From NCBI GenBank assembly GCA_026398875.1, contig JAPLSB010000019.1, positions 62,001-126,000 on the forward strand: a DNA stretch of 64,000 nt. Direction: 5' to 3'. Below the pieces are notes generated by a model. It was not told the DNA's origin, did not search any database, and saw nothing but the letters and a program-made list of their open reading frames with translations. The translations under genes were made by a program, and so were the position numbers. This document shows, piece by piece, positions 1 to 64,000 of this stretch. The DNA is from Gammaproteobacteria bacterium. GTDB lineage: Bacteria; Pseudomonadota; Gammaproteobacteria; Nevskiales; Nevskiaceae. The first letter of the stretch is position 1. Every line of letters starts with the position of its first letter.

Positions 1-68
1 ATGCGGACAGCACGGGGGTTCCCGTCTGTCGGATCGCGCCACGGCGCGACCCTGGGTACCTGCTGAGG

Positions 69-950
69 CTAGGTCGGCACGCCGTCGGCGTCGGTCTGAT
101 AGCGCACGTAGCGCAGTCCGGCGCCGTCGCCTTGCGGGTGCAGCTGGGCATCGACCGCTGCCAGGCTGTCGCGATGCCATCGTTCGCGGCGCTCGCGCTT
201 GTTGCGGTACATCGAGGCATCGGCGCAGCTGAGCAGCGCATCCCACTGCTCGCCATCGGCCGGATACAGCGCCAGCCCGATCGAGGCGCTGATCTGGATT
301 TCCTGACCTTCGATCCAGTAGCGACCATCGATGCGGCTGCGGATCTGTTCGGCAACGCTGACCGCCGCTGCCGATTCGCCGATGTTGTTCAGCATCACCA
401 CGAATTCGTCGCCGCCGTAGCGGCAGGCAACGTCATCGGAACGCACCGAGGCGGCGAGCCGCTTGGCGACCACGGTCAGCAGCTTGTCGCCAGTGGCATG
501 CCCGAAGTGGTCATTGACGACCTTGAAGCCATCGAGATCGATGAACATCAGCGCCATCCGGCGCTGACGTGCAAAGCATTCGGCGATGCCATCCTGCAGC
601 CGCTGCAGCAGCAGCATGCGGTTCGGCAGGCCGGTCAGGCCGTCGTGATGCGCCAGCCGCTGGGCTTCGGAGCAGCGCGCATCCGATTCCGCCAACGCGC
701 GCGCCAGCTGTTCGTTGTCGAGGCGCAGCTGTTCATGCTCGCGGCCGAGCTGGCGCAGCTGCAGTTCGAGGCCGCTGCCTTCGCTGCTGCCATGGCCATC
801 GGCGAAACACGGGGCCTGATGGCTGGCCATTCGATCGGGATGGCGATCGGGCTGGCGATCGGGATGGGCATCGGCATGACCGTCGACATGCGGCGTCTGG
901 GCAGGGCGTTGCGTGCTGCGCGACGTCGGCTTGAACAGTTGCTGGGGCAT
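69..950 (-). CDS. GGDEF-domain diguanylate cyclase
   Basis: Predicted to make the second messenger c-di-GMP from two GTP. The C-terminal half is a complete GGDEF domain: the entry motif HHDGLTGLPNR lies near residue 100, and the active-site loop YGGDEFVVML near residue 180, with the signature intact. The N-terminal 60 residues are Asp/His/Pro/Arg-rich and come from a 12-bp tandem DNA repeat; residues of about 60-95 look like a short coiled coil. No membrane segment or recognised sensor domain is visible, so it is probably cytosolic. A start at an internal Met around residue 41 would remove the repeat-coded part; no strong ribosome-binding site decides between them. Confidence 0.85.
   Translation of the reverse strand: MPQQLFKPTSRSTQRPAQTPHVDGHADAHPDRQPDRHPDRMASHQAPCFADGHGSSEGSGLELQLRQLGREHEQLRLDNEQLARALAESDARCSEAQRLAHHDGLTGLPNRMLLLQRLQDGIAECFARQRRMALMFIDLDGFKVVNDHFGHATGDKLLTVVAKRLAASVRSDDVACRYGGDEFVVMLNNIGESAAAVSVAEQIRSRIDGRYWIEGQEIQISASIGLALYPADGEQWDALLSCADASMYRNKRERRERWHRDSLAAVDAQLHPQGDGAGLRYVRYQTDADGVPT
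833..880. repeat. 12-bp tandem repeat inside the diguanylate cyclase N-terminus
   Basis: Four imperfect 12-bp units (gatcgggatggc, gatcgggctggc, gatcgggatggg, catcggcatgac) lie head to tail. On the minus strand they encode a His-Pro-Asp-Arg-type four-residue repeat at the start of the GGDEF protein. The period is a multiple of three, so copy number could change without a frameshift. Confidence 0.75.
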
Positions 951-1062
951 GGCAGTCGCTCAGGTGAGTTTCGCGTGGGCCAGCGCATGACGGCAGCAAT
1001 CCGCTGCCGTTCCGGTCATGCGCTGCACCGGGTGCGCTGCAGCCCGGTGCAGCGGGTAAAGC

Positions 1063-1209
1063 TCACAAGCGTCGACCCTGAACCAGACGGATGACGATGA
1101 GCACCAGCGCGGCGACCAGCAGCAGGTGGATCAGTCCGCCCATCGAATAGGGCCCCACCATGCCCAGCACCCACAGCACCAGCAGAACCACGGCAACGGT
1201 TTCCAGCAT
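1063..1209 (-). CDS. Lmo0937-family small membrane protein (48 residues)
   Basis: A 48-residue ORF starting MLETVAVVLLVLWVLGMVG and ending RLVQGRRL. It consists of two hydrophobic segments (about residues 4-18 and 26-41) separated by a short PYSMGG turn, with a basic C-terminal end. Length, the Gly-Gly-Leu-Ile-His element at the turn and the basic tail match the small Lmo0937/DUF5670 membrane-protein family as I remember it, whose function is unknown; members are often stress-associated. It lies downstream of the catalase gene on the same strand (about 150 bp gap). The family assignment is from pattern recognition only. Confidence 0.65.
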   Translation of the reverse strand: MLETVAVVLLVLWVLGMVGPYSMGGLIHLLLVAALVLIVIRLVQGRRL

Positions 1210-1356
1210 GGACGTGCTCCGGTTGACGACCTGCGCCAGTCGATGGCGATCAAGTTAACGGGGTGCTGCAGTGCGATCTGTTCGGGAACGAACACAGCAT
1301 TGGCTCGCCCTGACGACCCGCCGGATGATTCCGGCACGGCCGCCGCTGCCGGGTGC

Positions 1357-3510
1357 TCAGCTGCGCGCCAGCGCCTTCATTTCGCGACGCCAGTGCCGGT
1401 GCTGGGCAACGGCATCGATGAAATCGTCGACCAGTTCGGTGAGCTCGCCTTCACGCCAGGCGACAACACCGGAATCGATCTCGTCGCCGTCACCGTCGCC
1501 GTAATGGCTATGCACACCGGCGGCCTGCGTCAGGCCGCAGCCTTCGCGAAACGCGCCGATGGTCTTGAAATGCCAGTAGGCCTCGTGGACGAAATGCACG
1601 GCGCCGCTCTTGCCGAGCAGCGTCGCCACGCTGTCGGCGCCGCCGGGCACGAACAGCGCATCGAACATCACCGATGACGTGGTCAGCAGGCTGTGATCGA
1701 TGCGCATCTCGCTGCCATCGGCGCAGCGCAGGCGGCCGCCATGCGGCGCGACGATGCGGCTCTGGGCGCCGGCAGCGAGCAGGGCGTCCTGCAGCACGTG
1801 AACGGCCGCGCTGTCGACACCGTTGGCCGCCAGGATCGCGATCCTGCGCGTGCGGATGCCATGGCTGGGCCGGTTGGCCATGCTCAGCGCAGGCGAGGGC
1901 GGCAAGCTGTCGTCTATCGCTTGCGATTCGAACTTCGTCGCGTCGCCGTCGGCCGGCACACTGCGATTGAGCGGCCGTTCGATGCCGACCGGTACCGCCA
2001 CGCCCAGGCCATCCGCCACCCGGCAGGCCAGCGGGATGTGGATGTGATGCAGCAGGCCGAGCATGCGTTCGACGATCGCGGCACTTTCGACCTTGCCGAG
2101 TTCGAACTGCAGCGCCTTGACCAGATGTTCCTGCTCCCAGTCGGCAAGGCTGTTGAAGAACATGACAGCCTGGCTGAAGTGATCGAAGAACTTGTCGCCG
2201 CGCTGGCGAACTTTCGGCCCGCTGACCGATTCCCGGTAGGTCGCAAAGCCGCCATCACGGCTGCCGACCTGCATCGGACAGCCGCCGCCCAGCGTGTTCG
2301 GCCCATAGGCCACGCGACCACGATCGATGGTCTGGCGATGCATGCCATCGCGCTGGTTGTTGTGCAGCGGACTCAGCGGCCGGTTGATCGGGATTTCATG
2401 AAAGTTCGGACCACCTAACCGCGTCAGCTGCGTATCGGTGTACGAGAACAGCCGGCCGGCCAGCAGCGGGTCGTTGCTGAAATCGATGCCGGGCACGACG
2501 TGGCCGGCGTGAAAGGCGACCTGCTCGGTTTCGGCGAAGTAGTTGTCGACATTGCGGTTCAAGGTCATCTTGCCGATCCGCTGCACCGGCACCATTTCCT
2601 CGGGAATGAGCTTGGTGGCGTCGAGCAGGTCGAACGGGAAGCGGTGTTCGTCTTCCTCGGCCACGATCTGCACGCCGAGTTCCCATTCCGGGAAATCGCC
2701 ATCGTTGATCGCGTTCCACAGATCGCGGCGATGGAAATCCGGATCCTGTCCGGAGATCTGCAGCGCTTCCGGCCAGATCACCGAATGCACGCCGAGCAGC
2801 GGCTTCCAGTGGAACTTGACGAAGCTCGCGCGACCATCGGCGGTGACGAAACGAAAGCTGTGCACGCCGAAGCCTTCCATCATTCGCAAGCTCCGCGGAA
2901 TGGCCCGGTCGGACATCACCCACATGATCATGTGCAGGGTTTCAGGCGTCAGCGAAACGAAATCCCAGAACGTGTCGTGCGCCGAGGCAGCCTGTGGAAT
3001 CTCGTTGTGCGGCTCCGGCTTCACGGCGTGGATCAGGTCTGGAAACTTGATCGCGTCCTGGATGAAGAACACCGGCATGTTGTTGCCGACCAGGTCGTAA
3101 TTGCCTTCCGTGGTGTAGAACTTCACGGCGAAGCCGCGCACGTCACGCGCCAGATCCGACGAGCCACGCGAACCGGCCACCGTCGAGAAGCGCACGAACA
3201 CCGGCGTTTCGACCTCAGGGTCCTGCAGGAACGCGGCGCGCGTGACCGCCGCTTGCGACGCATAAACCTTGAACACGCCGTGGGCGGCGACACCGCGTGC
3301 ATGCACGACACGCTCGGGAATCCGCTCGTGATCGAAGTGGGTGATCTTCTCGCGAAGGATGAAGTCTTCGAGCAGCGTCGGGCCGCGTTCACCGGCCTTG
3401 AGGCTGTTCTGGTCGTCGAGGATCGGCAGACCCTGATTGCTGGTCAGCCGCTGGCCGGCAGCATCGCTGGTTGACGCGGAGAGTTGTTCGATCTTGTCGC
3501 GGGTGGCCAT
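1357..3510 (-). CDS. katE: Large-subunit monofunctional catalase (KatE/HPII type)
   Basis: Breaks down hydrogen peroxide to water and oxygen with a haem cofactor. Catalytic His is in [12 protein letters not shown] and catalytic Asn in [15 protein letters not shown]; the proximal haem Tyr is in [15 protein letters not shown]. After the catalase core (about residues 1-510) comes the extra C-terminal domain typical of large-subunit catalases, a flavodoxin/DJ-1-like fold beginning [13 protein letters not shown]. The length of 717 residues from the chosen start is close to E. coli KatE (753). I chose the ATG at 3510 ([10 protein letters not shown]); an in-frame start at 3564 would add 18 residues without family similarity. 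It is a single gene, divergent from the regulator at 3726, so the 215 bp between them probably hold both promoters. Confidence 0.95.
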
Positions 3511-3725
3511 GTGCCGGGTGTCCGTGAAACGCGGCGCAGCCGCTGGATTGCCTTCGACCCGCACGGTGAACGCCGGCCCGGATCACGTCGGTGCGCTGAA
3601 TCGCTTACGCCGGTCGTGCACCAGGCTATGTTCGGTAACGTACATATTGGCGGCCATGATCTGACTAGCATCGAGCCTTGCCTGGGACCTGTTCGTTCCT
3701 GCCCCCGCTTGCCCTGTCATTGCCG

Positions 3726-4448
3726 ATGCCGAGCCACCCCGAAGCCACTGCCAACCGACTGCTGGCCGCACTGCCGGCGGAACTCCAGACGCGCCTGTTT
3801 CCCTACCTGAAGATGGTGACGTTGCCGCTCGGCAAGGTGCTGTACGAGTCGGGTGACACGATGCATCACGTGTACTTTCCGATCGATTCGATCGTGTCGC
3901 TGCTGTACGTGATGCAGGACGGCGCATCGGCGGAGATTTCCGTCGTCGGCAATGACGGGCTGATCGGCATTTCGCTGTTCATGGGCGGCGAAAGCACGCC
4001 GAGCCGAGCGATCGTCCAGAGCGCCGGCACCGCGTGGCAGTTGCACGGCCAGCGCCTGAAGGACGAGTTCAACCTGCACGGCGCACTGCTGCAACTGATG
4101 CTGCGCTACACGCAGGCCCTGATCACGCAGATGGCGCAGACCGCCGTCTGCAACCGCCATCACACGATCGATCAGCAACTGTGTCGCTGGCTGCTGCTGT
4201 CGCTCGATCGTCTGCCGAGCAACCGGCTGGCGATGACCCAGGAACTGATCGCCAACATGCTGGGTGTGCGCCGCGAAGGCGTGACCGAAGCGGCCAGCAA
4301 GCTGCAGAAGCTTGGCGTCATCGAATACAGCCGCGGCAAGATCACCGTGCTCGATCGTGCTCATCTCGAACGGCTCAGCTGCGAGTGCTACGCGGTGGTC
4401 CGCAAGGAAACCGAACGGCTGCTGCCGGACACCGCGCCACCGGCCTGA
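3726..4448 (+). CDS. Crp/Fnr-family transcriptional regulator (copy 1)
   Basis: A 240-residue protein with an N-terminal cyclic-nucleotide-binding-like beta-barrel (SGDTMHHVYFPIDSIVSLL) and a C-terminal helix-turn-helix (TQELIANMLGVRREGVTEAASKL) followed by a winged segment. The barrel lacks the FNR N-terminal cysteine cluster and I see no clear cNMP phosphate-binding RxxA signature, so the ligand is unknown. Chosen start is the ATG at 3726 (MPSHPEATANRLL), where family similarity begins; an in-frame ATG at 3678 would add 16 residues. A closely related regulator follows 124 bp downstream. Confidence 0.85.
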   Translation: MPSHPEATANRLLAALPAELQTRLFPYLKMVTLPLGKVLYESGDTMHHVYFPIDSIVSLLYVMQDGASAEISVVGNDGLIGISLFMGGESTPSRAIVQSAGTAWQLHGQRLKDEFNLHGALLQLMLRYTQALITQMAQTAVCNRHHTIDQQLCRWLLLSLDRLPSNRLAMTQELIANMLGVRREGVTEAASKLQKLGVIEYSRGKITVLDRAHLERLSCECYAVVRKETERLLPDTAPPA

Positions 4449-4572
4449 TCGCGCGCTTCGGTGTGCCAACGTACGGAGATCGCAGTGGTGCTGCGCCATG
4501 CTTTCAGCTGCGCCACAGATCCAGCGTCTGGCGCGTGCCGATCGCGGCCATTTCGACGCTGCGGAGCATTCC

Positions 4573-5286
4573 ATGCCGGCACCCTTCACCCGTCGGCGCA
4601 CGGTCACCATTCGATCGGCCAACCGGCTGCTTGCCGCACTGCCGGTCGGTGAACGCGCAGCGCTGATGTCGTTGGCCGAGACCGTCGAGCTGCGCTTCGG
4701 TGACGTGCTTTGCGAGCCCGATGAGTCTTACCGCCACGTGTATTTTCCGCTGGCCGGCTTCATCTCGCTGCTGTCGCGGATCGACGGCCATCCGCCTCTG
4801 GAAATGGGCCTGATCGGGAGCGAGGGAATGCTCGGCGCGACGCTGCTGCTGGGTGTGCCGACGGTGCCGTTCCGTGCGCTGGTGCAAGGCCCCGGCAGCG
4901 CGCTCCGGATTGCCGCCGCGCCATTTCGCAAGATCATCGCCGGCAGTCCGGCTCTGGACCGGATACTGCGGCAGCATGTCTACCTGCTGCTGATGCAACT
5001 CGGTCAGACCGCCGCTTGCACGCGCTTCCATGATGTCGGCCACCGGCTGGCGCGCTGGCTTTTGATGACGCATGACCGAGCGGGTGGGGACCATTTCAAG
5101 CTGACGCACCAGTTTCTCGCCGACATGCTCGGCGTGCGCCGCAGCGGCATCACCACGGCCGCCGGCGTCATGCAGGAAGCCGGGCTGATTCGTTATGTCC
5201 GCGGCGATATCGAAGTGCTCGATCGCAGCGGCCTCGAACAGGCGTCGTGCAGTTGTTACGTCAAGGTGCAGGCGGGCAATCGTTGA
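4573..5286 (+). CDS. Crp/Fnr-family transcriptional regulator (copy 2)
   Basis: A 237-residue paralogue of the gene just upstream: both carry NRLLAALP near the N-terminus, RHVYFPL or HHVYFPI in the barrel, and a helix-turn-helix of the form FLADMLGVRRSGITTAAGVM. It has a good ribosome-binding site (GGAG at 4563-4566, six bases before ATG), which decides the start against upstream in-frame ATGs such as 4498. As in copy 1, no cNMP-specific or iron-sulfur residues are evident. The pair looks like a tandem duplication followed by divergence. Confidence 0.85.
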   Translation: MPAPFTRRRTVTIRSANRLLAALPVGERAALMSLAETVELRFGDVLCEPDESYRHVYFPLAGFISLLSRIDGHPPLEMGLIGSEGMLGATLLLGVPTVPFRALVQGPGSALRIAAAPFRKIIAGSPALDRILRQHVYLLLMQLGQTAACTRFHDVGHRLARWLLMTHDRAGGDHFKLTHQFLADMLGVRRSGITTAAGVMQEAGLIRYVRGDIEVLDRSGLEQASCSCYVKVQAGNR

Positions 5287-5400
5287 CGACCAGATGACGC
5301 GTTGCTGACCGTGGTTGCGGCACGCGAGCCGAAATGCGCGCCGAACGCCTAAGGGGATGCTGAAAACCGGTTCCGCACGTCAAAATCCTGTTGTTTCTTT

Positions 5401-5428
5401 GTGTCCGACAATTACACTTGTCGGACAC
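5401..5428. promoter_or_regulatory. Perfect 11-bp inverted repeat, putative operator
   Basis: GTGTCCGACAA, six-base spacer TTACAC, then TTGTCGGACAC: a perfect 11-6-11 palindrome of 28 bp. It lies 102 bp upstream of the GGDEF-EAL gene and 115 bp downstream of the second Crp/Fnr gene. The A/T-rich centre and lack of a following T-run argue against a terminator; arm length and spacing suit a dimeric repressor of the TetR type. Which regulator binds is unknown. Confidence 0.6.
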
Positions 5429-5529
5429 ATTAAACGTACCTGACGACGGCGTCGGCCAACGGCATCTCAAGGCCGCCCAACGGCCCGTGCAGCGTTCAAG
5501 TTGAACCTGCCGGCGCCGTTACATGACCC

Positions 5530-6816
5530 ATGACCAACGCACCTGCACCATCGCCGCCGATCATTTCCCGTCTGTCGGTGGTCATCACCGAACTCGCGAC
5601 AGCGTTCGTTGATCCGCGCGCGGTGCTGGTTTACGTCGATGTGCGCGCGCTGCGTGCGATCAACCGGATTGCCGACGCTGCCGAAGGTGATCAGGTGATT
5701 GCGCGGGTGTCCGAGACCATGCGCGCCTGGAGCGGCCGCAACGGCTATTCGACGCGGCTGTGGAGCAACGAGTTCATCGCGCTGAAGCCGATCGATCACA
5801 CCCAGATGGCGGTCGACGAGACCACGGATCTGCGCGACCGGCTGGCGGCCCTCAATTACCGGTCCAGCCTGGGTGAAAACCCGATTTCGGTATCGATCGG
5901 CGTGTTTGTCGTGACGCGTGGCGCCGACTGGAACGACGCGCTGCGCGTTGCGGGCGACGCCAGCCAGCAAAGCAAGCTGCGCGGGCTGAACCAGATCGTC
6001 ATCCACAGCGGCGACAGCCATCGCCGAACCAAGGGGCCGAACAGCGCCGCTGCGGTCACCGAGTTCCGCCGGCTGCTGGCCAATGGCCAGCTGGCGCTGC
6101 ATCCGCAGCCGATCATGGACATCAGCGGGCCCGAGCCGCAGCTGCGCAAGGCCGAATTCCTGCTGCGCATGGAAAAGAAAGGCGTGCACATGCCGGTGCC
6201 GTCCGGAACCATCGAAACGCTGGAGTACTTCGGGCTGGTCAGCGAGCTGGACCGCTTCTCGACCCATTTCATCCTCGACTGGCTGGCCGACAATCGCAGC
6301 GCGCTTGCCCGTCTGCACAGCATCTCGATCAACCTGTCGGCGCGCTCGATCGTTGATGGCCGCTTCATGGACGACCTGCTGCGCGATGTGCGCAACGCGC
6401 ACCTGCCGGCCGGCAAGCTGTGTTTCGAGATCACCGAAACCGCGGCCATCGAAAATCTCGAAGTCGCTGCCGAAGTGATCAAGACCTTCCGCGCGATCGG
6501 CTGCGGCTTCAGCCTCGATGACTTCGGCTCCGGCCTGTGCTCGTTCGGCTACCTGCAGAGCCTGCCGGTCGACGAGGTCAAGATCGACGGCTGCTTCATC
6601 AAGGAAGTGGCGCAGAACGGCGCGTCGCGGGAAATCGTCCGCGCGATTCATCAGGTGGCCCATGCCACCGGCAAGCGCACGGTGGCCGAGTTCGTCGACG
6701 ACCCGCTGAAGCTCACGGCACTGCGCGAAATCGGCATCGACTACGCCCAGGGCTGGCTGTTCTACCCGACGGTGACGCCCGAGAAATTCCTCGAACTGGT
6801 TGCGCTGCGCGACTGA
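5530..6816 (+). CDS. GGDEF-EAL protein with degenerate GGDEF and intact EAL residues
   Basis: A two-domain c-di-GMP protein of 428 residues. In the N-terminal GGDEF domain the signature has decayed to WSNEF (near residue 80), so cyclase activity is unlikely. The C-terminal EAL domain (about residues 180-425) keeps the residues expected for hydrolysis of c-di-GMP: Glu in AEFLLRM, Asn in SINLSARS, Glu in ITETAAI, the Asp pair in LDDFGSG, Lys in VKIDG, Glu in VAEFVDD and Gln in YAQGW. Prediction: a phosphodiesterase with a regulatory GGDEF remnant. No membrane segments or PAS domain. It sits behind the inverted repeat at 5401-5428. Confidence 0.85.
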   Translation: MTNAPAPSPPIISRLSVVITELATAFVDPRAVLVYVDVRALRAINRIADAAEGDQVIARVSETMRAWSGRNGYSTRLWSNEFIALKPIDHTQMAVDETTDLRDRLAALNYRSSLGENPISVSIGVFVVTRGADWNDALRVAGDASQQSKLRGLNQIVIHSGDSHRRTKGPNSAAAVTEFRRLLANGQLALHPQPIMDISGPEPQLRKAEFLLRMEKKGVHMPVPSGTIETLEYFGLVSELDRFSTHFILDWLADNRSALARLHSISINLSARSIVDGRFMDDLLRDVRNAHLPAGKLCFEITETAAIENLEVAAEVIKTFRAIGCGFSLDDFGSGLCSFGYLQSLPVDEVKIDGCFIKEVAQNGASREIVRAIHQVAHATGKRTVAEFVDDPLKLTALREIGIDYAQGWLFYPTVTPEKFLELVALRD

Positions 6817-6967
6817 GGCTGTCCCCGCTATTCGCTGCCGAAACAACGGCTTGTGCGCAGGTCGAAGCAACGTGCAATTCCGATTGAAATCCGTTGGAAG
6901 TTCGCGAGGATTCGCGCACCCCCGCTGATCGATGGTCCGGCCACGCCCTTCTTGACCTGCGTGCGCC

Positions 6968-7786
6968 ATGACCTCTTCGGACCTTCTCGATGATCCCGCC
7001 TGCCCTGCCCCGGTACCCCGCCCCGCGCCCACGCTCGACATCGAGCTGATTGCCGGGGACACGCTGCGCCGCGATGCCTGGCTGCGTACCGAACTGGCGC
7101 TGATTGCCGCCCCGAGCTACGACGACGCCAGCGCGATCCTGGCGCGCGAGGTGGCCGACTGCACGCACCTGTATATCGGCCGAGACCCGGACGGGCTGCT
7201 GGCCGGCTTCTTCATGACGCGGCGCGACAACCTCGGTGCCGATGCGGGCCTGCCACTGGTCCACCTCGGCTGGAGCGCGACGCGGGATGACCTGAAGAAC
7301 AGCGGCGCGACGATGGCGCTGTTCGAGCGCTGCATCCGCGATGTCCAGCGCTGGGAGCAGCAGCTCGGTCGCCGGGCGCTGCTGTGGTCGACGACCGCAT
7401 CGCCGACGATCTATCTCGGCGTCTCGCGCTTTCTGGCGCAAGTGGAACCGCGCTGCGACGGCGGCTACAGCGCCGAAGGTGCAGCGCTTGCGCGGCTGCT
7501 GCGAGAGCGCCTCGGCGCACCACCCGTGCTGGCCGGCGAGCATCCGTTCGCGGTCCGCGGCATCGCCAAAGCCACCCGCTACTCGGCAGCCGAACAGCAG
7601 CGGATTGCGCGGATCAGTGCGCGCAAGAGCTTTTCGTTGTTCAGCCGGCTCGACATCGACGAATGCCGCGAAGATCGCCTGATCTTCATCGCCCGCACGC
7701 CGGCCGATATCGGCACGACGCTGTCACGTGCGTCGACGCTGGCACTTGCTCGCCATGGCCGCGCCGAACATCGGAAGCGCGCCTGA
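6968..7786 (+). CDS. Hypothetical protein, possibly acyltransferase-like
   Basis: A 272-residue soluble protein that I do not firmly recognise. The central part (LLAGFFMTRRD, then a beta strand and a long helix GATMALFERCIRDVQRWEQQ) is reminiscent of a GNAT acyltransferase fold, but I cannot see a convincing acetyl-CoA loop. The C-terminal third is basic. Its TGA shares a base with the ATG of the next gene (TGATG at 7784-7788), so the two are probably translated together with the membrane methyltransferase. Start chosen at the ATG giving the full ORF; there is no clear ribosome-binding site. Confidence 0.55.
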   Translation: MTSSDLLDDPACPAPVPRPAPTLDIELIAGDTLRRDAWLRTELALIAAPSYDDASAILAREVADCTHLYIGRDPDGLLAGFFMTRRDNLGADAGLPLVHLGWSATRDDLKNSGATMALFERCIRDVQRWEQQLGRRALLWSTTASPTIYLGVSRFLAQVEPRCDGGYSAEGAALARLLRERLGAPPVLAGEHPFAVRGIAKATRYSAAEQQRIARISARKSFSLFSRLDIDECREDRLIFIARTPADIGTTLSRASTLALARHGRAEHRKRA

Positions 7787-8436
7787 TGACCGCCATCGCC
7801 GACACCGGCATCGCAAGCCTGGCTGCACTTGCAGCGGTCACCAGTTGCCTAGCCAGCTTCATCTGGGGCATGCGTCGCTTCTTCACGTTGCCCGGCGGCA
7901 GCAACAGCGGCATCGACCTCGTGAAGCTGGCCGGCACCGGCTTCGGCTTGGTCAGCGTCGCGGCAGTGGCCATGCTGGGCGCTGCTTCGATGACCGCCAG
8001 CGTGATCGCCGTGCTGCTGGCGCTGATCAGCCTGACGCTGTTCTGGTGGGCGATTGCCAGCAATCGGCGCAAGCCGCTGAGCTTCGCGTTTTCCGACGAT
8101 CTGCCGGAACACCTGGTCTGCAGCGGGCCGTACCGGTATATCCGCCACCCGTTCTACACCGCCTACCTGCTGAGCGGACTGGTGACGCCGGTGGCGACCG
8201 GCGAAGCGGTGCTGACCATCCCGATGCTGGTGATGGCGGTGATCTACAGCGCAGCGGCACGGCTGGAGGAGCGCAAGTTCGCCGCCAGCGGACTGGCCGA
8301 CGCCTATGCGCGCTACCGAAGCGCAACCGGCCTGTTCTGGCCGCGGCTGCCGGGCTACCGGTCTTCAGCGGAAGCGGATTCCGGCTTGCGCGAGATCGGC
8401 AGCGCGGAAAAAGAAAAGCCGCCTTGCGGCGGCTAA
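7786..8436 (+). CDS. Isoprenylcysteine carboxyl methyltransferase-like membrane protein
   Basis: A 216-residue integral membrane protein with about five hydrophobic segments. It carries the ICMT/PEMT signature GPYRYIRHPFYTAYLLSG near residue 120 and a C-terminal EERKFAASGLADAYARYR segment typical of bacterial members. These enzymes methylate isoprenoid- or lipid-linked substrates with S-adenosylmethionine, but the substrate here is unknown. The gene overlaps the preceding unknown gene by one base. Its last codons coincide with a hairpin that looks like the terminator of the opposite-strand receptor gene. Confidence 0.75.
   Translation: MTAIADTGIASLAALAAVTSCLASFIWGMRRFFTLPGGSNSGIDLVKLAGTGFGLVSVAAVAMLGAASMTASVIAVLLALISLTLFWWAIASNRRKPLSFAFSDDLPEHLVCSGPYRYIRHPFYTAYLLSGLVTPVATGEAVLTIPMLVMAVIYSAAARLEERKFAASGLADAYARYRSATGLFWPRLPGYRSSAEADSGLREIGSAEKEKPPCGG
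8408..8434 (-). terminator. Rho-independent terminator of the TonB receptor gene
   Basis: AGCCGCC (8417-8423), loop TTGC, GGCGGCT (8428-8434). Read on the minus strand the hairpin is followed by TTTTCTTTTT, i.e. a U-tract, so it terminates leftward transcription coming from the TonB-dependent receptor. It lies inside the last codons of the convergent methyltransferase gene. Confidence 0.75.
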
Positions 8437-8515
8437 TAGTTCATCGGAGAGAACACGGTGCCTTTTTCGCACCGATCGCCGCCGCTGCGATGCGGCAGGC
8501 GGTGAACGGCAGTAT

Positions 8516-10645
8516 TCAGAGGGAGTAGCGGAGGCTGATCCGTCCGTTGATCGGTTCGATCGGGTGGAAATGGCGATCGGCGACCGGCTCCGATTCTCCA
8601 GCCAGCCGCGATTCGTAGAAGTAGTCGATGTCGTGATCTTTCGAATTGAACAGGTTGAAGACGTCGCCGTTGATCTTCAGATTCCGGGTCAGCTGGTAGC
8701 CGATCCCGACATTGACCACCGTGGTCGAATTCGAGCGTGCGCTGTTGTCCTCGACCAGCGCGCGGGGGCCGAAGTAGCGCAGGCGGATGCCGGCATCCCA
8801 GCCGTGCAGGCTCTGGTAGCCAAGACCGAAAGCCGCCACACCCTCCACCGCCTGCGGCACCCGCTGGCCGATGCGGTTGCCGTCGTCATCGAGCTGCGCG
8901 CTGCGGAAGCGGGCGCGGGTCCAGGCGAGATCGCCATCCACGACCAGGCCGCGCACCGGTTTCCAGTAGATGCCGAGCTCGCCGCCGACCCGCCGGCTGC
9001 CGCCGCTGGCTTCGGTGGTGCCGGCATCGCCGACGTAAACCAGCTCGGAATCCGAACTGAGCGTGAACAGGCTCAACGCCAGCTGCACTTTCGGGATGAT
9101 CGCCGTCCGCAAGCCGAGATCGAAGCCGACCGCAGGTACCAGCGGCGACACCGGATCGACCGCCGCACAGGGATCGGCCGGGTTCGCGTCCGCATCGCAA
9201 GCGCGCGGATCGCGGGTCTGCACCGTGCCGCGCGCGTCGTTCGAGTGGAAGCCCTGCCCGGCATTGAAGAACAGTTCGGTCTTGGCGAACGGCCCGAGCA
9301 CCAGCGCGAATTTCGGGCTGAACAGCGTGTCGCGGGCGGTGCCGCTGTTGGCCGCACCGGTGCCGGCATCGCTGCGATTGTCGACGTCGAAATCGTAGAC
9401 ATCGAAGCGGGCACCGACGGTCACCCTCGCCCATTCGGCCAGCCGGATGCCGGACTGCGCATACGCGGCATAGCTCAGTTCCTTGACGTCGCTGACCGTG
9501 GTGGCACTCAGCCGCTGCCGCGCGCGGGTCTGGTAGAGGCCGACATCATCGATGTCGTCGAACTGCGTCTGCAGCCCGACTTCGCTTTGGGTCTTGAGCC
9601 CGAACAGCGAGCCCGGCAACTGATAACGCGCCGAACCGCCGAACACATTGCGCCGGTCGGCCTGCTCGAACTGGTCGCCGTTGACCGGGTCATCAAGGAA
9701 GTAAGTGAAGTTGGAGAACAGCTGCAGGCGATAGCGGAACGCATAGGCATCGACCGACAGTCGCCCCGGCCCGATCGGTTGCGACATGCCCGCCGACAGG
9801 TTGATGCGATGGCTCTTGCCGCCGACTGTCGAGTCCAGAAAGCCCAGCCGTCCGATCAGGCCCTGATCGACCGCCCGTTGCGGAATCTGGTCCGGCGAAT
9901 CCCACTTGCCGCTGTAGCCGCTCAGCGCCACGTGATGACGGCCACCGTCGGCGGTCTGCCGTGCGTAGCGGATCAGCAGATTGCCCTTGTTGAAGTTCTG
10001 GTTGCGCTCGTACGGGCCGTCGTAATGCACGCCTTCGAACGCCAGCGTCAGATCACCGCCCGCCAGCGGCAGCGAATCGGCGCCGAGCACGCGGCCATAG
10101 CCGTAGGCGCCGCCGGTCAGCTCGACCAGTGCGCGATCCAGCCGGTCCTTGTAGCGGATGTCGGCGGCACCGGCCGCCGAGAAATCGCCGTAGTCGGCGT
10201 AGTACGGCCCCTTGCGGTACTCGACGGCGTCGACCAGTTCCGGGATCAGGAAGCTGTTGTCCGAGTAGCCCTGTCCATGCGCATGGGTCCGGCTGTTGAC
10301 CGGCAGGCCGTCGATGGTGGTCGCGAAGTCGGTGCCGTGATCAAGGTTGTAGCCGCGCAGGAAGTACTGGTTCGCTTTTCCTTCGCCGCTGTGCTGGGTG
10401 ACGATCAGGCCCGGCACCACTTCCAGCACCTCGCCCTGGCGCGAGATCGGCCGCAGCGCCAGCTGTTCGGCGTAGACCGTGCCGATGGTCGCCGAATCGA
10501 CCTCGCCGACCAGTTCGTCGCCGGTCACGACCACGGGGGCCAGTTGAGTTGCAGCAGCCGGGACGCCCGCCGCATCGGCGCTCGTGGCCCACAGACTCCC
10601 CAGCGCAATGCAGCGCGCCGTGACTTTCCAGTTCATGTCGTTCAC
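8516..10645 (-). CDS. TonB-dependent outer-membrane receptor
   Basis: A 709-residue outer-membrane receptor for active uptake of a scarce substrate, energised by TonB. It has a signal peptide ending near SADAAG, a TonB-box-like APVVVTGDE segment, a plug domain (GEVLEVVPGLIVTQHSGEGK, then LRGYNLDHGTDFATTIDG) and a long C-terminal beta-barrel ending in an aromatic-rich strand with final ISLRYSL. The LRGYNLDHGTDFA element marks a subgroup of receptors of unknown ligand; nothing nearby identifies the substrate. Start at 10645; a second ATG three codons later is equally possible. Confidence 0.9.
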   Translation of the reverse strand: MNDMNWKVTARCIALGSLWATSADAAGVPAAATQLAPVVVTGDELVGEVDSATIGTVYAEQLALRPISRQGEVLEVVPGLIVTQHSGEGKANQYFLRGYNLDHGTDFATTIDGLPVNSRTHAHGQGYSDNSFLIPELVDAVEYRKGPYYADYGDFSAAGAADIRYKDRLDRALVELTGGAYGYGRVLGADSLPLAGGDLTLAFEGVHYDGPYERNQNFNKGNLLIRYARQTADGGRHHVALSGYSGKWDSPDQIPQRAVDQGLIGRLGFLDSTVGGKSHRINLSAGMSQPIGPGRLSVDAYAFRYRLQLFSNFTYFLDDPVNGDQFEQADRRNVFGGSARYQLPGSLFGLKTQSEVGLQTQFDDIDDVGLYQTRARQRLSATTVSDVKELSYAAYAQSGIRLAEWARVTVGARFDVYDFDVDNRSDAGTGAANSGTARDTLFSPKFALVLGPFAKTELFFNAGQGFHSNDARGTVQTRDPRACDADANPADPCAAVDPVSPLVPAVGFDLGLRTAIIPKVQLALSLFTLSSDSELVYVGDAGTTEASGGSRRVGGELGIYWKPVRGLVVDGDLAWTRARFRSAQLDDDGNRIGQRVPQAVEGVAAFGLGYQSLHGWDAGIRLRYFGPRALVEDNSARSNSTTVVNVGIGYQLTRNLKINGDVFNLFNSKDHDIDYFYESRLAGESEPVADRHFHPIEPINGRISLRYSL

Positions 10646-10665
10646 CGAGTGTTATCGCGCCGTGT

Positions 10666-10695
10666 CGTCTTGCCGAATTTGGTAAGACGTTTATA
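10666..10695 (-). promoter_or_regulatory. Putative promoter and operator of the TonB receptor
   Basis: An inverted repeat CGTCTTGCC / GGTAAGACG (9-bp arms, one mismatch, six-base AATTC-type spacer, 10666-10689) directly abuts a TATAAA -10 hexamer on the minus strand (10695 to 10690). It is about 45 bp upstream of the receptor start. The placement next to the -10 element suits a repressor site controlling the receptor. Confidence 0.4.
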
Positions 10696-10766
10696 CACAG
10701 CTTCATACGACAAAACGGTGAAAGCGGATTCGTCCCGGCAACGGCACGGTCACGCCTGCCCGGCAA

Positions 10767-11372
10767 TCACGCGGTGACGGTCTGCCCGTCCAGCTTCCAG
10801 CGCGCAACGACACGGTAGCCATCGGCCTTGCCGCCGCTGCGGGCGCTGCGCAGCAGCGCGAATTCGGTGACCGGCCAGTCGACCATTTCGGCAGGGCCTT
10901 CGACCGGCAGGCGGACATTGCGCTGCACGGTGACGTGCGGCACGAATGGCTCGGTGGCCACCGGCAGCCCGTAGCCGAGCAATTCACGATCGAGCTCCGC
11001 CTTCAGCCGTGCCAGCGGTGATGGCAGCTTGCTGAGGCCCAGCCACAGTGCGTTCGGTCCGGCAAAGTGGCCGAGCCGGTCCAGCCGCAGCAGGAATGGC
11101 AAGGCCTGCACCTCATCCGCGGCGCGCCGTGCGGCATCGACGCGCACGCTGTCGATCTCGCCAAGCCAGGCCAGGGTCAGATGCAGGCGTTCTGGCCGGA
11201 TCCGGTAGACGGCACCGCCTTCGCCCAGCGGAATGCGCGCTGCGGCCGAAGCCAGCCGGCGGCGCACGGCGCGATCCGGCCACAGCGCGAAGAAATAAGC
11301 CGCGCGCCGGCCGCTGGCGCGCGGCGGCTCCGGCAGATCGGCAAACAGGCTGGGCTGGTCACGGCTGGCCAC
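10767..11372 (-). CDS. thpR: RNA 2',3'-cyclic phosphodiesterase (2H family)
   Basis: A 201-residue member of the LigT/ThpR 2H phosphoesterase family, which opens 2',3'-cyclic phosphates on RNA ends. Both catalytic HxTx motifs are present: HLTL near residue 64 and HVTV near residue 146. The typical start YFFALWPD is preceded by about 25 residues of Pro/Arg-rich extension. It lies 3 bp downstream of the following transport-auxiliary gene on the same strand, so the two could share a transcript. Confidence 0.85.
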   Translation of the reverse strand: MASRDQPSLFADLPEPPRASGRRAAYFFALWPDRAVRRRLASAAARIPLGEGGAVYRIRPERLHLTLAWLGEIDSVRVDAARRAADEVQALPFLLRLDRLGHFAGPNALWLGLSKLPSPLARLKAELDRELLGYGLPVATEPFVPHVTVQRNVRLPVEGPAEMVDWPVTEFALLRSARSGGKADGYRVVARWKLDGQTVTA

Positions 11373-11376
11373 GGAT

Positions 11377-11973
11377 CTAGAGCGGCACCTTCGGCAGCAG
11401 ACCGTCGATCAGCGCAAGCAGCCGCGCGCCAGCCTGATCGACCAGCACCGCCTGCGCTGCAACGTAGTCGGCAGGCGTGACTCCCGCAGCCGCCGATTCG
11501 CTGAAAGCGAGACGGTCGGGAACAGCATGGCCGGCACCGCTGATGACGAACTCCACAGCCAGCTCGGCGCGGCTGCCTGCAGCTGCCGGCAGGTGCGTGA
11601 AGCGCATCCCCTGCATCCGGATGATCAGCGCGTGGTCGATTCGCGCCGGCGGCGCCAGCACAACGTCATAGCCATAAGCCGCGCGCAGGCGATCGACCAG
11701 CGCCTCGCCAAGCAACTGCGACGGCGGACCAAGGCGGCTGTTGCCCGCATCACCGCTCCCGCGCATCAGCAGCACCCGATCGGCGTACAGGCCGTGTGTG
11801 CGGAACGGCTCGACGACGATCGCGACGGCAGGCCTTGATCGGACCGCCGGCATCGCCAGTTCCGGCCCGAAGAAGCGCTCGGGAGCAACCGCTTGCGCGG
11901 TGCCAACAATCGTCAGGCTGGCGATGCCAAGCACGACACTGCGTCGGCCTGGATCGGGCACGGCCGGCGTCAT
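11377..11973 (-). CDS. Exported ABC-transport auxiliary-like protein without a lipobox
   Basis: A 198-residue exported protein. The body resembles the ABC-type transport auxiliary (PqiC/DUF330-like) family: an early strand FRTHGLYADRVLLMRG, a helix PPSQLLGEALVDRLRAAYG, and a long C-terminal helix VAAQAVLVDQAGARLLALI. Members normally are lipoproteins serving MCE-type lipid transporters. Here the signal sequence RRSVVLGIASLTIVGTAQA has an Ala-Gln-Ala cleavage site, a twin Arg, and no Cys. No MCE or ABC genes are nearby. Start ATG at 11973 overlaps the stop of a 44-codon ORF (ATGA). The family call is moderate. Confidence 0.5.
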   Translation of the reverse strand: MTPAVPDPGRRSVVLGIASLTIVGTAQAVAPERFFGPELAMPAVRSRPAVAIVVEPFRTHGLYADRVLLMRGSGDAGNSRLGPPSQLLGEALVDRLRAAYGYDVVLAPPARIDHALIIRMQGMRFTHLPAAAGSRAELAVEFVISGAGHAVPDRLAFSESAAAGVTPADYVAAQAVLVDQAGARLLALIDGLLPKVPL

Positions 11974-12104
11974 CGCGCGCCGTCCACGCGCGCATCGTCC
12001 GCCGATCTGCGCTGCCGCAGCCGATTCAGATCGCTCAGGTGTTGCCACGCGGTATTCAGGTTCAGGCCGCCGATCACTGCCAGATTGCGCCGAGTCAAAG
12101 TCAT
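11970..12104 (-). CDS. Possible 44-residue ORF coupled to the auxiliary protein
   Basis: A short ORF starting MTLTRRNLAVIGG and ending VDGAR, whose TGA overlaps the ATG of the next gene as ATGA. No family recognised, no membrane segment, no convincing ribosome-binding site. The overlap is the only argument for translation; it could be a leader peptide or chance. Confidence 0.3.
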   Translation of the reverse strand: MTLTRRNLAVIGGLNLNTAWQHLSDLNRLRQRRSADDARVDGAR

Positions 12105-12258
12105 GAGCGCGAAATGCTAGCGTGCTGGCGGCAGTCTCCGAGGAAATTCGTCGGGATCGGTCGAAGCCGGGGATTGCCGTCGACGGCAACGTCAACCACC
12201 GCAGTGGCGGTCGCCTGCGCTACCCTCTGCGGCCCTCTGCCGCCCCGTCCGTTTCCCG

Positions 12259-13164
12259 ATGTCGATCTGGTTCAAGAATCTGACCGTCTACAGCCTCACG
12301 CCAGGCTGGACGATGACCGCTGCCGAGGTCGAGGAAAAGCTCGCCAGGCATCCGCTGCTGCCGGTCAATGCCGCCAGCATGTCGAGCCAGGGCTGGGTCC
12401 GGCCGGGGCCGGGTGCCACGCTGGTGCATTCGCAGGGCAAGCAGGTGCTGATCGCGCTCGGCATCGAGCAGCGCATGCTGCCGGGTTCGGTGATCAACCA
12501 GACCCTGAAGGAAAAGGCGGCAGCACTGGAGCAGCAGCAGGGCTTTGCGCCGGGCCGCAAGCAACTGCGCGAACTGAAGGATCAGGTGATCGAAGAGTTG
12601 CGGCCGCGCGCGTTCATCCGCAGCCGCACCGTGCGTGCCTGGATCGACTTCGAGCATGGCTACCTTGTCGTCGACACCTCGTCGCCGAAGCTCGCCGAAG
12701 ACCTCGGCACCGTGCTGCGCGCCGATCTCGGCGACCTGCCGGCGCTGCCGCTGGATACCCGGGAAGCGCCCTCCGCCGCGATGACCGGCTGGCTGGCGAC
12801 CGGCTCATCGCCACCGATGTTCGCGGTGCAGGATGACTGCGAGCTGCTTGCCGACAACCCGACGAAGGCGGCGGTCCGCTATGTGCGCCACAGCCTCGAC
12901 GGCCCGGAGCTGAAAAGCCTGATCGGCGGCGGCAAGGTCGTGACCCGCGTTGGCCTTGCCTGGCGCGAACGTCTGAGTCTGGTGCTGACCGACAAGCTGG
13001 CGATCAAGCGCGTCCGCTTCATCGACATCAGCGAGGACGATGCCGCCACGAAGAAGAACGACGAGGACGCCTTCGACGTCGACTTCACGTTGATGACCGG
13101 CGAGCTGAGCCTGCTGATCGCCGATCTCGCGGCCGCGCTCGGTGGCCCGAAGCCGGCGAACTGA
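12259..13164 (+). CDS. rdgC: Recombination-associated protein RdgC
   Basis: A 301-residue homologue of RdgC, a ring-shaped DNA-binding protein that limits RecA loading and is found in beta- and gammaproteobacteria. The typical N-terminus MSIWFKNLTVYSL, the GWVRPG element near residue 46, the ALGIEQRMLPGSVIN segment and the FDVDFTLMTGELS C-terminus match the family over its whole usual length (about 300). It is a single gene, starting about 150 bp from the divergent transport-auxiliary region. Confidence 0.95.
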   Translation: MSIWFKNLTVYSLTPGWTMTAAEVEEKLARHPLLPVNAASMSSQGWVRPGPGATLVHSQGKQVLIALGIEQRMLPGSVINQTLKEKAAALEQQQGFAPGRKQLRELKDQVIEELRPRAFIRSRTVRAWIDFEHGYLVVDTSSPKLAEDLGTVLRADLGDLPALPLDTREAPSAAMTGWLATGSSPPMFAVQDDCELLADNPTKAAVRYVRHSLDGPELKSLIGGGKVVTRVGLAWRERLSLVLTDKLAIKRVRFIDISEDDAATKKNDEDAFDVDFTLMTGELSLLIADLAAALGGPKPAN

Positions 13165-13188
13165 CATCTGTATCCGAACCCGCATTCC

Positions 13189-13653
13189 ATGAGCCCCTTG
13201 CTGAGCTGGTCGCCCGCTGAACTGCAGCAGTTCATGGTCACGCGAATTCCGTTCAACGAATTCCTTGGCCTGAAGATGGTGCGGATCGCGCGCGGCGAGC
13301 TGCTGGCCGACCTGCCGTTCGCCGCTCATCTCACTGGCGATGTCGATGCCAACTGCCTGCACGAAGGGCCGATCACGACCTTGCTCGACACGCTGTGCGG
13401 CACCGCTGCATTGACCTTGATGGACGAGCCGCGCCGGACCGCAACGCTCGACCTGCGCGTCGATTTCCTGCGCAGTGCTGGCGCTGGTCTTGGCGTTCGC
13501 TGCGAAACCCAGGTGATCAGTCTTGGCGAGCACCTGACGACGATCCGGGCGATTGCCCACGACGGCGACATCGGCCATCCGGTGGCAATCGCCACGGCGA
13601 CGTTCGCGCTCTTCGCGCCGAGCGTCTCGCCGCCCGCCGGAGCCGCGTCATGA
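13189..13653 (+). CDS. PaaI-family hotdog thioesterase (copy 1)
   Basis: A 154-residue hotdog-fold protein of the PaaI/YbgC-like acyl-CoA thioesterase group. The helix-and-turn HEGPITTLLDTLCGTAAL corresponds to the H/GG..ATLADT element of the family, and TLDLRVDFLR to the central strand. The usual HGG is replaced by HEG. It overlaps the next, related gene by four bases (ATGA at 13650-13653), so the two subunits may be made in fixed ratio or form a heteromer. The substrate is unknown. Confidence 0.8.
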   Translation: MSPLLSWSPAELQQFMVTRIPFNEFLGLKMVRIARGELLADLPFAAHLTGDVDANCLHEGPITTLLDTLCGTAALTLMDEPRRTATLDLRVDFLRSAGAGLGVRCETQVISLGEHLTTIRAIAHDGDIGHPVAIATATFALFAPSVSPPAGAAS

Positions 13654-14069
13654 CGGCCGCGCGCCTCACGGCCAGCGAAGTCCAGCAGGTGCTGGATCGG
13701 GTGCCGTTCATCCGCTCGCTCGGCATCACTGCCGACGATGCCGACGGCCCGCTGGTGATCCGCCTGCCGTACATGCCCGGCATCGTCGGCAATCCTCGGG
13801 TGCCAGCACTGCACGGCGGTGCGCTGGCCTCGCTGATGGGGATCACGGCTCAGGCCAAGTTGCTGCGCGTCACCGGCGGCGATCGCTTGCCAAGAGTGTT
13901 CAGCATCACGGCCGAGTACCTGCGCTCGGCGGTGCTGGAGGACACGCTGGGCACGGCGACCGTGATCACCCGCAGCCGCCGCTTCGCCAATCTCCGCGTC
14001 GAACTGCGGCAGCCGTCGTCCGACCGCGTGGTGGCGGCCGCAACCGTGCAGTTCCTGCTCGCCGAATAG
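13650..14069 (+). CDS. PaaI-family hotdog thioesterase (copy 2)
   Basis: A 139-residue hotdog-fold thioesterase beginning MTAARLTASEVQQVL. It keeps the canonical LHGGALASLMGITAQ helix and the SITAEYLRS strand. The ATG overlaps the stop of the upstream thioesterase, and the two proteins share fold and length, which indicates an ancient tandem duplication in one operon. Confidence 0.8.
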   Translation: MTAARLTASEVQQVLDRVPFIRSLGITADDADGPLVIRLPYMPGIVGNPRVPALHGGALASLMGITAQAKLLRVTGGDRLPRVFSITAEYLRSAVLEDTLGTATVITRSRRFANLRVELRQPSSDRVVAAATVQFLLAE

Positions 14070-14083
14070 CGCGGCTGCGTCGG

Positions 14084-14968
14084 TCAGCGCGGATCGCGCG
14101 GCCGGAACACGCGCACGCCGCGCTGCTGGCGCAAGGAGCCGGCATAACGCAGCAGATCGGGCGACACCAGCACGCGGTTCTCGCGTTTCGACGCCTGCGC
14201 CAGTTCCAGCCGGCCGTTCGGCCGCGCGACGACGATACCGACATGCACGATGTCCAGCCCCGGCACGTCGGCGACCCAGGCGATCAGATCCCCCGGCTTC
14301 AGCGCATGGGCGACGCGCGCCAGGCTGGTCGCACGGATGTAGGCGCTGCCTTCGTCGCGGGCAGACAACGCTGCCTCCTGTTCGGCGACGCAGGCCTTGC
14401 GTGCTGGCGACCCGGCCAGCGCTGCGGTCTTGGCAGCATTGCGGCTGAGAAAGTCGAATCCATAGGTCAGTCGCAGCACGGCCAGATTGGCCGGGTCGCC
14501 TGCGATCTGCGTGGTGACTTCGTCGAGCACGCCAGCCGCGACCTGGGTTTCCGCCCAGTCGCCGAAGTAATGCCGGCGAGCGCAGTAGCCGGGTTCGCTG
14601 CCGCGATAGCGCAGCTGCGCCAGTTCGGCGCTGTAGTCCTCGGGCGATGTCCTGCCGGTGGCGATGGTCCGCGCCAGCGCCAGCACCGTTTCGACGTAGG
14701 TCACGCAGTCGAAGCCATCGAAACCGGCCCGCAGCGGCTCGGCTGTGCCTTGTGCGCCACGGTCGAGCGGATTGGCTTCGTATGGAGCGCCGATCAGGCT
14801 CGGATGCGTGGCCGTGGCCTGCAGCAGCGCGGTCCAGTCCAAGGTCGCGGCAGTCGGCGCCAGGGTGTTGACGATTGCGTCGAAGGCCGGCCGGTCGCGT
14901 TCCGACAGCGAGGCCGCTTCAGTGGCGAACGCCGCGATGACCAGCGCCAGCGCCGGCCAGACCTTCAT
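14084..14968 (-). CDS. DUF1460 secreted amidase-like protein
   Basis: A 294-residue protein with a signal peptide (ALALVIAAFATEAAS). It belongs to the DUF1460 group of NlpC/P60-like peptidoglycan amidases: probable nucleophile Cys in FDGFDCVTYVETVLAL near residue 90, and His in PGLDIVHVGIVVARP near residue 240. Probably periplasmic, acting on muropeptides. Its ATG overlaps the stop of the carbonic anhydrase-like gene, making it third in an mtnA-led operon. Confidence 0.8.
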   Translation of the reverse strand: MKVWPALALVIAAFATEAASLSERDRPAFDAIVNTLAPTAATLDWTALLQATATHPSLIGAPYEANPLDRGAQGTAEPLRAGFDGFDCVTYVETVLALARTIATGRTSPEDYSAELAQLRYRGSEPGYCARRHYFGDWAETQVAAGVLDEVTTQIAGDPANLAVLRLTYGFDFLSRNAAKTAALAGSPARKACVAEQEAALSARDEGSAYIRATSLARVAHALKPGDLIAWVADVPGLDIVHVGIVVARPNGRLELAQASKRENRVLVSPDLLRYAGSLRQQRGVRVFRPRDPR

Positions 14969-15492
14969 CGCGGCGGCAGTGTCTTGAAGCTTTTGCGATA
15001 GCGCGCCGCGTTCTGCACGTAATGCTGCGCACCAAGGCGAATGCGTTGGTACTCGGCGGGCTTCAATTCGCGCTTGACCACCGCCGGGCTGCCGAGAATC
15101 AGCACGTTGTCCGGATAGACCTTGCCTTCCGGCACGACGCTGCCGGCACCGACGATCGAGTTCTGGCCGATCTTGGCGCCGTTCAGCACCACGCTGCCGA
15201 TGCCGATCAGGCTGCCCTCGCCGATCTCGCAGCCGTGCAGCATCGCTTGATGGCCGATCGTGCAGTCGCGACCGATGCTCAGCTTGAAACCGGTGTCGGT
15301 ATGCAGCACCGCGCCGTCCTGCACATTGCTGTTCTCGCCGATGGTGATGAGGTCGTTATCGCCGCGCACCACGCAGTTGAACCAGACGCTGCTGCCGGCC
15401 TCCATCACCACGGTGCCGATGACCACCGCGTTGTCGGCAACCCAGGCGCTGTCGTGCAACTGCGGCACGCGGTTTTCGAGCTGGTAGATCAT
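14965..15492 (-). CDS. Gamma-class carbonic anhydrase family protein
   Basis: A 175-residue left-handed beta-helix protein of the YrdA/PaaY type. Hexapeptide repeats run through residues 15-140, and the metal-binding His residues are in [21 protein letters not shown]. Some members hydrate CO2, others act as thioesterases. It lies between mtnA and the DUF1460 gene with ATGA overlaps at both ends (15489-15492 and 14965-14968). Confidence 0.9.
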
Positions 15493-16499
15493 CCGAGCAG
15501 CGCCTTCAGTGCCGCCGTGGTCGGCGGTGTCACCACGCCGCGTTCGCAGACGATGGCATCGATCAGATGAGCCGGCGTGACGTCGAACACCGGGTTGAAC
15601 GCGCGCATGCCGGTCGGGGCGATTGCAGCTCCCTTGAACTCGGTCAGCTCCTTCGCGGTGCGTTCCTCGATCGGGATCAGGCCGCCATGCGCCAGGCTCA
15701 GATCGAAGGTGCCGCTGGGGGCCACGACCATGAACTTCGTGCCGTACTGGCGGGCCACGACGGCGAGCATGTGGGTGCCGATCTTGTTGGCGGTATCGCC
15801 ATTGGCGGTGATGCGATCAGCGCCGACGATCACCCAGTCGATCTTCACCGTGCTCATCAGATGCGCCGCGGCGCCATCGGCGATCAGCTGGCCGGGAATG
15901 CCTTCTCGCATCAGCTCCCAGGCGGTCAGCCGCGCGCCCTGCAGCCAGGGCCGGGTTTCGGTGTTGTAGACCTCGGCAATGCGGCCCTGCTGCCATGCCG
16001 TGCGGATCACGCCGAGCGCGGTGCCGTGACCGCCGGTGGCCAGCGCGCCGGTGTTGCAGTGGGTCAGCACCCGCGAGCCGGGCACGATCAGCTCGGCACC
16101 GTGGTGCGCCATCGTCAGGTTCTGGGTCAGGTCTTCGTCGAAGATCGCGACCGCCTCGGCTTCCAGACGCGCGACATCCGGCGTGGCGGTCCAGACCGCG
16201 CGCATGCGCTTCAGCGCCCAGTGCAGGTTGACCGCCGTCGGCCGCGATGCGGCCAGCACCGCTTCGGCTTCCGCATAAGTTGCCGGGTTGCTGCGCACTG
16301 CAAGCACCAGACCAAACGCCGCCGCGATGCCGATGGCGGGCGCGCCGCGCACCACCATGTCGTGGATCGCGCTGGCCGTTTCGGCAGCGCTGCGGCAGTC
16401 GATCCAGCGCTCGTCGACCGGCAGCAGACGCTGGTCAAGCAATTGCAGCACGCCACCCTGCCAGCGGATTGCCTGCACACCATTCACGGATTCAGTCAT
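15489..16499 (-). CDS. mtnA: S-methyl-5-thioribose-1-phosphate isomerase
   Basis: Converts 5-methylthioribose-1-phosphate to the ribulose form in methionine salvage. Family motifs are complete: [15 protein letters not shown] near residue 48, [20 protein letters not shown] near 160 with the catalytic Cys, and [18 protein letters not shown] near 240 with the catalytic Asp. Length 336 is normal. I chose the ATG at 16499 ([13 protein letters not shown]). The deaminase gene for 5'-methylthioadenosine is divergent across the repeat-bearing 316-bp gap, as is also adjacent in Pseudomonas, so the route is probably MTA to MTI by deamination, phosphorolysis, then MtnA. Confidence 0.95.
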
Positions 16500-16591
16500 T
16501 GCATCGGATACCGGGTTTGCGGGCCTGCATTCTAGCTTTGGGTCGTTGGGCTGGCGGGTTGGCGCGGCGTGCAGGCACATAAGCCAAGCAA

Positions 16592-16738
16592 CTCACGCCA
16601 AGACGCAAAGCCGCAAAGAAAGGCAAGAACGATGAACAAAGTACAAAGCCCGTTCATGCCGTGTGGCTGTTCTTCGCGCCTTTGCGCCTTGGCGTGTGCA
16701 TTCGGCTGTTCTTCGCGTCTTTGCGTCTTGGCGTGAGC
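16592..16738. repeat. Three-copy intergenic repeat: one inverted, two direct 39-bp units
   Basis: The 316-bp gap between mtnA and the MTA/SAH deaminase holds no gene. It contains CTCACGCCAAGACGCAAAG (16592-16610) and its exact reverse complement CTTTGCGTCTTGGCGTGAG (16719-16737). A third, diverged copy in the second orientation lies at 16665-16703, so the two right-hand copies form a 39-bp direct repeat (starts 16665 and 16704). The inverted copies could pair over about 110 bases. The Cys-less, A/C-rich core repeated as gacgcaaag is the kind of dispersed intergenic repeat seen in many bacterial genomes. Confidence 0.75.
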
Positions 16739-16815
16739 ATCGCCGTTGCCGTTCGCCGCAAGCGCGCCATCAAGACCTGCGAAACTGGGAAATCCCGACA
16801 CGCATACCCCACCCC

Positions 16816-18138
16816 ATGCAAAGCATCGACCTGCTGGTCTTCCCGAAATGGCTGGTTCCGATCGAACCCGAAGGCGTGGCACTCGTCGAGCACGCCATGG
16901 CGATCCGCGATGGCCGCATCGTCGACATCCTGCCGGCGGCCTTCGCGCGCCAGACCTACAACGCACGCGACACGCTGGAACTGCCGGAGCACGCGGTGAT
17001 GCCCGGCCTCATCAACGGCCACACCCATTCGGCGATGGCGCTGATGCGCGGTCTGGCCGACGACCTGCCGCTGATGGACTGGCTCGGCAATCACATCTGG
17101 CCGGCCGAAGCGGCCGTGGTCAGCCGGGCGTTCTGCGTCGATGGCGTGCGCCTGGCCTGCGCCGAAATGATTCGCGGCGGCACGACCTGCTTCAACGACA
17201 TGTATTTCTTCCCGGACGCAACGGCCGAAGTCGCCGCAGCAGTCGGCATGCGAGCGACGATTGGCCTGCTGCTGATCGACTTCCCGACCGCCTGGGCGGC
17301 CGATGCCGACGAGTACATCCGCAAGGGCCTCGACGTTTACGAGCACCAGATCCGCCGCCAGCCGCTGCTGCGCGCGGCGTTCGCGCCGCACGCGCCATAC
17401 ACGGTGTCCGACGCGCCGTTGCTGAAGATCCGCGCGCTGGCCACCGAGATGGGCCTGCCGATCCACATGCACGTCCATGAGACTGCTGACGAGGTCGATC
17501 AGGCGCTGGCCAGCCCGGACGGCCGCCGGCCGCTGGCGCGGCTCGCCGCGCTCGACCTGCTTGGCCCCGATTTCATTGCCGTGCACATGACCCAGCTCAG
17601 TGACGAGGAGATCGCAGAATGCGGTCGGCTCGGCCTGACCATCGCCCACTGCCCGGAATCGAACCTGAAGCTGGCCAGCGGCATCGCGCCGATCGCCAGG
17701 CTCATCGCCGCCGGAGCCAACGTGATGGTCGGCACCGATGGAGCCGCCAGCAACAACGATCTCGACATGCTCGCCGAGCTGCGCACGGCCGCGCTCCTGG
17801 CCAAGGGCAGCTCCGGCGATCCGCGTGCCGTGCCGGCGGCCACGGCACTGAAGCTGGCGACGCTGAACGGCGCGAAGGCGCTCGGCCTCGATGCCGAAAT
17901 CGGCTCGCTTACGATCGGCAAGTCCGCCGACTTCATCGCGATCGACCTGTCGCACGCCTCGACGACACCGGTCTACGACGTGGTGTCGACGCTCGCCTAC
18001 GCCGTTGGCCGCGATCAGGTCAGCGATGTCTTCGTTGCCGGTCGCGCGCTGATGCGCAACCGGCAGCTGCTGACGCTGGACGAGCCGGCAATTCTGGCGA
18101 AGGCGGCGGAGTGGCGGGAGCGGATCGCCAATCGCTGA
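16816..18138 (+). CDS. mtaD: 5'-methylthioadenosine / S-adenosylhomocysteine deaminase
   Basis: A 440-residue amidohydrolase of the TRZ/ATZ group that deaminates MTA and/or SAH. Metal ligands: HTH in GLINGHTHSAMAL near residue 68, His in HMHVHETADEV near 220, and Asp in MVGTDGAASNNDLDML near 305; the substrate His is in AHCPESNLKLASG. Start chosen at the ATG at 16816 (MQSIDLLVFPKW), because family similarity begins there; the reading frame is open further upstream through the repeats. It is divergent from mtnA, which fits the deaminase-dependent methionine salvage route described for Pseudomonas aeruginosa. Confidence 0.9.
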   Translation: MQSIDLLVFPKWLVPIEPEGVALVEHAMAIRDGRIVDILPAAFARQTYNARDTLELPEHAVMPGLINGHTHSAMALMRGLADDLPLMDWLGNHIWPAEAAVVSRAFCVDGVRLACAEMIRGGTTCFNDMYFFPDATAEVAAAVGMRATIGLLLIDFPTAWAADADEYIRKGLDVYEHQIRRQPLLRAAFAPHAPYTVSDAPLLKIRALATEMGLPIHMHVHETADEVDQALASPDGRRPLARLAALDLLGPDFIAVHMTQLSDEEIAECGRLGLTIAHCPESNLKLASGIAPIARLIAAGANVMVGTDGAASNNDLDMLAELRTAALLAKGSSGDPRAVPAATALKLATLNGAKALGLDAEIGSLTIGKSADFIAIDLSHASTTPVYDVVSTLAYAVGRDQVSDVFVAGRALMRNRQLLTLDEPAILAKAAEWRERIANR

Positions 18139-18162
18139 CGGCCAGAACCGGCGCCGTCCGCG

Positions 18163-19692
18163 TCAGCGCCGCCGCTTGCCTCGCGCGGCCTGCGGCACCG
18201 TCACCGCCTGCTCGTAGGCGTGCGCGGCGCGGTAGATCGTCGCTTCGTCCCAGTGCTTGCCGATCAGCATCAGGCCGATCGGCAGACCGTTGCTGCTGCC
18301 GCAGGGGATCGAGATCGCCGGATGACCGCTGGCGTCGAACGGCGCGGTGTTGGCGATCATCTCGAAGCCGCGAGCGCAGCTTTCGGCAGGGCCGCAATCG
18401 GCTGGCGGCAGTTTTTGCGCCTTCATCGGCGTCGTCGGCATCAGCAGCAGATCGAACTGCGACAGCGCGTCGTCATATGCAGCGCGCAGCTGGCGGTTGA
18501 GGTTCTGGGCCTTGGCGTAGTGATGACCGCGATACTTCTTCAGCACGTGGTGGCCGAACAGCAGGGTCACTTTCACGGTGTCCGACAGCTCGTCGGCGCG
18601 CTGCCGCCAGGCATCGTGAGCGCGCTGCAGGCTGGTCACGTACAGGCCCTTCCAGTTAAAGCCGAAGCCGTTGCCGTGCATCATCTGGGTGGTCGCACCC
18701 TCGTGGGCGATCACCGACCAGATGATCATGCCGACCGTGTGCATCGGGATCGACACCTCCTCGACCACCGCACCGAGCTTGGCGAACTGGGCGGCCGCCC
18801 GGCGCACCGCGGCGTCGACATCGGCTTCGGAATTGGCGTGGCCAAAGCCTTCGCGAACCACGCCGATGCGCATGCCCTTCACCGACTGGTCCAGCGCGCC
18901 CAGGTAATCGCCCCGGCGGACATCGACCTGGCGGGCATCAAGCCCATCGCTGCCGGCGATCACATCGAGCAGCAGCGCGTTGTCGGCAACGTTCGCGGTC
19001 ATCGGCCCGATATGGTCGAGCGTGGCCTCGATCGCCATGATCCCGGTGTACGGCACCAGGCCATGGGTCGCCTTCATGCCAACGATGCCGCACCACGACG
19101 CCGGCATGCGGATCGAGCCGCCCTGGTCGCTGCCGATCGCCATGTCGACCTCGCCGGTGGCAACCAGCACTGCGCTGCCCGATGACGAGCCGCCGGACGA
19201 ATAGCCCGGCTTGTGCGGATTGATCACCGGCCCAAGTGCGCCGGTATGGCTGCCGCCGGAGAAGCAGAAGAATTCGCAGTGCGACTTGCCGAGCACGGTG
19301 CCGCCGGCATCGAGAATCCGCGTCACCAGCGTCGCGTCGACGTCCGGAACATAGCCCTGCAGGGTCGACGCACCATTCATCATCGGCACGCCGGCCACGC
19401 AGATGTTGTCCTTGATCGCGAAGGTCTTGCCTTTCAGGCGCCCGCCGGCAGCCCCTTCGATACGGCTCTTCACGTACCAGGCGTTGTACGGGTTTTCAGC
19501 GGCCGGCGGCTGATGGCCCGGCGTGCGCGGGTACTTCACGATCGGCAGTTCGTCCGGCATGTCCTCCAGCGCCGTGTACGCCGCGACCGTGCCGTCCATC
19601 AGCCCCAGAAAACTGTCGATTTCTTCAGCGGACAGGTGCATGCCGAGATCGCGAGCGACCTCGGCCATTTCATCGTGAGTGGGCTTCTTCAT
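18163..19692 (-). CDS. Amidase (amidase signature family), probably for nitrile-derived amides
   Basis: A 509-residue amidase-signature enzyme with the Ser-cisSer-Lys triad: Lys in KTFAIKDNICVAG (about residue 100), and the Ser-rich stretch GYSSGGSSSGSAV followed by GSDQGGSIRMPASWCGIVG. It hydrolyses amides to acid plus ammonia. The gene is divergent from nitrile hydratase (157 bp apart), the classical pairing that turns a nitrile to an amide and then to an acid. The start is the ATG at 19692 (MKKPTHDEMAEVARD); upstream in-frame starts would run into the shared promoter region. Confidence 0.9.
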   Translation of the reverse strand: MKKPTHDEMAEVARDLGMHLSAEEIDSFLGLMDGTVAAYTALEDMPDELPIVKYPRTPGHQPPAAENPYNAWYVKSRIEGAAGGRLKGKTFAIKDNICVAGVPMMNGASTLQGYVPDVDATLVTRILDAGGTVLGKSHCEFFCFSGGSHTGALGPVINPHKPGYSSGGSSSGSAVLVATGEVDMAIGSDQGGSIRMPASWCGIVGMKATHGLVPYTGIMAIEATLDHIGPMTANVADNALLLDVIAGSDGLDARQVDVRRGDYLGALDQSVKGMRIGVVREGFGHANSEADVDAAVRRAAAQFAKLGAVVEEVSIPMHTVGMIIWSVIAHEGATTQMMHGNGFGFNWKGLYVTSLQRAHDAWRQRADELSDTVKVTLLFGHHVLKKYRGHHYAKAQNLNRQLRAAYDDALSQFDLLLMPTTPMKAQKLPPADCGPAESCARGFEMIANTAPFDASGHPAISIPCGSSNGLPIGLMLIGKHWDEATIYRAAHAYEQAVTVPQAARGKRRR

Positions 19693-19849
19693 GGCGCAGA
19701 CAGCTCCGGCAATGTGGGCGAAGAACGGGTTATTCGACGAAGACTCCGCTCTGCATCGAAGTGCCGGCAAGCGCGTGCCGTCCCCCGATTGACGCCCCTG
19801 GGAGCCGGGGATAGCGTCGATGACATCTCTTCCGCCTGCCGACACCGCC

Positions 19850-20476
19850 ATGTCCCACGATCACGACCATGCGCACGGCCACGATGCGCCGCTTCCCGAG
19901 GTGGTACTGCGCGTCAAGGCGCTCGAAGCGCTGCTGACCGAAAAGGGGCTGGTCGACAGCGCCGCGCTCGATGCCATCGTCGACACCTACGAAAAGAAGA
20001 TCGGCCTGCGCAATGGCGCGCAGGTGGTGGCGCGTGCCTGGACCGATCCAGCCTACAAGGCAAGGCTGCTCGCCGATGGCAGCAAGGCAATCGCCGAGCT
20101 GGGCTATTCCGGCGTGCAGGGCGAAGACATGGTGGTCGTCGAAAACACTGCCAGCGTGCACAACATGGTGGTCTGCACGCTGTGCAGCTGCTATCCGTGG
20201 CCGACGCTCGGCTTGCCGCCGGTCTGGTACAAGTCGGCACCGTATCGCTCGCGCGCCGTGATCGACCCCAGAGGCGTGCTGAAGGAGTTCGGCGTGGACA
20301 TCCCGGCCGACAAGGAAGTGCGGGTCTGGGACTCCAATGCGGAGCTGCGCTACTTCGTGCTGCCGGAACGACCAGCCGGCAGCGAAGGCCTCAGCGAAGC
20401 GGAACTGATCGAGCTGGTCACTCGCGATTCGATGATCGGCACCGGGCTGCCGAAGCCGGTAGGAGCCGCAGCATGA
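19850..20476 (+). CDS. nthA: Nitrile hydratase alpha subunit, cobalt type
   Basis: A 208-residue metal subunit that hydrates nitriles to amides. The metal claw is VCTLCSC with Cys109, Cys112 and Cys114; Thr rather than Ser after the first Cys is the mark of cobalt enzymes. In the family the last two Cys are oxidised to sulfinic and sulfenic acids. The N-terminus is His/Asp-rich ([12 protein letters not shown]), common in this family. I chose ATG 19850 for that reason over an in-frame ATG at 19820. The TGA overlaps the next ATG (20473-20476). The cobalt transporter at the end of the operon supports the metal call. Confidence 0.93.
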
Positions 20477-20796
20477 ACGGCGTCCACGACATGGGCGGTC
20501 TGCAGGGCTTCGGGCCGATCGATCGCGAAGCGCAGGAGCCGGTGTTTCACGCCGACTGGGAGAAGCGCGTGTTCGCGCTGTTCTTCGGCGGCTTTGCTGG
20601 CGGCTTCTACAACATCGACATGTTCCGCGCCGAGATCGAGCGCATGCCGGGCCACGAATACCTGCGCTCCTCGTACTACGAACACTGGCTGCATGCCATC
20701 GAAGCGCTGCTGATTCAGGGCGGCGCCGTGACCCACGCCGAGCTGCAGGCCCGGATCGCCGAACTGCAGGCCGCTGGCCGCAAGGAGCCGCACTGA
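20473..20796 (+). CDS. Nitrile hydratase beta subunit, N-terminal half as a separate protein
   Basis: A 107-residue protein beginning [15 protein letters not shown], the hallmark start of nitrile hydratase beta subunits, and containing the helical [20 protein letters not shown] segment. It stops after the helical domain, where a normal beta subunit of about 220 residues continues into a beta-barrel. That second domain is the next ORF in a different frame, with TGA and ATG sharing one base (TGATG, 20794-20798). The stop and restart fall in the linker between domains, and the second ORF has its own start, so this looks like a functional gene split, not decay. Similar three-subunit organisation is known in toyocamycin nitrile hydratase and thiocyanate hydrolase. 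Confidence 0.88.
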
Positions 20797-21149
20797 TGCC
20801 CGCACTGCCGCTGGAAATGGTTGCACCGCTGCTTGCCACTGGCGCCTCGACGCGCATGCCGAATACCGAGCCGGCCCGCTTCAAGCCCGGAGATGCGGTG
20901 ATCGCCCGGAACATCCATCCGGTCAATCACACGCGGCTGCCGCGCTACGTGCGCGGCAAGCGCGGCACGGTACGGGCCGACAACGGCACGTTCTCGTTCA
21001 ACGACACCGTGGCCCACGGTCTCGGCCACCAGCCGCAGCATGTCTACAGCGTGCGCTTCAGCGCGCAGGAGCTCTGGGGACCGGACGCCTCGCCGCTCGA
21101 CTCGGTCTACATCGACCTGTTCGACCGCTATCTCGACCCCGCCCCATGA
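20796..21149 (+). CDS. Nitrile hydratase beta subunit, C-terminal half as a separate protein
   Basis: A 117-residue protein equal to the C-terminal SH3-like barrel of nitrile hydratase beta: FKPGDAVIARNIHPVNHTRLP, YVRGKRGTV with the conserved Arg, and HVYSVRFSAQELWGPDA. It begins with about 20 linker-like residues. The ATG overlaps the stop of the N-terminal half by one base, and its own stop overlaps the accessory gene (ATGA 21146-21149), so all subunits are translationally coupled. Confidence 0.88.
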   Translation: MPALPLEMVAPLLATGASTRMPNTEPARFKPGDAVIARNIHPVNHTRLPRYVRGKRGTVRADNGTFSFNDTVAHGLGHQPQHVYSVRFSAQELWGPDASPLDSVYIDLFDRYLDPAP

Positions 21150-21520
21150 GCCTTCACCTCGCGCCTGCCCTGCCCGCCGACCTGCCGGCGATTCCTGCCG
21201 ATGCCGACGGCCCGGTGTTCCGCGAGCCCTGGGAAGCGCAGATCTTCGCGCTGGTGATCCGCAGCCATCAGCGCGGCGCGTTCACCTGGAGCGAATGGGC
21301 GGAAACCTTGGGCGCAACGATCAAGGCCGCGCACGCGAGTGGCGACGCCGATCTCGGCGACACCTACTACCAGCACTGGGTCGACAGCCTTGAAACACTG
21401 CTGATCGCCAAAGGCTTGACCGATCCCGATGCGCTGCACGCGCTCGAACACGAAATCGCCGAACGCCCGACCGGCCGCCACACCCATGTGGCCCGGCGCG
21501 TGCCGGTGATCGTTTGCTGA
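21146..21520 (+). CDS. Nitrile hydratase accessory (metallochaperone-like) protein
   Basis: A 124-residue homologue of the small activator proteins encoded after nitrile hydratase beta genes (P14K/NhlE type), which help insert cobalt and oxidise the Cys ligands by subunit exchange. The segment FREPWEAQIFALVIRSHQRG, TWSEWAETLG and DTYYQHWVDSLETLL resembles the N-terminal half of the beta subunit, as usual in this family. It ends in a Cys. The stop overlaps the TTG start of the cobalt transporter. Confidence 0.85.
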   Translation: MSLHLAPALPADLPAIPADADGPVFREPWEAQIFALVIRSHQRGAFTWSEWAETLGATIKAAHASGDADLGDTYYQHWVDSLETLLIAKGLTDPDALHALEHEIAERPTGRHTHVARRVPVIVC

Positions 21521-22566
21521 AGGCGGTCTTCAGCGACGCCTCCGACGGCCAGCGCTACAAGCTGGCAGCGCTGTTCGCGCTGTTGATCGGCCTGAACATC
21601 GCGGTCTGGGCGCTCAGCCTCGCGGTGTTCGGCGACAGTCCGGCGCTGCTCGGCACCGCTGTGCTCGCCTACGTGTTCGGGCTGCGCCATGCCGTTGATG
21701 CCGACCACATCGCGGCGATCGACAACGTGGTCCGCAAGCTGATGCAGGAAGGCAAGCGGCCGCTGACCGTCGGCTTCTGGTTCTCGATCGGCCATTCGTC
21801 GCTGATCGTCATCGCCGTCGGCATCATCGTGCTGGCGGCATCGGCAATGCAGCAGCGCATGGACGGCTATCGCGAGATTGGTGGCCTGATTTCCACCTGT
21901 GTCTCCGGCTTCTTCCTGCTGCTGATCGCAGTGACCAATCTGGTGATCCTGAAAGGCGTCTGGGCTGGCTTTCAAAGAGTCCGCGCCGGGCTGCCGGTCA
22001 GCGATGACGATCTTGATCTGCTGCTCGCCGCCCGCGGTCTGCTGGCTCGGCTGTTCCGGCCGCTGTTCCGGCTGGTCAGCAAGAGCTGGCACATGGCGAC
22101 GATCGGCTTCCTGTTCGGGCTTGGCTTCGACACCGCCACCGAAATCGCGCTGTTCGGCATTGCCGCCACCCATGCCAGCGATGGCATTCCGCTGTGGTCG
22201 GCGATGCTGTTTCCGGCGCTGTTCACGGCCGGCATGGTGCTGATCGATACCGCCGACAGCGTGCTGATGGTCGGCGCCTACGGCTGGGCCTTCGATCACC
22301 CGGTGCGCAAGCTTTGGTACAACCTGACGATCACCAGCGTTTCGATCATCGTCGCCGTGGTCATCGGCGGCATCGAGGTGCTGGGCCTGCTGGCGCGCAA
22401 GCTCGAAGGCGATGGCCGCGTGGCGGCACTGATCGATCAGCTCGACGCCGGTCTGGAGAACGTCGGCTACATCGTCATCGGTGTGTTCGTCGTCAGCTGG
22501 CTGCTGTCGGCAGCGATCTATCGCTGGAAGCGCTACGACGATCTGCCGGTTCGCCGCGCTGTCTGA
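21514..22566 (+). CDS. nhlF: NiCoT-family nickel/cobalt permease
   Basis: A 350-residue inner-membrane metal importer of the NiCoT family with eight or so membrane segments. The signature RHAVDADHIAAIDN (His-x4-Asp-His) in segment 2 is present, as are GFWFSIGHSSLIV and LGFDTATEIAL. In nitrile hydratase operons the homologue NhlF supplies cobalt. The start is TTG at 21514, embedded in the preceding gene's stop (TTGCTGA); no closer in-frame ATG precedes the first membrane segment. Confidence 0.92.
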   Translation: MLKAVFSDASDGQRYKLAALFALLIGLNIAVWALSLAVFGDSPALLGTAVLAYVFGLRHAVDADHIAAIDNVVRKLMQEGKRPLTVGFWFSIGHSSLIVIAVGIIVLAASAMQQRMDGYREIGGLISTCVSGFFLLLIAVTNLVILKGVWAGFQRVRAGLPVSDDDLDLLLAARGLLARLFRPLFRLVSKSWHMATIGFLFGLGFDTATEIALFGIAATHASDGIPLWSAMLFPALFTAGMVLIDTADSVLMVGAYGWAFDHPVRKLWYNLTITSVSIIVAVVIGGIEVLGLLARKLEGDGRVAALIDQLDAGLENVGYIVIGVFVVSWLLSAAIYRWKRYDDLPVRRAV

Positions 22567-22583
22567 CGACAGATAGCGGGCAC

Positions 22584-22616
22584 AAAAAAGCCGCAGATCC
22601 AGAAATGGAGCGCGGC
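22584..22616 (-). terminator. Terminator downstream of tRNA-Ala
   Basis: On the minus strand: GCCGC stem, inner TCCA/TGGA helix, GCGGC, then TTTTTT. It lies 15 bp after the tRNA 3' end and also faces the end of the cobalt transporter. Confidence 0.7.
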
Positions 22617-22631
22617 CTATTCGTTGTCGAT

Positions 22632-22707
22632 TGGTGGAGCGGAGGAGGATCGAACTCCCGACCTCTGCATTGCGAACGCAGCGCTCTCCCAGCTGAGCTA
22701 CCGCCCC
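22632..22707 (-). tRNA. tRNA-Ala (anticodon CGC)
   Basis: A complete 76-nt cloverleaf beginning GGGGCGGTAGCTCAGCTGGG, with encoded CCA at the 3' end. The anticodon loop is TTCGCAA, giving anticodon CGC for codon GCG. The acceptor stem contains the G3-U70 wobble pair that identifies alanine tRNAs. GTTCGATCC forms the T loop. Confidence 0.95.
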
Positions 22708-22897
22708 ACACGACGGCGCGCAGTCTACCAACATTGCATCGCTGCGGGTGAACATTTTTGACCTCGCGATGCGCAGCCGACCGAAGCCGCTTCCAGCCGA
22801 CGAAGGGCGGCCGCCGAATGGACCTGTGGCTGGCGCGCGCGGAGCCGGCTCGACCATCATGCGCCGAGACACTTTCACCTCATCGGAGCGGCATTCC

Positions 22898-25159
22898 ATG
22901 CAGCGCATACCCTCTTCCCGGCTACGCCGGCTCGCGCTGCTGGCAGCGCTGGCCATGCCGGCGGCCCAGGCCATCGGCCCGGCTCATCGCAGCGATGCCA
23001 GCGGCAGTGACGACAGGACCGGCTACCTGCCGTATCGCGCCGGCGAGCTGATCGTGAAGTACCGGGCGACATCCAGTGCCGCCGCGCTGTCGGCGCTGAA
23101 GGCGCAACACGGCCTGAAGCGCATGGAATCGCTGTTCGACGGCCGCTATGAACGCTTGCAGCTGCCGTCGGCGATCGACGTGCCGGGCGCCGTGGCCATG
23201 CTGGCCAGCGATGCGCGCGTCGAGTACGCCGAGCCGAACTTCGTGCGCCGCGGGCATGCCGCGATCCCCAATGATCCGGAGTTCGGCAACCAGTGGGGCC
23301 TGCGCAACACCGGGCAAGCGAATTTCGTCAGCAACGGTCCGTCCGGAATACCGATGGCCGATCTCAATGCGGCCAACGCCTGGGATGCCGACGGCAACGG
23401 CACGGCCGATCGCAGCGGCCGTGGCAACGTCACCATCGCGATCATCGACGACGCCTTCGAGACCGGGCATGTCGATCTGGCCGCCAACATGGTTCCGGGC
23501 TACGACTTCGTCGACAACGACACCGACCCGCGACCGCCCAGCAGCAGCAAGGCGCACGGCACTGCCGTGGCCGGCGCAGCGGCCGCCGTGGGCAACAACG
23601 GCATCGGGGTGGCCGGTGCCGCCTGGAACGAAAAGATCATGCCGCTGCGCTTCAACTTCGATGTTGCCAGCCAGCTGCGCGCCTTCGAGTACGCCCGGCT
23701 CAACGGCGCGAAGATCGTCAACGCCAGCTACGGCGGCCCGGGCTACTCGCGCGCCGAGTTCGATGCCATCACCGCGCTCGACGCCGCCGGCGTGCTGTTC
23801 GTGACCTCGGCCGGCAACCAGGATTCCAATCTCGATTTCTCCGGCGCCACCTATCCGGCGAACTATCGGGTGCCGAACGTGCTGGCCGTGGCGGCAACCA
23901 ATCGGCAGGACGGCATCGCCAGCTTTTCGACCTACGGACCGGTGACCGTGCCGCTGGCGGCACCCGGACTGCAGATCGTCACGACAACCTTGAACAACCG
24001 CTACACCACCGGCGGCATCAACGGCACCTCGTTTTCCGCACCCTATGTGTCCGGTATCGCCGCGCTGATCCGCGACTACATCCCGACGGCGTCGGTGCGC
24101 GACGTCAAGGCTCGACTGATCAACGCCGGCGAGCCCGGGCTTGACCCCGACAACCGCGCCGCCGCGCGGACCGCCAGTGGACGCCTGAACGCGGCCCGGG
24201 CGCTGAATCTGACCGCGGGCCCGTCGCTGGTGATCAAGCCCGTGCAGACCAGCAGCTACGACCTGCGCTTCAGCAGCGGCACGGTGACGGTGCCGGTATT
24301 CGAGCCGGTGGTGGTCGAGGACGGCGGCAACGGCCGGCTCGATCCGGGCGAGAACGCGACGATCCGGATCGCGCTCGAGAACCTGTGGCTGGACGCCACC
24401 AATGTTCGCGCAACACTCAGCGCCAATGCCGACGTGACGGTCGGTGTCGGCAGCGTCGCGCTCGGCAACATCGCCCGCGGTGCCGTGCAGAACGGAAGCT
24501 TCCCGGTCACCGTGCCGGCTTCGCTGAGCGGCTATCAGCAGATTGCGTTCACGCTGAGCATCAGCGCCGATGGCGGTTACTCGGCGACGCGCCGGTTCCT
24601 GCTTGACGTCGGCCGGCTCAGTGATCGGCAGACGGTGACGCAGCGCTTCGGCAGCGGCCTCTACGACGAATTCCATACCTGGGTCTTCGATGCCGCGAGC
24701 CTGCCCGCCGGGCGCAATCGGCTGCGCTTCGAATCGACTGGCGCCAACGACATCGACATCTTCGTGCGCTACGCGCAACCGGCGCAGTACAGCGTCGATC
24801 TCGATCCCGATGTCGAACTGTCCGAAGGAAGTCCGGAGCCGTTCTACTTCGTCAACGTGCCCGAGGCACAGCGCGGCGACCGCGTGCGCAACGGCAATGA
24901 AACGGTGCTGATCGACAACCCGCAGACCGGCAGCTACTACGTGACCGTGATCAATTACGACCGCACCGATGGCGCCACGTACACGCTGCGCGCGAGTGTC
25001 GAGACCTCGGTGACCGGGCCGGATGACGGCGGCGGCGCGCTGTCGCCGACGCTGCTGGCACTGCTGCTGGGCGGCCTGCTGGCACGCACGGCGGCACCGC
25101 GTCTGGTCCGTCGCACCGGCGCTTGTCGGCAGGGACTTCCCGGCCCCGCGAAAGCCTGA
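22898..25159 (+). CDS. Secreted subtilisin-like serine protease with C-terminal sorting tail
   Basis: A 753-residue S8 peptidase. Order: signal peptide ending near MPAAQA; an inhibitor-like propeptide (GELIVKYR to VEYAEPNF, about residues 45-125); catalytic domain with Asp in IAIIDDAFETGHVDL, His in KAHGTAVAG and Ser in GTSFSAPYVSG; a beta-rich linker; a PPC-like domain with DIDIFVRYAQ and GSYYVTVINY; then DDGGGALSPTLLALLLGG and an Arg-rich end. The end resembles a GlyGly-CTERM tail cut by rhombosortase. IIDDAFE is closer to the kexin group than to subtilisin. ATG 22898 has GGAG nine bases upstream; an in-frame GTG at 22748 is less likely. Confidence 0.88.
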   Translation: MQRIPSSRLRRLALLAALAMPAAQAIGPAHRSDASGSDDRTGYLPYRAGELIVKYRATSSAAALSALKAQHGLKRMESLFDGRYERLQLPSAIDVPGAVAMLASDARVEYAEPNFVRRGHAAIPNDPEFGNQWGLRNTGQANFVSNGPSGIPMADLNAANAWDADGNGTADRSGRGNVTIAIIDDAFETGHVDLAANMVPGYDFVDNDTDPRPPSSSKAHGTAVAGAAAAVGNNGIGVAGAAWNEKIMPLRFNFDVASQLRAFEYARLNGAKIVNASYGGPGYSRAEFDAITALDAAGVLFVTSAGNQDSNLDFSGATYPANYRVPNVLAVAATNRQDGIASFSTYGPVTVPLAAPGLQIVTTTLNNRYTTGGINGTSFSAPYVSGIAALIRDYIPTASVRDVKARLINAGEPGLDPDNRAAARTASGRLNAARALNLTAGPSLVIKPVQTSSYDLRFSSGTVTVPVFEPVVVEDGGNGRLDPGENATIRIALENLWLDATNVRATLSANADVTVGVGSVALGNIARGAVQNGSFPVTVPASLSGYQQIAFTLSISADGGYSATRRFLLDVGRLSDRQTVTQRFGSGLYDEFHTWVFDAASLPAGRNRLRFESTGANDIDIFVRYAQPAQYSVDLDPDVELSEGSPEPFYFVNVPEAQRGDRVRNGNETVLIDNPQTGSYYVTVINYDRTDGATYTLRASVETSVTGPDDGGGALSPTLLALLLGGLLARTAAPRLVRRTGACRQGLPGPAKA

Positions 25160-25220
25160 TAAAACGCGCGCCATCAGGGGTCGACGACCCGTCACACCAT
25201 CGACTGGAGCACCCGCAGGC

Positions 25221-25466
25221 ATGGCAGGAAGACCGGGCAAGAAAGCACAGCCGCCGCCCAAGCCGTTCGACGAATTTGCCGATGAAACCGACGGCTTCGA
25301 CGACGATGCGCCGGCGGTCGATCCCAAGGCTGTCGCGGTTGCCAGCGCGCGCCGCGACTGGCGCGATGTCGAAAAGTTTCGCGAGGAGCGCGAGCTGCGC
25401 AAGCTGATCGGCGAAGACTTCGACGATCCGTTCGCCGAGCGCCCGACGCGCCGCCCGGGCAACTGA
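25221..25466 (+). CDS. Small acidic PA3496-like protein
   Basis: An 81-residue, highly charged protein. A Lys/Pro-rich start is followed by an acidic centre and the motif ARRDWRDVEKFREERELRKL, then EDFDDPF. The RR-x-VE-x-REERELRK-L helix resembles the PA3496-type proteins annotated as putative envelope integrity proteins; I hold this with moderate confidence. ATG 25221. No signal peptide or membrane segment. Convergent with orn. Confidence 0.6.
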   Translation: MAGRPGKKAQPPPKPFDEFADETDGFDDDAPAVDPKAVAVASARRDWRDVEKFREERELRKLIGEDFDDPFAERPTRRPGN

Positions 25467-25477
25467 TCGCGACACCA

Positions 25478-25502
25478 GCCGATGCCCGCAGCGGGCATCG
25501 GC
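25478..25502. terminator. Hairpin between convergent genes
   Basis: GCCGATGCCCG, loop CAG, CGGGCATCGGC: a perfect 11-bp stem between the PA3496-like gene and orn. No long T-run on either side, but placement suits a bidirectional terminator. Confidence 0.6.
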
Positions 25503-25509
25503 CGGTCGT

Positions 25510-26055
25510 TCAGACGCGAATGAAGTGCTGGCGGTAGTGCTGCAACTCGGCAATCGAGTCGCGAATGTCGTCCAGCGCCAGATGGCTCGATTGCTTGTTG
25601 AAGCCGCTGGCGATTTCCGGAGCCCAGCGCCGAGCCAGTTCCTTGACCGTGCTGACGTCAAGGTTGCGGTAGTGAAAGTAACGTTCCAGCGCCGGCATCC
25701 AGCGCGCCAGGAAGCGGCGGTCTTGGCAGATCGAATTGCCGCAGATCGGTGACTTGCCGGGCGGCACCCAATCCTTCAGGAAAGCGATGGTCAGCGCTTC
25801 GGCTTCGGCCTCGCTGGTCGTGCTGGCGCGTACGCGAGCGGTCAGTCCGGACTGGCCGTGCTGGCGCACGTTCCAGTCATCCATCTTGGCCAGTTCGTCT
25901 TCCGGCTGGTGGATGGCGATCACCGGACCGGTGGCCAGCCAGTTCAGCTGGCTGTCGGTGACGATCGTGGCGATCTCGATCAGGCGGTGTTGTTCGGGGA
26001 TCAGACCGGTCATCTCGCAGTCGATCCAGATCAGGTTGTCGGGGTTGGCGTTCAT
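25510..26055 (-). CDS. orn: Oligoribonuclease
   Basis: An essential-type 3'-5' exonuclease that degrades 2- to 5-nt RNAs, including pGpG from c-di-GMP breakdown, which links it to the GGDEF/EAL genes at the left end. DEDDh residues: Asp and Glu in WIDCEMTGL, Asp in [11 protein letters not shown], His and Asp in [12 protein letters not shown]. Length 181 is normal. The start is taken at ATG 26055; a GTG immediately upstream (26058) is in frame. Confidence 0.96.
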
Positions 26056-26167
26056 CACGGAAGCCTAGCAGCCAGCAGGCAGTGATCGGGAAGCTGCGTG
26101 CTAGGCTGCCGCCCGCTGAACGCGCTGCGCCAGCGCGCAGCAGACCTGACCGCTTTCCGGAGCCGCC

Positions 26168-26623
26168 ATGCGCCGCATCACGCTGTCCCTCGACGATCCG
26201 CTGGCCGACCAGTTCGATGCCTGGGCCGCTCGCCATGGCTACGAGAATCGCTCTGAAGCGTTCCGCGACCTGTTGCGCGGCCGACTGGAAAGCGAGCGCA
26301 TCGACGACGGCAAGGCCAGCCATTGCGTGGCGACCGTGTCGTACGTCTACAACCACCACGAACGCCAGTTGGCCAGCCGCCTCGCCGAAAGCCAGCACGA
26401 CCATCACGGCCTGAGCCTGGCCACGCTGCACGTGCATCTGGACCACGACAACTGCCTGGAAACGATGGCGTTGAAAGGGCCGCTGCCGAAGGTCAAGGCC
26501 TTCGCCGAATCGCTGATTGCCGAGCGCGGCGTCCGTCACGGCCACGTGCATCTGATCCCGGTGGCGCTGGAAATCTCGCAGGTGCTGGGCGAGCCGCACG
26601 TGCATCTGCACCCGACCAGCTGA
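26168..26623 (+). CDS. nikR: Nickel-responsive regulator NikR
   Basis: A 151-residue NikR: N-terminal ribbon-helix-helix (MRRITLSLDDPLADQFDAW, then RSEAFRDLLR) and C-terminal ACT-like nickel domain. Nickel ligands correspond to His in SQHDHHG, the His-x-His of LHVHLDHDNC and its Cys. It represses nickel uptake when nickel is plentiful. It stands alone here; the nearest metal importer is the NiCoT gene 3.6 kb upstream, a plausible but unproven target. Confidence 0.93.
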   Translation: MRRITLSLDDPLADQFDAWAARHGYENRSEAFRDLLRGRLESERIDDGKASHCVATVSYVYNHHERQLASRLAESQHDHHGLSLATLHVHLDHDNCLETMALKGPLPKVKAFAESLIAERGVRHGHVHLIPVALEISQVLGEPHVHLHPTS

Positions 26624-26649
26624 GCACGGAGCCCCGTCTGCGGGCCAGG

Positions 26650-26680
26650 AAAAAGCCCGTCAGACGAACGCCTGACGGGC
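26650..26680 (-). terminator. Terminator of the MDR oxidoreductase gene
   Basis: GCCCGTCAG (26655-26663) and CTGACGGGC (26672-26680) form a 9-bp stem. On the minus strand it is followed by TTTTT. It also serves the convergent nikR end. Confidence 0.75.
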
Positions 26681-26713
26681 CTGGTTCGGCAGCCGTGAAG
26701 CCGGCTGGAACGC

Positions 26714-27709
26714 TCAGCCGTTGGTGGTCACTACGACCTTGCCGAACTGCTGGTTCGATTCCAGATAGCGATGGGCATCGGCGATCTGCGACAGCGGGAA
26801 GGTCTTGGCGATCACTGGCTTGAGCGTACCGGCCTTCAGACCGGCCAGGATGAACGCTTCGGCAGTGGCCAGACGCTCGGCCGCGTTGTTGAACTCGAAC
26901 AGCGTGTAGCCTCGGATCGTCAGCGCCTTCAGCAGCGACAGGAACAGCGGGTACGGCGTGGCTTCGGTCGACAGCGCGCCGTACTCGATGATGATGCCGC
27001 CGGGTGCTGCGGCTTCGGCCAGCTTCATCAGCTGCGGGCCGCCGACCGGATCGAAGGCGACCCGCGCGCCCCTTCCACCGGTGATCCGCATCACTTCCGC
27101 CGACAGGTCCTGCTCGTCGGTCACCACGACATGCGCTGCACCCGCGGCCTTCAGGTCGGCGACCTTGGCGCGCGTGCGGGTCACCGCGATGCTGGTCGCG
27201 CCAACGGCATTGGCGGTCTGGATCGAAGCGATGCCGACGCTCGATGACGCCGCCGTGATCACCGCCGCTTCACCGGCCTTCAGGCCGGCAATCTCGATCA
27301 AGGCACCCCAGCTGGTCAGGTAGGCCATCCAGACGCCGGCGGCATCGATGGCGCTAAGGCCGGCCGGGCGCTTGCGCAGGCCGTAGACCGGCACGATCGC
27401 CTCATCGGCGTAGACGCCGTAGGCATTCATCGAGAACGCCGGGATCACGCTGATCGCTTCGCCGACGGCATAGCCGGTGACGCCTTCACCCAGCGCCAGC
27501 ACGGTCGCCGATGCTTCGTAACCGATGCGCGCCGGCAGCACCGGGGCTTCAAGATAGGCGCCGGCGCGGAACATCGCTTCGGCACGGTTCAGGCCGATCG
27601 CTTCGACCTTGACCTTGACTTCGCCCTTGCCCGGCGCGCCGACATCAAGTTGCTCGATCTGCAGGACTTCCGGCGCACCGGTTGCGTGAAAGCGGACGAC
27701 TCTGGCCAT
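26714..27709 (-). CDS. Zinc-independent MDR / quinone oxidoreductase-like dehydrogenase
   Basis: A 331-residue medium-chain dehydrogenase/reductase of the quinone oxidoreductase subgroup. N-terminal GroES-like domain (AIGLNRAEAMFRAGAYLEAP) without the structural zinc cysteines, then a Rossmann domain with AVITAASSSVGIASIQTANAVG for NADPH. The substrate is unknown. Start at ATG 27709 is set by GAGGAGA eight bases upstream. It lies 66 bp from the divergence-free end of the efflux operon on the same strand but has its own ribosome-binding site and probably its own promoter. Confidence 0.85.
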   Translation of the reverse strand: MARVVRFHATGAPEVLQIEQLDVGAPGKGEVKVKVEAIGLNRAEAMFRAGAYLEAPVLPARIGYEASATVLALGEGVTGYAVGEAISVIPAFSMNAYGVYADEAIVPVYGLRKRPAGLSAIDAAGVWMAYLTSWGALIEIAGLKAGEAAVITAASSSVGIASIQTANAVGATSIAVTRTRAKVADLKAAGAAHVVVTDEQDLSAEVMRITGGRGARVAFDPVGGPQLMKLAEAAAPGGIIIEYGALSTEATPYPLFLSLLKALTIRGYTLFEFNNAAERLATAEAFILAGLKAGTLKPVIAKTFPLSQIADAHRYLESNQQFGKVVVTTNG

Positions 27710-27775
27710 CGTGATTGTCTCCTCAAGGATTCTGGACACTGCGCTCTGTCGGCACAGCGGGTTGCCATTCTGGCA

Positions 27776-29215
27776 TCAAGGTGCGGCGCTTCCATCGCGG
27801 GCGACTGCCTCATCGGCCGCGTGCCAGCCACCACCGAGCGCCCGGTACAGGCGCACCGCCGCCAAGCGTGTGTTGCGCCGGGCGGCCGACAGCGCCAGTT
27901 CGGAATCGAACAGGTCGCGCTCGGCGTTGATGACATCGAAGTACGACGAAAAGCCGATCCGGTAGCGCGCCAGCGCGATCTCGTCGGCGCGACGCAGCGC
28001 GGCGACTCTGGCGCCTTGCTCGGTTTCGAAGGCGTCGTACTTGCGCCGTTCGATCAGCGCGTCGGCGACATCGCGGAACGCGCCCTTGACGGTCTGTTCG
28101 TAGGCCAGGATCGCCTCGCGTTTGCGGGCATCGGCAAGGTCGACCTGATACAGATTGCGCTCGGCATCGAGCAGCGGCTGCAGCAGATTGCCGCCGAAGC
28201 TGAAGGCGTTCGAGCCGCTGCTGAACAGGCCGTCGAGCTGCTGGCTGGCGCTGCCGAAGCTGCCGGTCAGTGCCAGCCTCGGGAACAGCGAGGCCTTGGC
28301 AACGCCAACGCGCGCATTGGCCGCCTTCATCGCGCTTTCGGCCTGCAGGATGTCCGGGCGACGCTCCAGCAGCGTCGACGACAGACCGGCCGGCGGTTCC
28401 GGTGCTACGTCGTGCATGTCGGTGGCGCGGGCCACCTCGCCCGGCCAGCCGCCGGTGAGCACGCCGATCAGGTCTTCGACGAGGCCCATCTGCCGCTCCA
28501 GCTCCGGCACGTTGGCGCGCGCGGCCGCGGCTTGCGCCTCGGCGGTGGCAACATCGAGCCCGCTGATCACGCCGCGGTCGTGGCGCGCCTTGGTCAGCTC
28601 GACGAATTTTTCGCGCGTACCGACCGTGCGCCGGGTGATCGCCAGCTGTTCGTCGAGCGTCTGCAGGTTGTAGTAGGCCGTGGCCAGGTCGCCGATCAGC
28701 GCCACGGTGACGCCGCGCCGGGCCTGCTCGGAGGCCAGCAGTTCGGCCTGCGCGGCTTCGGTGGAACGGCGCAGCCGTCCCCACAGGTCTAGCTCCCAGG
28801 TTGCGGTCAAGCTGACCCGGTTGACGGTCAGATCGCGGTTGATGCCGGCAAAGGCCACGGCCTGTGCGGACTGCTTGTTGCGCGTGCGATCGGCTTCCAG
28901 GCCGATCTGCGGCAGCAGCACCAGACCGGTGGCACCGGCGGTGGCGCGCGCCTGCTCGATGCGGGCATAGGCGCGCTTCAGGTCGAGATTGCCGGCCAGC
29001 GCGGTCTCGATCAGCTTCTGCAGCACCGGATCGGTGTAGACCTGCCGCCAGTCATGTTCGCCCAGTGCCGGCTGCATCGCCGTGTCCAGCGCAGCCGGCG
29101 CATCGCCACGGAAACCGGCCGGCGCAGCCAGATCCGGGCGCTGGTAATCGGGGCCCAGCGCGCAGCCGGCGAGCAAGGCCGCTGCAATCGTCAAGGCCAG
29201 CGGATGCCGCTTCAC
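27776..29215 (-). CDS. RND efflux outer-membrane channel (NodT/OprM family)
   Basis: A 479-residue TolC-like lipoprotein channel. Lipobox [15 protein letters not shown] gives the acylated Cys near residue 18; two repeated long-helix regions follow, with [16 protein letters not shown] and [23 protein letters not shown]. It completes the tripartite pump encoded immediately upstream, overlapping the pump gene by four bases (29212-29215). Confidence 0.93.
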
Positions 29216-32200
29216 GAGTTCACCTCCACCGCCTTCGGCCGGCCACCGCCAAGGCGATCGGCCAGACCCTGCACCAAGACATACAGCAATGGCACCAGCA
29301 CGATGCCGATCACCGTTGCCGCCGTCATGCCGAACACCACGGCGGTGCCGAGCACCGAGCGCGCTGCAGCACCTGCGCCGGTCGCGATGGCCAGCGGCAC
29401 GGCGCCGAGAATGAACGCGAACGAGGTCATCAGGATCGGCCGCAGGCGCAGCCGAGCACCTTCCAGCGCGGCGTCGACCAGCGTCGCGCCACGCTCGCGA
29501 GCCAGCTTGGCGAACTCGACGATCAGGATCGCGTTCTTCGCCGCCAGACCGATGAGCATGATCAGGCCGACCTGGGCATAGATGTCGTTGGCCATGCCGC
29601 GCAAGGCCAGGCCCCCGAACGCACCGAACACCGCGAACGGGATCGACGCCAGTACCGCGAACGGTACCGCCCAGCTTTCATACAGCGCCGCCAGCACCAG
29701 GAACACGAACAGCATCGCCATCGCGAAGATCAGCGGCGCCTGCCCGCCGGACTGCTTTTCCTGGTAGGTCTGGCCGGTCCATTCGAAGCTGTAGCCGTCG
29801 GGAAGCATCTCTGCTGCCAATTGCTCCATCGCGGCCACCGCCTCGCTCGACGAATGGCCGGCGGCCGGATTGCCGCTGATGCTGATCGCGCGGTAGACGT
29901 TGTAGCGGTCGATCGACTCGGTGCTGTCGCGGATCTCGGTGCTCACCACGGTCGACAACGGCACCATCTCGCCGGTATCGGAGCGCACGTACAGGTTGTT
30001 GACCGCATCCGGCGAACTGCGCGCGGCCGCCTCCGCCTGTGCCGTGACCCTGAAGGTGCGTCCATACAGGTTGAAGTCGTTGATGTAGGCGCCGCCCAGA
30101 AACGCCTGCAGCGAACCGAACACATCGGAGATCGGCACGCCGAGCGTCTTCACTCGCTCGCGGTCGATGCGGTACTCGACCTGCGGCACCTTGGCCGAGA
30201 ACAGCGTGAACACGCGGCTCAGTTCCGGTCGCTTGTTGGCTTCGGCGATGAGCTCCTGCGCAACCCGTGCGAGATCGTTGACGTCGCCGCCGCGGCGATC
30301 CTCGAGCAGGAACTCGAAGCCGCCAGTGGCACTGATGCCGGGAATCGATGGCGGGTTCAGCACCAGGAAGTTGGCTTCCGAGATCGCGGCCAGTTCCCGG
30401 TTGAAGCGCTTGACGATGTCGAAGGCGCTGTGGCCGGCGCCGCCACGGTCGGCCCAGGGCTTCAGGATGATGAAGCCGGTCGCGGTATACGGCGTGTTGA
30501 TGCGGGTGATGATGCTGAAGCCGTTGATCGCCAGAAAGCTTTCGACTTCCGGAAACTTCTCTTCGACCAGCTTGCGGAACTTGTCCATCACCGCTTCGGT
30601 GCGCTGCAACGATGCACCGGCTGGAAGGCTGGCGTTGACCAGCAGATAGCCCTGATCCTCATCCGGCAGGAAGCCGCCTGGACGGCTCTGCACCAGATAG
30701 ACCGTGCTGCCGATCAGCACCACGAATGCCGCCATCGGCAGCACCCGGTGGCTCAGCGAACGCTGCACCACGCGTCCGTAGCCGTTGGCGAAGCGATCGA
30801 AGCCACGATTGAACAGGCCGAAGAAGCGGCCGGCCGGCCCGCGCCAGCGCGACTCCGCAGTCGGCTTCAGCAGCAGCGCGCACAGCGCCGGGATGAAGGT
30901 CAACGCCACCAACGCCGAGATCAGCACCGACACCGACAGCGTCAGCGCGAACTGCCGGTAGAACAGCCCGGTCAGCCCGCCGAGGAAGGCCACCGGCACG
31001 AACACGGCGGTCAGCACCAGCGCGATCGCGACGACCGGGCCAGCCACGTCATGCAGCGCGGCACGCGTGGCGTCGCGGGCATTCATGCCGTGGCGATCCA
31101 TCTTTTCGGTCACCGCTTCGACGACCACGATCGCATCGTCGACGACCAGACCGATCGCCAGCACCATCGCGAACAAGGTCAGCGTGTTGATCGAGAAGTC
31201 CAGCGCCAGAAACACCGTGAAGGTGCCGATCAGCGATACCGGCACGGCCAGCATCGGAATCAATGTGGCACGCCAGCTTTCGAGAAAGATGAACACCACC
31301 AGCAGCACCAGCGCGGCCGCAATGGCCAGGGTCAGATAGACCTCGTGCAGCGATTCGGACACGAACAGCGTGGTGTCGAACGGCACCGTGTAGCTGATCC
31401 CGGCTGGGAAGCTTTTGGCCAGCTGGGCCATGGTTTCGTTGACCCGCCGGGCCACATCGAGGGCGTTGGCATTCGGCAGCTGGAAGATGCCGATATTGGC
31501 GACCGGATTGCCGTTGAGCCGCGTCGAGCGACCGTAGTCGGCAGCCGCCAGTTCGATGCGCGCGACGTCCTTGAGCTTGACCAGGGTGCCATCGTTGCGC
31601 GCGCGCAACACGATGTTCTCGTACTCGCCGATGCCGACCAGGCGCCCTTTCACGGTCACCGGATACTGCAGCTCCTGCCCCGGCGGTGCCGGCTCGGCGC
31701 CGATGGTGCCGGCTGGTGCAACGACGTTCTGCTCGTTCAGGACACGCGAGATGTCCTGCGTGGTGACGCCGAAGCGCGCCATCTTCTGCGGGTCCATCCA
31801 GATCCGCATGCCGTAGTCGCGGGCGCCGAACACGGTCACCGTCCCGACGCCCGGAATGCGCGCCAGCGCGTCGTAGATCTGCAGGGTCGCGTAGTTCGAC
31901 AGCCACAGATAGTCGTAACGCGGATCATCGGCGCGCAGGGAAATGAACAGCAGCGGCTGCGGCTGGCGCTTCTGCACCGTCACGCCCTGGCGGATCACTT
32001 CCTGTGGCAGCGCGCGCTGGGCGATCGCCACCTGGTTCTGGACGTTGACGGCGGCGATGTCCTGATCGGTGCCGATCTCGAAGCTGACGGTGAGCGTGTA
32101 GACGCCGTCGTTGGAGGCCTTCGACGACATGTAGATCATGTTCGGCACGCCGTTGACCTGCGCCTCGATCGGCGCGGCCACCGACTGCTCGACGGTCGCG

Positions 32201-32361
32201 GCATCGGCTCCTGGGAAGGTCGCGGTGACGACGATCGTCGGCGGCGTGATTTGCGGGTAGCGGGCAATCGGCAAGCCGGTCAGCGCCACACCGCCGGCCA
32301 GCGTGATCAGGATCGCGATGACCGTCGCGAAGATCGGTCGGTCGATGAAGTAGTTGATCAC
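29212..32361 (-). CDS. RND multidrug efflux permease (HAE1 family, AcrB/MexB type)
   Basis: A 1049-residue inner-membrane proton antiporter. N-terminus [19 protein letters not shown], periplasmic porter domain [19 protein letters not shown], and in TM4 the proton-relay Asp pair within [11 protein letters not shown]; GGxxLPDEDQG-like [12 protein letters not shown] starts the second half. This is the AcrB/MexB subfamily; the substrates cannot be told from sequence. Overlaps both neighbours by four bases. Confidence 0.96.
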
Positions 32362-33542
32362 GGCTTGGCTGCCGGCTTGGCTTCGGTCGGGGCCGCGGCT
32401 TGAGCCGGGGCTGGCGGCGGCGCATCGGCATCACGCGCCGTGACGGCGATGCCGGCCTTCATCTTCTGCATGCCTTCGATGACGACGACGTCACCGACGT
32501 TCAGGCCCTTGGCGACGATCCAGTTCGGATCCACCCGCGCGCCCATCGTCACATCGCGCTGCTGCGCCTTCGCTTCGGCGTCGATCACCCAGACATAGTT
32601 CTTGCCCTGGAATTCCTGCACGGCGCGCTGCGGCACTAGCAGCGCGTCCTTGAGGTTCTGCGTGGTGACGCGCACGCGGGCGAACTGGTTGGCGCGCAGC
32701 AGCTGCTCGGGATTGGGGACTTCCAGACGCAGCTTCAGCGTGCCGGTGGCACTGTCGACCGCGGCATCGATGAAATTCAGACGGCCCGGATACGGATACT
32801 CCGAGCCATCGCCGAGCAGGACCTTGAAGCTGCGGTTGCTCTTGGCCGCCTGATCGAGCGCCATGCCGAGCTCGCGCTGCACTTCCAGAACGCGCGATTC
32901 GCTGATCGCGAAGTTCACGTACATCGGATCGGTCGAGTACACCGTGGTCAGCAAGGTCGTGTAGGCGGTGACCAGTCCGCCGACCTTCAGCTGCGCGCGG
33001 CCAATGACGCCATCGATCGGCGAGGTGATCCGGGTGTAGCCCAGGTTCAGTTGCGCGGTCTGCAGGGCCGCCCTCGCCGCTTCCACTTGCGCGTTCGACG
33101 CATCGTGACGCGCGATCGCGGCATCGAGTTCCTGCTGGCTGACTGCGTCGATGGTCGAGAGCGGCTTCACGCGGGCGAGATCGCGATCGGCCTGATCGAA
33201 TGCCGACTGCGCCAGCGCCAGAGCCGCCTTGGCCTGTGCCACCGCGGCCTCATACGGCTGAGCATCGATGACGAACAGCAGCTGCCCCTTCTTGACGCGG
33301 GTGCCTTCGACAGCGGCCTGCGCTTCCAGCAGGCCACCGACCCGTGGGCGGATCTCGACCTCGTTCAGCGCTTCGGTCTGAGCCACGTAATCGACGGTGA
33401 CGCTGGCTTCCGACGGTGTGATCGTCTTGACCACGACCTGTGGCGGCGGCGGTGCCGGCGGTGGCGTGGCCGACGAACAGGCAACGAGTGTCGCGGCCAG
33501 CAAGGTGGCCGGCAGGGTGGCGCGAACCGCAGGGAACTTCAT
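32358..33542 (-). CDS. RND efflux periplasmic adaptor (membrane fusion protein)
   Basis: A 394-residue AcrA/MexA-type lipoprotein. Lipobox [10 protein letters not shown]; a lipoyl half-motif [28 protein letters not shown]; a coiled-coil hairpin (residues 95-160); a second lipoyl half [19 protein letters not shown]; then a C-terminal Pro/Ala-rich tail. ATG 33542 with GGAG eight bases upstream; an ATG directly before it (33545) is in frame. It is the first gene of the adaptor-pump-channel operon. Confidence 0.93.
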
Positions 33543-33611
33543 CATGGCAACTCCGATACGGGACACGCCGCAACTCGTCGCGGTGCGCGACGGCCGGCGA
33601 TGGATGGCGCG

Positions 33612-33655
33612 GAGCATACTTGCTTAGTCAGCTAGATGCTAGCTTGCTAGCGATT
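33612..33655. promoter_or_regulatory. Divergent control region with CTAG repeats, probable MarR operator
   Basis: Between the efflux operon and the MarR gene lies AGCTAGATGCTAGCT (33630-33644, 6-bp arms around ATG) followed by another TTGCTAGC. CTAG occurs three times at 7- and 8-bp spacing (33632, 33639, 33647). TATGCT on the minus strand (33618 to 33613) could be the efflux -10 element. CTAG is rare in such genomes, which makes the cluster stand out. Confidence 0.5.
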
Positions 33656-33670
33656 CGTTACACTGCCGCC

Positions 33671-34147
33671 ATGAACGACGTCCAGGAATTCGTCTTGCTG
33701 ATGCGCACCGTGCCGCGCGACTGGCGCGCCGCGATCGATCGTCGCCTCGCGCCACTGGGCCTGTCGCAGGCGAAATGGCAGCCGCTGCTGTACCTGCTGC
33801 GCGCCGACGGGCCGCCAACGCAAGCCGATATCGCCCGCTACCTGGAGGTCGAATCGCCGACCGTCGTGCGTCTACTCGATCGCCTCGAAGCCGATGGCTG
33901 GATCCAGCGCCATCACTGTCCCGGCGATCGCCGCGCCCGCCGCATTCATCTGACCGAACGCGCCCGTGCGGTCTGCGACGAGATCGAAAGTGCAGTCATC
34001 GATGTGCGTCGGCAGCTGTTGGGCTCGGTGACCCCGCAGGAGATGGCCGCCTGCATCGACGTGTTGCGTCGGATCAGCGCCGCCACGGCGGAAGTGACCG
34101 CCAGCGACCACGGACAGCCCACGGTGAAAGGCAGTCCGGGCGGTTAA
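33671..34147 (+). CDS. MarR-family regulator of the efflux operon
   Basis: A 158-residue winged-helix repressor. Helix-turn-helix PTQADIARYLEVESPTVVRLLDRLEADGWI and wing HHCPGDRRARRIHLTERA are typical. It is divergent from the RND operon, with 128 bp between the starts, so it most likely represses that operon and itself through the CTAG-rich palindrome. The chosen ATG at 33671 (MNDVQEFVLLMR) follows a region that is open in frame upstream but is operator DNA. Confidence 0.88.
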   Translation: MNDVQEFVLLMRTVPRDWRAAIDRRLAPLGLSQAKWQPLLYLLRADGPPTQADIARYLEVESPTVVRLLDRLEADGWIQRHHCPGDRRARRIHLTERARAVCDEIESAVIDVRRQLLGSVTPQEMAACIDVLRRISAATAEVTASDHGQPTVKGSPGG

Positions 34148-34184
34148 AATCCACATCCCTTTCCGCCACGCCCCTCGCGAAGCC

Positions 34185-35738
34185 ATGACTGCCACCTTGA
34201 CCGCCAAGTCGACTGCCATTGCGCAGGACGACCTGATCCAGAGCGTTGCCGACGCGCTGCAGTACATCTCGTACTACCACCCGGTCGACTACATCAAGAA
34301 TCTCGCAGCCGCCTACGAGCGCGAGGAATCGCCGGCCGCCAAGGACGCCATCGCCCAGATCCTGATCAATTCGCGGCTGTGCGCCGAAGGCCACCGGCCG
34401 ATCTGCCAGGACACCGGCATCGTCACGGTGTTTCTGAAGATCGGCATGAACGTGACCTGGCCGGACGCGACGATGGGTGTCGAGGACATGTGCAACGAAG
34501 GCGTGCGCCGCGCCTACAACCATCCGGACAACAAGCTGCGCGCCTCGGTGCTAGCCGACCCCGCCTTCTCGCGCCGCAACACCAAGGACAACACGCCGGC
34601 GGTGATCAATGTGTCCGTCGTGCCGGGCAATGAAGTCGAAGTGATCGTCGCGGCCAAGGGCGGCGGCTCGGAAGCGAAGTCGAAGTTCGCGATGCTCAAC
34701 CCGTCCGATTCGATCGTCGACTGGGTGCTGAAGACGGTGCCGACGATGGGCGCCGGCTGGTGCCCGCCGGGCATGCTCGGCATCGGCATCGGTGGCACGG
34801 CCGAAAAGGCCATGCTGCTGGCCAAGGAATCGCTGATGGACGCGATCGACATGCCGGAGCTCAAGGCCCGCAAGACCGCAGGCGAAGCGCTGTCGAAGAT
34901 CGAGGAACTGCGCATCGAGCTGTACGACAAGGTCAACGCGCTGGGCATCGGCGCGCAGGGCCTGGGCGGCCTGACCACGGTGCTGGACGTGAAGATCTAC
35001 GACTACCCGACCCACGCGGCGAACCTGCCGGTGGCGATCATTCCGAACTGCGCCGCGACCCGTCACGCGCACTTCGTGCTCGACGGCTCCGGGCCGGTCG
35101 CGCTCGATCCGCCGTCGCTGGAAGACTGGCCGAAGCTGACCTACTCGCCGGCCGGCGCTCGTCGCGTCAATCTGGACACCGTCACGCGCGAAGAAGTCGC
35201 CAGCTGGAAGCCGGGCGAAGTGATCCTGCTGAACGGCAAGCTGCTGACCGGCCGCGACGCCGCCCACAAGCGGATGACCGACATGCTGTCGAAGGGCGAA
35301 AAACTGCCGGTCGACTTCACCAACCGCTTCATCTACTACGTTGGCCCGGTCGACCCGGTTCGTGACGAAGTGGTGGGCCCGGCGGGCCCGACCACCGCAA
35401 CGCGCATGGACAAGTTCACGCGCCAGATGCTGGAAGCCACCGGCCTGCTTGGCATGGTCGGCAAGAGCGAGCGCGGCCAGATCGCGATCGACGCGATCAA
35501 GGACAACAAGGCGGTCTATCTGATGGCGGTCGGCGGTGCGGCCTATCTCGTGTCCAAGGCGATCAAGGCATCGAAGGTCGTCGCCTTCGAAGACCTCGGC
35601 ATGGAAGCGATCTACGAGTTCACCGTGACCGACATGCCTGTCACCGTTGCCGTCGACAGCGCCGGCACCTCGGTCCACGAAACCGGGCCGAAGCTGTGGA
35701 AGGGCAAGATCGCAGGGATTCCGGTGGTAAGAGCCTGA
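34185..35738 (+). CDS. Class I fumarate hydratase (iron-sulfur type)
   Basis: A 517-residue two-domain fumarase that interconverts fumarate and malate in the TCA cycle using an oxygen-sensitive [4Fe-4S] cluster. Cluster ligands are the Cys in HRPICQDTGIV, GAGWCPPGM, and IPNCAATRHAHF. The C-terminal domain contains the GRDAAHKRM and PVGPTTA-like GPAGPTTATRMD elements. ATG 34185 gives MTATLTAKSTAIAQDDLI. It starts 37 bp after the MarR gene but is unlikely to be related to efflux. Confidence 0.93.
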   Translation: MTATLTAKSTAIAQDDLIQSVADALQYISYYHPVDYIKNLAAAYEREESPAAKDAIAQILINSRLCAEGHRPICQDTGIVTVFLKIGMNVTWPDATMGVEDMCNEGVRRAYNHPDNKLRASVLADPAFSRRNTKDNTPAVINVSVVPGNEVEVIVAAKGGGSEAKSKFAMLNPSDSIVDWVLKTVPTMGAGWCPPGMLGIGIGGTAEKAMLLAKESLMDAIDMPELKARKTAGEALSKIEELRIELYDKVNALGIGAQGLGGLTTVLDVKIYDYPTHAANLPVAIIPNCAATRHAHFVLDGSGPVALDPPSLEDWPKLTYSPAGARRVNLDTVTREEVASWKPGEVILLNGKLLTGRDAAHKRMTDMLSKGEKLPVDFTNRFIYYVGPVDPVRDEVVGPAGPTTATRMDKFTRQMLEATGLLGMVGKSERGQIAIDAIKDNKAVYLMAVGGAAYLVSKAIKASKVVAFEDLGMEAIYEFTVTDMPVTVAVDSAGTSVHETGPKLWKGKIAGIPVVRA

Positions 35739-35751
35739 TCCAAGACGCACG

Positions 35752-35788
35752 AAAAAGGCGGCGTTCGATAATTCGAACGCCGCCTTTT
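35752..35788. terminator. Strong bidirectional terminator after fumarase
   Basis: A 16-bp stem with AAAAGGCGGCGTTCGA and TCGAACGCCGCCTTTT around a TAAT loop. A-run on the left and T-run on the right make it effective for both directions. Confidence 0.85.
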
Positions 35789-35798
35789 CAAACTCAAG

Positions 35799-35827
35799 GC
35801 CACCCGGTGCAAACCGGGTGGCTTTTT
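35799..35827 (+). terminator. Second terminator in tandem
   Basis: GCCACCCGGT, loop GCAA, ACCGGGTGGC, then TTTTT. It lies 10 bp after the previous hairpin and just before the end of the convergent acyl-CoA dehydrogenase gene. Confidence 0.85.
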
Positions 35828-35837
35828 CGTTGGAACC

Positions 35838-37625
35838 TCAGAACATCGCTTCGGCCAGATCCATCAACGGTGCCGCGCCGGCGCGGATCTGCTTCAGGTT
35901 GGTCGCGGTTTCCGGCAGCAGCTTCTGGTAGTAGAAGCGGGCGGTGATCAGCTTGGCCTTGTAGAAGTCTTCCTGGTCCTGCTTCTCGATCGCGATCTTG
36001 GCCATCCGCGCCCAGAAGTAGGCGTAGACGAAGTGACCGATCAGGTGCAGGTACGGCACCGAGGCGGCACCGACTTCGTCCGGGTTCTTCATCGCCTTCT
36101 GGCCGATTTCCATCGTCACCTTCTGGACTTCCTGACCCAGTTCGGCGAGCGGCTTGATGAACTCGGCCATCGCTTCGTTGCCAGCCTCGGCCTTGCACAG
36201 GTCGGTGACCATCTTGCCGAACTTCATCAGCTTGGCGCCCATGTCCGACAGCACCTTGCGGCCGAGCAGGTCGAGCGCCTGAATGCCGTTGGTGCCTTCG
36301 TAGATCATGTTGATGCGGGCGTCACGGACGTACTGCTCCATGCCCCACTCCTTCACGTAGCCGTGGCCGCCGAAGACCTGCATGCCGTAGGTCGTCGATA
36401 CCCAGCTCTGCTCGGTGATGAAGCCCTTGACCACCGGGGTCAGCAGCGCCATCAGGTCGGAGGCTTCCTTGCGGACCTTCTCGTCCGGGTGGTAGTGCTC
36501 CTTGTCGAGCATCAGGCCGGACCAGTAGGCAAACGCACGCGCGCCTTCAACATGGGCCTTCTGGGTCAGCAGCATGCGACGCACGTCCGGGTGGACGATG
36601 ATCGGATCCGCCGCCTTGTCCTTGGCCTTGATGCCGGTCAGCGAACGCATCTGGATGCGGTCCTTCGCGTAGGCCAGCGAGTTCTGGTAGGCCACTTCGG
36701 CCAGACCGAGCGACTGCATGCCGACGCCAAGACGCGCGCCGTTCATCATCACGAACATCGCGTTCAGGCCCTTGTGCGGCTCGCCGACCAGCCAGCCGGT
36801 GGCGCCGTCGAGGTTCATCACGCAGGTGGCGTTGCCGTGGATGCCCATCTTGTGCTCGAGCGAGCCGCACTTGATGCCGTTGCGGGCACCCAGCGAGCCG
36901 TCGGCGTTCGGGATCATCTTCGGCACGATGAACAGCGAGATGCCCTTGGTGCCGGCCGGTGCGTCCGGCAGACGTGCGAGCACAAGGTGAATGATGTTCT
37001 CGGCCAGATCATGCTCGCCCGAAGAGATGAAGATCTTCTGGCCGCTGAGCGCGAACGAGCCGTCGCCGTTCGGCTCGGCCTTGGTGCGCAGCATGCCGAG
37101 GTCGGTACCGCAGTGCGATTCGGTCAGGCACATCGTGCCGGTCCAGTGACCGGAAACCAGCTTCGGCAGGTAGGTCGCCTTCTGATCCGGCGTGCCGTGC
37201 TGACGGAGTGCCGCATAGGCGCCGTGGGTCAGGCCCGGGTACATCGTCCACGCCTGGTTTGCCGAGTTCAGCATCTCGTACAGCACGTTGTTGACGACTT
37301 CCGGCAGGCCCTGGCCGCCGAATTCCGGATCGCAAGCCAGCGCCGGCCAGCCCGCTTCGACGTACGCGGCATAGGCTTCCTTGAAGCCCTTCGGCGCGTT
37401 GACGACACCGGTCGCCTTGTCGAGCGTGCAGCCTTCTTCATCGCCGCTCTGGTTCAGCGGGAAGGTGATCTCGCTCGCGAACTTGCCGGCTTCCTCGGCG
37501 ATCGAGTTGATCGTGTCGGCATCCAGTTCGGCGTGCTGCGGCATCGACTTCAGTTCCGCTTCGACGCCGAGCAGCTCATGAAGAACGAACTGCATGTCGC
37601 GCAACGGGGCGTTGTACTGACCCAT
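35838..37625 (-). CDS. Acyl-CoA dehydrogenase with extra C-terminal domain
   Basis: A 595-residue FAD-dependent acyl-CoA dehydrogenase of the long form (DmdC/FadE-related) with an additional C-terminal helical domain. CLTESHCGTDLGMLRTKA is the FAD/substrate loop, and Glu in INMIYEGTNGIQALDLLGRK is the likely catalytic base. It starts MGQYNAPLRDMQFVLHELL. ATG 37625 has GGAG eight bases upstream. Probably part of fatty-acid or thioether-acyl beta-oxidation together with the fadBA genes 8 kb away; the exact chain specificity is unknown. Confidence 0.9.
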   Translation of the reverse strand: MGQYNAPLRDMQFVLHELLGVEAELKSMPQHAELDADTINSIAEEAGKFASEITFPLNQSGDEEGCTLDKATGVVNAPKGFKEAYAAYVEAGWPALACDPEFGGQGLPEVVNNVLYEMLNSANQAWTMYPGLTHGAYAALRQHGTPDQKATYLPKLVSGHWTGTMCLTESHCGTDLGMLRTKAEPNGDGSFALSGQKIFISSGEHDLAENIIHLVLARLPDAPAGTKGISLFIVPKMIPNADGSLGARNGIKCGSLEHKMGIHGNATCVMNLDGATGWLVGEPHKGLNAMFVMMNGARLGVGMQSLGLAEVAYQNSLAYAKDRIQMRSLTGIKAKDKAADPIIVHPDVRRMLLTQKAHVEGARAFAYWSGLMLDKEHYHPDEKVRKEASDLMALLTPVVKGFITEQSWVSTTYGMQVFGGHGYVKEWGMEQYVRDARINMIYEGTNGIQALDLLGRKVLSDMGAKLMKFGKMVTDLCKAEAGNEAMAEFIKPLAELGQEVQKVTMEIGQKAMKNPDEVGAASVPYLHLIGHFVYAYFWARMAKIAIEKQDQEDFYKAKLITARFYYQKLLPETATNLKQIRAGAAPLMDLAEAMF

Positions 37626-37820
37626 GAGGTATCTCCGGTTGATTGAAAGCGATTGCTGCACTGCATCCATACGGAACAGTACGGCGACGGCGCGGAGTAT
37701 GCCAAGCCCGGATCGAATCGGCTAGTGCCGATGATGACGAGTGAACATTTGTAGACATTTTCCCGACAAGCGGGCGTCTGCGCCGATTGGATGCGGCGCT
37801 TGCGTCGACCTGATCGCGGC

Positions 37821-38528
37821 CTAGCGCCGGCTGTCGCGCAATGCCTGCTGTTCGAGTCGGGTTAGCGCCACCCGATTGCGCAAATAAGCTGGAACCAGCA
37901 GCGCGGCGTCAGTCACCTGCCCGGTGGCGAAGCGACCGGCTGCAATCTGCAAGGCCGCCGCCGCATGCGGAAATCGGTCGGCAGAGATCGATTCCGGTGC
38001 CACCGGCACGGCCACGAGCAGCGCACCGCCATGAACGTCCCAGCCGCTGCCGGTCGCGGCAAACGGGCCGTTCGGCGGCACCGTGATCGCCGCCGCCGGG
38101 CCGACCGCATCGTCCTGCACTGCCATGGCGACGCCATCAACGCGCCGATAGGCGCCGAAATAGACCTCGTCCATGCGCGCGTCGATCGCCGCCAGCGCAG
38201 TGGCGTCCGGGTGTTCGGTCAATACCGCCTGAGCGAGCATCGCCAGCGACGACACGCCGACGACCGGAAGATCCAGCCCCAGCGCCAGGCCCTTCACATA
38301 GCTGACGCCGATGCGCACGCCGGCAAAGCTGCCTGGGCCGATCCCGCAGACCAGTCCATCGAGCTGTTGCAATGAAAGCCCAGCGTCCGCGAGCAGCGCC
38401 GGCACCAGCAGCGGCAGCTTCGCGGCATGCTCGCGGATCACCACCGAGTAGCGTTCGATGATCTCGCCATCGAGCCATAGCGCCGCCGAAAGCGCTTCGG
38501 TCGCCGTGTCGATTGCCAGCAGCTTCAT
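37821..38528 (-). CDS. tsaB: tRNA threonylcarbamoyladenosine biosynthesis protein TsaB
   Basis: A 235-residue ASKHA-fold protein that partners TsaD in making t6A37 on ANN-reading tRNAs. Start MKLLAIDTATEALSAALW; GIGPGSFAGVRIGVSYVKGLA and AAIDARMDEVYFGAY are family landmarks. The correct start is ATG 38528, because the family begins there, but the frame stays open upstream through two 149-bp repeat units. These units each start with a copy of the first 11 codons of this gene. Its ATG overlaps the stop of the second repeat ORF (ATGA at 38525-38528). Confidence 0.93.
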   Translation of the reverse strand: MKLLAIDTATEALSAALWLDGEIIERYSVVIREHAAKLPLLVPALLADAGLSLQQLDGLVCGIGPGSFAGVRIGVSYVKGLALGLDLPVVGVSSLAMLAQAVLTEHPDATALAAIDARMDEVYFGAYRRVDGVAMAVQDDAVGPAAAITVPPNGPFAATGSGWDVHGGALLVAVPVAPESISADRFPHAAAALQIAAGRFATGQVTDAALLVPAYLRNRVALTRLEQQALRDSRR

Positions 38529-38677
38529 CGGCCTGTCCCCGTTCTGCTTTTGCCAGCGTCGCTTCCGAAGCGCTGAACCCACTCGCCTTGGCGGCGATCC
38601 CGCGAACAGCACGCGGGACCCTCGCCGCAGGGCTCGCGTGTTCCCTCGGTCGCTGTATCGATTGCCAGCAGCTTCAT
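38525..38677 (-). CDS. Repeat-encoded 50-residue ORF B ahead of tsaB
   Basis: A 50-residue ORF whose first 11 residues are identical to TsaB (MKLLAIDTATE) and whose other 39 residues are Cys/Arg/Gly-rich with no family I recognise. It starts inside the stop of ORF A and ends inside the start of tsaB, both as ATGA. Length equals that of ORF A exactly. No separate ribosome-binding site was sought beyond coupling. It may be a translated leader or a by-product of the duplication. Confidence 0.45.
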   Translation of the reverse strand: MKLLAIDTATEGTREPCGEGPACCSRDRRQGEWVQRFGSDAGKSRTGTGR

Positions 38678-38826
38678 TGGCCGATCCCCGCCCTGCTTCT
38701 GCCAGCTTCGCTTCCGAAGCGCTGAACCCGCTCGCCTGGGCGGCGATCCCGCGAGCAACAAGCGGGACCCTCGCCGCTGGGCTCGCGTGTTCCCTCGGTC
38801 GCCGTATCAATCGCCAGTAATTTCAT
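38529..38826. repeat. Two tandem 149-bp units bearing copies of the tsaB 5' end
   Basis: Starts at 38826 and 38677 (minus strand) are 149 bp apart, and the true tsaB start at 38528 is 149 bp further. Each unit is 33 bp of tsaB 5' end plus a 116-bp element. The element carries a hairpin: CGGCGA plus TCCCGC pairing with GCGGGA and TCGCCG across a three-base bulge, at 38741-38776 in unit A and 38592-38627 in unit B. There are no indels between units. Confidence 0.9.
38674..38826 (-). CDS. Repeat-encoded 50-residue ORF A after yoaA
   Basis: The first of two copies. It begins MKLLAIDTATE and then follows the same Cys/Arg-rich sequence as ORF B, with 39-residue tails that differ at eight positions. 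Its ATG overlaps the TGA of the yoaA gene (38823-38826) exactly where tsaB would be expected to start in the ancestral operon. Confidence 0.45.
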   Translation of the reverse strand: MKLLAIDTATEGTREPSGEGPACCSRDRRPGERVQRFGSEAGRSRAGIGQ

Positions 38827-40736
38827 GCCGTTGTCTGCGATTCCTCGCGCAGCCAGGCACAGGCCTCGGCCGGGTCCTTCAACGCCGGGATCGGCGGCAG
38901 GCTGGCCACCACCTTGCGGCCGTAGCCCTTGCTGCGCAGCCGAGGATCGCAGAGCACGACCATGCCGCGATCGGTCCGGTCCCGGATCAGGCGGCCGACG
39001 CCTTGCCGAAGTGCGGTGATCGCCCGCGGCAGCTGCAGTTCGACGAAAGGGTTGCCGCCACGGTCACGAATCAGTTTCAGCCGCGCCTCGAACACCGGAT
39101 CGCCCGGCTGGTTGAACGGCAGCTTGTCGATTGCCACCAGCCGCAACGCGGCGCCCTTGACGTCGACACCTTCCCAGAAGCTGGCAGTGGCAACCAGCAC
39201 GCCATTTCCGGAGCTGGCGAACTGCTCGATCAGCGTGCTCTTGCCGGCCTCGCCCTGGACGAACAGCGGAAACGGCAACGCGGCGCGCAGGCGCTCGGCG
39301 ATCCGGTCCATCGCGCGGTAGCTGGTACACAGTACGAAGGCACCACCGCCACTGGCTTCGATCAGCGGCACGAGGGCATCGGCCACGGCGTCGGCGTAAC
39401 CGGGGTCATTCGGATCCGGCAGGCCGCGCGGCACATGCAAGCGTGCCTGTTCGGCGTAATCGAACGGGCTGTCGAGACGCAAGGTCACGGCATCGTCCAG
39501 ACCCAGCGTCGCGGTGAAATGGCGGAAGTCTTCGCCGGCCGCGAGCGTCGCCGACGTGAACACCCAGGCACCCGGATACGCGGCCATGAACCGCTTGAAA
39601 CCTTCGATCGGCTCGACCGGTGCCGCGTGCAGCGCCCCGCCCCGGCCAGCGCTTTCGGCCCAGCGCACCAAGCCCTGTTCGGCATCGCCAGCAATGCGAT
39701 CGAGCGCGCCGGCCATGGTCGTGGCACGCCCGGAGCAGTGCGCAAGGCCGGTCGAGCGCTCGGCGACCGCCAGCAGCGTGTCGCGGCATTCGTCGAGCGC
39801 CGTGCGCGCGGCCGACAGCGCCGAAGCAACACCGGTGCGCTGCGCGAAGTCATCCAGCCCCATTCGCCCGCTGCCGACCTCGTTGAACGGTCGCTCCAGT
39901 TCGATGGTGGCCAGCGCCAGCTGATCGAGCGCTTCGGTCAGCCGCGGCATGTCGCGGAAGGCCTGCACTTCAACCGCGATGTCTCGGGCCAGGTCCGACA
40001 GCTGCCGCGTCGATACCTTTTCGCCGAAGAACTGCGTCGCCAGCTCCGGCAGCTGGTGCGCCTCGTCGACGATGATCGCGTCGGCGCCCGGCAGCACGCC
40101 GAAGCCCTCTTCCTTGAGGCGAAAATCGGCAAACAACAGGTGGTGGTTGACCACCACCAGATCGGCCGCCTGTGCCGCTCGCCGCGCCTTGACCACGTGG
40201 CACTCGGCAAAGTCCGGACACTTGCCACCGAGGCAGTTGTCGGCGGTCGAGGTCACCAGCGGCAGCAACTGATCGTCCGCGACAGTCGGCGGCAATTCCG
40301 ATACTTCGCCGGACTCGGTGCGGATCGCCCAGTCATCGACAAAGCTCAGCTTGGTCCGCGATACCCGCGCACGCGGGTCCATCACCGCCTTGCGCAGGCG
40401 ATAGATGCATAGATAGTTCGCGCGGCCCTTCAACAGACTGATCCGCACCGGCAGGCCGAGCGCATCACGCACCCGGGGCAGATCGCGGAAGAACAGCTGG
40501 TCCTGCAGGTTCTTGGTGCCGGTCGACACCACGACGCGCCGCCCCGACGCCAATGCCGGCACCAGATAGGCGTAGGTCTTGCCGGTGCCGGTGCCGGCCT
40601 CGACGACCAGTCGCCCGCGGCTGGCAATCGCCGTCTCGACGGCTTCAGCCATCGTCTGCTGCTGGCTGCGCGCCGAAAAGCCGGGAACCGCGCGTGCGAA
40701 CGGACCCTCGGGGCCGAGTAATTCGGCAGCGTTCAC
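38823..40736 (-). CDS. DinG/YoaA-family ATP-dependent DNA helicase
   Basis: A 637-residue superfamily 2 5'-3' helicase of the XPD-like group with an iron-sulfur cluster. Walker A is in VEAGTGTGKTYAYLVPAL; DEAH in IIVDEAHQLPEL; four Cys of the cluster are in ANYLCIYRL and DNCLGGKCPDFAECHV; motif VI is in QGVGRLIRDRTDRG. Length fits YoaA more than DinG. Overlaps lpoP at 40733-40736 and the first repeat ORF at 38823-38826, both ATGA. Confidence 0.92.
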   Translation of the reverse strand: MNAAELLGPEGPFARAVPGFSARSQQQTMAEAVETAIASRGRLVVEAGTGTGKTYAYLVPALASGRRVVVSTGTKNLQDQLFFRDLPRVRDALGLPVRISLLKGRANYLCIYRLRKAVMDPRARVSRTKLSFVDDWAIRTESGEVSELPPTVADDQLLPLVTSTADNCLGGKCPDFAECHVVKARRAAQAADLVVVNHHLLFADFRLKEEGFGVLPGADAIIVDEAHQLPELATQFFGEKVSTRQLSDLARDIAVEVQAFRDMPRLTEALDQLALATIELERPFNEVGSGRMGLDDFAQRTGVASALSAARTALDECRDTLLAVAERSTGLAHCSGRATTMAGALDRIAGDAEQGLVRWAESAGRGGALHAAPVEPIEGFKRFMAAYPGAWVFTSATLAAGEDFRHFTATLGLDDAVTLRLDSPFDYAEQARLHVPRGLPDPNDPGYADAVADALVPLIEASGGGAFVLCTSYRAMDRIAERLRAALPFPLFVQGEAGKSTLIEQFASSGNGVLVATASFWEGVDVKGAALRLVAIDKLPFNQPGDPVFEARLKLIRDRGGNPFVELQLPRAITALRQGVGRLIRDRTDRGMVVLCDPRLRSKGYGRKVVASLPPIPALKDPAEACAWLREESQTTA

Positions 40737-41338
40737 GGGCTTGCGGTCGCGAGCCCTGCGCTCAGGCTGTCGGCGCGGGCCGTGGCCGCTTCAGCACCGG
40801 TGACGTCGAGCAGCACGCGGCGCGCGGTGGCGATCAGACGCCAGTTCTGTGCTTCGAGCCAGAGATTGCCGTGCGCAAGACTGGTGGACTTCTGCGCGGC
40901 ACTTTCGGCCTGGCCGGCGTGCTTCAGCTTCAGATGGGTGACCGCGATCTCGTGCCACAGGAACGCATTCCGGGGCTCGATGCGCAGCGCCCGCTGCCAT
41001 TGGCCGAGTGCGGCGTCGTGCTGGCCAGCCGCACGCGACTGCTGCGCCTGACGGGCCAGCGCCAGCACCGGTGCCGCAGCGCCGGCCGCAGCCAGCGTCT
41101 TCGGATAATCGACGGCGACCGGCGGCATGACCGGAGGTGGCGGCAGCAGCGGCGGCTGCACGACCGGCGCTTCCGGTCTTGCCGGCTTCGCGGCCGCCGG
41201 CGGCACCAGGACCTGGCCAGTCGTGCGCGGCGTCCGCACCGGTGCTTCGCTGACGCACCCGGCAACGGCGAGTGTCAGCGCGCCGAGCGCGGCAAGGCGC
41301 AGGCGGAACCCCATCGCGGGCCACGAAAACAGGTTCAT
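40733..41338 (-). CDS. LpoP-like TPR lipoprotein, probable PBP1b activator
   Basis: A 201-residue outer-membrane lipoprotein: lipobox TLAVAGC, a Pro-rich linker (PPLLPPPPVMPPV), then TPR-like helices (AAGQHDAALGQWQRALRIEP). In Pseudomonas aeruginosa the lipoprotein LpoP with the same layout is encoded beside PBP1b and activates it. Here the gene directly follows mrcB with an ATGA overlap, so I infer the same role. Start at ATG 41338 chosen for that overlap; a Met eight codons later is possible. Confidence 0.75.
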   Translation of the reverse strand: MNLFSWPAMGFRLRLAALGALTLAVAGCVSEAPVRTPRTTGQVLVPPAAAKPARPEAPVVQPPLLPPPPVMPPVAVDYPKTLAAAGAAAPVLALARQAQQSRAAGQHDAALGQWQRALRIEPRNAFLWHEIAVTHLKLKHAGQAESAAQKSTSLAHGNLWLEAQNWRLIATARRVLLDVTGAEAATARADSLSAGLATASP

Positions 41339-43635
41339 CGGAAGATGTCTTTCAGCCAATCCAGAGGCCCGGATTGTCCCGCATCGGCGCACGGCGCGTA
41401 GCTGGTCGGCACGGCGCCGGCCATGAACGGCACGCTGATCGCGCCGGCACAGCCGTTGTCGGCAAGCAACCCGGATTGCGGATCGATCGACGCTTCGACG
41501 ATGCCTGCTGGCGCCGTCAGATCGAGCCCGCGCGCGTTGAGATCGCGCATCAGACGCCCCCAGATGCGCAGCGCGCCGGCAGCGCCGTCGAGCCCGACCG
41601 GCTTGTTGTCGTCGCGCCCCACCCAGACCACGGCAACCCGGTCGCCGCCGAAGCCTGCGAACCAGGAATCGCGAGCGTCGTCGGTGGTGCCGGTCTTGCC
41701 GGCGTATTGCTGGCCGGCCGGCAGCACCGACACGGCCCAGCGTGCGGTTCCGAATTCGATGACTTTCTGCATCGCCCAGTTGGTCAGGTAGACCGGGCCT
41801 TCCGGAAGCGTCTGCTTCAGCTGGAAGCTGTACCGCGACAGTGGCTGCCCCTCCTTGGTCATCACTTCACGGATCGCCAGCAGCGGCGTCAGGTAGCCGT
41901 TGGCGGCCAGCGTCGAGTAGATCTGGGCGACATCGAGCGGCGACGCGTTGATGGCGCCAAGGAACATCGACGGCAGCCTTGGCGGCCCCTGCAGACCGGC
42001 GGCCTGGAGAAGGTCGTGAACCCGATCGACGCCGACGTCGAGCCCGATCCGAACGGTCGGCAGGTTGTAGCTCTTGGCCAGTGCGGCGTAGAGCGGCACC
42101 GTGCCGTGCAGCCTGCGGTCGTAGTTCTTCGGCGCCCAGCGGCTGCCGTTCGGCATCCTTAGCTCGATCGGCTCATCGGCGATCAGGCTGTACAGGTTGT
42201 AGCGGCCCGGATCGGCCAGTGCCGCGAGATAGACGAACGGCTTGGCCAGCGAACCGATCGGCCGCTGCGAATCGAGCGCGCGATTGAAGCCCGGGAAGCG
42301 GACATTGCGATCGCCGACCATCGCCAGTACTTCGCCGCCCTCGACCGATGTCACCACACCGGCAGCCTGCAGCGTGCCGGCCTTGAGTTGGCGCCCCTTC
42401 TCGAGATCCGGCAGGTCGGCGACGATCCGCGCTTCCAGCCGCTCCTGTGCGCGCGGGTCCAGCGTGGTGAAAATCCGCAGCCCTTCCGAGCCCAGATCTT
42501 CCTCGCGATAAAGACCCTTGATCTGCCGCCGCACCAGATCGATGAATGCCGGATAGCGCTCCACACCGCCGGCCTTGCCGTTCTGCACGCCGAGTGGCGA
42601 CAAGGATTCGACCTCGCGCTCGTCAGCGCGAATCAGCCCGCCTTCCTCCATCAGCTTCAGCACGAGGTCGCGACGTTCGCGCACGCGGTCGGGGTGCTTG
42701 CGGGGGTTGTAGACCGTCGGGCCCTTGGCAATGCCGACCAGCAACGCGACTTCCGCCGGACGCAGCTCGTTCAGCGGCTTGTTGAAGTAGAACTGGCTGG
42801 CCAGACCGAAGCCGTGGATCGCGCGATTGCCGTCTTGGCCGAGCCAGACCTCGTTGAGATAGGCCTCGAGAATGTCGTGCTTGGAAACATGGCGTTCCAG
42901 CAGGACCGCCATCAGCGCCTCGCGAATCTTGCGGGCGTAGCTCTGCTCATTGGACAGGAACAGGTTCTTGATCAACTGCTGGGTGATCGTCGAACCACCC
43001 TGCTTGCGCCCGCCATCGCGGAAGGCATTGGTCACGGCAGCTCGGAGAATGCCTTTCAGGCTGACGCCGTAGTGCTCCTCGAACGCGCGATCTTCGACCT
43101 GAATCAGTGTGGCCGGCAGCAGCGGCGGCACCTCATCGAGCTTGACCAGCACTCGATCCTCGGCGCTGTGGCTGGGATAGATGCTGCCGATCAGCATCGG
43201 GTCCAGCCGCATCAGGTCGATCGACTGATCGCTGCCCATCGCCCGGATCGTGGTCAGGCCCGAGGCATCGCCGCGAAACGCGACGCGCTGCTCCTTCTGC
43301 GGACCATCCCAGAACGAGAACGCACGAACGTCGACGCGCAGTTCGTCGGTGGCGATCTGATAAGTGCCAGGCCCGCTCAGTTCGTCGCTGAGCCGGTAGC
43401 CGAGTCGGTCGAGTTCCCGGCGCAGTTCCGGGACCGTGATCGGTGCGCCCGGGTACAGATCCATCGGTGCTGCGTAGACCTGGGCCGGCAACACCCACTT
43501 GACGCCGGCGAACCGCACTCGCACTTCCTTGTCGAGCTGGATCAGCCACAGCGAAAGCGCGACGACGCCAACGCTGGCGGCGATCGCGAGGCCGATGATC
43601 AGCCAGCGCAGCAGCGGAGAAATGATGCGAATCAT
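41335..43635 (-). CDS. mrcB: Penicillin-binding protein 1B (bifunctional)
   Basis: A 766-residue class A PBP that polymerises and crosslinks peptidoglycan. One N-terminal membrane helix (residues 10-32), a UB2H-like domain, then the GT51 transglycosylase with EDRAFEEHYGVSLKGILRA and GGSTITQQLIKNLFLS, and the transpeptidase with SxxK in RPIGSLAKPFVYLA, SYN in AKSYNLPTV and KTG in YAGKTGTTDDARD. First gene of the mrcB-lpoP-yoaA-tsaB operon. Confidence 0.95.
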   Translation of the reverse strand: MIRIISPLLRWLIIGLAIAASVGVVALSLWLIQLDKEVRVRFAGVKWVLPAQVYAAPMDLYPGAPITVPELRRELDRLGYRLSDELSGPGTYQIATDELRVDVRAFSFWDGPQKEQRVAFRGDASGLTTIRAMGSDQSIDLMRLDPMLIGSIYPSHSAEDRVLVKLDEVPPLLPATLIQVEDRAFEEHYGVSLKGILRAAVTNAFRDGGRKQGGSTITQQLIKNLFLSNEQSYARKIREALMAVLLERHVSKHDILEAYLNEVWLGQDGNRAIHGFGLASQFYFNKPLNELRPAEVALLVGIAKGPTVYNPRKHPDRVRERRDLVLKLMEEGGLIRADEREVESLSPLGVQNGKAGGVERYPAFIDLVRRQIKGLYREEDLGSEGLRIFTTLDPRAQERLEARIVADLPDLEKGRQLKAGTLQAAGVVTSVEGGEVLAMVGDRNVRFPGFNRALDSQRPIGSLAKPFVYLAALADPGRYNLYSLIADEPIELRMPNGSRWAPKNYDRRLHGTVPLYAALAKSYNLPTVRIGLDVGVDRVHDLLQAAGLQGPPRLPSMFLGAINASPLDVAQIYSTLAANGYLTPLLAIREVMTKEGQPLSRYSFQLKQTLPEGPVYLTNWAMQKVIEFGTARWAVSVLPAGQQYAGKTGTTDDARDSWFAGFGGDRVAVVWVGRDDNKPVGLDGAAGALRIWGRLMRDLNARGLDLTAPAGIVEASIDPQSGLLADNGCAGAISVPFMAGAVPTSYAPCADAGQSGPLDWLKDIFR

Positions 43636-43876
43636 GGATGCCGAATGGTACCGGCTTTCGCCGCTTATCGCGGCGCAACATCAGCGCCGGCGCAGCGAAT
43701 TGCCCCGGCCATGGCGCGGCCTGCTGACCGATGCGATGGCGCATGCTGCGGGCTGTATTGCGGAGACGCCCTGCACGGTCCAGCGCCTTTCGGTCACTTT
43801 GATTACCGAGTGACGACGGCCGTACCGTGCGGCATCATCGCGGCTCCCCCCTAAATCACGTTTCCGGAGTTGCCCT

Positions 43877-44665
43877 GTGACCCAGCCTCAAGCGCCGCTG
43901 ATCCTGACGGAAGTCAAGGACCGCGTGATGACCATTCGCCTCAACCGTGCCGACAAGAAGAACGCCTTGACGCAGGAGATGTACACGGCGATGGAACAGG
44001 CGGTTACCGCAGCGGCCGGCAACACCGATGTGCGGGTGGTGCTGTTCGTCGGCAGTGGCGGCTCGTTCTGCGCCGGCAACGATCTGCAGGACTTCGTCAA
44101 ACTCGATCACAACATGCCACGCGAGCAGAACCCGGTGCTGCGTTTCATGAACGCACTCGCGGCGTTGCCGAAGCCGGTGGTCGCTGCCGTCCAGGGGCCG
44201 GCAATCGGCATCGGTGCAACCATGCTGTTCCACTGCGATCTGGTCTACGCCGGCAACAGCGCCCGGTTCCAGTTCCCGTTCGTCAACATCGGCATCTGTG
44301 CGGAGTACGCATCAACCTATCTGTTGCCACGCATCGTCGGCCACGTGAAGGCTGCGGAACTGCTGCTGTTCGGCGAGCCGTTCAGTGCAACCGTCGCCGA
44401 AGCCAGCGGCATCATCAACAGCGTGATGGCCGACGAAGAAGTCGAGGCGCATGCGCTGAGCCGCGCGCTGAAGCTCGCCAGTCAGCCGCCGAACGCGCTG
44501 CGCGTCAACAAGATGCTGATGAAGCGCTGGTCGCAGGCCGAAGTCACCGAGGCGATCCCGCTGGAAGCTGATCACTTCATTCCGATGCTGCGCCAGCCGG
44601 AAGCGATCGAAGCGATGACAGCCTTCATCGCCAAGCGCAAGCCGGACTTCTCGAAGTTCAACTGA
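43877..44665 (+). CDS. Enoyl-CoA hydratase/isomerase family protein
   Basis: A 262-residue crotonase-fold enzyme. Oxyanion-hole segments are SGGSFCAGNDLQDF and PAIGIGATMLFHCDLVYA. In the catalytic loop FVNIGICAEYASTYLLPR the Glu matches the isomerase-type position, so a delta3,delta2-enoyl-CoA isomerase is as likely as a hydratase. GTG start at 43877 set by GGAG seven bases upstream. It precedes a TetR regulator by 20 bp, which may control it. Confidence 0.85.
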   Translation: MTQPQAPLILTEVKDRVMTIRLNRADKKNALTQEMYTAMEQAVTAAAGNTDVRVVLFVGSGGSFCAGNDLQDFVKLDHNMPREQNPVLRFMNALAALPKPVVAAVQGPAIGIGATMLFHCDLVYAGNSARFQFPFVNIGICAEYASTYLLPRIVGHVKAAELLLFGEPFSATVAEASGIINSVMADEEVEAHALSRALKLASQPPNALRVNKMLMKRWSQAEVTEAIPLEADHFIPMLRQPEAIEAMTAFIAKRKPDFSKFN

Positions 44666-44685
44666 AGATCGACAACTCGCTGGCC

Positions 44686-45351
44686 ATGTCCGCACCACCT
44701 CGCGACAACAAGCGCGAACACAACAAGCAGGCCAACCGCGCGACCTTGATCGAGGCAGCGCGAACCTGCTTCTTGCAGATGGGCTTCGATGCAGTGACCG
44801 TGCGCGACATCGTGCGCGAGTCTGGACTTGCGCCGGGGACGTTCTACAACTACTTCCCGGACAAGGAGTCGCTGTTCCGGGAAGTACTTGACGAGCGGAT
44901 GCGGGAAATCACTCGGCGCATGCATGAATTGCGTGCGCAGGCGACCAGTCTTAACGATTTCCTCTACGGCGCGTTCCTGACGCTGTTCGAGAAGATCGTC
45001 GAGCAGCCGTGCTTCTTTGAACTGATCCTGCGCAACGAGCACGCGGTTCGCAGCCTGTTCAAGGAAACGGTGGTCGGCATTCCGTTGCAGCAGCTCAAGG
45101 CCGATCTCAATGACGCGATGTCACGTGGTCTGTTTCCGGAGCTCGATGTCGAACTGATGGCAGCCTCGCTGTACGGCATGGCCTTCGAAATTGGCCGCGT
45201 GCTGTGCGAACAGGGTGGCCGCGATGCGGCACAGGCGGCGCGCTTCGCGACTCGCATGCTGGTAGAGGGTATCCAGACCTTCGGCATCAGCGGCTCGCGC
45301 GCCACGCTGGGGCGCGGCATCGCCCCCGGCATGACGGTGATCCAGACCTGA
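44686..45351 (+). CDS. TetR-family regulator
   Basis: A 221-residue regulator with a TetR N-terminal helix-turn-helix (TVRDIVRESGLAPGTFYNYFPDKESLF) and a helical ligand domain. It lies directly after the enoyl-CoA hydratase-like gene and next to fadBA, so a fatty-acid-related ligand (PsrA/FadR-like role) is plausible, but not shown. Confidence 0.85.
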   Translation: MSAPPRDNKREHNKQANRATLIEAARTCFLQMGFDAVTVRDIVRESGLAPGTFYNYFPDKESLFREVLDERMREITRRMHELRAQATSLNDFLYGAFLTLFEKIVEQPCFFELILRNEHAVRSLFKETVVGIPLQQLKADLNDAMSRGLFPELDVELMAASLYGMAFEIGRVLCEQGGRDAAQAARFATRMLVEGIQTFGISGSRATLGRGIAPGMTVIQT

Positions 45352-45378
45352 AAGTCCGGAAGCGCGGACGACTGGCAC

Positions 45379-45409
45379 AAAAAAGGCCGGGGATCACCCG
45401 GCCTTTTTC
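45379..45409. terminator. Bidirectional terminator between tetR and fadA
   Basis: AAAAAAGGCCGGG, loop GATCA, CCCGGCCTTTTT: a symmetric hairpin with A-run and T-run, placed between convergent genes. Confidence 0.9.
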
Positions 45410-45426
45410 GTTTCAGCAAGCGGCTA

Positions 45427-46644
<1,218 letters not shown>

Positions 46645-46661
46645 TCAATCAGGAAGGTCGG

Positions 46662-48812
<2,151 letters not shown>

Positions 48813-49031
48813 GGGGCGTGAGTCCTCGTGGGGTTGTTCGTGGCGGTGCCGGCGAGGCAGCGAAATGTGCCATGCGGTGCCGTATGGCGGCGGATTATAC
48901 GCGCCTTCCCGCAAGGTATTTTCGAGTGCGGCAGCCCCCGATCCGATCGTCCGCCCGCTGCCGAAAGCAGCGTCAGCGAGATCGTGCAGCGCCACGGTCG
49001 ACATTCGGTAACTGCCTGTTTCAAGCGGATT

Positions 49032-49061
49032 TTGACGCTTTCGAGAAGCGGCCCATAGAAT
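49032..49061 (+). promoter_or_regulatory. Putative sigma-70 promoter of the phasin gene
   Basis: TTGACG (49032-49037), 18-bp spacer, TAGAAT (49056-49061), 33 bp before the phasin ATG; an AAGGGGGA ribosome-binding site follows. It lies in the 282-bp fadB-phasin divergent gap. Confidence 0.5.
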
Positions 49062-49094
49062 CGGCCATCACTCACCGCAAGGGGGAAATGCAAC

Positions 49095-50003
49095 ATGGCC
49101 GGAAAGAAGACCTTCACCAAGCCGATCAACGACCTGCTGCAGCTTGCTAAGCAGTCGCTCGACACGCTGGGCAATGCCAACCAGATCGTTTATGGCGGGG
49201 TGCAGAAGCTGGCCGATGCTGAACTCAAGGCGTTGAACGATTACTACAAGGCCGCCGTCGCGTCGTTGAAACGGGCGCGTGGAGAAAAGGACATCAAGTC
49301 GTCCGCCCAGAAGCAGGCCGACCTGTTGCAGGAAGCCGTCAACAAGCTGATCGGCAATGCCCGGTTGTCGCTGGGTGTGGTTGCCGATGCGCGTGCCGAA
49401 CTGGCCAAGCTGGTCAAGGGCAGCGCCGAGGGTGCGCAGGTGTCGGCCGCCCGTCTGGAAAAGGCCATCGCGCCAGCGCAGAAGGCGCTCGAAAAGGTCA
49501 AGGCCGATGCCCGGAAAGCCGGCCAGAAAGCCGGCGACACCGTGAAGGCCGCGAAGAAGGACATCAAGATCGAGGTCGGCAAGGCAGAAAAAGCACTAAA
49601 GGCTGATGTCAAGGCGATCAAGAAAGACGTCAAGACCGAAGCGCGCAAGATCGAGAAGGTCGTCAAGGCCGAAGTGAAGGCGGTGAAGAAAACGGCACTC
49701 AACGTCGAGAAGAAGGTCGTCAAGGCCGCGCAATCGGTCGAGAAGACCGTCGAAGCCGCGGCTCGGTCGACGGTCGCCGAAGCGAAGAAGGTCGTCGCCC
49801 GCGCCGTACCGAAGCCGTCGCCCAACTCGCGCGCCAGCCGTGCGACGAGTGCCGCCAAGAAAGTGATCACCCAGACCGCGACCACCGTCAGCGAAACCGC
49901 CAGTGCAGCAGTCGATGCCGCAAAGGCCAAGGTCGACGAGGTTTCGGCTGCCGTCAGCGCCGCTGTCACCAGCGCCGTCGATACGGTGAAGTCACAGGGC
50001 TGA
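49095..50003 (+). CDS. Phasin with histone H1-like Lys/Ala-rich tail
   Basis: A 302-residue protein. Residues 1-115 form a phasin-like helical domain (MAGKKTFTKPINDLLQLAKQ) that coats polyhydroxyalkanoate granules. Residues 120-215 are Lys/Ala/Val-rich heptad-like repeats (KADVKAIKKDVKTEARK) resembling PhaF and histone H1-like AlgP. A third part (215-302) is Ala/Thr/Ser-rich. In Pseudomonas, PhaF binds both granule and nucleoid through such a tail, so a granule-DNA tether is inferred. No PHA synthase gene is in the window. Confidence 0.82.
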   Translation: MAGKKTFTKPINDLLQLAKQSLDTLGNANQIVYGGVQKLADAELKALNDYYKAAVASLKRARGEKDIKSSAQKQADLLQEAVNKLIGNARLSLGVVADARAELAKLVKGSAEGAQVSAARLEKAIAPAQKALEKVKADARKAGQKAGDTVKAAKKDIKIEVGKAEKALKADVKAIKKDVKTEARKIEKVVKAEVKAVKKTALNVEKKVVKAAQSVEKTVEAAARSTVAEAKKVVARAVPKPSPNSRASRATSAAKKVITQTATTVSETASAAVDAAKAKVDEVSAAVSAAVTSAVDTVKSQG

Positions 50004-50031
50004 CGCACGGCGTTCGCCGCTTCATCCGCAA

Positions 50032-50061
50032 GCCTGCCGACAGGCCGTCGGCAGGCTTTTT
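50032..50061 (+). terminator. Phasin terminator
   Basis: GCCTGCCGAC, loop AGGCC, GTCGGCAGGC, then TTTTT. It lies 29 bp after the phasin stop. Confidence 0.9.
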
Positions 50062-50098
50062 CGTTTTCCGCATCAAACTGACTGGACTGCGTCACCGA

Positions 50099-51028
50099 AT
50101 GAAACTCAGCATTGCGCAAAGCACCGAACTGTGGCGACTGCTGGCCGATGCCAGCCGCCTGCGCCTGCTGCTGCTGCTGGAGGCCCATCAGCTGTCGGTT
50201 GCCGAGCTGACCGAGATCACGGGCCTGGCGCAAAGCCGGGTATCGACGCATCTGGCCAAGCTCAAGCGCGCCGGACTGGTCCAGGCCAGTCGCAATGGCA
50301 GCGGCGCGCAGTACAGCTTGAGCCCGGATCGCGGCCGCGCGGCGGAACTGTGGACGGTGATGCGCGAGCGTCTTGACGATCCGCAGGCAAGAATCGATCG
50401 CGAACGTGCCAGCGAAGTGGTGCGCGTCCGCAAGCACGGCCAGACCTGGGCCGAGTCGGTCGCCGGTCGGATGGAACTGCACTATTCGCCGGGGCGCACT
50501 TGGGAAGCGACGGCTCGCGCCGTGATCGGGTTGCTGGATCTGGGCGACGTGCTCGACATCGCCTCCGGCGACGGCGTGATGGCAGAGCTGATCGCCGAGC
50601 GCGCCGCCAGCGTGGCCTGCGTCGATATCAGCAGCAAGGTGCTCGCGGCCGCTCGCAAGCGCATTGGCAGCCTGCCGAATGTCGCGTTCGCGCAGGCCAA
50701 TATGGACAGCCTGCCGTTCGGCGATGCCCGCTTCGATCACGTGTTCCTGATGCACGCGCTGAGCTACGCACGGCAGCCGGAAGTCGTGCTCGCGGAAGCC
50801 AGGCGCTGCCTGCGCAGCGGCGGCCGGCTGATCGTCGCGACCCTGGGCGCCCATCGGCATGAGGCGGCGATGCAGGCCTACGATCACGTCAATCTCGGCA
50901 CCACCGCCGAAACGCTCGGCAAATGGCTGACGCGAGCCGGATTCGTCGTCGATTCCTGCAGGATCACCTCGCGTGACCCGAGGCCGCCGTATTTCGAAGT
51001 GGTGACCGCGCTGGCACGCGTGGCCTGA
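50099..51028 (+). CDS. ArsR-type regulator fused to a SAM methyltransferase domain
   Basis: A 309-residue fusion: an N-terminal ArsR-like winged helix (LSVAELTEITGLAQSRVSTHLAKLKRAGLV) without the Cys metal sites, and a C-terminal class I methyltransferase with motif I VLDIASGDGVMAELIAE and the acidic VACVD. Such fusions are common in proteobacteria, often associated with methionine/SAM metabolism; target and substrate here are unknown. ATG 50099 lies 38 bp after the phasin terminator. Confidence 0.8.
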   Translation: MKLSIAQSTELWRLLADASRLRLLLLLEAHQLSVAELTEITGLAQSRVSTHLAKLKRAGLVQASRNGSGAQYSLSPDRGRAAELWTVMRERLDDPQARIDRERASEVVRVRKHGQTWAESVAGRMELHYSPGRTWEATARAVIGLLDLGDVLDIASGDGVMAELIAERAASVACVDISSKVLAAARKRIGSLPNVAFAQANMDSLPFGDARFDHVFLMHALSYARQPEVVLAEARRCLRSGGRLIVATLGAHRHEAAMQAYDHVNLGTTAETLGKWLTRAGFVVDSCRITSRDPRPPYFEVVTALARVA

Positions 51029-51150
51029 GCTGCGGGGAGCGGTGCTGGTGTGGCTGCTGTTGCAGTCACTGCGCGATCAAGGCACTTGACCGGCAAACGA
51101 CGTTCCCGAGCAGTCGTCTCGACGCTGCAACAGCAGCTGCCGCCGGAAAC

Positions 51151-51176
51151 AAAAAACCCGACACTAGGCCGGGTTT
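51151..51176 (-). terminator. Terminator of tRNA-Asn
   Basis: On the minus strand AAACCCGGCCTAGTGTCGGGTTTTTT: a CCCG/CGGG stem followed by TTTTTT, 39 bp after the tRNA. Confidence 0.75.
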
Positions 51177-51215
51177 CCGATCACCGCTTCCGCTCGTATT
51201 GCCACTTCAGCGAAG

Positions 51216-51291
<76 letters not shown>

Positions 51292-51440
51292 ACGTTGCGG
51301 TCGCGCATTTTACCCAACTGCGATGCAAAGGCAACCTTTTTATTGGCGGCCATTCAACGGGACATTTTCAGTCGCGCGAATCGATATCGAGCGTCGAAAC
51401 CAGGCTTGCCGCGCGGCCTGCCAGCAAGGCTTGAACCGCC

Positions 51441-51480
51441 GAAAAAACACCCCGGAACCGGACGTTGCTCCGGTTCCGGG
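51441..51480 (-). terminator. Terminator of the aminotransferase gene
   Basis: A 12-bp stem CCCGGAACCGGA / TCCGGTTCCGGG with CGTTGC loop (51451-51480), followed on the minus strand by GTGTTTTTTC. Confidence 0.85.
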
Positions 51481-51498
51481 TACGGCTTGTCACTCGCG

Positions 51499-52683
51499 TC
51501 AGCTACGCGCGTAGGCGTCGATGCGCTTGAGGCACTCAGTCAGCACGCGGTCGCTGGTCGCGAACGACAGCCGCATGTGACCCGGGGTGCCGAACGCCGA
51601 GCCCGGCACCAGTGCGACCAGACGATCCTTCAGAAGGATGTCGGCCAGTTCGAGGTCGTCCTTCAGACCCTTGGCAGCAACCAGCCCGGACATGTCCGGG
51701 AACGCGTAGAACGTGCCGTCACTCGGCTGGCAGCGGATGCCCGGGATCTCGTTCAGGCCGGCAACGAGGAAGTCGTGACGACGCTTGAAGGCAACCGTCA
51801 TCTCGGCGACGCATTCCTGATCACCATTCAGCGCCGTCTCGGCTGCCACTTGGGCAATCGACGTCGGGTTCGACGTGCTCTGGCTCTGGATGTCGGCCAT
51901 CGGCGTGATCAGCCACTTCGGGCCGCAGGACCAGCCGAGACGCCAGCCGGTCATCGAATAGGTCTTCGACACCGCGTGGATCACCACGGTGCGGTCGTAC
52001 AGCGCCGGGCACACGTTGATGATGTTGGCGAACGGCTCGTCGGCCCAGAGGATCTTCTCGTACATGTCATCGCTGGCGATGATCACGCGCGGGTGCTTCA
52101 GCAGCACCTCGGCCAATGCCGTCAGTTCGGCGCGCGTGTAAGCCACGCCCGACGGGTTCGACGGCGAGTTCAGGAAGATCAGTCGGGTCTTCGGGGTGAT
52201 CGCCGCTTCGAGCTGCGCAGCGGTGATCTTGTAGCGGGTCGCCGCCGTGGTCGGCAGGATCACCGGCTTGCCATCGGCGAGCAGCACCATGTCCGGATAG
52301 CTGACCCAGAACGGCGCCGGGATGATCACTTCATCGCCGTCGTTGAGCAGCGCCTGGCACAGGTTGTAGCAGGCCTGCTTGCCGCCGACCGACGCCAGTA
52401 CCTGGTTCGGTGCGTAGTCCAGCCCGTTGTCGCGCTGGTGCTTGGCGATGATCGCCTTCTTGAGCGAAGGCGTGCCGCCGACCGGCGTGTACTTGGTGAA
52501 ACCGTCATTGATCGCCTTGATGGCGGCGGCCTTCACGTGCGCCGGCGTATCGAAGTCCGGTTCGCCTGCGGAAAGCGAAAGCACGTCGAGGCCCTGCGCC
52601 TTGAGTTCACCGGCCTTGGCGGTGACGGCGAGCGTCGGAGAAGGCTTGATGCGACCCACCCGGGCGGCGAGTGTCTGATCCAC
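51499..52683 (-). CDS. Class I aminotransferase (aspartate aminotransferase type)
   Basis: A 394-residue PLP enzyme of the AspC/AatA I-gamma group. The PLP Lys is in HAVSKTYSMTGWRLGW; Asn and Asp in NSPSNPSGVAYTRAEL and IASDDMYEKI contact PLP, and the Arg in MRLSFATSD binds the carboxylate. Most likely transfers amino groups between aspartate or glutamate and 2-oxo acids. ATG 52683 (MDQTLAARVGRIKPSPT). Confidence 0.9.
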   Translation of the reverse strand: MDQTLAARVGRIKPSPTLAVTAKAGELKAQGLDVLSLSAGEPDFDTPAHVKAAAIKAINDGFTKYTPVGGTPSLKKAIIAKHQRDNGLDYAPNQVLASVGGKQACYNLCQALLNDGDEVIIPAPFWVSYPDMVLLADGKPVILPTTAATRYKITAAQLEAAITPKTRLIFLNSPSNPSGVAYTRAELTALAEVLLKHPRVIIASDDMYEKILWADEPFANIINVCPALYDRTVVIHAVSKTYSMTGWRLGWSCGPKWLITPMADIQSQSTSNPTSIAQVAAETALNGDQECVAEMTVAFKRRHDFLVAGLNEIPGIRCQPSDGTFYAFPDMSGLVAAKGLKDDLELADILLKDRLVALVPGSAFGTPGHMRLSFATSDRVLTECLKRIDAYARS

Positions 52684-52772
52684 GGTAGTTCCTGTCGGTT
52701 GTCAGCGGCTGAAAAAGCGCGCGAAGAATACTTGAATGGGGGTTTGCTGCGCAGTGCAGGCGCAGCAAGTCG

Positions 52773-55064
52773 TCAGCTGCTGCCGGTGGCCGCTTCCATG
52801 ACGGTGAGCGCTGTCATGTTGACGATCCGGCGCACCGTTGCCGATGGCGTCAGGATGTGAACCGGTGCGGCACAGCCCAGCAGCACCGGACCGATCGCGA
52901 CGTTGTTGCCGGCAGCGGTCTTCAGCAGGTTGTAAGCGATGTTGGCGGCATCGAGGTTCGGGCACACCAGCAAATTGGCTTGGCCGGTCAAGGTCGACTC
53001 CGGCAGCACCGAGCGGCGTTGGGCTTCATCGAGCGCGCAGTCGGCGTGCATCTCGCCATCGACGATCAGATCCGGCGCCGATTCGCGCAGCAGGCGCAGT
53101 GTCTCGCGCATCTTCTGCGCCGAAGGCGTGTCGCTGGACCCGAAGTTCGAGTGCGACAGCAGTGCCGCCCGCGGCTCGACACCGAAGCGACGAATCGCGT
53201 CGGCCGCCATCACCGTGATCTCGGCCAGCTGGGCCGCGGTCGGATCGACGTTGACATGGGTGTCGACAATGAACAGCTGGCGGTTCGGCAGCACCACGCC
53301 GTTCATCAGCGCATAACAGTTCGCTCCGGGCTTCAAACCGATCACGCGATCGATGTACTGCAGGTGTCGCCAGGTGGTCGTGAAGGTGCCGCAGATCATC
53401 CCGTCACCCTCGCCCATCCGCAGCAGCATCGCGGCGATCAGCGTGGTGCGGCGGCGCATCTCGATGCGCGCGTACTGCGGCGTCACGCCACGGCGCGCCA
53501 TGATCGCGTGGTACTCGCTCCAGTACGCGTGGTAACGCTCGTCGAACTCCGGGTTGACCACCGTGAAGTGCTCGCCCTCGCGAATCCGCAGGCCGTACTT
53601 CTCGATGCTCTGCTCAATGACCTTCGGGCGGCCGACCAGGATCGGCCGAGCCAGCTTTTCGTCGACGACGATCTGCACGGCGCGCAGCACGCGTTCGTCC
53701 TCGCCTTCGGCAAAGATGATCCGGCTCTTCTCGGCCGGCACCCGGCGGGCGGCCGCGAACACCGGCTTCATCAGCGTGCCGCTGTGATAGACGAACTGCT
53801 GCAGGCTTTGCCGATAGGCATCGAAATCGGCGATCGGCCGGCTCGCCACGCCGGAATCCATCGCCGCTTTCGCCACCGCCGGTGCGATGTGCACGATCAG
53901 ACGCGGATCGAACGGCTTCGGGATCAGGTATTCCGGGCCGAACGACAGGTCCTCGATGCCATAGGCGTTGGCAACGACATCGCTCTGCTCGAAGCGCGCC
54001 AGTTCGGCAATCGCTTTCACCGCCGCGATTTCCATGGCCCGAGTGATCGTCGTCGCACCCGCGTCCAGCGCGCCACGGAAGATGAACGGGAAACAGAGGA
54101 CGTTGTTGACCTGGTTCGGGTAATCGGTGCGGCCGGTGGCGATGATCGCGTCATCGCGCACGGCGCGCACTTCGTTCGGCAGGATTTCCGGCGTCGGATT
54201 GGCCAACGCCAGAATCAGCGGCCGCGCCGCCATCGTCCTGACCATATCCGGCTTCAGCACGCCGCCCGCCGACAGGCCCAGGAAGATGTCGGCACCGGGA
54301 ATCACTTCGGCCAGCGTGCGAGCGTCGGTGGCCTGGGCATAGCGCGCCTTGTCCTCGTCCATCAGCTCGGTACGGCCCTGATAGACCACGCCGGCGAGAT
54401 CGGTCAGCCAGATGTTCTCAATGCGGATGCCGAGTTCGACCAGCAGCTCGACGCAGGCCAGTGCCGCGGCACCAGCGCCGCTGACCACCAGTTTCACTTC
54501 ATCAATCTTCTTGCCGACCACTTCAAGGCCGTTGGTGACCGCTGCACCGACGATGATCGCCGTGCCGTGCTGGTCATCGTGGAACACCGGAATCTTCATC
54601 CGCTCGCGCAAGCGCCGCTCGATGTAGAAGCATTCCGGCGCCTTGATGTCTTCAAGGTTGATGCCGCCGAAGGTCGGCTCGAGTGCGGCGATGATCTCGA
54701 TCAGCTTGTCGGGATCGCGCTGGTCGACCTCCAGATCGAACACGTCGATGCCGGCGAATTTCTTGAACAGCACGGCCTTGCCTTCCATCACCGGCTTGGC
54801 TGCCAGCGGCCCGATCGCACCGAGGCCGAGCACCGCCGTACCGTTGGTGATCACCGCAACCAGATTGCCGCGCGACGTGAAGCGAAAGGCGTTGGCCGGA
54901 TCCTTGACGATCTCCTCGCAGGCCGCCGCCACACCGGGCGAATAGGCCAGCGCCAGATCGTTCTGATTGACCATCTGCTTGGTCGGCGCGATCGCGAGCT
55001 TTCCCGGCGTTGGAAACTCGTGATAGTCGAGCGCGGCCTTGCGAAGCGTATCGATCGGGTTCAT
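52773..55064 (-). CDS. maeB: NADP-dependent malic enzyme with phosphotransacetylase-like domain
   Basis: A 763-residue MaeB-type enzyme that decarboxylates malate to pyruvate with NADPH production. Malic enzyme part (1-430): [29 protein letters not shown] and NADP motif [21 protein letters not shown]-terminal PTA-like part (430-763) has no phosphotransacetylase activity in known homologues and is regulatory. Feeds NADPH to biosynthesis. Confidence 0.95.
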
Positions 55065-55169
55065 GCGCGACTCATCTCTGGAAACCTATGACGGGACGCG
55101 CATTCTAGGGAAAGTCGCGGCCGCGACCACGGCATGGCGCTGCTCAAATCCCATCGCAGCGACAACGTG

Positions 55170-55182
55170 ATGTGATTCACAT
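55170..55182. promoter_or_regulatory. ATGTGATTCACAT palindrome between divergent genes
   Basis: ATGTGA, T, TCACAT: a 13-bp near-perfect palindrome 105 bp upstream of maeB and 90 bp upstream of the secreted protein gene. Half-sites resemble the TGTGA/TCACA of Crp sites, but spacing is too short for a canonical Crp site. Confidence 0.3.
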
Positions 55183-55271
55183 GCGCTGAGCGCCCGATGG
55201 CGGAAGCCCGCCGAAATCCCGTTCTTCCCAGTGCCCGGCCACCACTGCCGTCCCACCCCTGGAGAAAGACC

Positions 55272-56306
55272 ATGAACACGACTCTTGCTGCGCGCCCCGC
55301 GCACCTTGCGCTGCTGGCCCTGCTCGCAGCAGCGACCGCGCCCGCCCACGCCATCGATACCCAGAAGCCGGTACTGACCCAGGTCGATGTGCTGACGACA
55401 ACAGTGGACGCGTCGAAACGCGATGCCTACGTCGACGTGCGGATCACCGCGACCGACAACGATTCGGGCCTTTGCGAAGGCGTGGTGCGCCTGATCGGAC
55501 CGGGGCCGGCGACAGCCACCTCGCAGGTCAACGTGATCGAGCAGAACTTCGTGTTCGGTGGCGGCCGGTCGCAGACGTTCACGATCCGGGTTGGCGCACC
55601 GCGCTACAACGGCTATGTGACCCGCTATTTCGACGTCAACACCATTCCCGGCGAATGGAAGCTCGATTTCGTGCGGCTGCGCGATCGCGCCAACAACTAT
55701 GCGGACTACGAGGCGGCCGACGGCGCGCTGGCTGTAGTGCCCGGCGCCAAGACATTCACGGTGGCCAATCGCCTGCACGACATTCGCGGCCCGAAGTTGA
55801 TCACCGCGCGAGTGCTGACGCCGACCGTCGACCTGGCTCGCGAGTATCCGCAGGCGCGCGTCAGCATGGAGATCGTCGATGAAGGCAGTCCGAACCCGAT
55901 CGGCAGCGATCTGGTGACCCTGGAGTTCTGCAAGCTGCCGGTTTACTACCTGCCATCCGGATCGGTGCAGTGCGCAGACCGGATCAAGGTTGAAGGCAGC
56001 GTTCCGGCGCGCTCGCGCACCGTCACCTACAGCGGCCCGTGGCGGTCGGAACTCGACAATAGCCGCGCGCCGGCGGAGGGCCGCTACTGCCCTTGGCTGC
56101 TGCAGATTCGCGACGTGACGATCGCCAACTTCTCGGAAACCTTTACCGGGCGACCGCAAACCGATCCGAACTTTCCGAACAGCCTGCTCGATGACTTCAC
56201 CAGCACCCGTCCGCGTACCGGCGGTGCGCTGGCGCCACCCGCCGGCTACGGCGTATTTGCCCAAGGCGGCGAGTGCATCGACGTCGTCGACAGCCGCCGT
56301 CGCTGA
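55272..56306 (+). CDS. Secreted protein of unknown function
   Basis: A 344-residue exported protein with a clear signal peptide (LALLALLAAATAPAHA, cleaved before IDTQK). The rest is predominantly beta-strand, with repeated immunoglobulin-like blocks (VDVRITATDNDSGLCEGVV; GYVTRYFDVNTIPGEWKLDFVRLRDRANNYADYE), each about 100 residues. The TDNDSGL and FVRLRDRANN elements resemble bacterial adhesin-type Ig/FN3 modules. Three to four Cys may form disulfides. ATG 55272 with GGAGAAAG nine bases upstream. No family recognised. Confidence 0.7.
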   Translation: MNTTLAARPAHLALLALLAAATAPAHAIDTQKPVLTQVDVLTTTVDASKRDAYVDVRITATDNDSGLCEGVVRLIGPGPATATSQVNVIEQNFVFGGGRSQTFTIRVGAPRYNGYVTRYFDVNTIPGEWKLDFVRLRDRANNYADYEAADGALAVVPGAKTFTVANRLHDIRGPKLITARVLTPTVDLAREYPQARVSMEIVDEGSPNPIGSDLVTLEFCKLPVYYLPSGSVQCADRIKVEGSVPARSRTVTYSGPWRSELDNSRAPAEGRYCPWLLQIRDVTIANFSETFTGRPQTDPNFPNSLLDDFTSTRPRTGGALAPPAGYGVFAQGGECIDVVDSRRR

Positions 56307-56331
56307 GGTTCCGGGCAGTCCGGCTGCACAA

Positions 56332-56363
56332 ACGAATCAGGGCGCCGAGGCGCCCTGATTCGT
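56332..56363. terminator. Hairpin between convergent secreted-protein gene and ilvC
   Basis: ACGAATCAGGGCGCC, GA, GGCGCCCTGATTCGT: a perfect 15-bp stem. No T-run beyond the stem, but position and strength suit a bidirectional terminator. Confidence 0.7.
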
Positions 56364-56386
56364 GCTGCAAGCAACGGATCCGAAGA

Positions 56387-58011
<1,625 letters not shown>

Positions 58012-58082
58012 AGGGCGCGCACGGTAGCCGCAGCGGGCTTCGGACGCAAGACAGGAACGGGCCGAAATGGACGGGGACATGC

Positions 58083-58088
58083 TATAAA
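58083..58088 (+). promoter_or_regulatory. Putative -10 element of the ilvB promoter
   Basis: TATAAA in GCTATAAAAGCGCC within the ilvN-ilvB divergent gap, 69 bp before the ilvB ATG. No convincing -35 hexamer; no attenuator hairpin or leader peptide rich in branched-chain codons was seen. Confidence 0.4.
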
Positions 58089-58156
58089 AGCGCCCCTTTT
58101 CGCCCAGCCGAACGTTCGGCCAGGGAATTTTCGCGTCAGAACACGAGCGTCGACCC

Positions 58157-60010
58157 ATGAACGCACCGCAGCAGCACGACTTCCACCCTCTCGCCGGCCA
58201 GACGATGAGTGGTGCCGACATCATCGTCCAGGTTCTGGCCGATGAGGGTGTCGATGTCGTGTTCGGCTATTCCGGTGGTGCGATCCTGCCGACCTACGAC
58301 GCGATCTTCCGCTTCAACGCCAAGCACCCGACCGCCAACGGCGGCGATCCGATGCCGCTGATCGTGCCGGCCAACGAGCAGGGCGCCGGCTTCATGGCCG
58401 CCGGCTATGCCCGGTCATCCGGCCGCGTCGGCGTGGCGCTGGTGACCTCGGGTCCGGGCGCGACCAATACGGTCACCCCGGTACGCGATTCGATGGCCGA
58501 CTCCACGCCGATGATCGTCATCTGCGGTCAGGTGCCGACCAGCGCGATGGGCACCGACGCGTTCCAGGAAGCGCCGATCAGCAACATCATGGCGGCCTGC
58601 GCCAAGCATGTGTTCCTGGTCACTGACCCGACCAAGCTCGAAGCGACCGTCCGTACCGCGTTCGAGATCGCCCGTACCGGCCGTCCGGGTCCGGTGGTCA
58701 TCGACGTGCCGAAGGACGTGCAGAACTGGAAGGGTGTGTTCAGCGGCCGCCGTGATGTCGGCGGACGCCTGCCGGTGCCGGGCTATCGCGCCCGCCTACG
58801 CCTGACCGACGAGGCGCGCATCGACGACGCCGCGCTGACCCGGTTCCATGAGCTGCTGAAAGCGGCCAAGCGCCCGGTGATCTATGCCGGCGGCGGTGTG
58901 ATCCACGCCGAAGCGTCCGAGCAGCTGCGCGCGTTCGCCAACGAGTACCGCATCCCGACCGTCGCCACGCTGATGGGTCTCGGTTGCTACGACACCACCG
59001 ATGCGCTTTCGCTGCACATGCTCGGCATGCACGGCACGGCCTACGCGAACTACGCGATCGACGACTGCGACCTGCTGATCGCGATCGGCGCCCGCTTCGA
59101 TGACCGCGTCGCCGGCGTGCCGGCCAAGTTTGCACGCAACGCCAAGTCGATCCTGCATTTCGATGTCGACGCCAGCGAGATCAACAAGGTCAAGCGGGTC
59201 AACTGGTCGCATGTCGGCAACCTGAAGGTCGCGCTGACCCAGGTGCTGGAAAAGACGCGTGCCGAAGGCTTCAAGCCGGATTACACGGAATGGCATGGCC
59301 ATATCGCGGACCTGAAGCGCGTCCACGCGATGAACTACGACCGTCAGTCTGCGACCATCCAGCCGTACGCGATCATCGAGGCGATCAACAAGATCACCAA
59401 GGGCGAAGCGGTCATTGCCACCGGCGTTGGCCAGCATCAGATGTGGGCCGCGCAGTACTTCGACTTCAAGCAGCCACGCCTGTGGCTGACTTCGGGCTCG
59501 ATGGGCACGATGGGCTTCGGCCTGCCAGCCGCAATCGGCGCGCAGTTCGCCAACCCCGGCAAGATGGTCGTCGACATCGATGGCGACGCCTCGGTGCGGA
59601 TGAACATCGGCGAGATGGAAACGATCACCAACTATGGCCTGCCGATCAAGGTCGTGGTGCTGAACAACTCTGGCGACGGCATGGTTCGCCAGTGGCAAAA
59701 GCTCTTTCACGAAAGCCGCTTCTCCGGCAGCGACAAGACACTGCACAAGAAGGACTTCGTGAAGTCGGCCCAGGCCGATGGCTTCGAGTACGCGGTTCAG
59801 CTGTCGAACCCGGCCGACATCGAGCGCGTGGTCGGAGAGTTCGTCGCCTTTCCAGGACCAGCCTTCCTCGAAGTGATCATCGACCGCGATGCCGGCGTCT
59901 ATCCGATGGTCGGCCCCGGCATGAGCTACGCGGAGATGATCACCGGCGACTGGATCGTGTCGCGCGAGCCGCCGAAGGTGCTCGACGTCAGCAAGACGCA
60001 GTTGTTCTGA
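58157..60010 (+). CDS. ilvB: Acetolactate synthase large (catalytic) subunit
   Basis: A 617-residue TPP enzyme that makes acetolactate for valine, leucine and isoleucine synthesis. Catalytic Glu74 is in IVPANEQGAGFMAAGYAR, FAD domain in GARFDDRVAGVPAKFARN, and TPP motif in DIDGDASVRMNIGEME to VVLNNSGDG. The ANEQGAG start and GDAS instead of GDGS set it apart from the usual E. coli IlvI/IlvB form and suggest a distinct subtype. Length is slightly longer than normal (about 570-590). Divergent from ilvN-ilvC; overlaps the next gene by one base. Confidence 0.93.
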   Translation: MNAPQQHDFHPLAGQTMSGADIIVQVLADEGVDVVFGYSGGAILPTYDAIFRFNAKHPTANGGDPMPLIVPANEQGAGFMAAGYARSSGRVGVALVTSGPGATNTVTPVRDSMADSTPMIVICGQVPTSAMGTDAFQEAPISNIMAACAKHVFLVTDPTKLEATVRTAFEIARTGRPGPVVIDVPKDVQNWKGVFSGRRDVGGRLPVPGYRARLRLTDEARIDDAALTRFHELLKAAKRPVIYAGGGVIHAEASEQLRAFANEYRIPTVATLMGLGCYDTTDALSLHMLGMHGTAYANYAIDDCDLLIAIGARFDDRVAGVPAKFARNAKSILHFDVDASEINKVKRVNWSHVGNLKVALTQVLEKTRAEGFKPDYTEWHGHIADLKRVHAMNYDRQSATIQPYAIIEAINKITKGEAVIATGVGQHQMWAAQYFDFKQPRLWLTSGSMGTMGFGLPAAIGAQFANPGKMVVDIDGDASVRMNIGEMETITNYGLPIKVVVLNNSGDGMVRQWQKLFHESRFSGSDKTLHKKDFVKSAQADGFEYAVQLSNPADIERVVGEFVAFPGPAFLEVIIDRDAGVYPMVGPGMSYAEMITGDWIVSREPPKVLDVSKTQLF

Positions 60011-60780
60011 TGACGGCGGGCCCGGCTTTCGGCGACGCGATCGCGTTCCGGTGGCGGAGCGGCGCGCTGCAGCCGATCGCACACCCATCGACGACGCAGC
60101 TTGATCATCTGCTCGGCATCGATCGCCAGAAAGCGGCGGCAGTGCAGAACACCGAGCAGTTCGTCGCTGGCCGCCCTGCCAACCACATCCTGCTGACCGG
60201 CTCGCGCGGCACTGGCAAGTCGTCGCTGGTGAAAGCGCTGCTGACCGCGTTCGCCCCGCGCGGCTTGCGGCTGGTCGAAGTGCAGCCGCAGGATCTGGTC
60301 GATCTGCCGGAGGTCGTCGCACCGCTGCGCGGCCGCCCGGAGCGCTTCGTGCTGTATGTCGACGATTTCTCGATTTCGGCCAACGACAAGGCGTTGACGC
60401 AGCTCAAGGCTGCGCTCGACGGCGGTATCGAAGAGCCGGCCGAAAACGTGCTGATCTACGCCACCAGCAACCGTCAGCATCTGACGCCGCAGCTGAAGTC
60501 GGACAACGCCGAACATCGCTGGGAAGGCGAAGAACTGAATCCGGGCGAGTCAACCGAGGAAAAGGTCGCGCTGTCCGAGCGCTTCGGCCTGTGGCTGAGC
60601 TTCCAGCCGTTCACGCAGAGTCAGTACATCGATGCGGTGAGGCTGCATCTGCAGCGACTCGGCGTCAGCGACTGGAACGACGAAACCAAGGTGCTGGCGC
60701 AACGCTGGGCCTTGAATCGCGCCTCGCGGTCCGGCCGGGTCGCGCAGCAGTTCGCCCGCGATTTCGCCGGCCGAAATTGA
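60010..60780 (+). CDS. DUF815-type AAA ATPase
   Basis: A 256-residue P-loop ATPase of the DUF815 group: Walker A in LLTGSRGTGKSSLVKAL, Walker B in FVLYVDDFSISANDK, and C-terminal lid. Function unknown. The ATG shares a base with the ilvB stop (TGATG at 60008-60012), so it is translated with acetolactate synthase; the connection is unexplained. Confidence 0.85.
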   Translation: MTAGPAFGDAIAFRWRSGALQPIAHPSTTQLDHLLGIDRQKAAAVQNTEQFVAGRPANHILLTGSRGTGKSSLVKALLTAFAPRGLRLVEVQPQDLVDLPEVVAPLRGRPERFVLYVDDFSISANDKALTQLKAALDGGIEEPAENVLIYATSNRQHLTPQLKSDNAEHRWEGEELNPGESTEEKVALSERFGLWLSFQPFTQSQYIDAVRLHLQRLGVSDWNDETKVLAQRWALNRASRSGRVAQQFARDFAGRN

Positions 60781-60853
60781 AGCGCAGCTGCCGGTCAAGC
60801 GCCAGAACTAACGCCTGTTCGGCGATCACGGGCCGGGATTCGATCATCGGCAG

Positions 60854-60891
60854 GGCGCGTCGTTGCAGCCGTTGGCTGCAGGCGACGCGCC
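60854..60891. terminator. Inverted repeat between DUF815 gene and ACBP gene
   Basis: GGCGCGTCG plus TTGCAGCC pairing with GGCTGCAG and CGACGCGCC around a GTT loop: an imperfect 17-bp stem between convergent genes. No T-run. Confidence 0.5.
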
Positions 60892-60906
60892 GCAACCCAA
60901 GCCGTA

Positions 60907-61164
60907 TCAGCCCAGCAGCGCCTTGACCTTCGCGATGTACTTGTTCATCGCCTCATCTGGCGAGGTGCCCTTGAGCTTGGCCCAGGCATCGTACTTGGCG
61001 CGGCCGACCATGTCGAGCATGCCGGGACGGGCGCCGCTGACATCGCCGCTGGCTCCCTGCTTGAACAGCGAATAGAGCGTCAGCAGGTCTTCGTTGCTCG
61101 GCTTCTTGGTCAGGGTCTTGACGTCTTTCTGGGCTTGTTCGAACAGCGCTTTGAGGTCGCTCAT
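60907..61164 (-). CDS. Acyl-CoA-binding protein
   Basis: An 85-residue ACBP homologue: LFEQAQKDVKTLTKKPSNED, LYSLFKQGASGDV, then KYDAWAKLKGTSPDEAMNKYI, covering the whole four-helix family including the YxxFKQ(A) element for acyl-CoA binding. Rare in bacteria but known in some proteobacteria. Fits a cell rich in acyl-CoA metabolism (fadBA, acyl-CoA dehydrogenase, thioesterases). Confidence 0.92.
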   Translation of the reverse strand: MSDLKALFEQAQKDVKTLTKKPSNEDLLTLYSLFKQGASGDVSGARPGMLDMVGRAKYDAWAKLKGTSPDEAMNKYIAKVKALLG

Positions 61165-61243
61165 CAGGGGCTCCGTATCTAGGGTCGGAAGTGGCTGCGA
61201 AGTGTATTGCTCGACACGACGAAACGCGACAACGCGTTCAGGT

Positions 61244-61729
61244 TCAGCGGCGGCGATCGAGGGTCACGAAACGGAATGGCAAGACGTGGCGCTCATCGAC
61301 GGCATGCGCCTCGGACGCGGTTTCCGTCCAGTCCGCTGGATCGACCGCTGGAAACCACGTGTCGCCATCGACCTCGCTCTGCACTTCGGTCAATTCGAGG
61401 CGCGTGGCGAGATGCAAGGTCTGGCGGTAGAGCTCAGCGCCGCCGATCACCACCAGTTCGCGGTGCTGAGCGGCATTCAGTGCTTGATCGAGCGTGCCGA
61501 ATACGGTGGCACCGACCGGCTTGAATGCGCTGTCGCGGCTCAGGACCCAGTTGTCACGATCGGGCAGCGGCCGGCCAAGCGAGACCCAGGTCTTGCGCCC
61601 CATCAACACGGTCTTGCCGACGGTCAGGCGCTTGAAGCGCTTCAGGTCATCCGGAAGCCGCCATGGCAGGTCGCCGTCACGGCCGATGGTGCGATTGGCG
61701 GCCAGTGCGGCAATCAGGGTGAGGTTCAA
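61244..61729 (-). CDS. folA: Dihydrofolate reductase
   Basis: A 161-residue DHFR that reduces dihydrofolate with NADPH. Substrate Asp in LPWRLPDDLKRFKRLT, NADPH residues in VLMGRKTWVSLGRPLP and VIGGAELYRQTL. ATG overlaps the stop of the hydrolase gene (61726-61729). Works with ThyA encoded 0.9 kb upstream, which regenerates dihydrofolate. Confidence 0.96.
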   Translation of the reverse strand: MNLTLIAALAANRTIGRDGDLPWRLPDDLKRFKRLTVGKTVLMGRKTWVSLGRPLPDRDNWVLSRDSAFKPVGATVFGTLDQALNAAQHRELVVIGGAELYRQTLHLATRLELTEVQSEVDGDTWFPAVDPADWTETASEAHAVDERHVLPFRFVTLDRRR

Positions 61730-62574
61730 GGTTTGGATGCCTCGGTTCTATTCAGCACGTCGACGATTTCGTGGACCACGAGTTCCGGCCGCTTCCAAAG
61801 CACGAAATGGCCTTGGTCGGCGACTCGCACGACCTTGCCGTTCGGCTTCGGCAGGACCTGCTCGGCGTAGTCGGCCGTTCGTGGGTCTACCAGTTCGTCC
61901 TGTTCGCCCTGCACGACGGTGACCGGCATCTTCAGGCCGGCCCAGCGCGGCGTCTGCTTCTGCAGCTCGGCAACCAGCGGCATGATTTCGTCGTTCGACC
62001 AGGCGAACGCCGCAGGCGCGATGGCCCGCACCAGCCAGAACGTCATCGCCCGGTTGTACCAGCGCGGTTGCTCGGTGTTCGGATCGATCGACGGCGCCAC
62101 CAGCACCGCCGCTCGCACCTGCTGCGGGTAGCGCATCGCCAGCTCGGCCGCGATCGGTCCGCCGAGCGAATGTCCGACGACAACCGTCGGCGCACCCACA
62201 CCCTCAAGCAGTGGCGCCAGCAGGCGCGCCTGATCGGCCATCAGCGGCGCGACGCGGCCCGGGTCGGACGCCCCAAAGCCGGGCCGGTCGACAGCGATCA
62301 GCGTCGCCCGCTTCTGCAGTTCCGGGTCGGCCAGATAGCGCGCCCAGGCCTGCCAATCGCCCGGGGTGCCGTGCAGGAACAGGATCCGCGCGGGGCCTCC
62401 GGCGATTTGCCAGTAGTGAATCGTGCGGTCGTCGATCCGGTAGCTGTGCTCGACCGGTTGCGGCGGTGTCGGGAACAGCTCGTCGACAGACCCGTGCGGA
62501 TATGGCGGGTTGCCCGCACCCGCCACAAAGCTCGAAACAAGGACAAAAACTGCAAGCAAGGCCTTGATTTTCAT
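61726..62574 (-). CDS. Exported alpha/beta hydrolase
   Basis: A 282-residue alpha/beta hydrolase with signal peptide (MKIKALLAVFVLVSSFVAGAG). Catalytic Ser in VVGHSLGGPIAAELA, Asp in VQGEQDELVDPRT, His in VADQGHFVLWKRPE; oxyanion HGTPGDWQAW. Probably periplasmic; substrate unknown. Sits between thyA (18 bp) and folA (ATGA overlap), so it is co-transcribed with the folate genes. Confidence 0.85.
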   Translation of the reverse strand: MKIKALLAVFVLVSSFVAGAGNPPYPHGSVDELFPTPPQPVEHSYRIDDRTIHYWQIAGGPARILFLHGTPGDWQAWARYLADPELQKRATLIAVDRPGFGASDPGRVAPLMADQARLLAPLLEGVGAPTVVVGHSLGGPIAAELAMRYPQQVRAAVLVAPSIDPNTEQPRWYNRAMTFWLVRAIAPAAFAWSNDEIMPLVAELQKQTPRWAGLKMPVTVVQGEQDELVDPRTADYAEQVLPKPNGKVVRVADQGHFVLWKRPELVVHEIVDVLNRTEASKP

Positions 62575-62592
62575 GACATAGGGCAGCCGCCG

Positions 62593-63390
62593 TCAGACGG
62601 CGACTGGGGCCTTGATGTGCGCGTGCGGCTCGTAGCCGGACAGCGTGAAGTCCTCAAGCTTGAACGCGAACAGATCGCTGACGGCCGGGTTCAGCGTCAT
62701 CGTCGGCAGCGGACGGGGTTCCCGGCTCAGCTGCAGACGGCTTTGTTCGAGGTGATTCAGGTACAGGTGACAGTCGCCACCGGTCCAGACGAAATCGCCG
62801 GGCTTCAGTCCGCAGACCTGCGCGATCATCAAGGTCAGCAATGCATAGCTGGCGATGTTGAACGGCACACCCAGAAAAATGTCGGCGCTGCGCTGGTAAA
62901 GCTGGCAACTCAAACGGCCGTCGGCCACATAGAACTGGAACAGCGCATGGCACGGCATCAATGCCATCTGGTCCAGCTCTGCAACGTTCCACGCCGACAC
63001 CAGCAGGCGGCGTGAGTCCGGTGTCTTGCGGATCTGTTCCAGCAGCTGCTTGATCTGATCGACATGACGACCGTCGGCCGTCGGCCACGAACGCCACTGC
63101 CGGCCGTAGACCGGGCCGAGTTCGCCGGTGTCCGGATCTGCCCACTCGTCCCAGATCGAGACGCCGTTCTCCTTCAGGTACGCGATGTTCGTATCGCCGC
63201 GCAGGAACCAGAGCAACTCGACGATGATCGAGCGCAGATGCAGCTTTTTGGTTGTTACCAACGGAAAGCCGGCCGCCAGGTCGAAGCGCATCTGATGACC
63301 GAAGACCGACCGTGTTCCGGTTCCGGTACGGTCCGTCTTCTCGGTGCCGGTCTCAAGAACAAGCTCCATCAAATCAAGATATTGGCGCAC
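62593..63390 (-). CDS. thyA: Thymidylate synthase
   Basis: A 265-residue ThyA making dTMP from dUMP with methylene-tetrahydrofolate. Catalytic Cys in [13 protein letters not shown]; Arg in [33 protein letters not shown]. The start is GTG at 63390 ([13 protein letters not shown]): family length and the AGGA eight bases upstream agree, and longer frames would overlap lgt. Confidence 0.96.
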
Positions 63391-63394
63391 GAAC

Positions 63395-64000
63395 TTAATC
63401 CTGATTGCGACGGTAACCAACGATCATGATTGTGACGCCGGACAGCAGCATCGGCACGCACAGCTGCATGCCCATCGTGAACCAGCCGGTGCCGTACAGG
63501 TAACCGAGTTGCGAGTCCGGCACGCGGACGAACTCCACCGCGAACCGGAAGCTGCCGTAGAGGATCAGGAACAGGCCGCTGATCGCCATCCGTGGCCGCT
63601 GCTTTGCACCGAACCACCACAGGATCAGCAGCATCGCCAAGCCTTCGAGGCCGGCTTCGTAGAGCATGCTGGGGTGTCGCGGCAGCCCGTCCTTCGCGGT
63701 CTGGAACACCATGCCCCACGGCAGCGTGGTCGGTGCGCCGTAAAGCTCTCCGTTGATGAAGTTGCCGATCCGGCCGGTCAGCAGACCGAACGGGACCGTG
63801 ACCGCGATGAAATCGGTCACCGTCCAGAAACTCAGCTTGTTCTGGATCGCATAGACCTGCATCGCCACCAGCACGCCGATCAGGCCGCCGTGGAAAGACA
63901 TGCCGCCTTCCCAGATCCGGAAGATCACTGCCGGATCCTTCAGAAAGATGAGGTGGCCGCTCGCGTCGACGTTGTAGAAGAACGTGTAGCCGATGCGGCC
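63395..64000 (-). CDS. lgt: Prolipoprotein diacylglyceryl transferase, partial
   Basis: The C-terminal 201 residues of Lgt, cut by the window edge; the reading frame is open to base 64000. Lgt attaches diacylglycerol to the lipobox Cys of prolipoproteins in the inner membrane. Visible motifs: [13 protein letters not shown], the signature [26 protein letters not shown], and several membrane segments. It precedes thyA by 4 bp, the common lgt-thyA order in gammaproteobacteria. Confidence 0.95.

Follow-up and report, generated by a model that had tools for sequence, protein, structure and literature searches.

The question raised by the yoaA-tsaB junction of this Nevskiaceae genome is how extra DNA came to lie there twice in tandem with every stop-start overlap in place. 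In the window (the whole stretch of 64,000 nucleotides analysed, which starts at C21:62001 of its own genome, G000), ATGs on the minus strand at 38826, 38677 and 38528 are spaced 149 bp apart, and each opens with MKLLAIDTATE. From yoaA to ORF A, ORF A to ORF B and ORF B to tsaB, each junction is an ATGA overlap, repeated on the minus strand with the same 149-bp period. The 3' end of yoaA reads ...ACGGCATGA (...ACGGC ATGA), and the ATG in that ATGA, at 38826, is the start of ORF A; ORF A ends in ...CCAATGA (ATGA at 38677) and ORF B in ...CCGATGA, on the start of tsaB (ATGA at 38528). The arrangement described in the original prediction, namely the equal spacing of the starts, their shared residues, the two 50-residue ORFs and the ATGA chain, was confirmed in every part. 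The features are as follows.

38823-40736, minus strand: yoaA, DNA repair helicase (ORF; NCBIfam repair_DEAH_YoaA, 796.5 bits, cut-off 680)
38674-38826, minus strand: ORF A, 50 codons, between the ATGA shared with yoaA and the ATGA shared with ORF B (ORF)
38793-38826, minus strand: displaced copy T', the first copy of the tsaB start, differing only synonymously from the tsaB start
38723-38791, minus strand: hairpin 1, full-length match to model R1 (G000:C21:100723-100791, E 3.9e-16)
38678-38722, minus strand: spacer 1, from the hairpin to the next start, without GGAGG (sequence)
38525-38677, minus strand: ORF B, 50 codons, its stop overlapping the tsaB start in ATGA (ORF)
38644-38677, minus strand: T2, the second copy of the tsaB start (sequence)
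38574-38642, minus strand: hairpin 2 of the unit family (model R1, G000:C21:100574-100642, E 2.9e-17)
38529-38573, minus strand: spacer 2, without GGAGG (sequence)
37821-38528, minus strand: tsaB, 235 aa, intact (NCBIfam T6A_YeaZ / TsaB, 174.2 bits, cut-off 69.3)

Each unit thus carries a hairpin of 69 nt. Over 10 codons the first copy differs from the start of tsaB by six synonymous and no non-synonymous changes. MKLLAIDTATE, noted earlier at all three starts, is a duplicated gene start standing beside the hairpin and not a component of it. A search for copies of the 116-bp element elsewhere in the genome had also been suggested; a DNA search of the 4.15-Mb genome with a 115-bp stretch found the two window copies only, and what occurs elsewhere are structural relatives. 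Three more relatives of the hairpin were recognized in G000, at argG, a ferredoxin-reductase-like gene and a GMC-oxidoreductase-like gene (the last with a model match of E 0.0008 only).

Judged from the sequences, an artefact of one assembly is an unlikely source of the window repeats, since two other genomes (G022 and G027) have the unit at the same tsaB junction. Comparison of the yoaA-tsaB junction across relatives, as had been suggested, found two units here, one unit in each of those two genomes and unoccupied junctions in other relatives. With family members also present at other genes, the repeats are not an ancestral arrangement shared by all relatives and lacking copies elsewhere. We consider it probable that what stands twice in tandem in the window is a short insertion unit of the Nevskiaceae, non-autonomous and hairpin-bearing, which is tolerated at the 5' end of tsaB by preserving coupling.

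Structure and distribution of the hairpin family

When the 149-bp unit was compared with 58 genomes of the taxonomic family, partial matches were found at other genes, several of them tandem. A strict pattern, GCGAGGGNCCC-loop-GGGATCGCC, gave 31 matches in 14 of the 58 genomes, and the reversed control pattern gave none. The common structure derived from 20 aligned hairpins consists, from the outside inwards, of an outer helix, a GA/GA internal loop, a 3-bp helix, a 2/3 loop, a 7-bp helix with GGCGA/TCGCC, a GGGN/A loop and a variable apical stem. Pairing was present in 90.2% of cells, and covariation was 0.376 as against 0.147 for shuffled alignments and at most 0.071 with partners slid; the search pattern partly fixes the inner helices of this alignment, while the outer helix is free of it. 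The 149-nt unit alone folds no better than shuffled sequence (z -0.59), so the evidence for the hairpin is its covariation across loci.

The covariance model R1 (E ≤0.01) matched 34 of the 58 family genomes, representing 9 of 12 genera, with 1-8 matches per occupied genome. It matched none of 27 other genomes of the order (E 0.001), and when 369 genomes across the class were scanned coarsely (E 0.0001; 13 candidates scored per genome), the window's own was the only one recovered. No family in Rfam 15 matched the hairpin, there being only weak matches under the gathering scores. Nine stretches came from a contig scan with a longer pattern: seven belong to Nevskia, Nevskiaceae or Stagnimonas, one to an unclassified MAG of the Gammaproteobacteria, which matches a contig of G019 in the same family, and one to a Thiobacillus MAG. 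The longer pattern was absent from viral contigs, and no plasmid matched the window stretch. Among the open-access papers listed by literature searches, none was seen to describe the hairpin family.

In the Thiobacillus MAG (L061, 4041-4423), a hairpin unit lies between gshA-like and gshB-like genes, with a mini-ORF that stops 3 nt before the next start; this copy would reflect either misbinning or spread beyond the family.

Unit positions, arrays and gene-end copies

Seventy-three loci with 106 model matches were fetched, from which most R1 matches weaker than about 1e-4 were left out; 103 matches were used, two weak ones in L150 and one on the opposite strand in L152 being set aside. Flanking direct repeats were sought within 250 bp on each side and compared with 60 shuffles, so that copies farther off count as none; at metF in G017 (L104), for example, a gene-end copy is present behind another insert, outside the flanks tested. 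The repeat scored above all 60 shuffles in 39 of the 73 loci, and 36 were kept after L133, L147 and L094 were dropped as weak or non-adjacent. Two copies of a gene end thus flank the unit or array in 36 of 73 loci. The repeat is mostly the end of the gene on the right side of the unit, and the left copy mostly stops at the hairpin edge. As a side observation, at the metF end of G017 (L005, about 1577-1841) the hairpin unit and the duplicated gene end are separated by an insert of about 265 bp, which bears the inverted ends GGGTCTGTTGACATTACTTTG.

The recurrent targets are the 3' end of argG (11 loci), the 3' end of dcd (8) and the 5' end of tsaB (3), with single or paired targets including gpsA, pntB-like, ferredoxin-reductase-like, dgt, htpX, fliQ and prs. 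The names argG, dcd, gpsA, dgt, htpX and fliQ rest on scores above the NCBIfam cut-off; pntB and the reductase fall below it, and prs, metF, mdh, fba and the remaining names were read from translations. At argG and dcd the copies stand antisense to the gene, and the 3'-end sites also include an mdh-like gene. In 11 other loci a stop codon directly precedes the hairpin: L085, L108, L114, L144 (mdh-like, with one base between), L084 (fba-like), L106, L111 (guaA-like), L136, L137, L131 and L091, which was placed here by its identity with L131. Within this set, L136 and L137 (G006:C1, 83963 and 287495) lie about 203 kb apart with identical hairpin scores and neighbouring reading frames, as would be seen with a duplicated region or an assembly duplicate.

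Arrays of 2-4 units occur in several genomes. At argG their periods are 149, 150, 152, 153, 156/157 and 162 bp, which share no single frame, and in-frame translation of the 3'-end copies was rejected on this ground.

The frequency of 3'-end sites could also be read as the mark of an immobile element, an old structured mRNA stabiliser or terminator at Nevskiaceae gene ends that is inherited vertically and often lost, its arrays being ordinary repeat expansions. Consistent with this, hairpin and flank repeats are found at the 3' ends of argG in 11 genomes of 5 genera and of dcd in 8 genomes of 4 genera, and some copies directly after a stop codon look terminator- or REP-like. Against it, the distribution is patchy among close relatives (argG is occupied in G018 and G025 and empty in G011, with gene bodies 4-5% divergent), the copied argG segment varies in length between genomes, and units inserted at NTGA overlaps stand opposite empty sites. 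We therefore regard an immobile element as unlikely.

Other repeats were also seen at the argG end. In G014 (L191), G026 (L175), G041 (L185) and G057 (L192) it carries another hairpin type, with CCCGCACCC or GCACCCAC... and ...CACCGTG or CGCCGTG, and behind it the argG end stands again, in whole or in part. More than one hairpin family may thus have argG as a hot spot. The unoccupied relatives G017 (L156) and G022 (L158) have an inverted repeat downstream of argG, its arms resembling TCTCACGCAGAGAACGC.

Coupling at NTGA overlaps

The motif NTGA[AG]C was found within the first 12 hairpin bases at 14 loci. At 13 of these, that TGA closes an upstream frame of 80 codons or more, and in all 13 the ORF from that NTG crosses hairpin and spacer and stops exactly on the downstream start codon, with an overlap of the form NTGA in 12 and TAATG in one. 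The fourteenth (L075) has an upstream frame of just 3 codons and no coupled ORF. The null expectation for an exact overlap was 75 of 156 (0.48) when hairpins and spacers were swapped between loci and 0.47 when the interior was shuffled, giving 13 of 13 a probability of about 7e-5 or 5e-5, respectively, and of about 3e-4 with 11 distinct junctions (L098/L100 and L112/L120 are two junctions, each in two genomes). These values are only moderate because the swap null is high, which follows from the conserved unit lengths. The start-to-start length is 2 mod 3 in all 13 loci, even though the hairpin part (58-64 nt from the NTG) and the spacer (49-59 nt) both vary. GGAGG lies within the last 24 nt before the start at 9 of the 13 coupled loci.

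At the five-prime loci with duplicated gene starts, exact coupling was found in 6 of 11, namely tsaB in G000 (both units), G022 and G027, fliQ, the GMC-like gene and the ferredoxin reductase gene of G000 (TAATG). The earlier claim that each unit reproduces the junction holds for the window, where the chain is exact, but exact coupling was not demonstrated at the other five (L116, L126, L134, L151, and L122, which was not split per unit). The tsaB unit measures 149 bp in G000 and 152 bp in both G022 and G027, lengths that are each 2 mod 3; in the latter two genomes, the NTGA of the first copy closes an upstream frame of at least 204 codons.

The mini-ORFs span 37-50 codons per unit. It is very improbable that ORFs A and B encode useful small peptides for which the repeat is kept: such a role would suit the open frame in each unit and the recurrence of hairpin-encoded residues such as MSHPARDPRSGIAGKA, but the frame past the hairpin loop varies between loci while the overlap stays, and the conserved hairpin DNA accounts for the recurrent residues.

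Empty sites were found at several of these junctions. Where an ABC ATPase gene meets a permease gene, the overlap in G051 is a plain GTGA with AAAGACTC after it, and in G052 the unit separates an ATGA from the same GTGAAAAGACTC; between nuoE and nuoF, a plain ATGA in G007 corresponds to a unit in G006. The tsaB junction is occupied in 3 genomes, and an NTGA stop-start overlap after at least 100 open codons was present at 17 of the 25 readable unoccupied tsaB loci and absent from 8; in this survey the motif failed to read 22 of 50 loci and tsaB of 4 further genomes was left out, and G047 is doubtful among the 17, its upstream context resembling that of G050, whose long frame ends farther up. 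Compared in pairs, occupied and empty sites show insertion of the unit into an NTGA overlap.

A second unit type, without the R1 hairpin pattern, was also noted at NTGA junctions, in L300 (G040, ABC ATPase to permease) and L287 (G015, nuoE to nuoF). Its mini-ORFs, MSGPARCLRVAPWMREAR... and VSAPTRCLRAAQWVREAR..., are 44% identical, and both end on the next GTG start.

Two readings of the window had been proposed at the outset. The first, a mobile unit targeting ATGA junctions, agrees with the relatives at many unrelated gene junctions and with the NTGA overlaps that are empty in relatives, but it does not describe the many copies at 3' ends, where coupling does not apply. The second, a duplication kept by selection for coupling, draws on the exact coupling in 13 of 13 loci, which is above chance and which we read as selection for, or survival of, coupling. 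As a whole the interpretation is partly supported.

On the most likely account the unit is a small piece of mobile DNA, able to persist at gene ends by rebuilding what it splits: a stop, a spacer and an in-frame start. The family would settle at gene boundaries, often at the NTGA stop-start overlaps of operons. Being open in one frame and 2 mod 3 in length, the unit provides a mini-ORF from the upstream NTGA to the downstream start at such overlaps, and the insertion would be tolerated because that mini-ORF starts on the one and stops on the other. In the window, a ribosome ending yoaA would restart at the ATG, make a 50-residue peptide and stop at the next ATGA, reaching tsaB after two such steps. 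The insertion point at tsaB would lie about 34 nt inside the gene, hence the duplicated start. Tandem growth at tsaB, possibly by unequal exchange between gene-end copies, would then have produced two units.

Spread of the units and comparison with known systems

No transposase or other mover was identified for the unit. Start-to-start units of about 110-180 bp have no room for an integrase gene. A match to Y1_Tnp (E 0.001) was present in 42 of the 58 genomes and absent at the same threshold from six hairpin-bearing genomes (G006, G024, G032, G040, G043 and G045); the Y1 transposase does not clearly track the hairpin and was not retained as the mover.

The gene-end copies carry some record of how the units may have travelled. 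Over 35 pairs of gene end and displaced copy, with frames set by protein motif and one of the 36 loci (L029) yielding no codons, differences were found at 142.5 of 450 synonymous and 54.5 of 1233 non-synonymous sites, a pN/pS of 0.14 (bootstrap 0.10-0.20); the local alignment used favours well-kept copies, without bias in codon position. The argG ends of 25 unoccupied genomes gave a pN/pS of 0.23 (228 pairs, pS 0.1-0.6), and a simulated neutral copy beside a constrained gene 0.51. By this comparison the displaced copies behaved like coding alleles.

At argG, the gene bodies of G018 and G025 differ from that of the empty G011 at 52 and 58 positions per 1143 nt (4-5%). In the last 63 nt each has 10 differences from G011, with 2 between G018 and G025. 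The displaced copy in G018 has 5 differences from the end in G011 and 11 from its own gene end, and it is followed by the same DNA as in G011. In G018 and G025, then, a gene end of foreign origin seems to be joined to the native one, which has been displaced. A rule that the displaced copy is always native was rejected: copies after argG were compared in 14 genomes, and in G006, G045, G047 and G032 the distal one is closest to the gene end of its own genome. The same holds for G057 and G014, whose hairpin is of another type, and ties occur in G046, G033 and G031. Inner array copies are mostly near-identical to the gene end. The claim of a displaced native end was not extended to tsaB, since both copies in G022 are equally far (3 differences in 35 nt) from the unoccupied G018.

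These data bear on a further explanation, that the units spread mainly by homologous recombination between strains, in which a short incoming gene end with its hairpin joins two functional alleles and transposition is a rare founding event. The allele-like differences between gene-end copies and the G011-like displaced copy and downstream DNA of G018/G025 argue for it. The genomes in which the distal copy is nearest to, or ties with, the gene's own end argue against it; moreover, recombination leaves the arrival of a unit at a new gene unexplained, and the NTGA class is almost without flank homology for recombining. We rate it as a plausible account that falls somewhat short of probable. From the sequences, we take recombination between lineages to be part of the story, whatever its route. 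A more speculative proposal, offered tentatively, is that of a minimal mobile DNA of an undescribed class: a hairpin unit of about 110 bp would enter gene termini and rebuild both gene ends harmlessly (stop, spacer and start, or substitute terminal codons), move by recombination able to import gene-end alleles of other lineages, and have hot spots, the argG end among them, in common with other hairpin families.

Among known systems the MIRUs, compared by description, appear to be the closest kind, and at NTGA junctions the Nevskiaceae family seems to work as they do. MIRUs form tandem arrays. They have been described as seemingly mobile repeats whose insertion at start codons comes with an ORF coupled at -4 nt (PMC12548453, on Supply et al. 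1997). As with MIRUs, the Nevskiaceae unit lies between co-directed genes, with an ORF that overlaps the upstream stop and the downstream start (in the window and at 13 of 13 loci), and it is inserted into a former direct overlap (the G051/G052 and G007/G006 pairs; 17 of 25 tsaB loci). The host group differs, being Nevskiaceae and not mycobacteria. Set beside the MIRU description, the family further presents a covarying hairpin of about 65 nt, numerous copies at the 3' ends of genes, where argG and dcd recur as targets, and gene-end duplications of up to about 100 nt with mainly synonymous divergence.

Prophages and islands that integrate into gene ends supply a substitute end, as does e14 at icd (icd-icdC) in E. 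coli. The likeness is a displaced gene-end copy beside the insert and a functional gene with another, largely synonymous end; a new end on the functional gene with the native one displaced is indicated for argG in G018 and G025 and not in G006, G045, G047 or G032. The Nevskiaceae unit differs in being too short for an integrase and in having its own end copy for each target gene. Integron attC sites form imperfect hairpins interrupted by internal loops, and they can occur in arrays of units. The Nevskiaceae hairpins share these features, but no attC boxes were seen in the unit, and its targets are gene termini. REP and REPIN elements are palindromic elements with RAYT (Y1) transposases (PMC2817692, PMC3116915), usually with over 100 copies per genome (PMC2817692). 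They resemble the unit as short, hairpin-forming, non-autonomous, intergenic repeats; 1-8 matches per occupied genome do not fit their copy number. Tracking of the hairpin with Y1 transposases was not clear.

MIRUs are the known example of repeats that enter stop-start overlaps without uncoupling the genes. A second such family, found in another bacterial group and marked by a conserved hairpin, suggests that small mobile DNA can in general land safely at NTGA overlaps. How such units move becomes testable, since the structure is defined, many junctions are known both occupied and empty, and the same target genes recur. The family also shows a way in which 50-residue ORFs and duplicated gene starts that annotators would label as genes or errors can come about.
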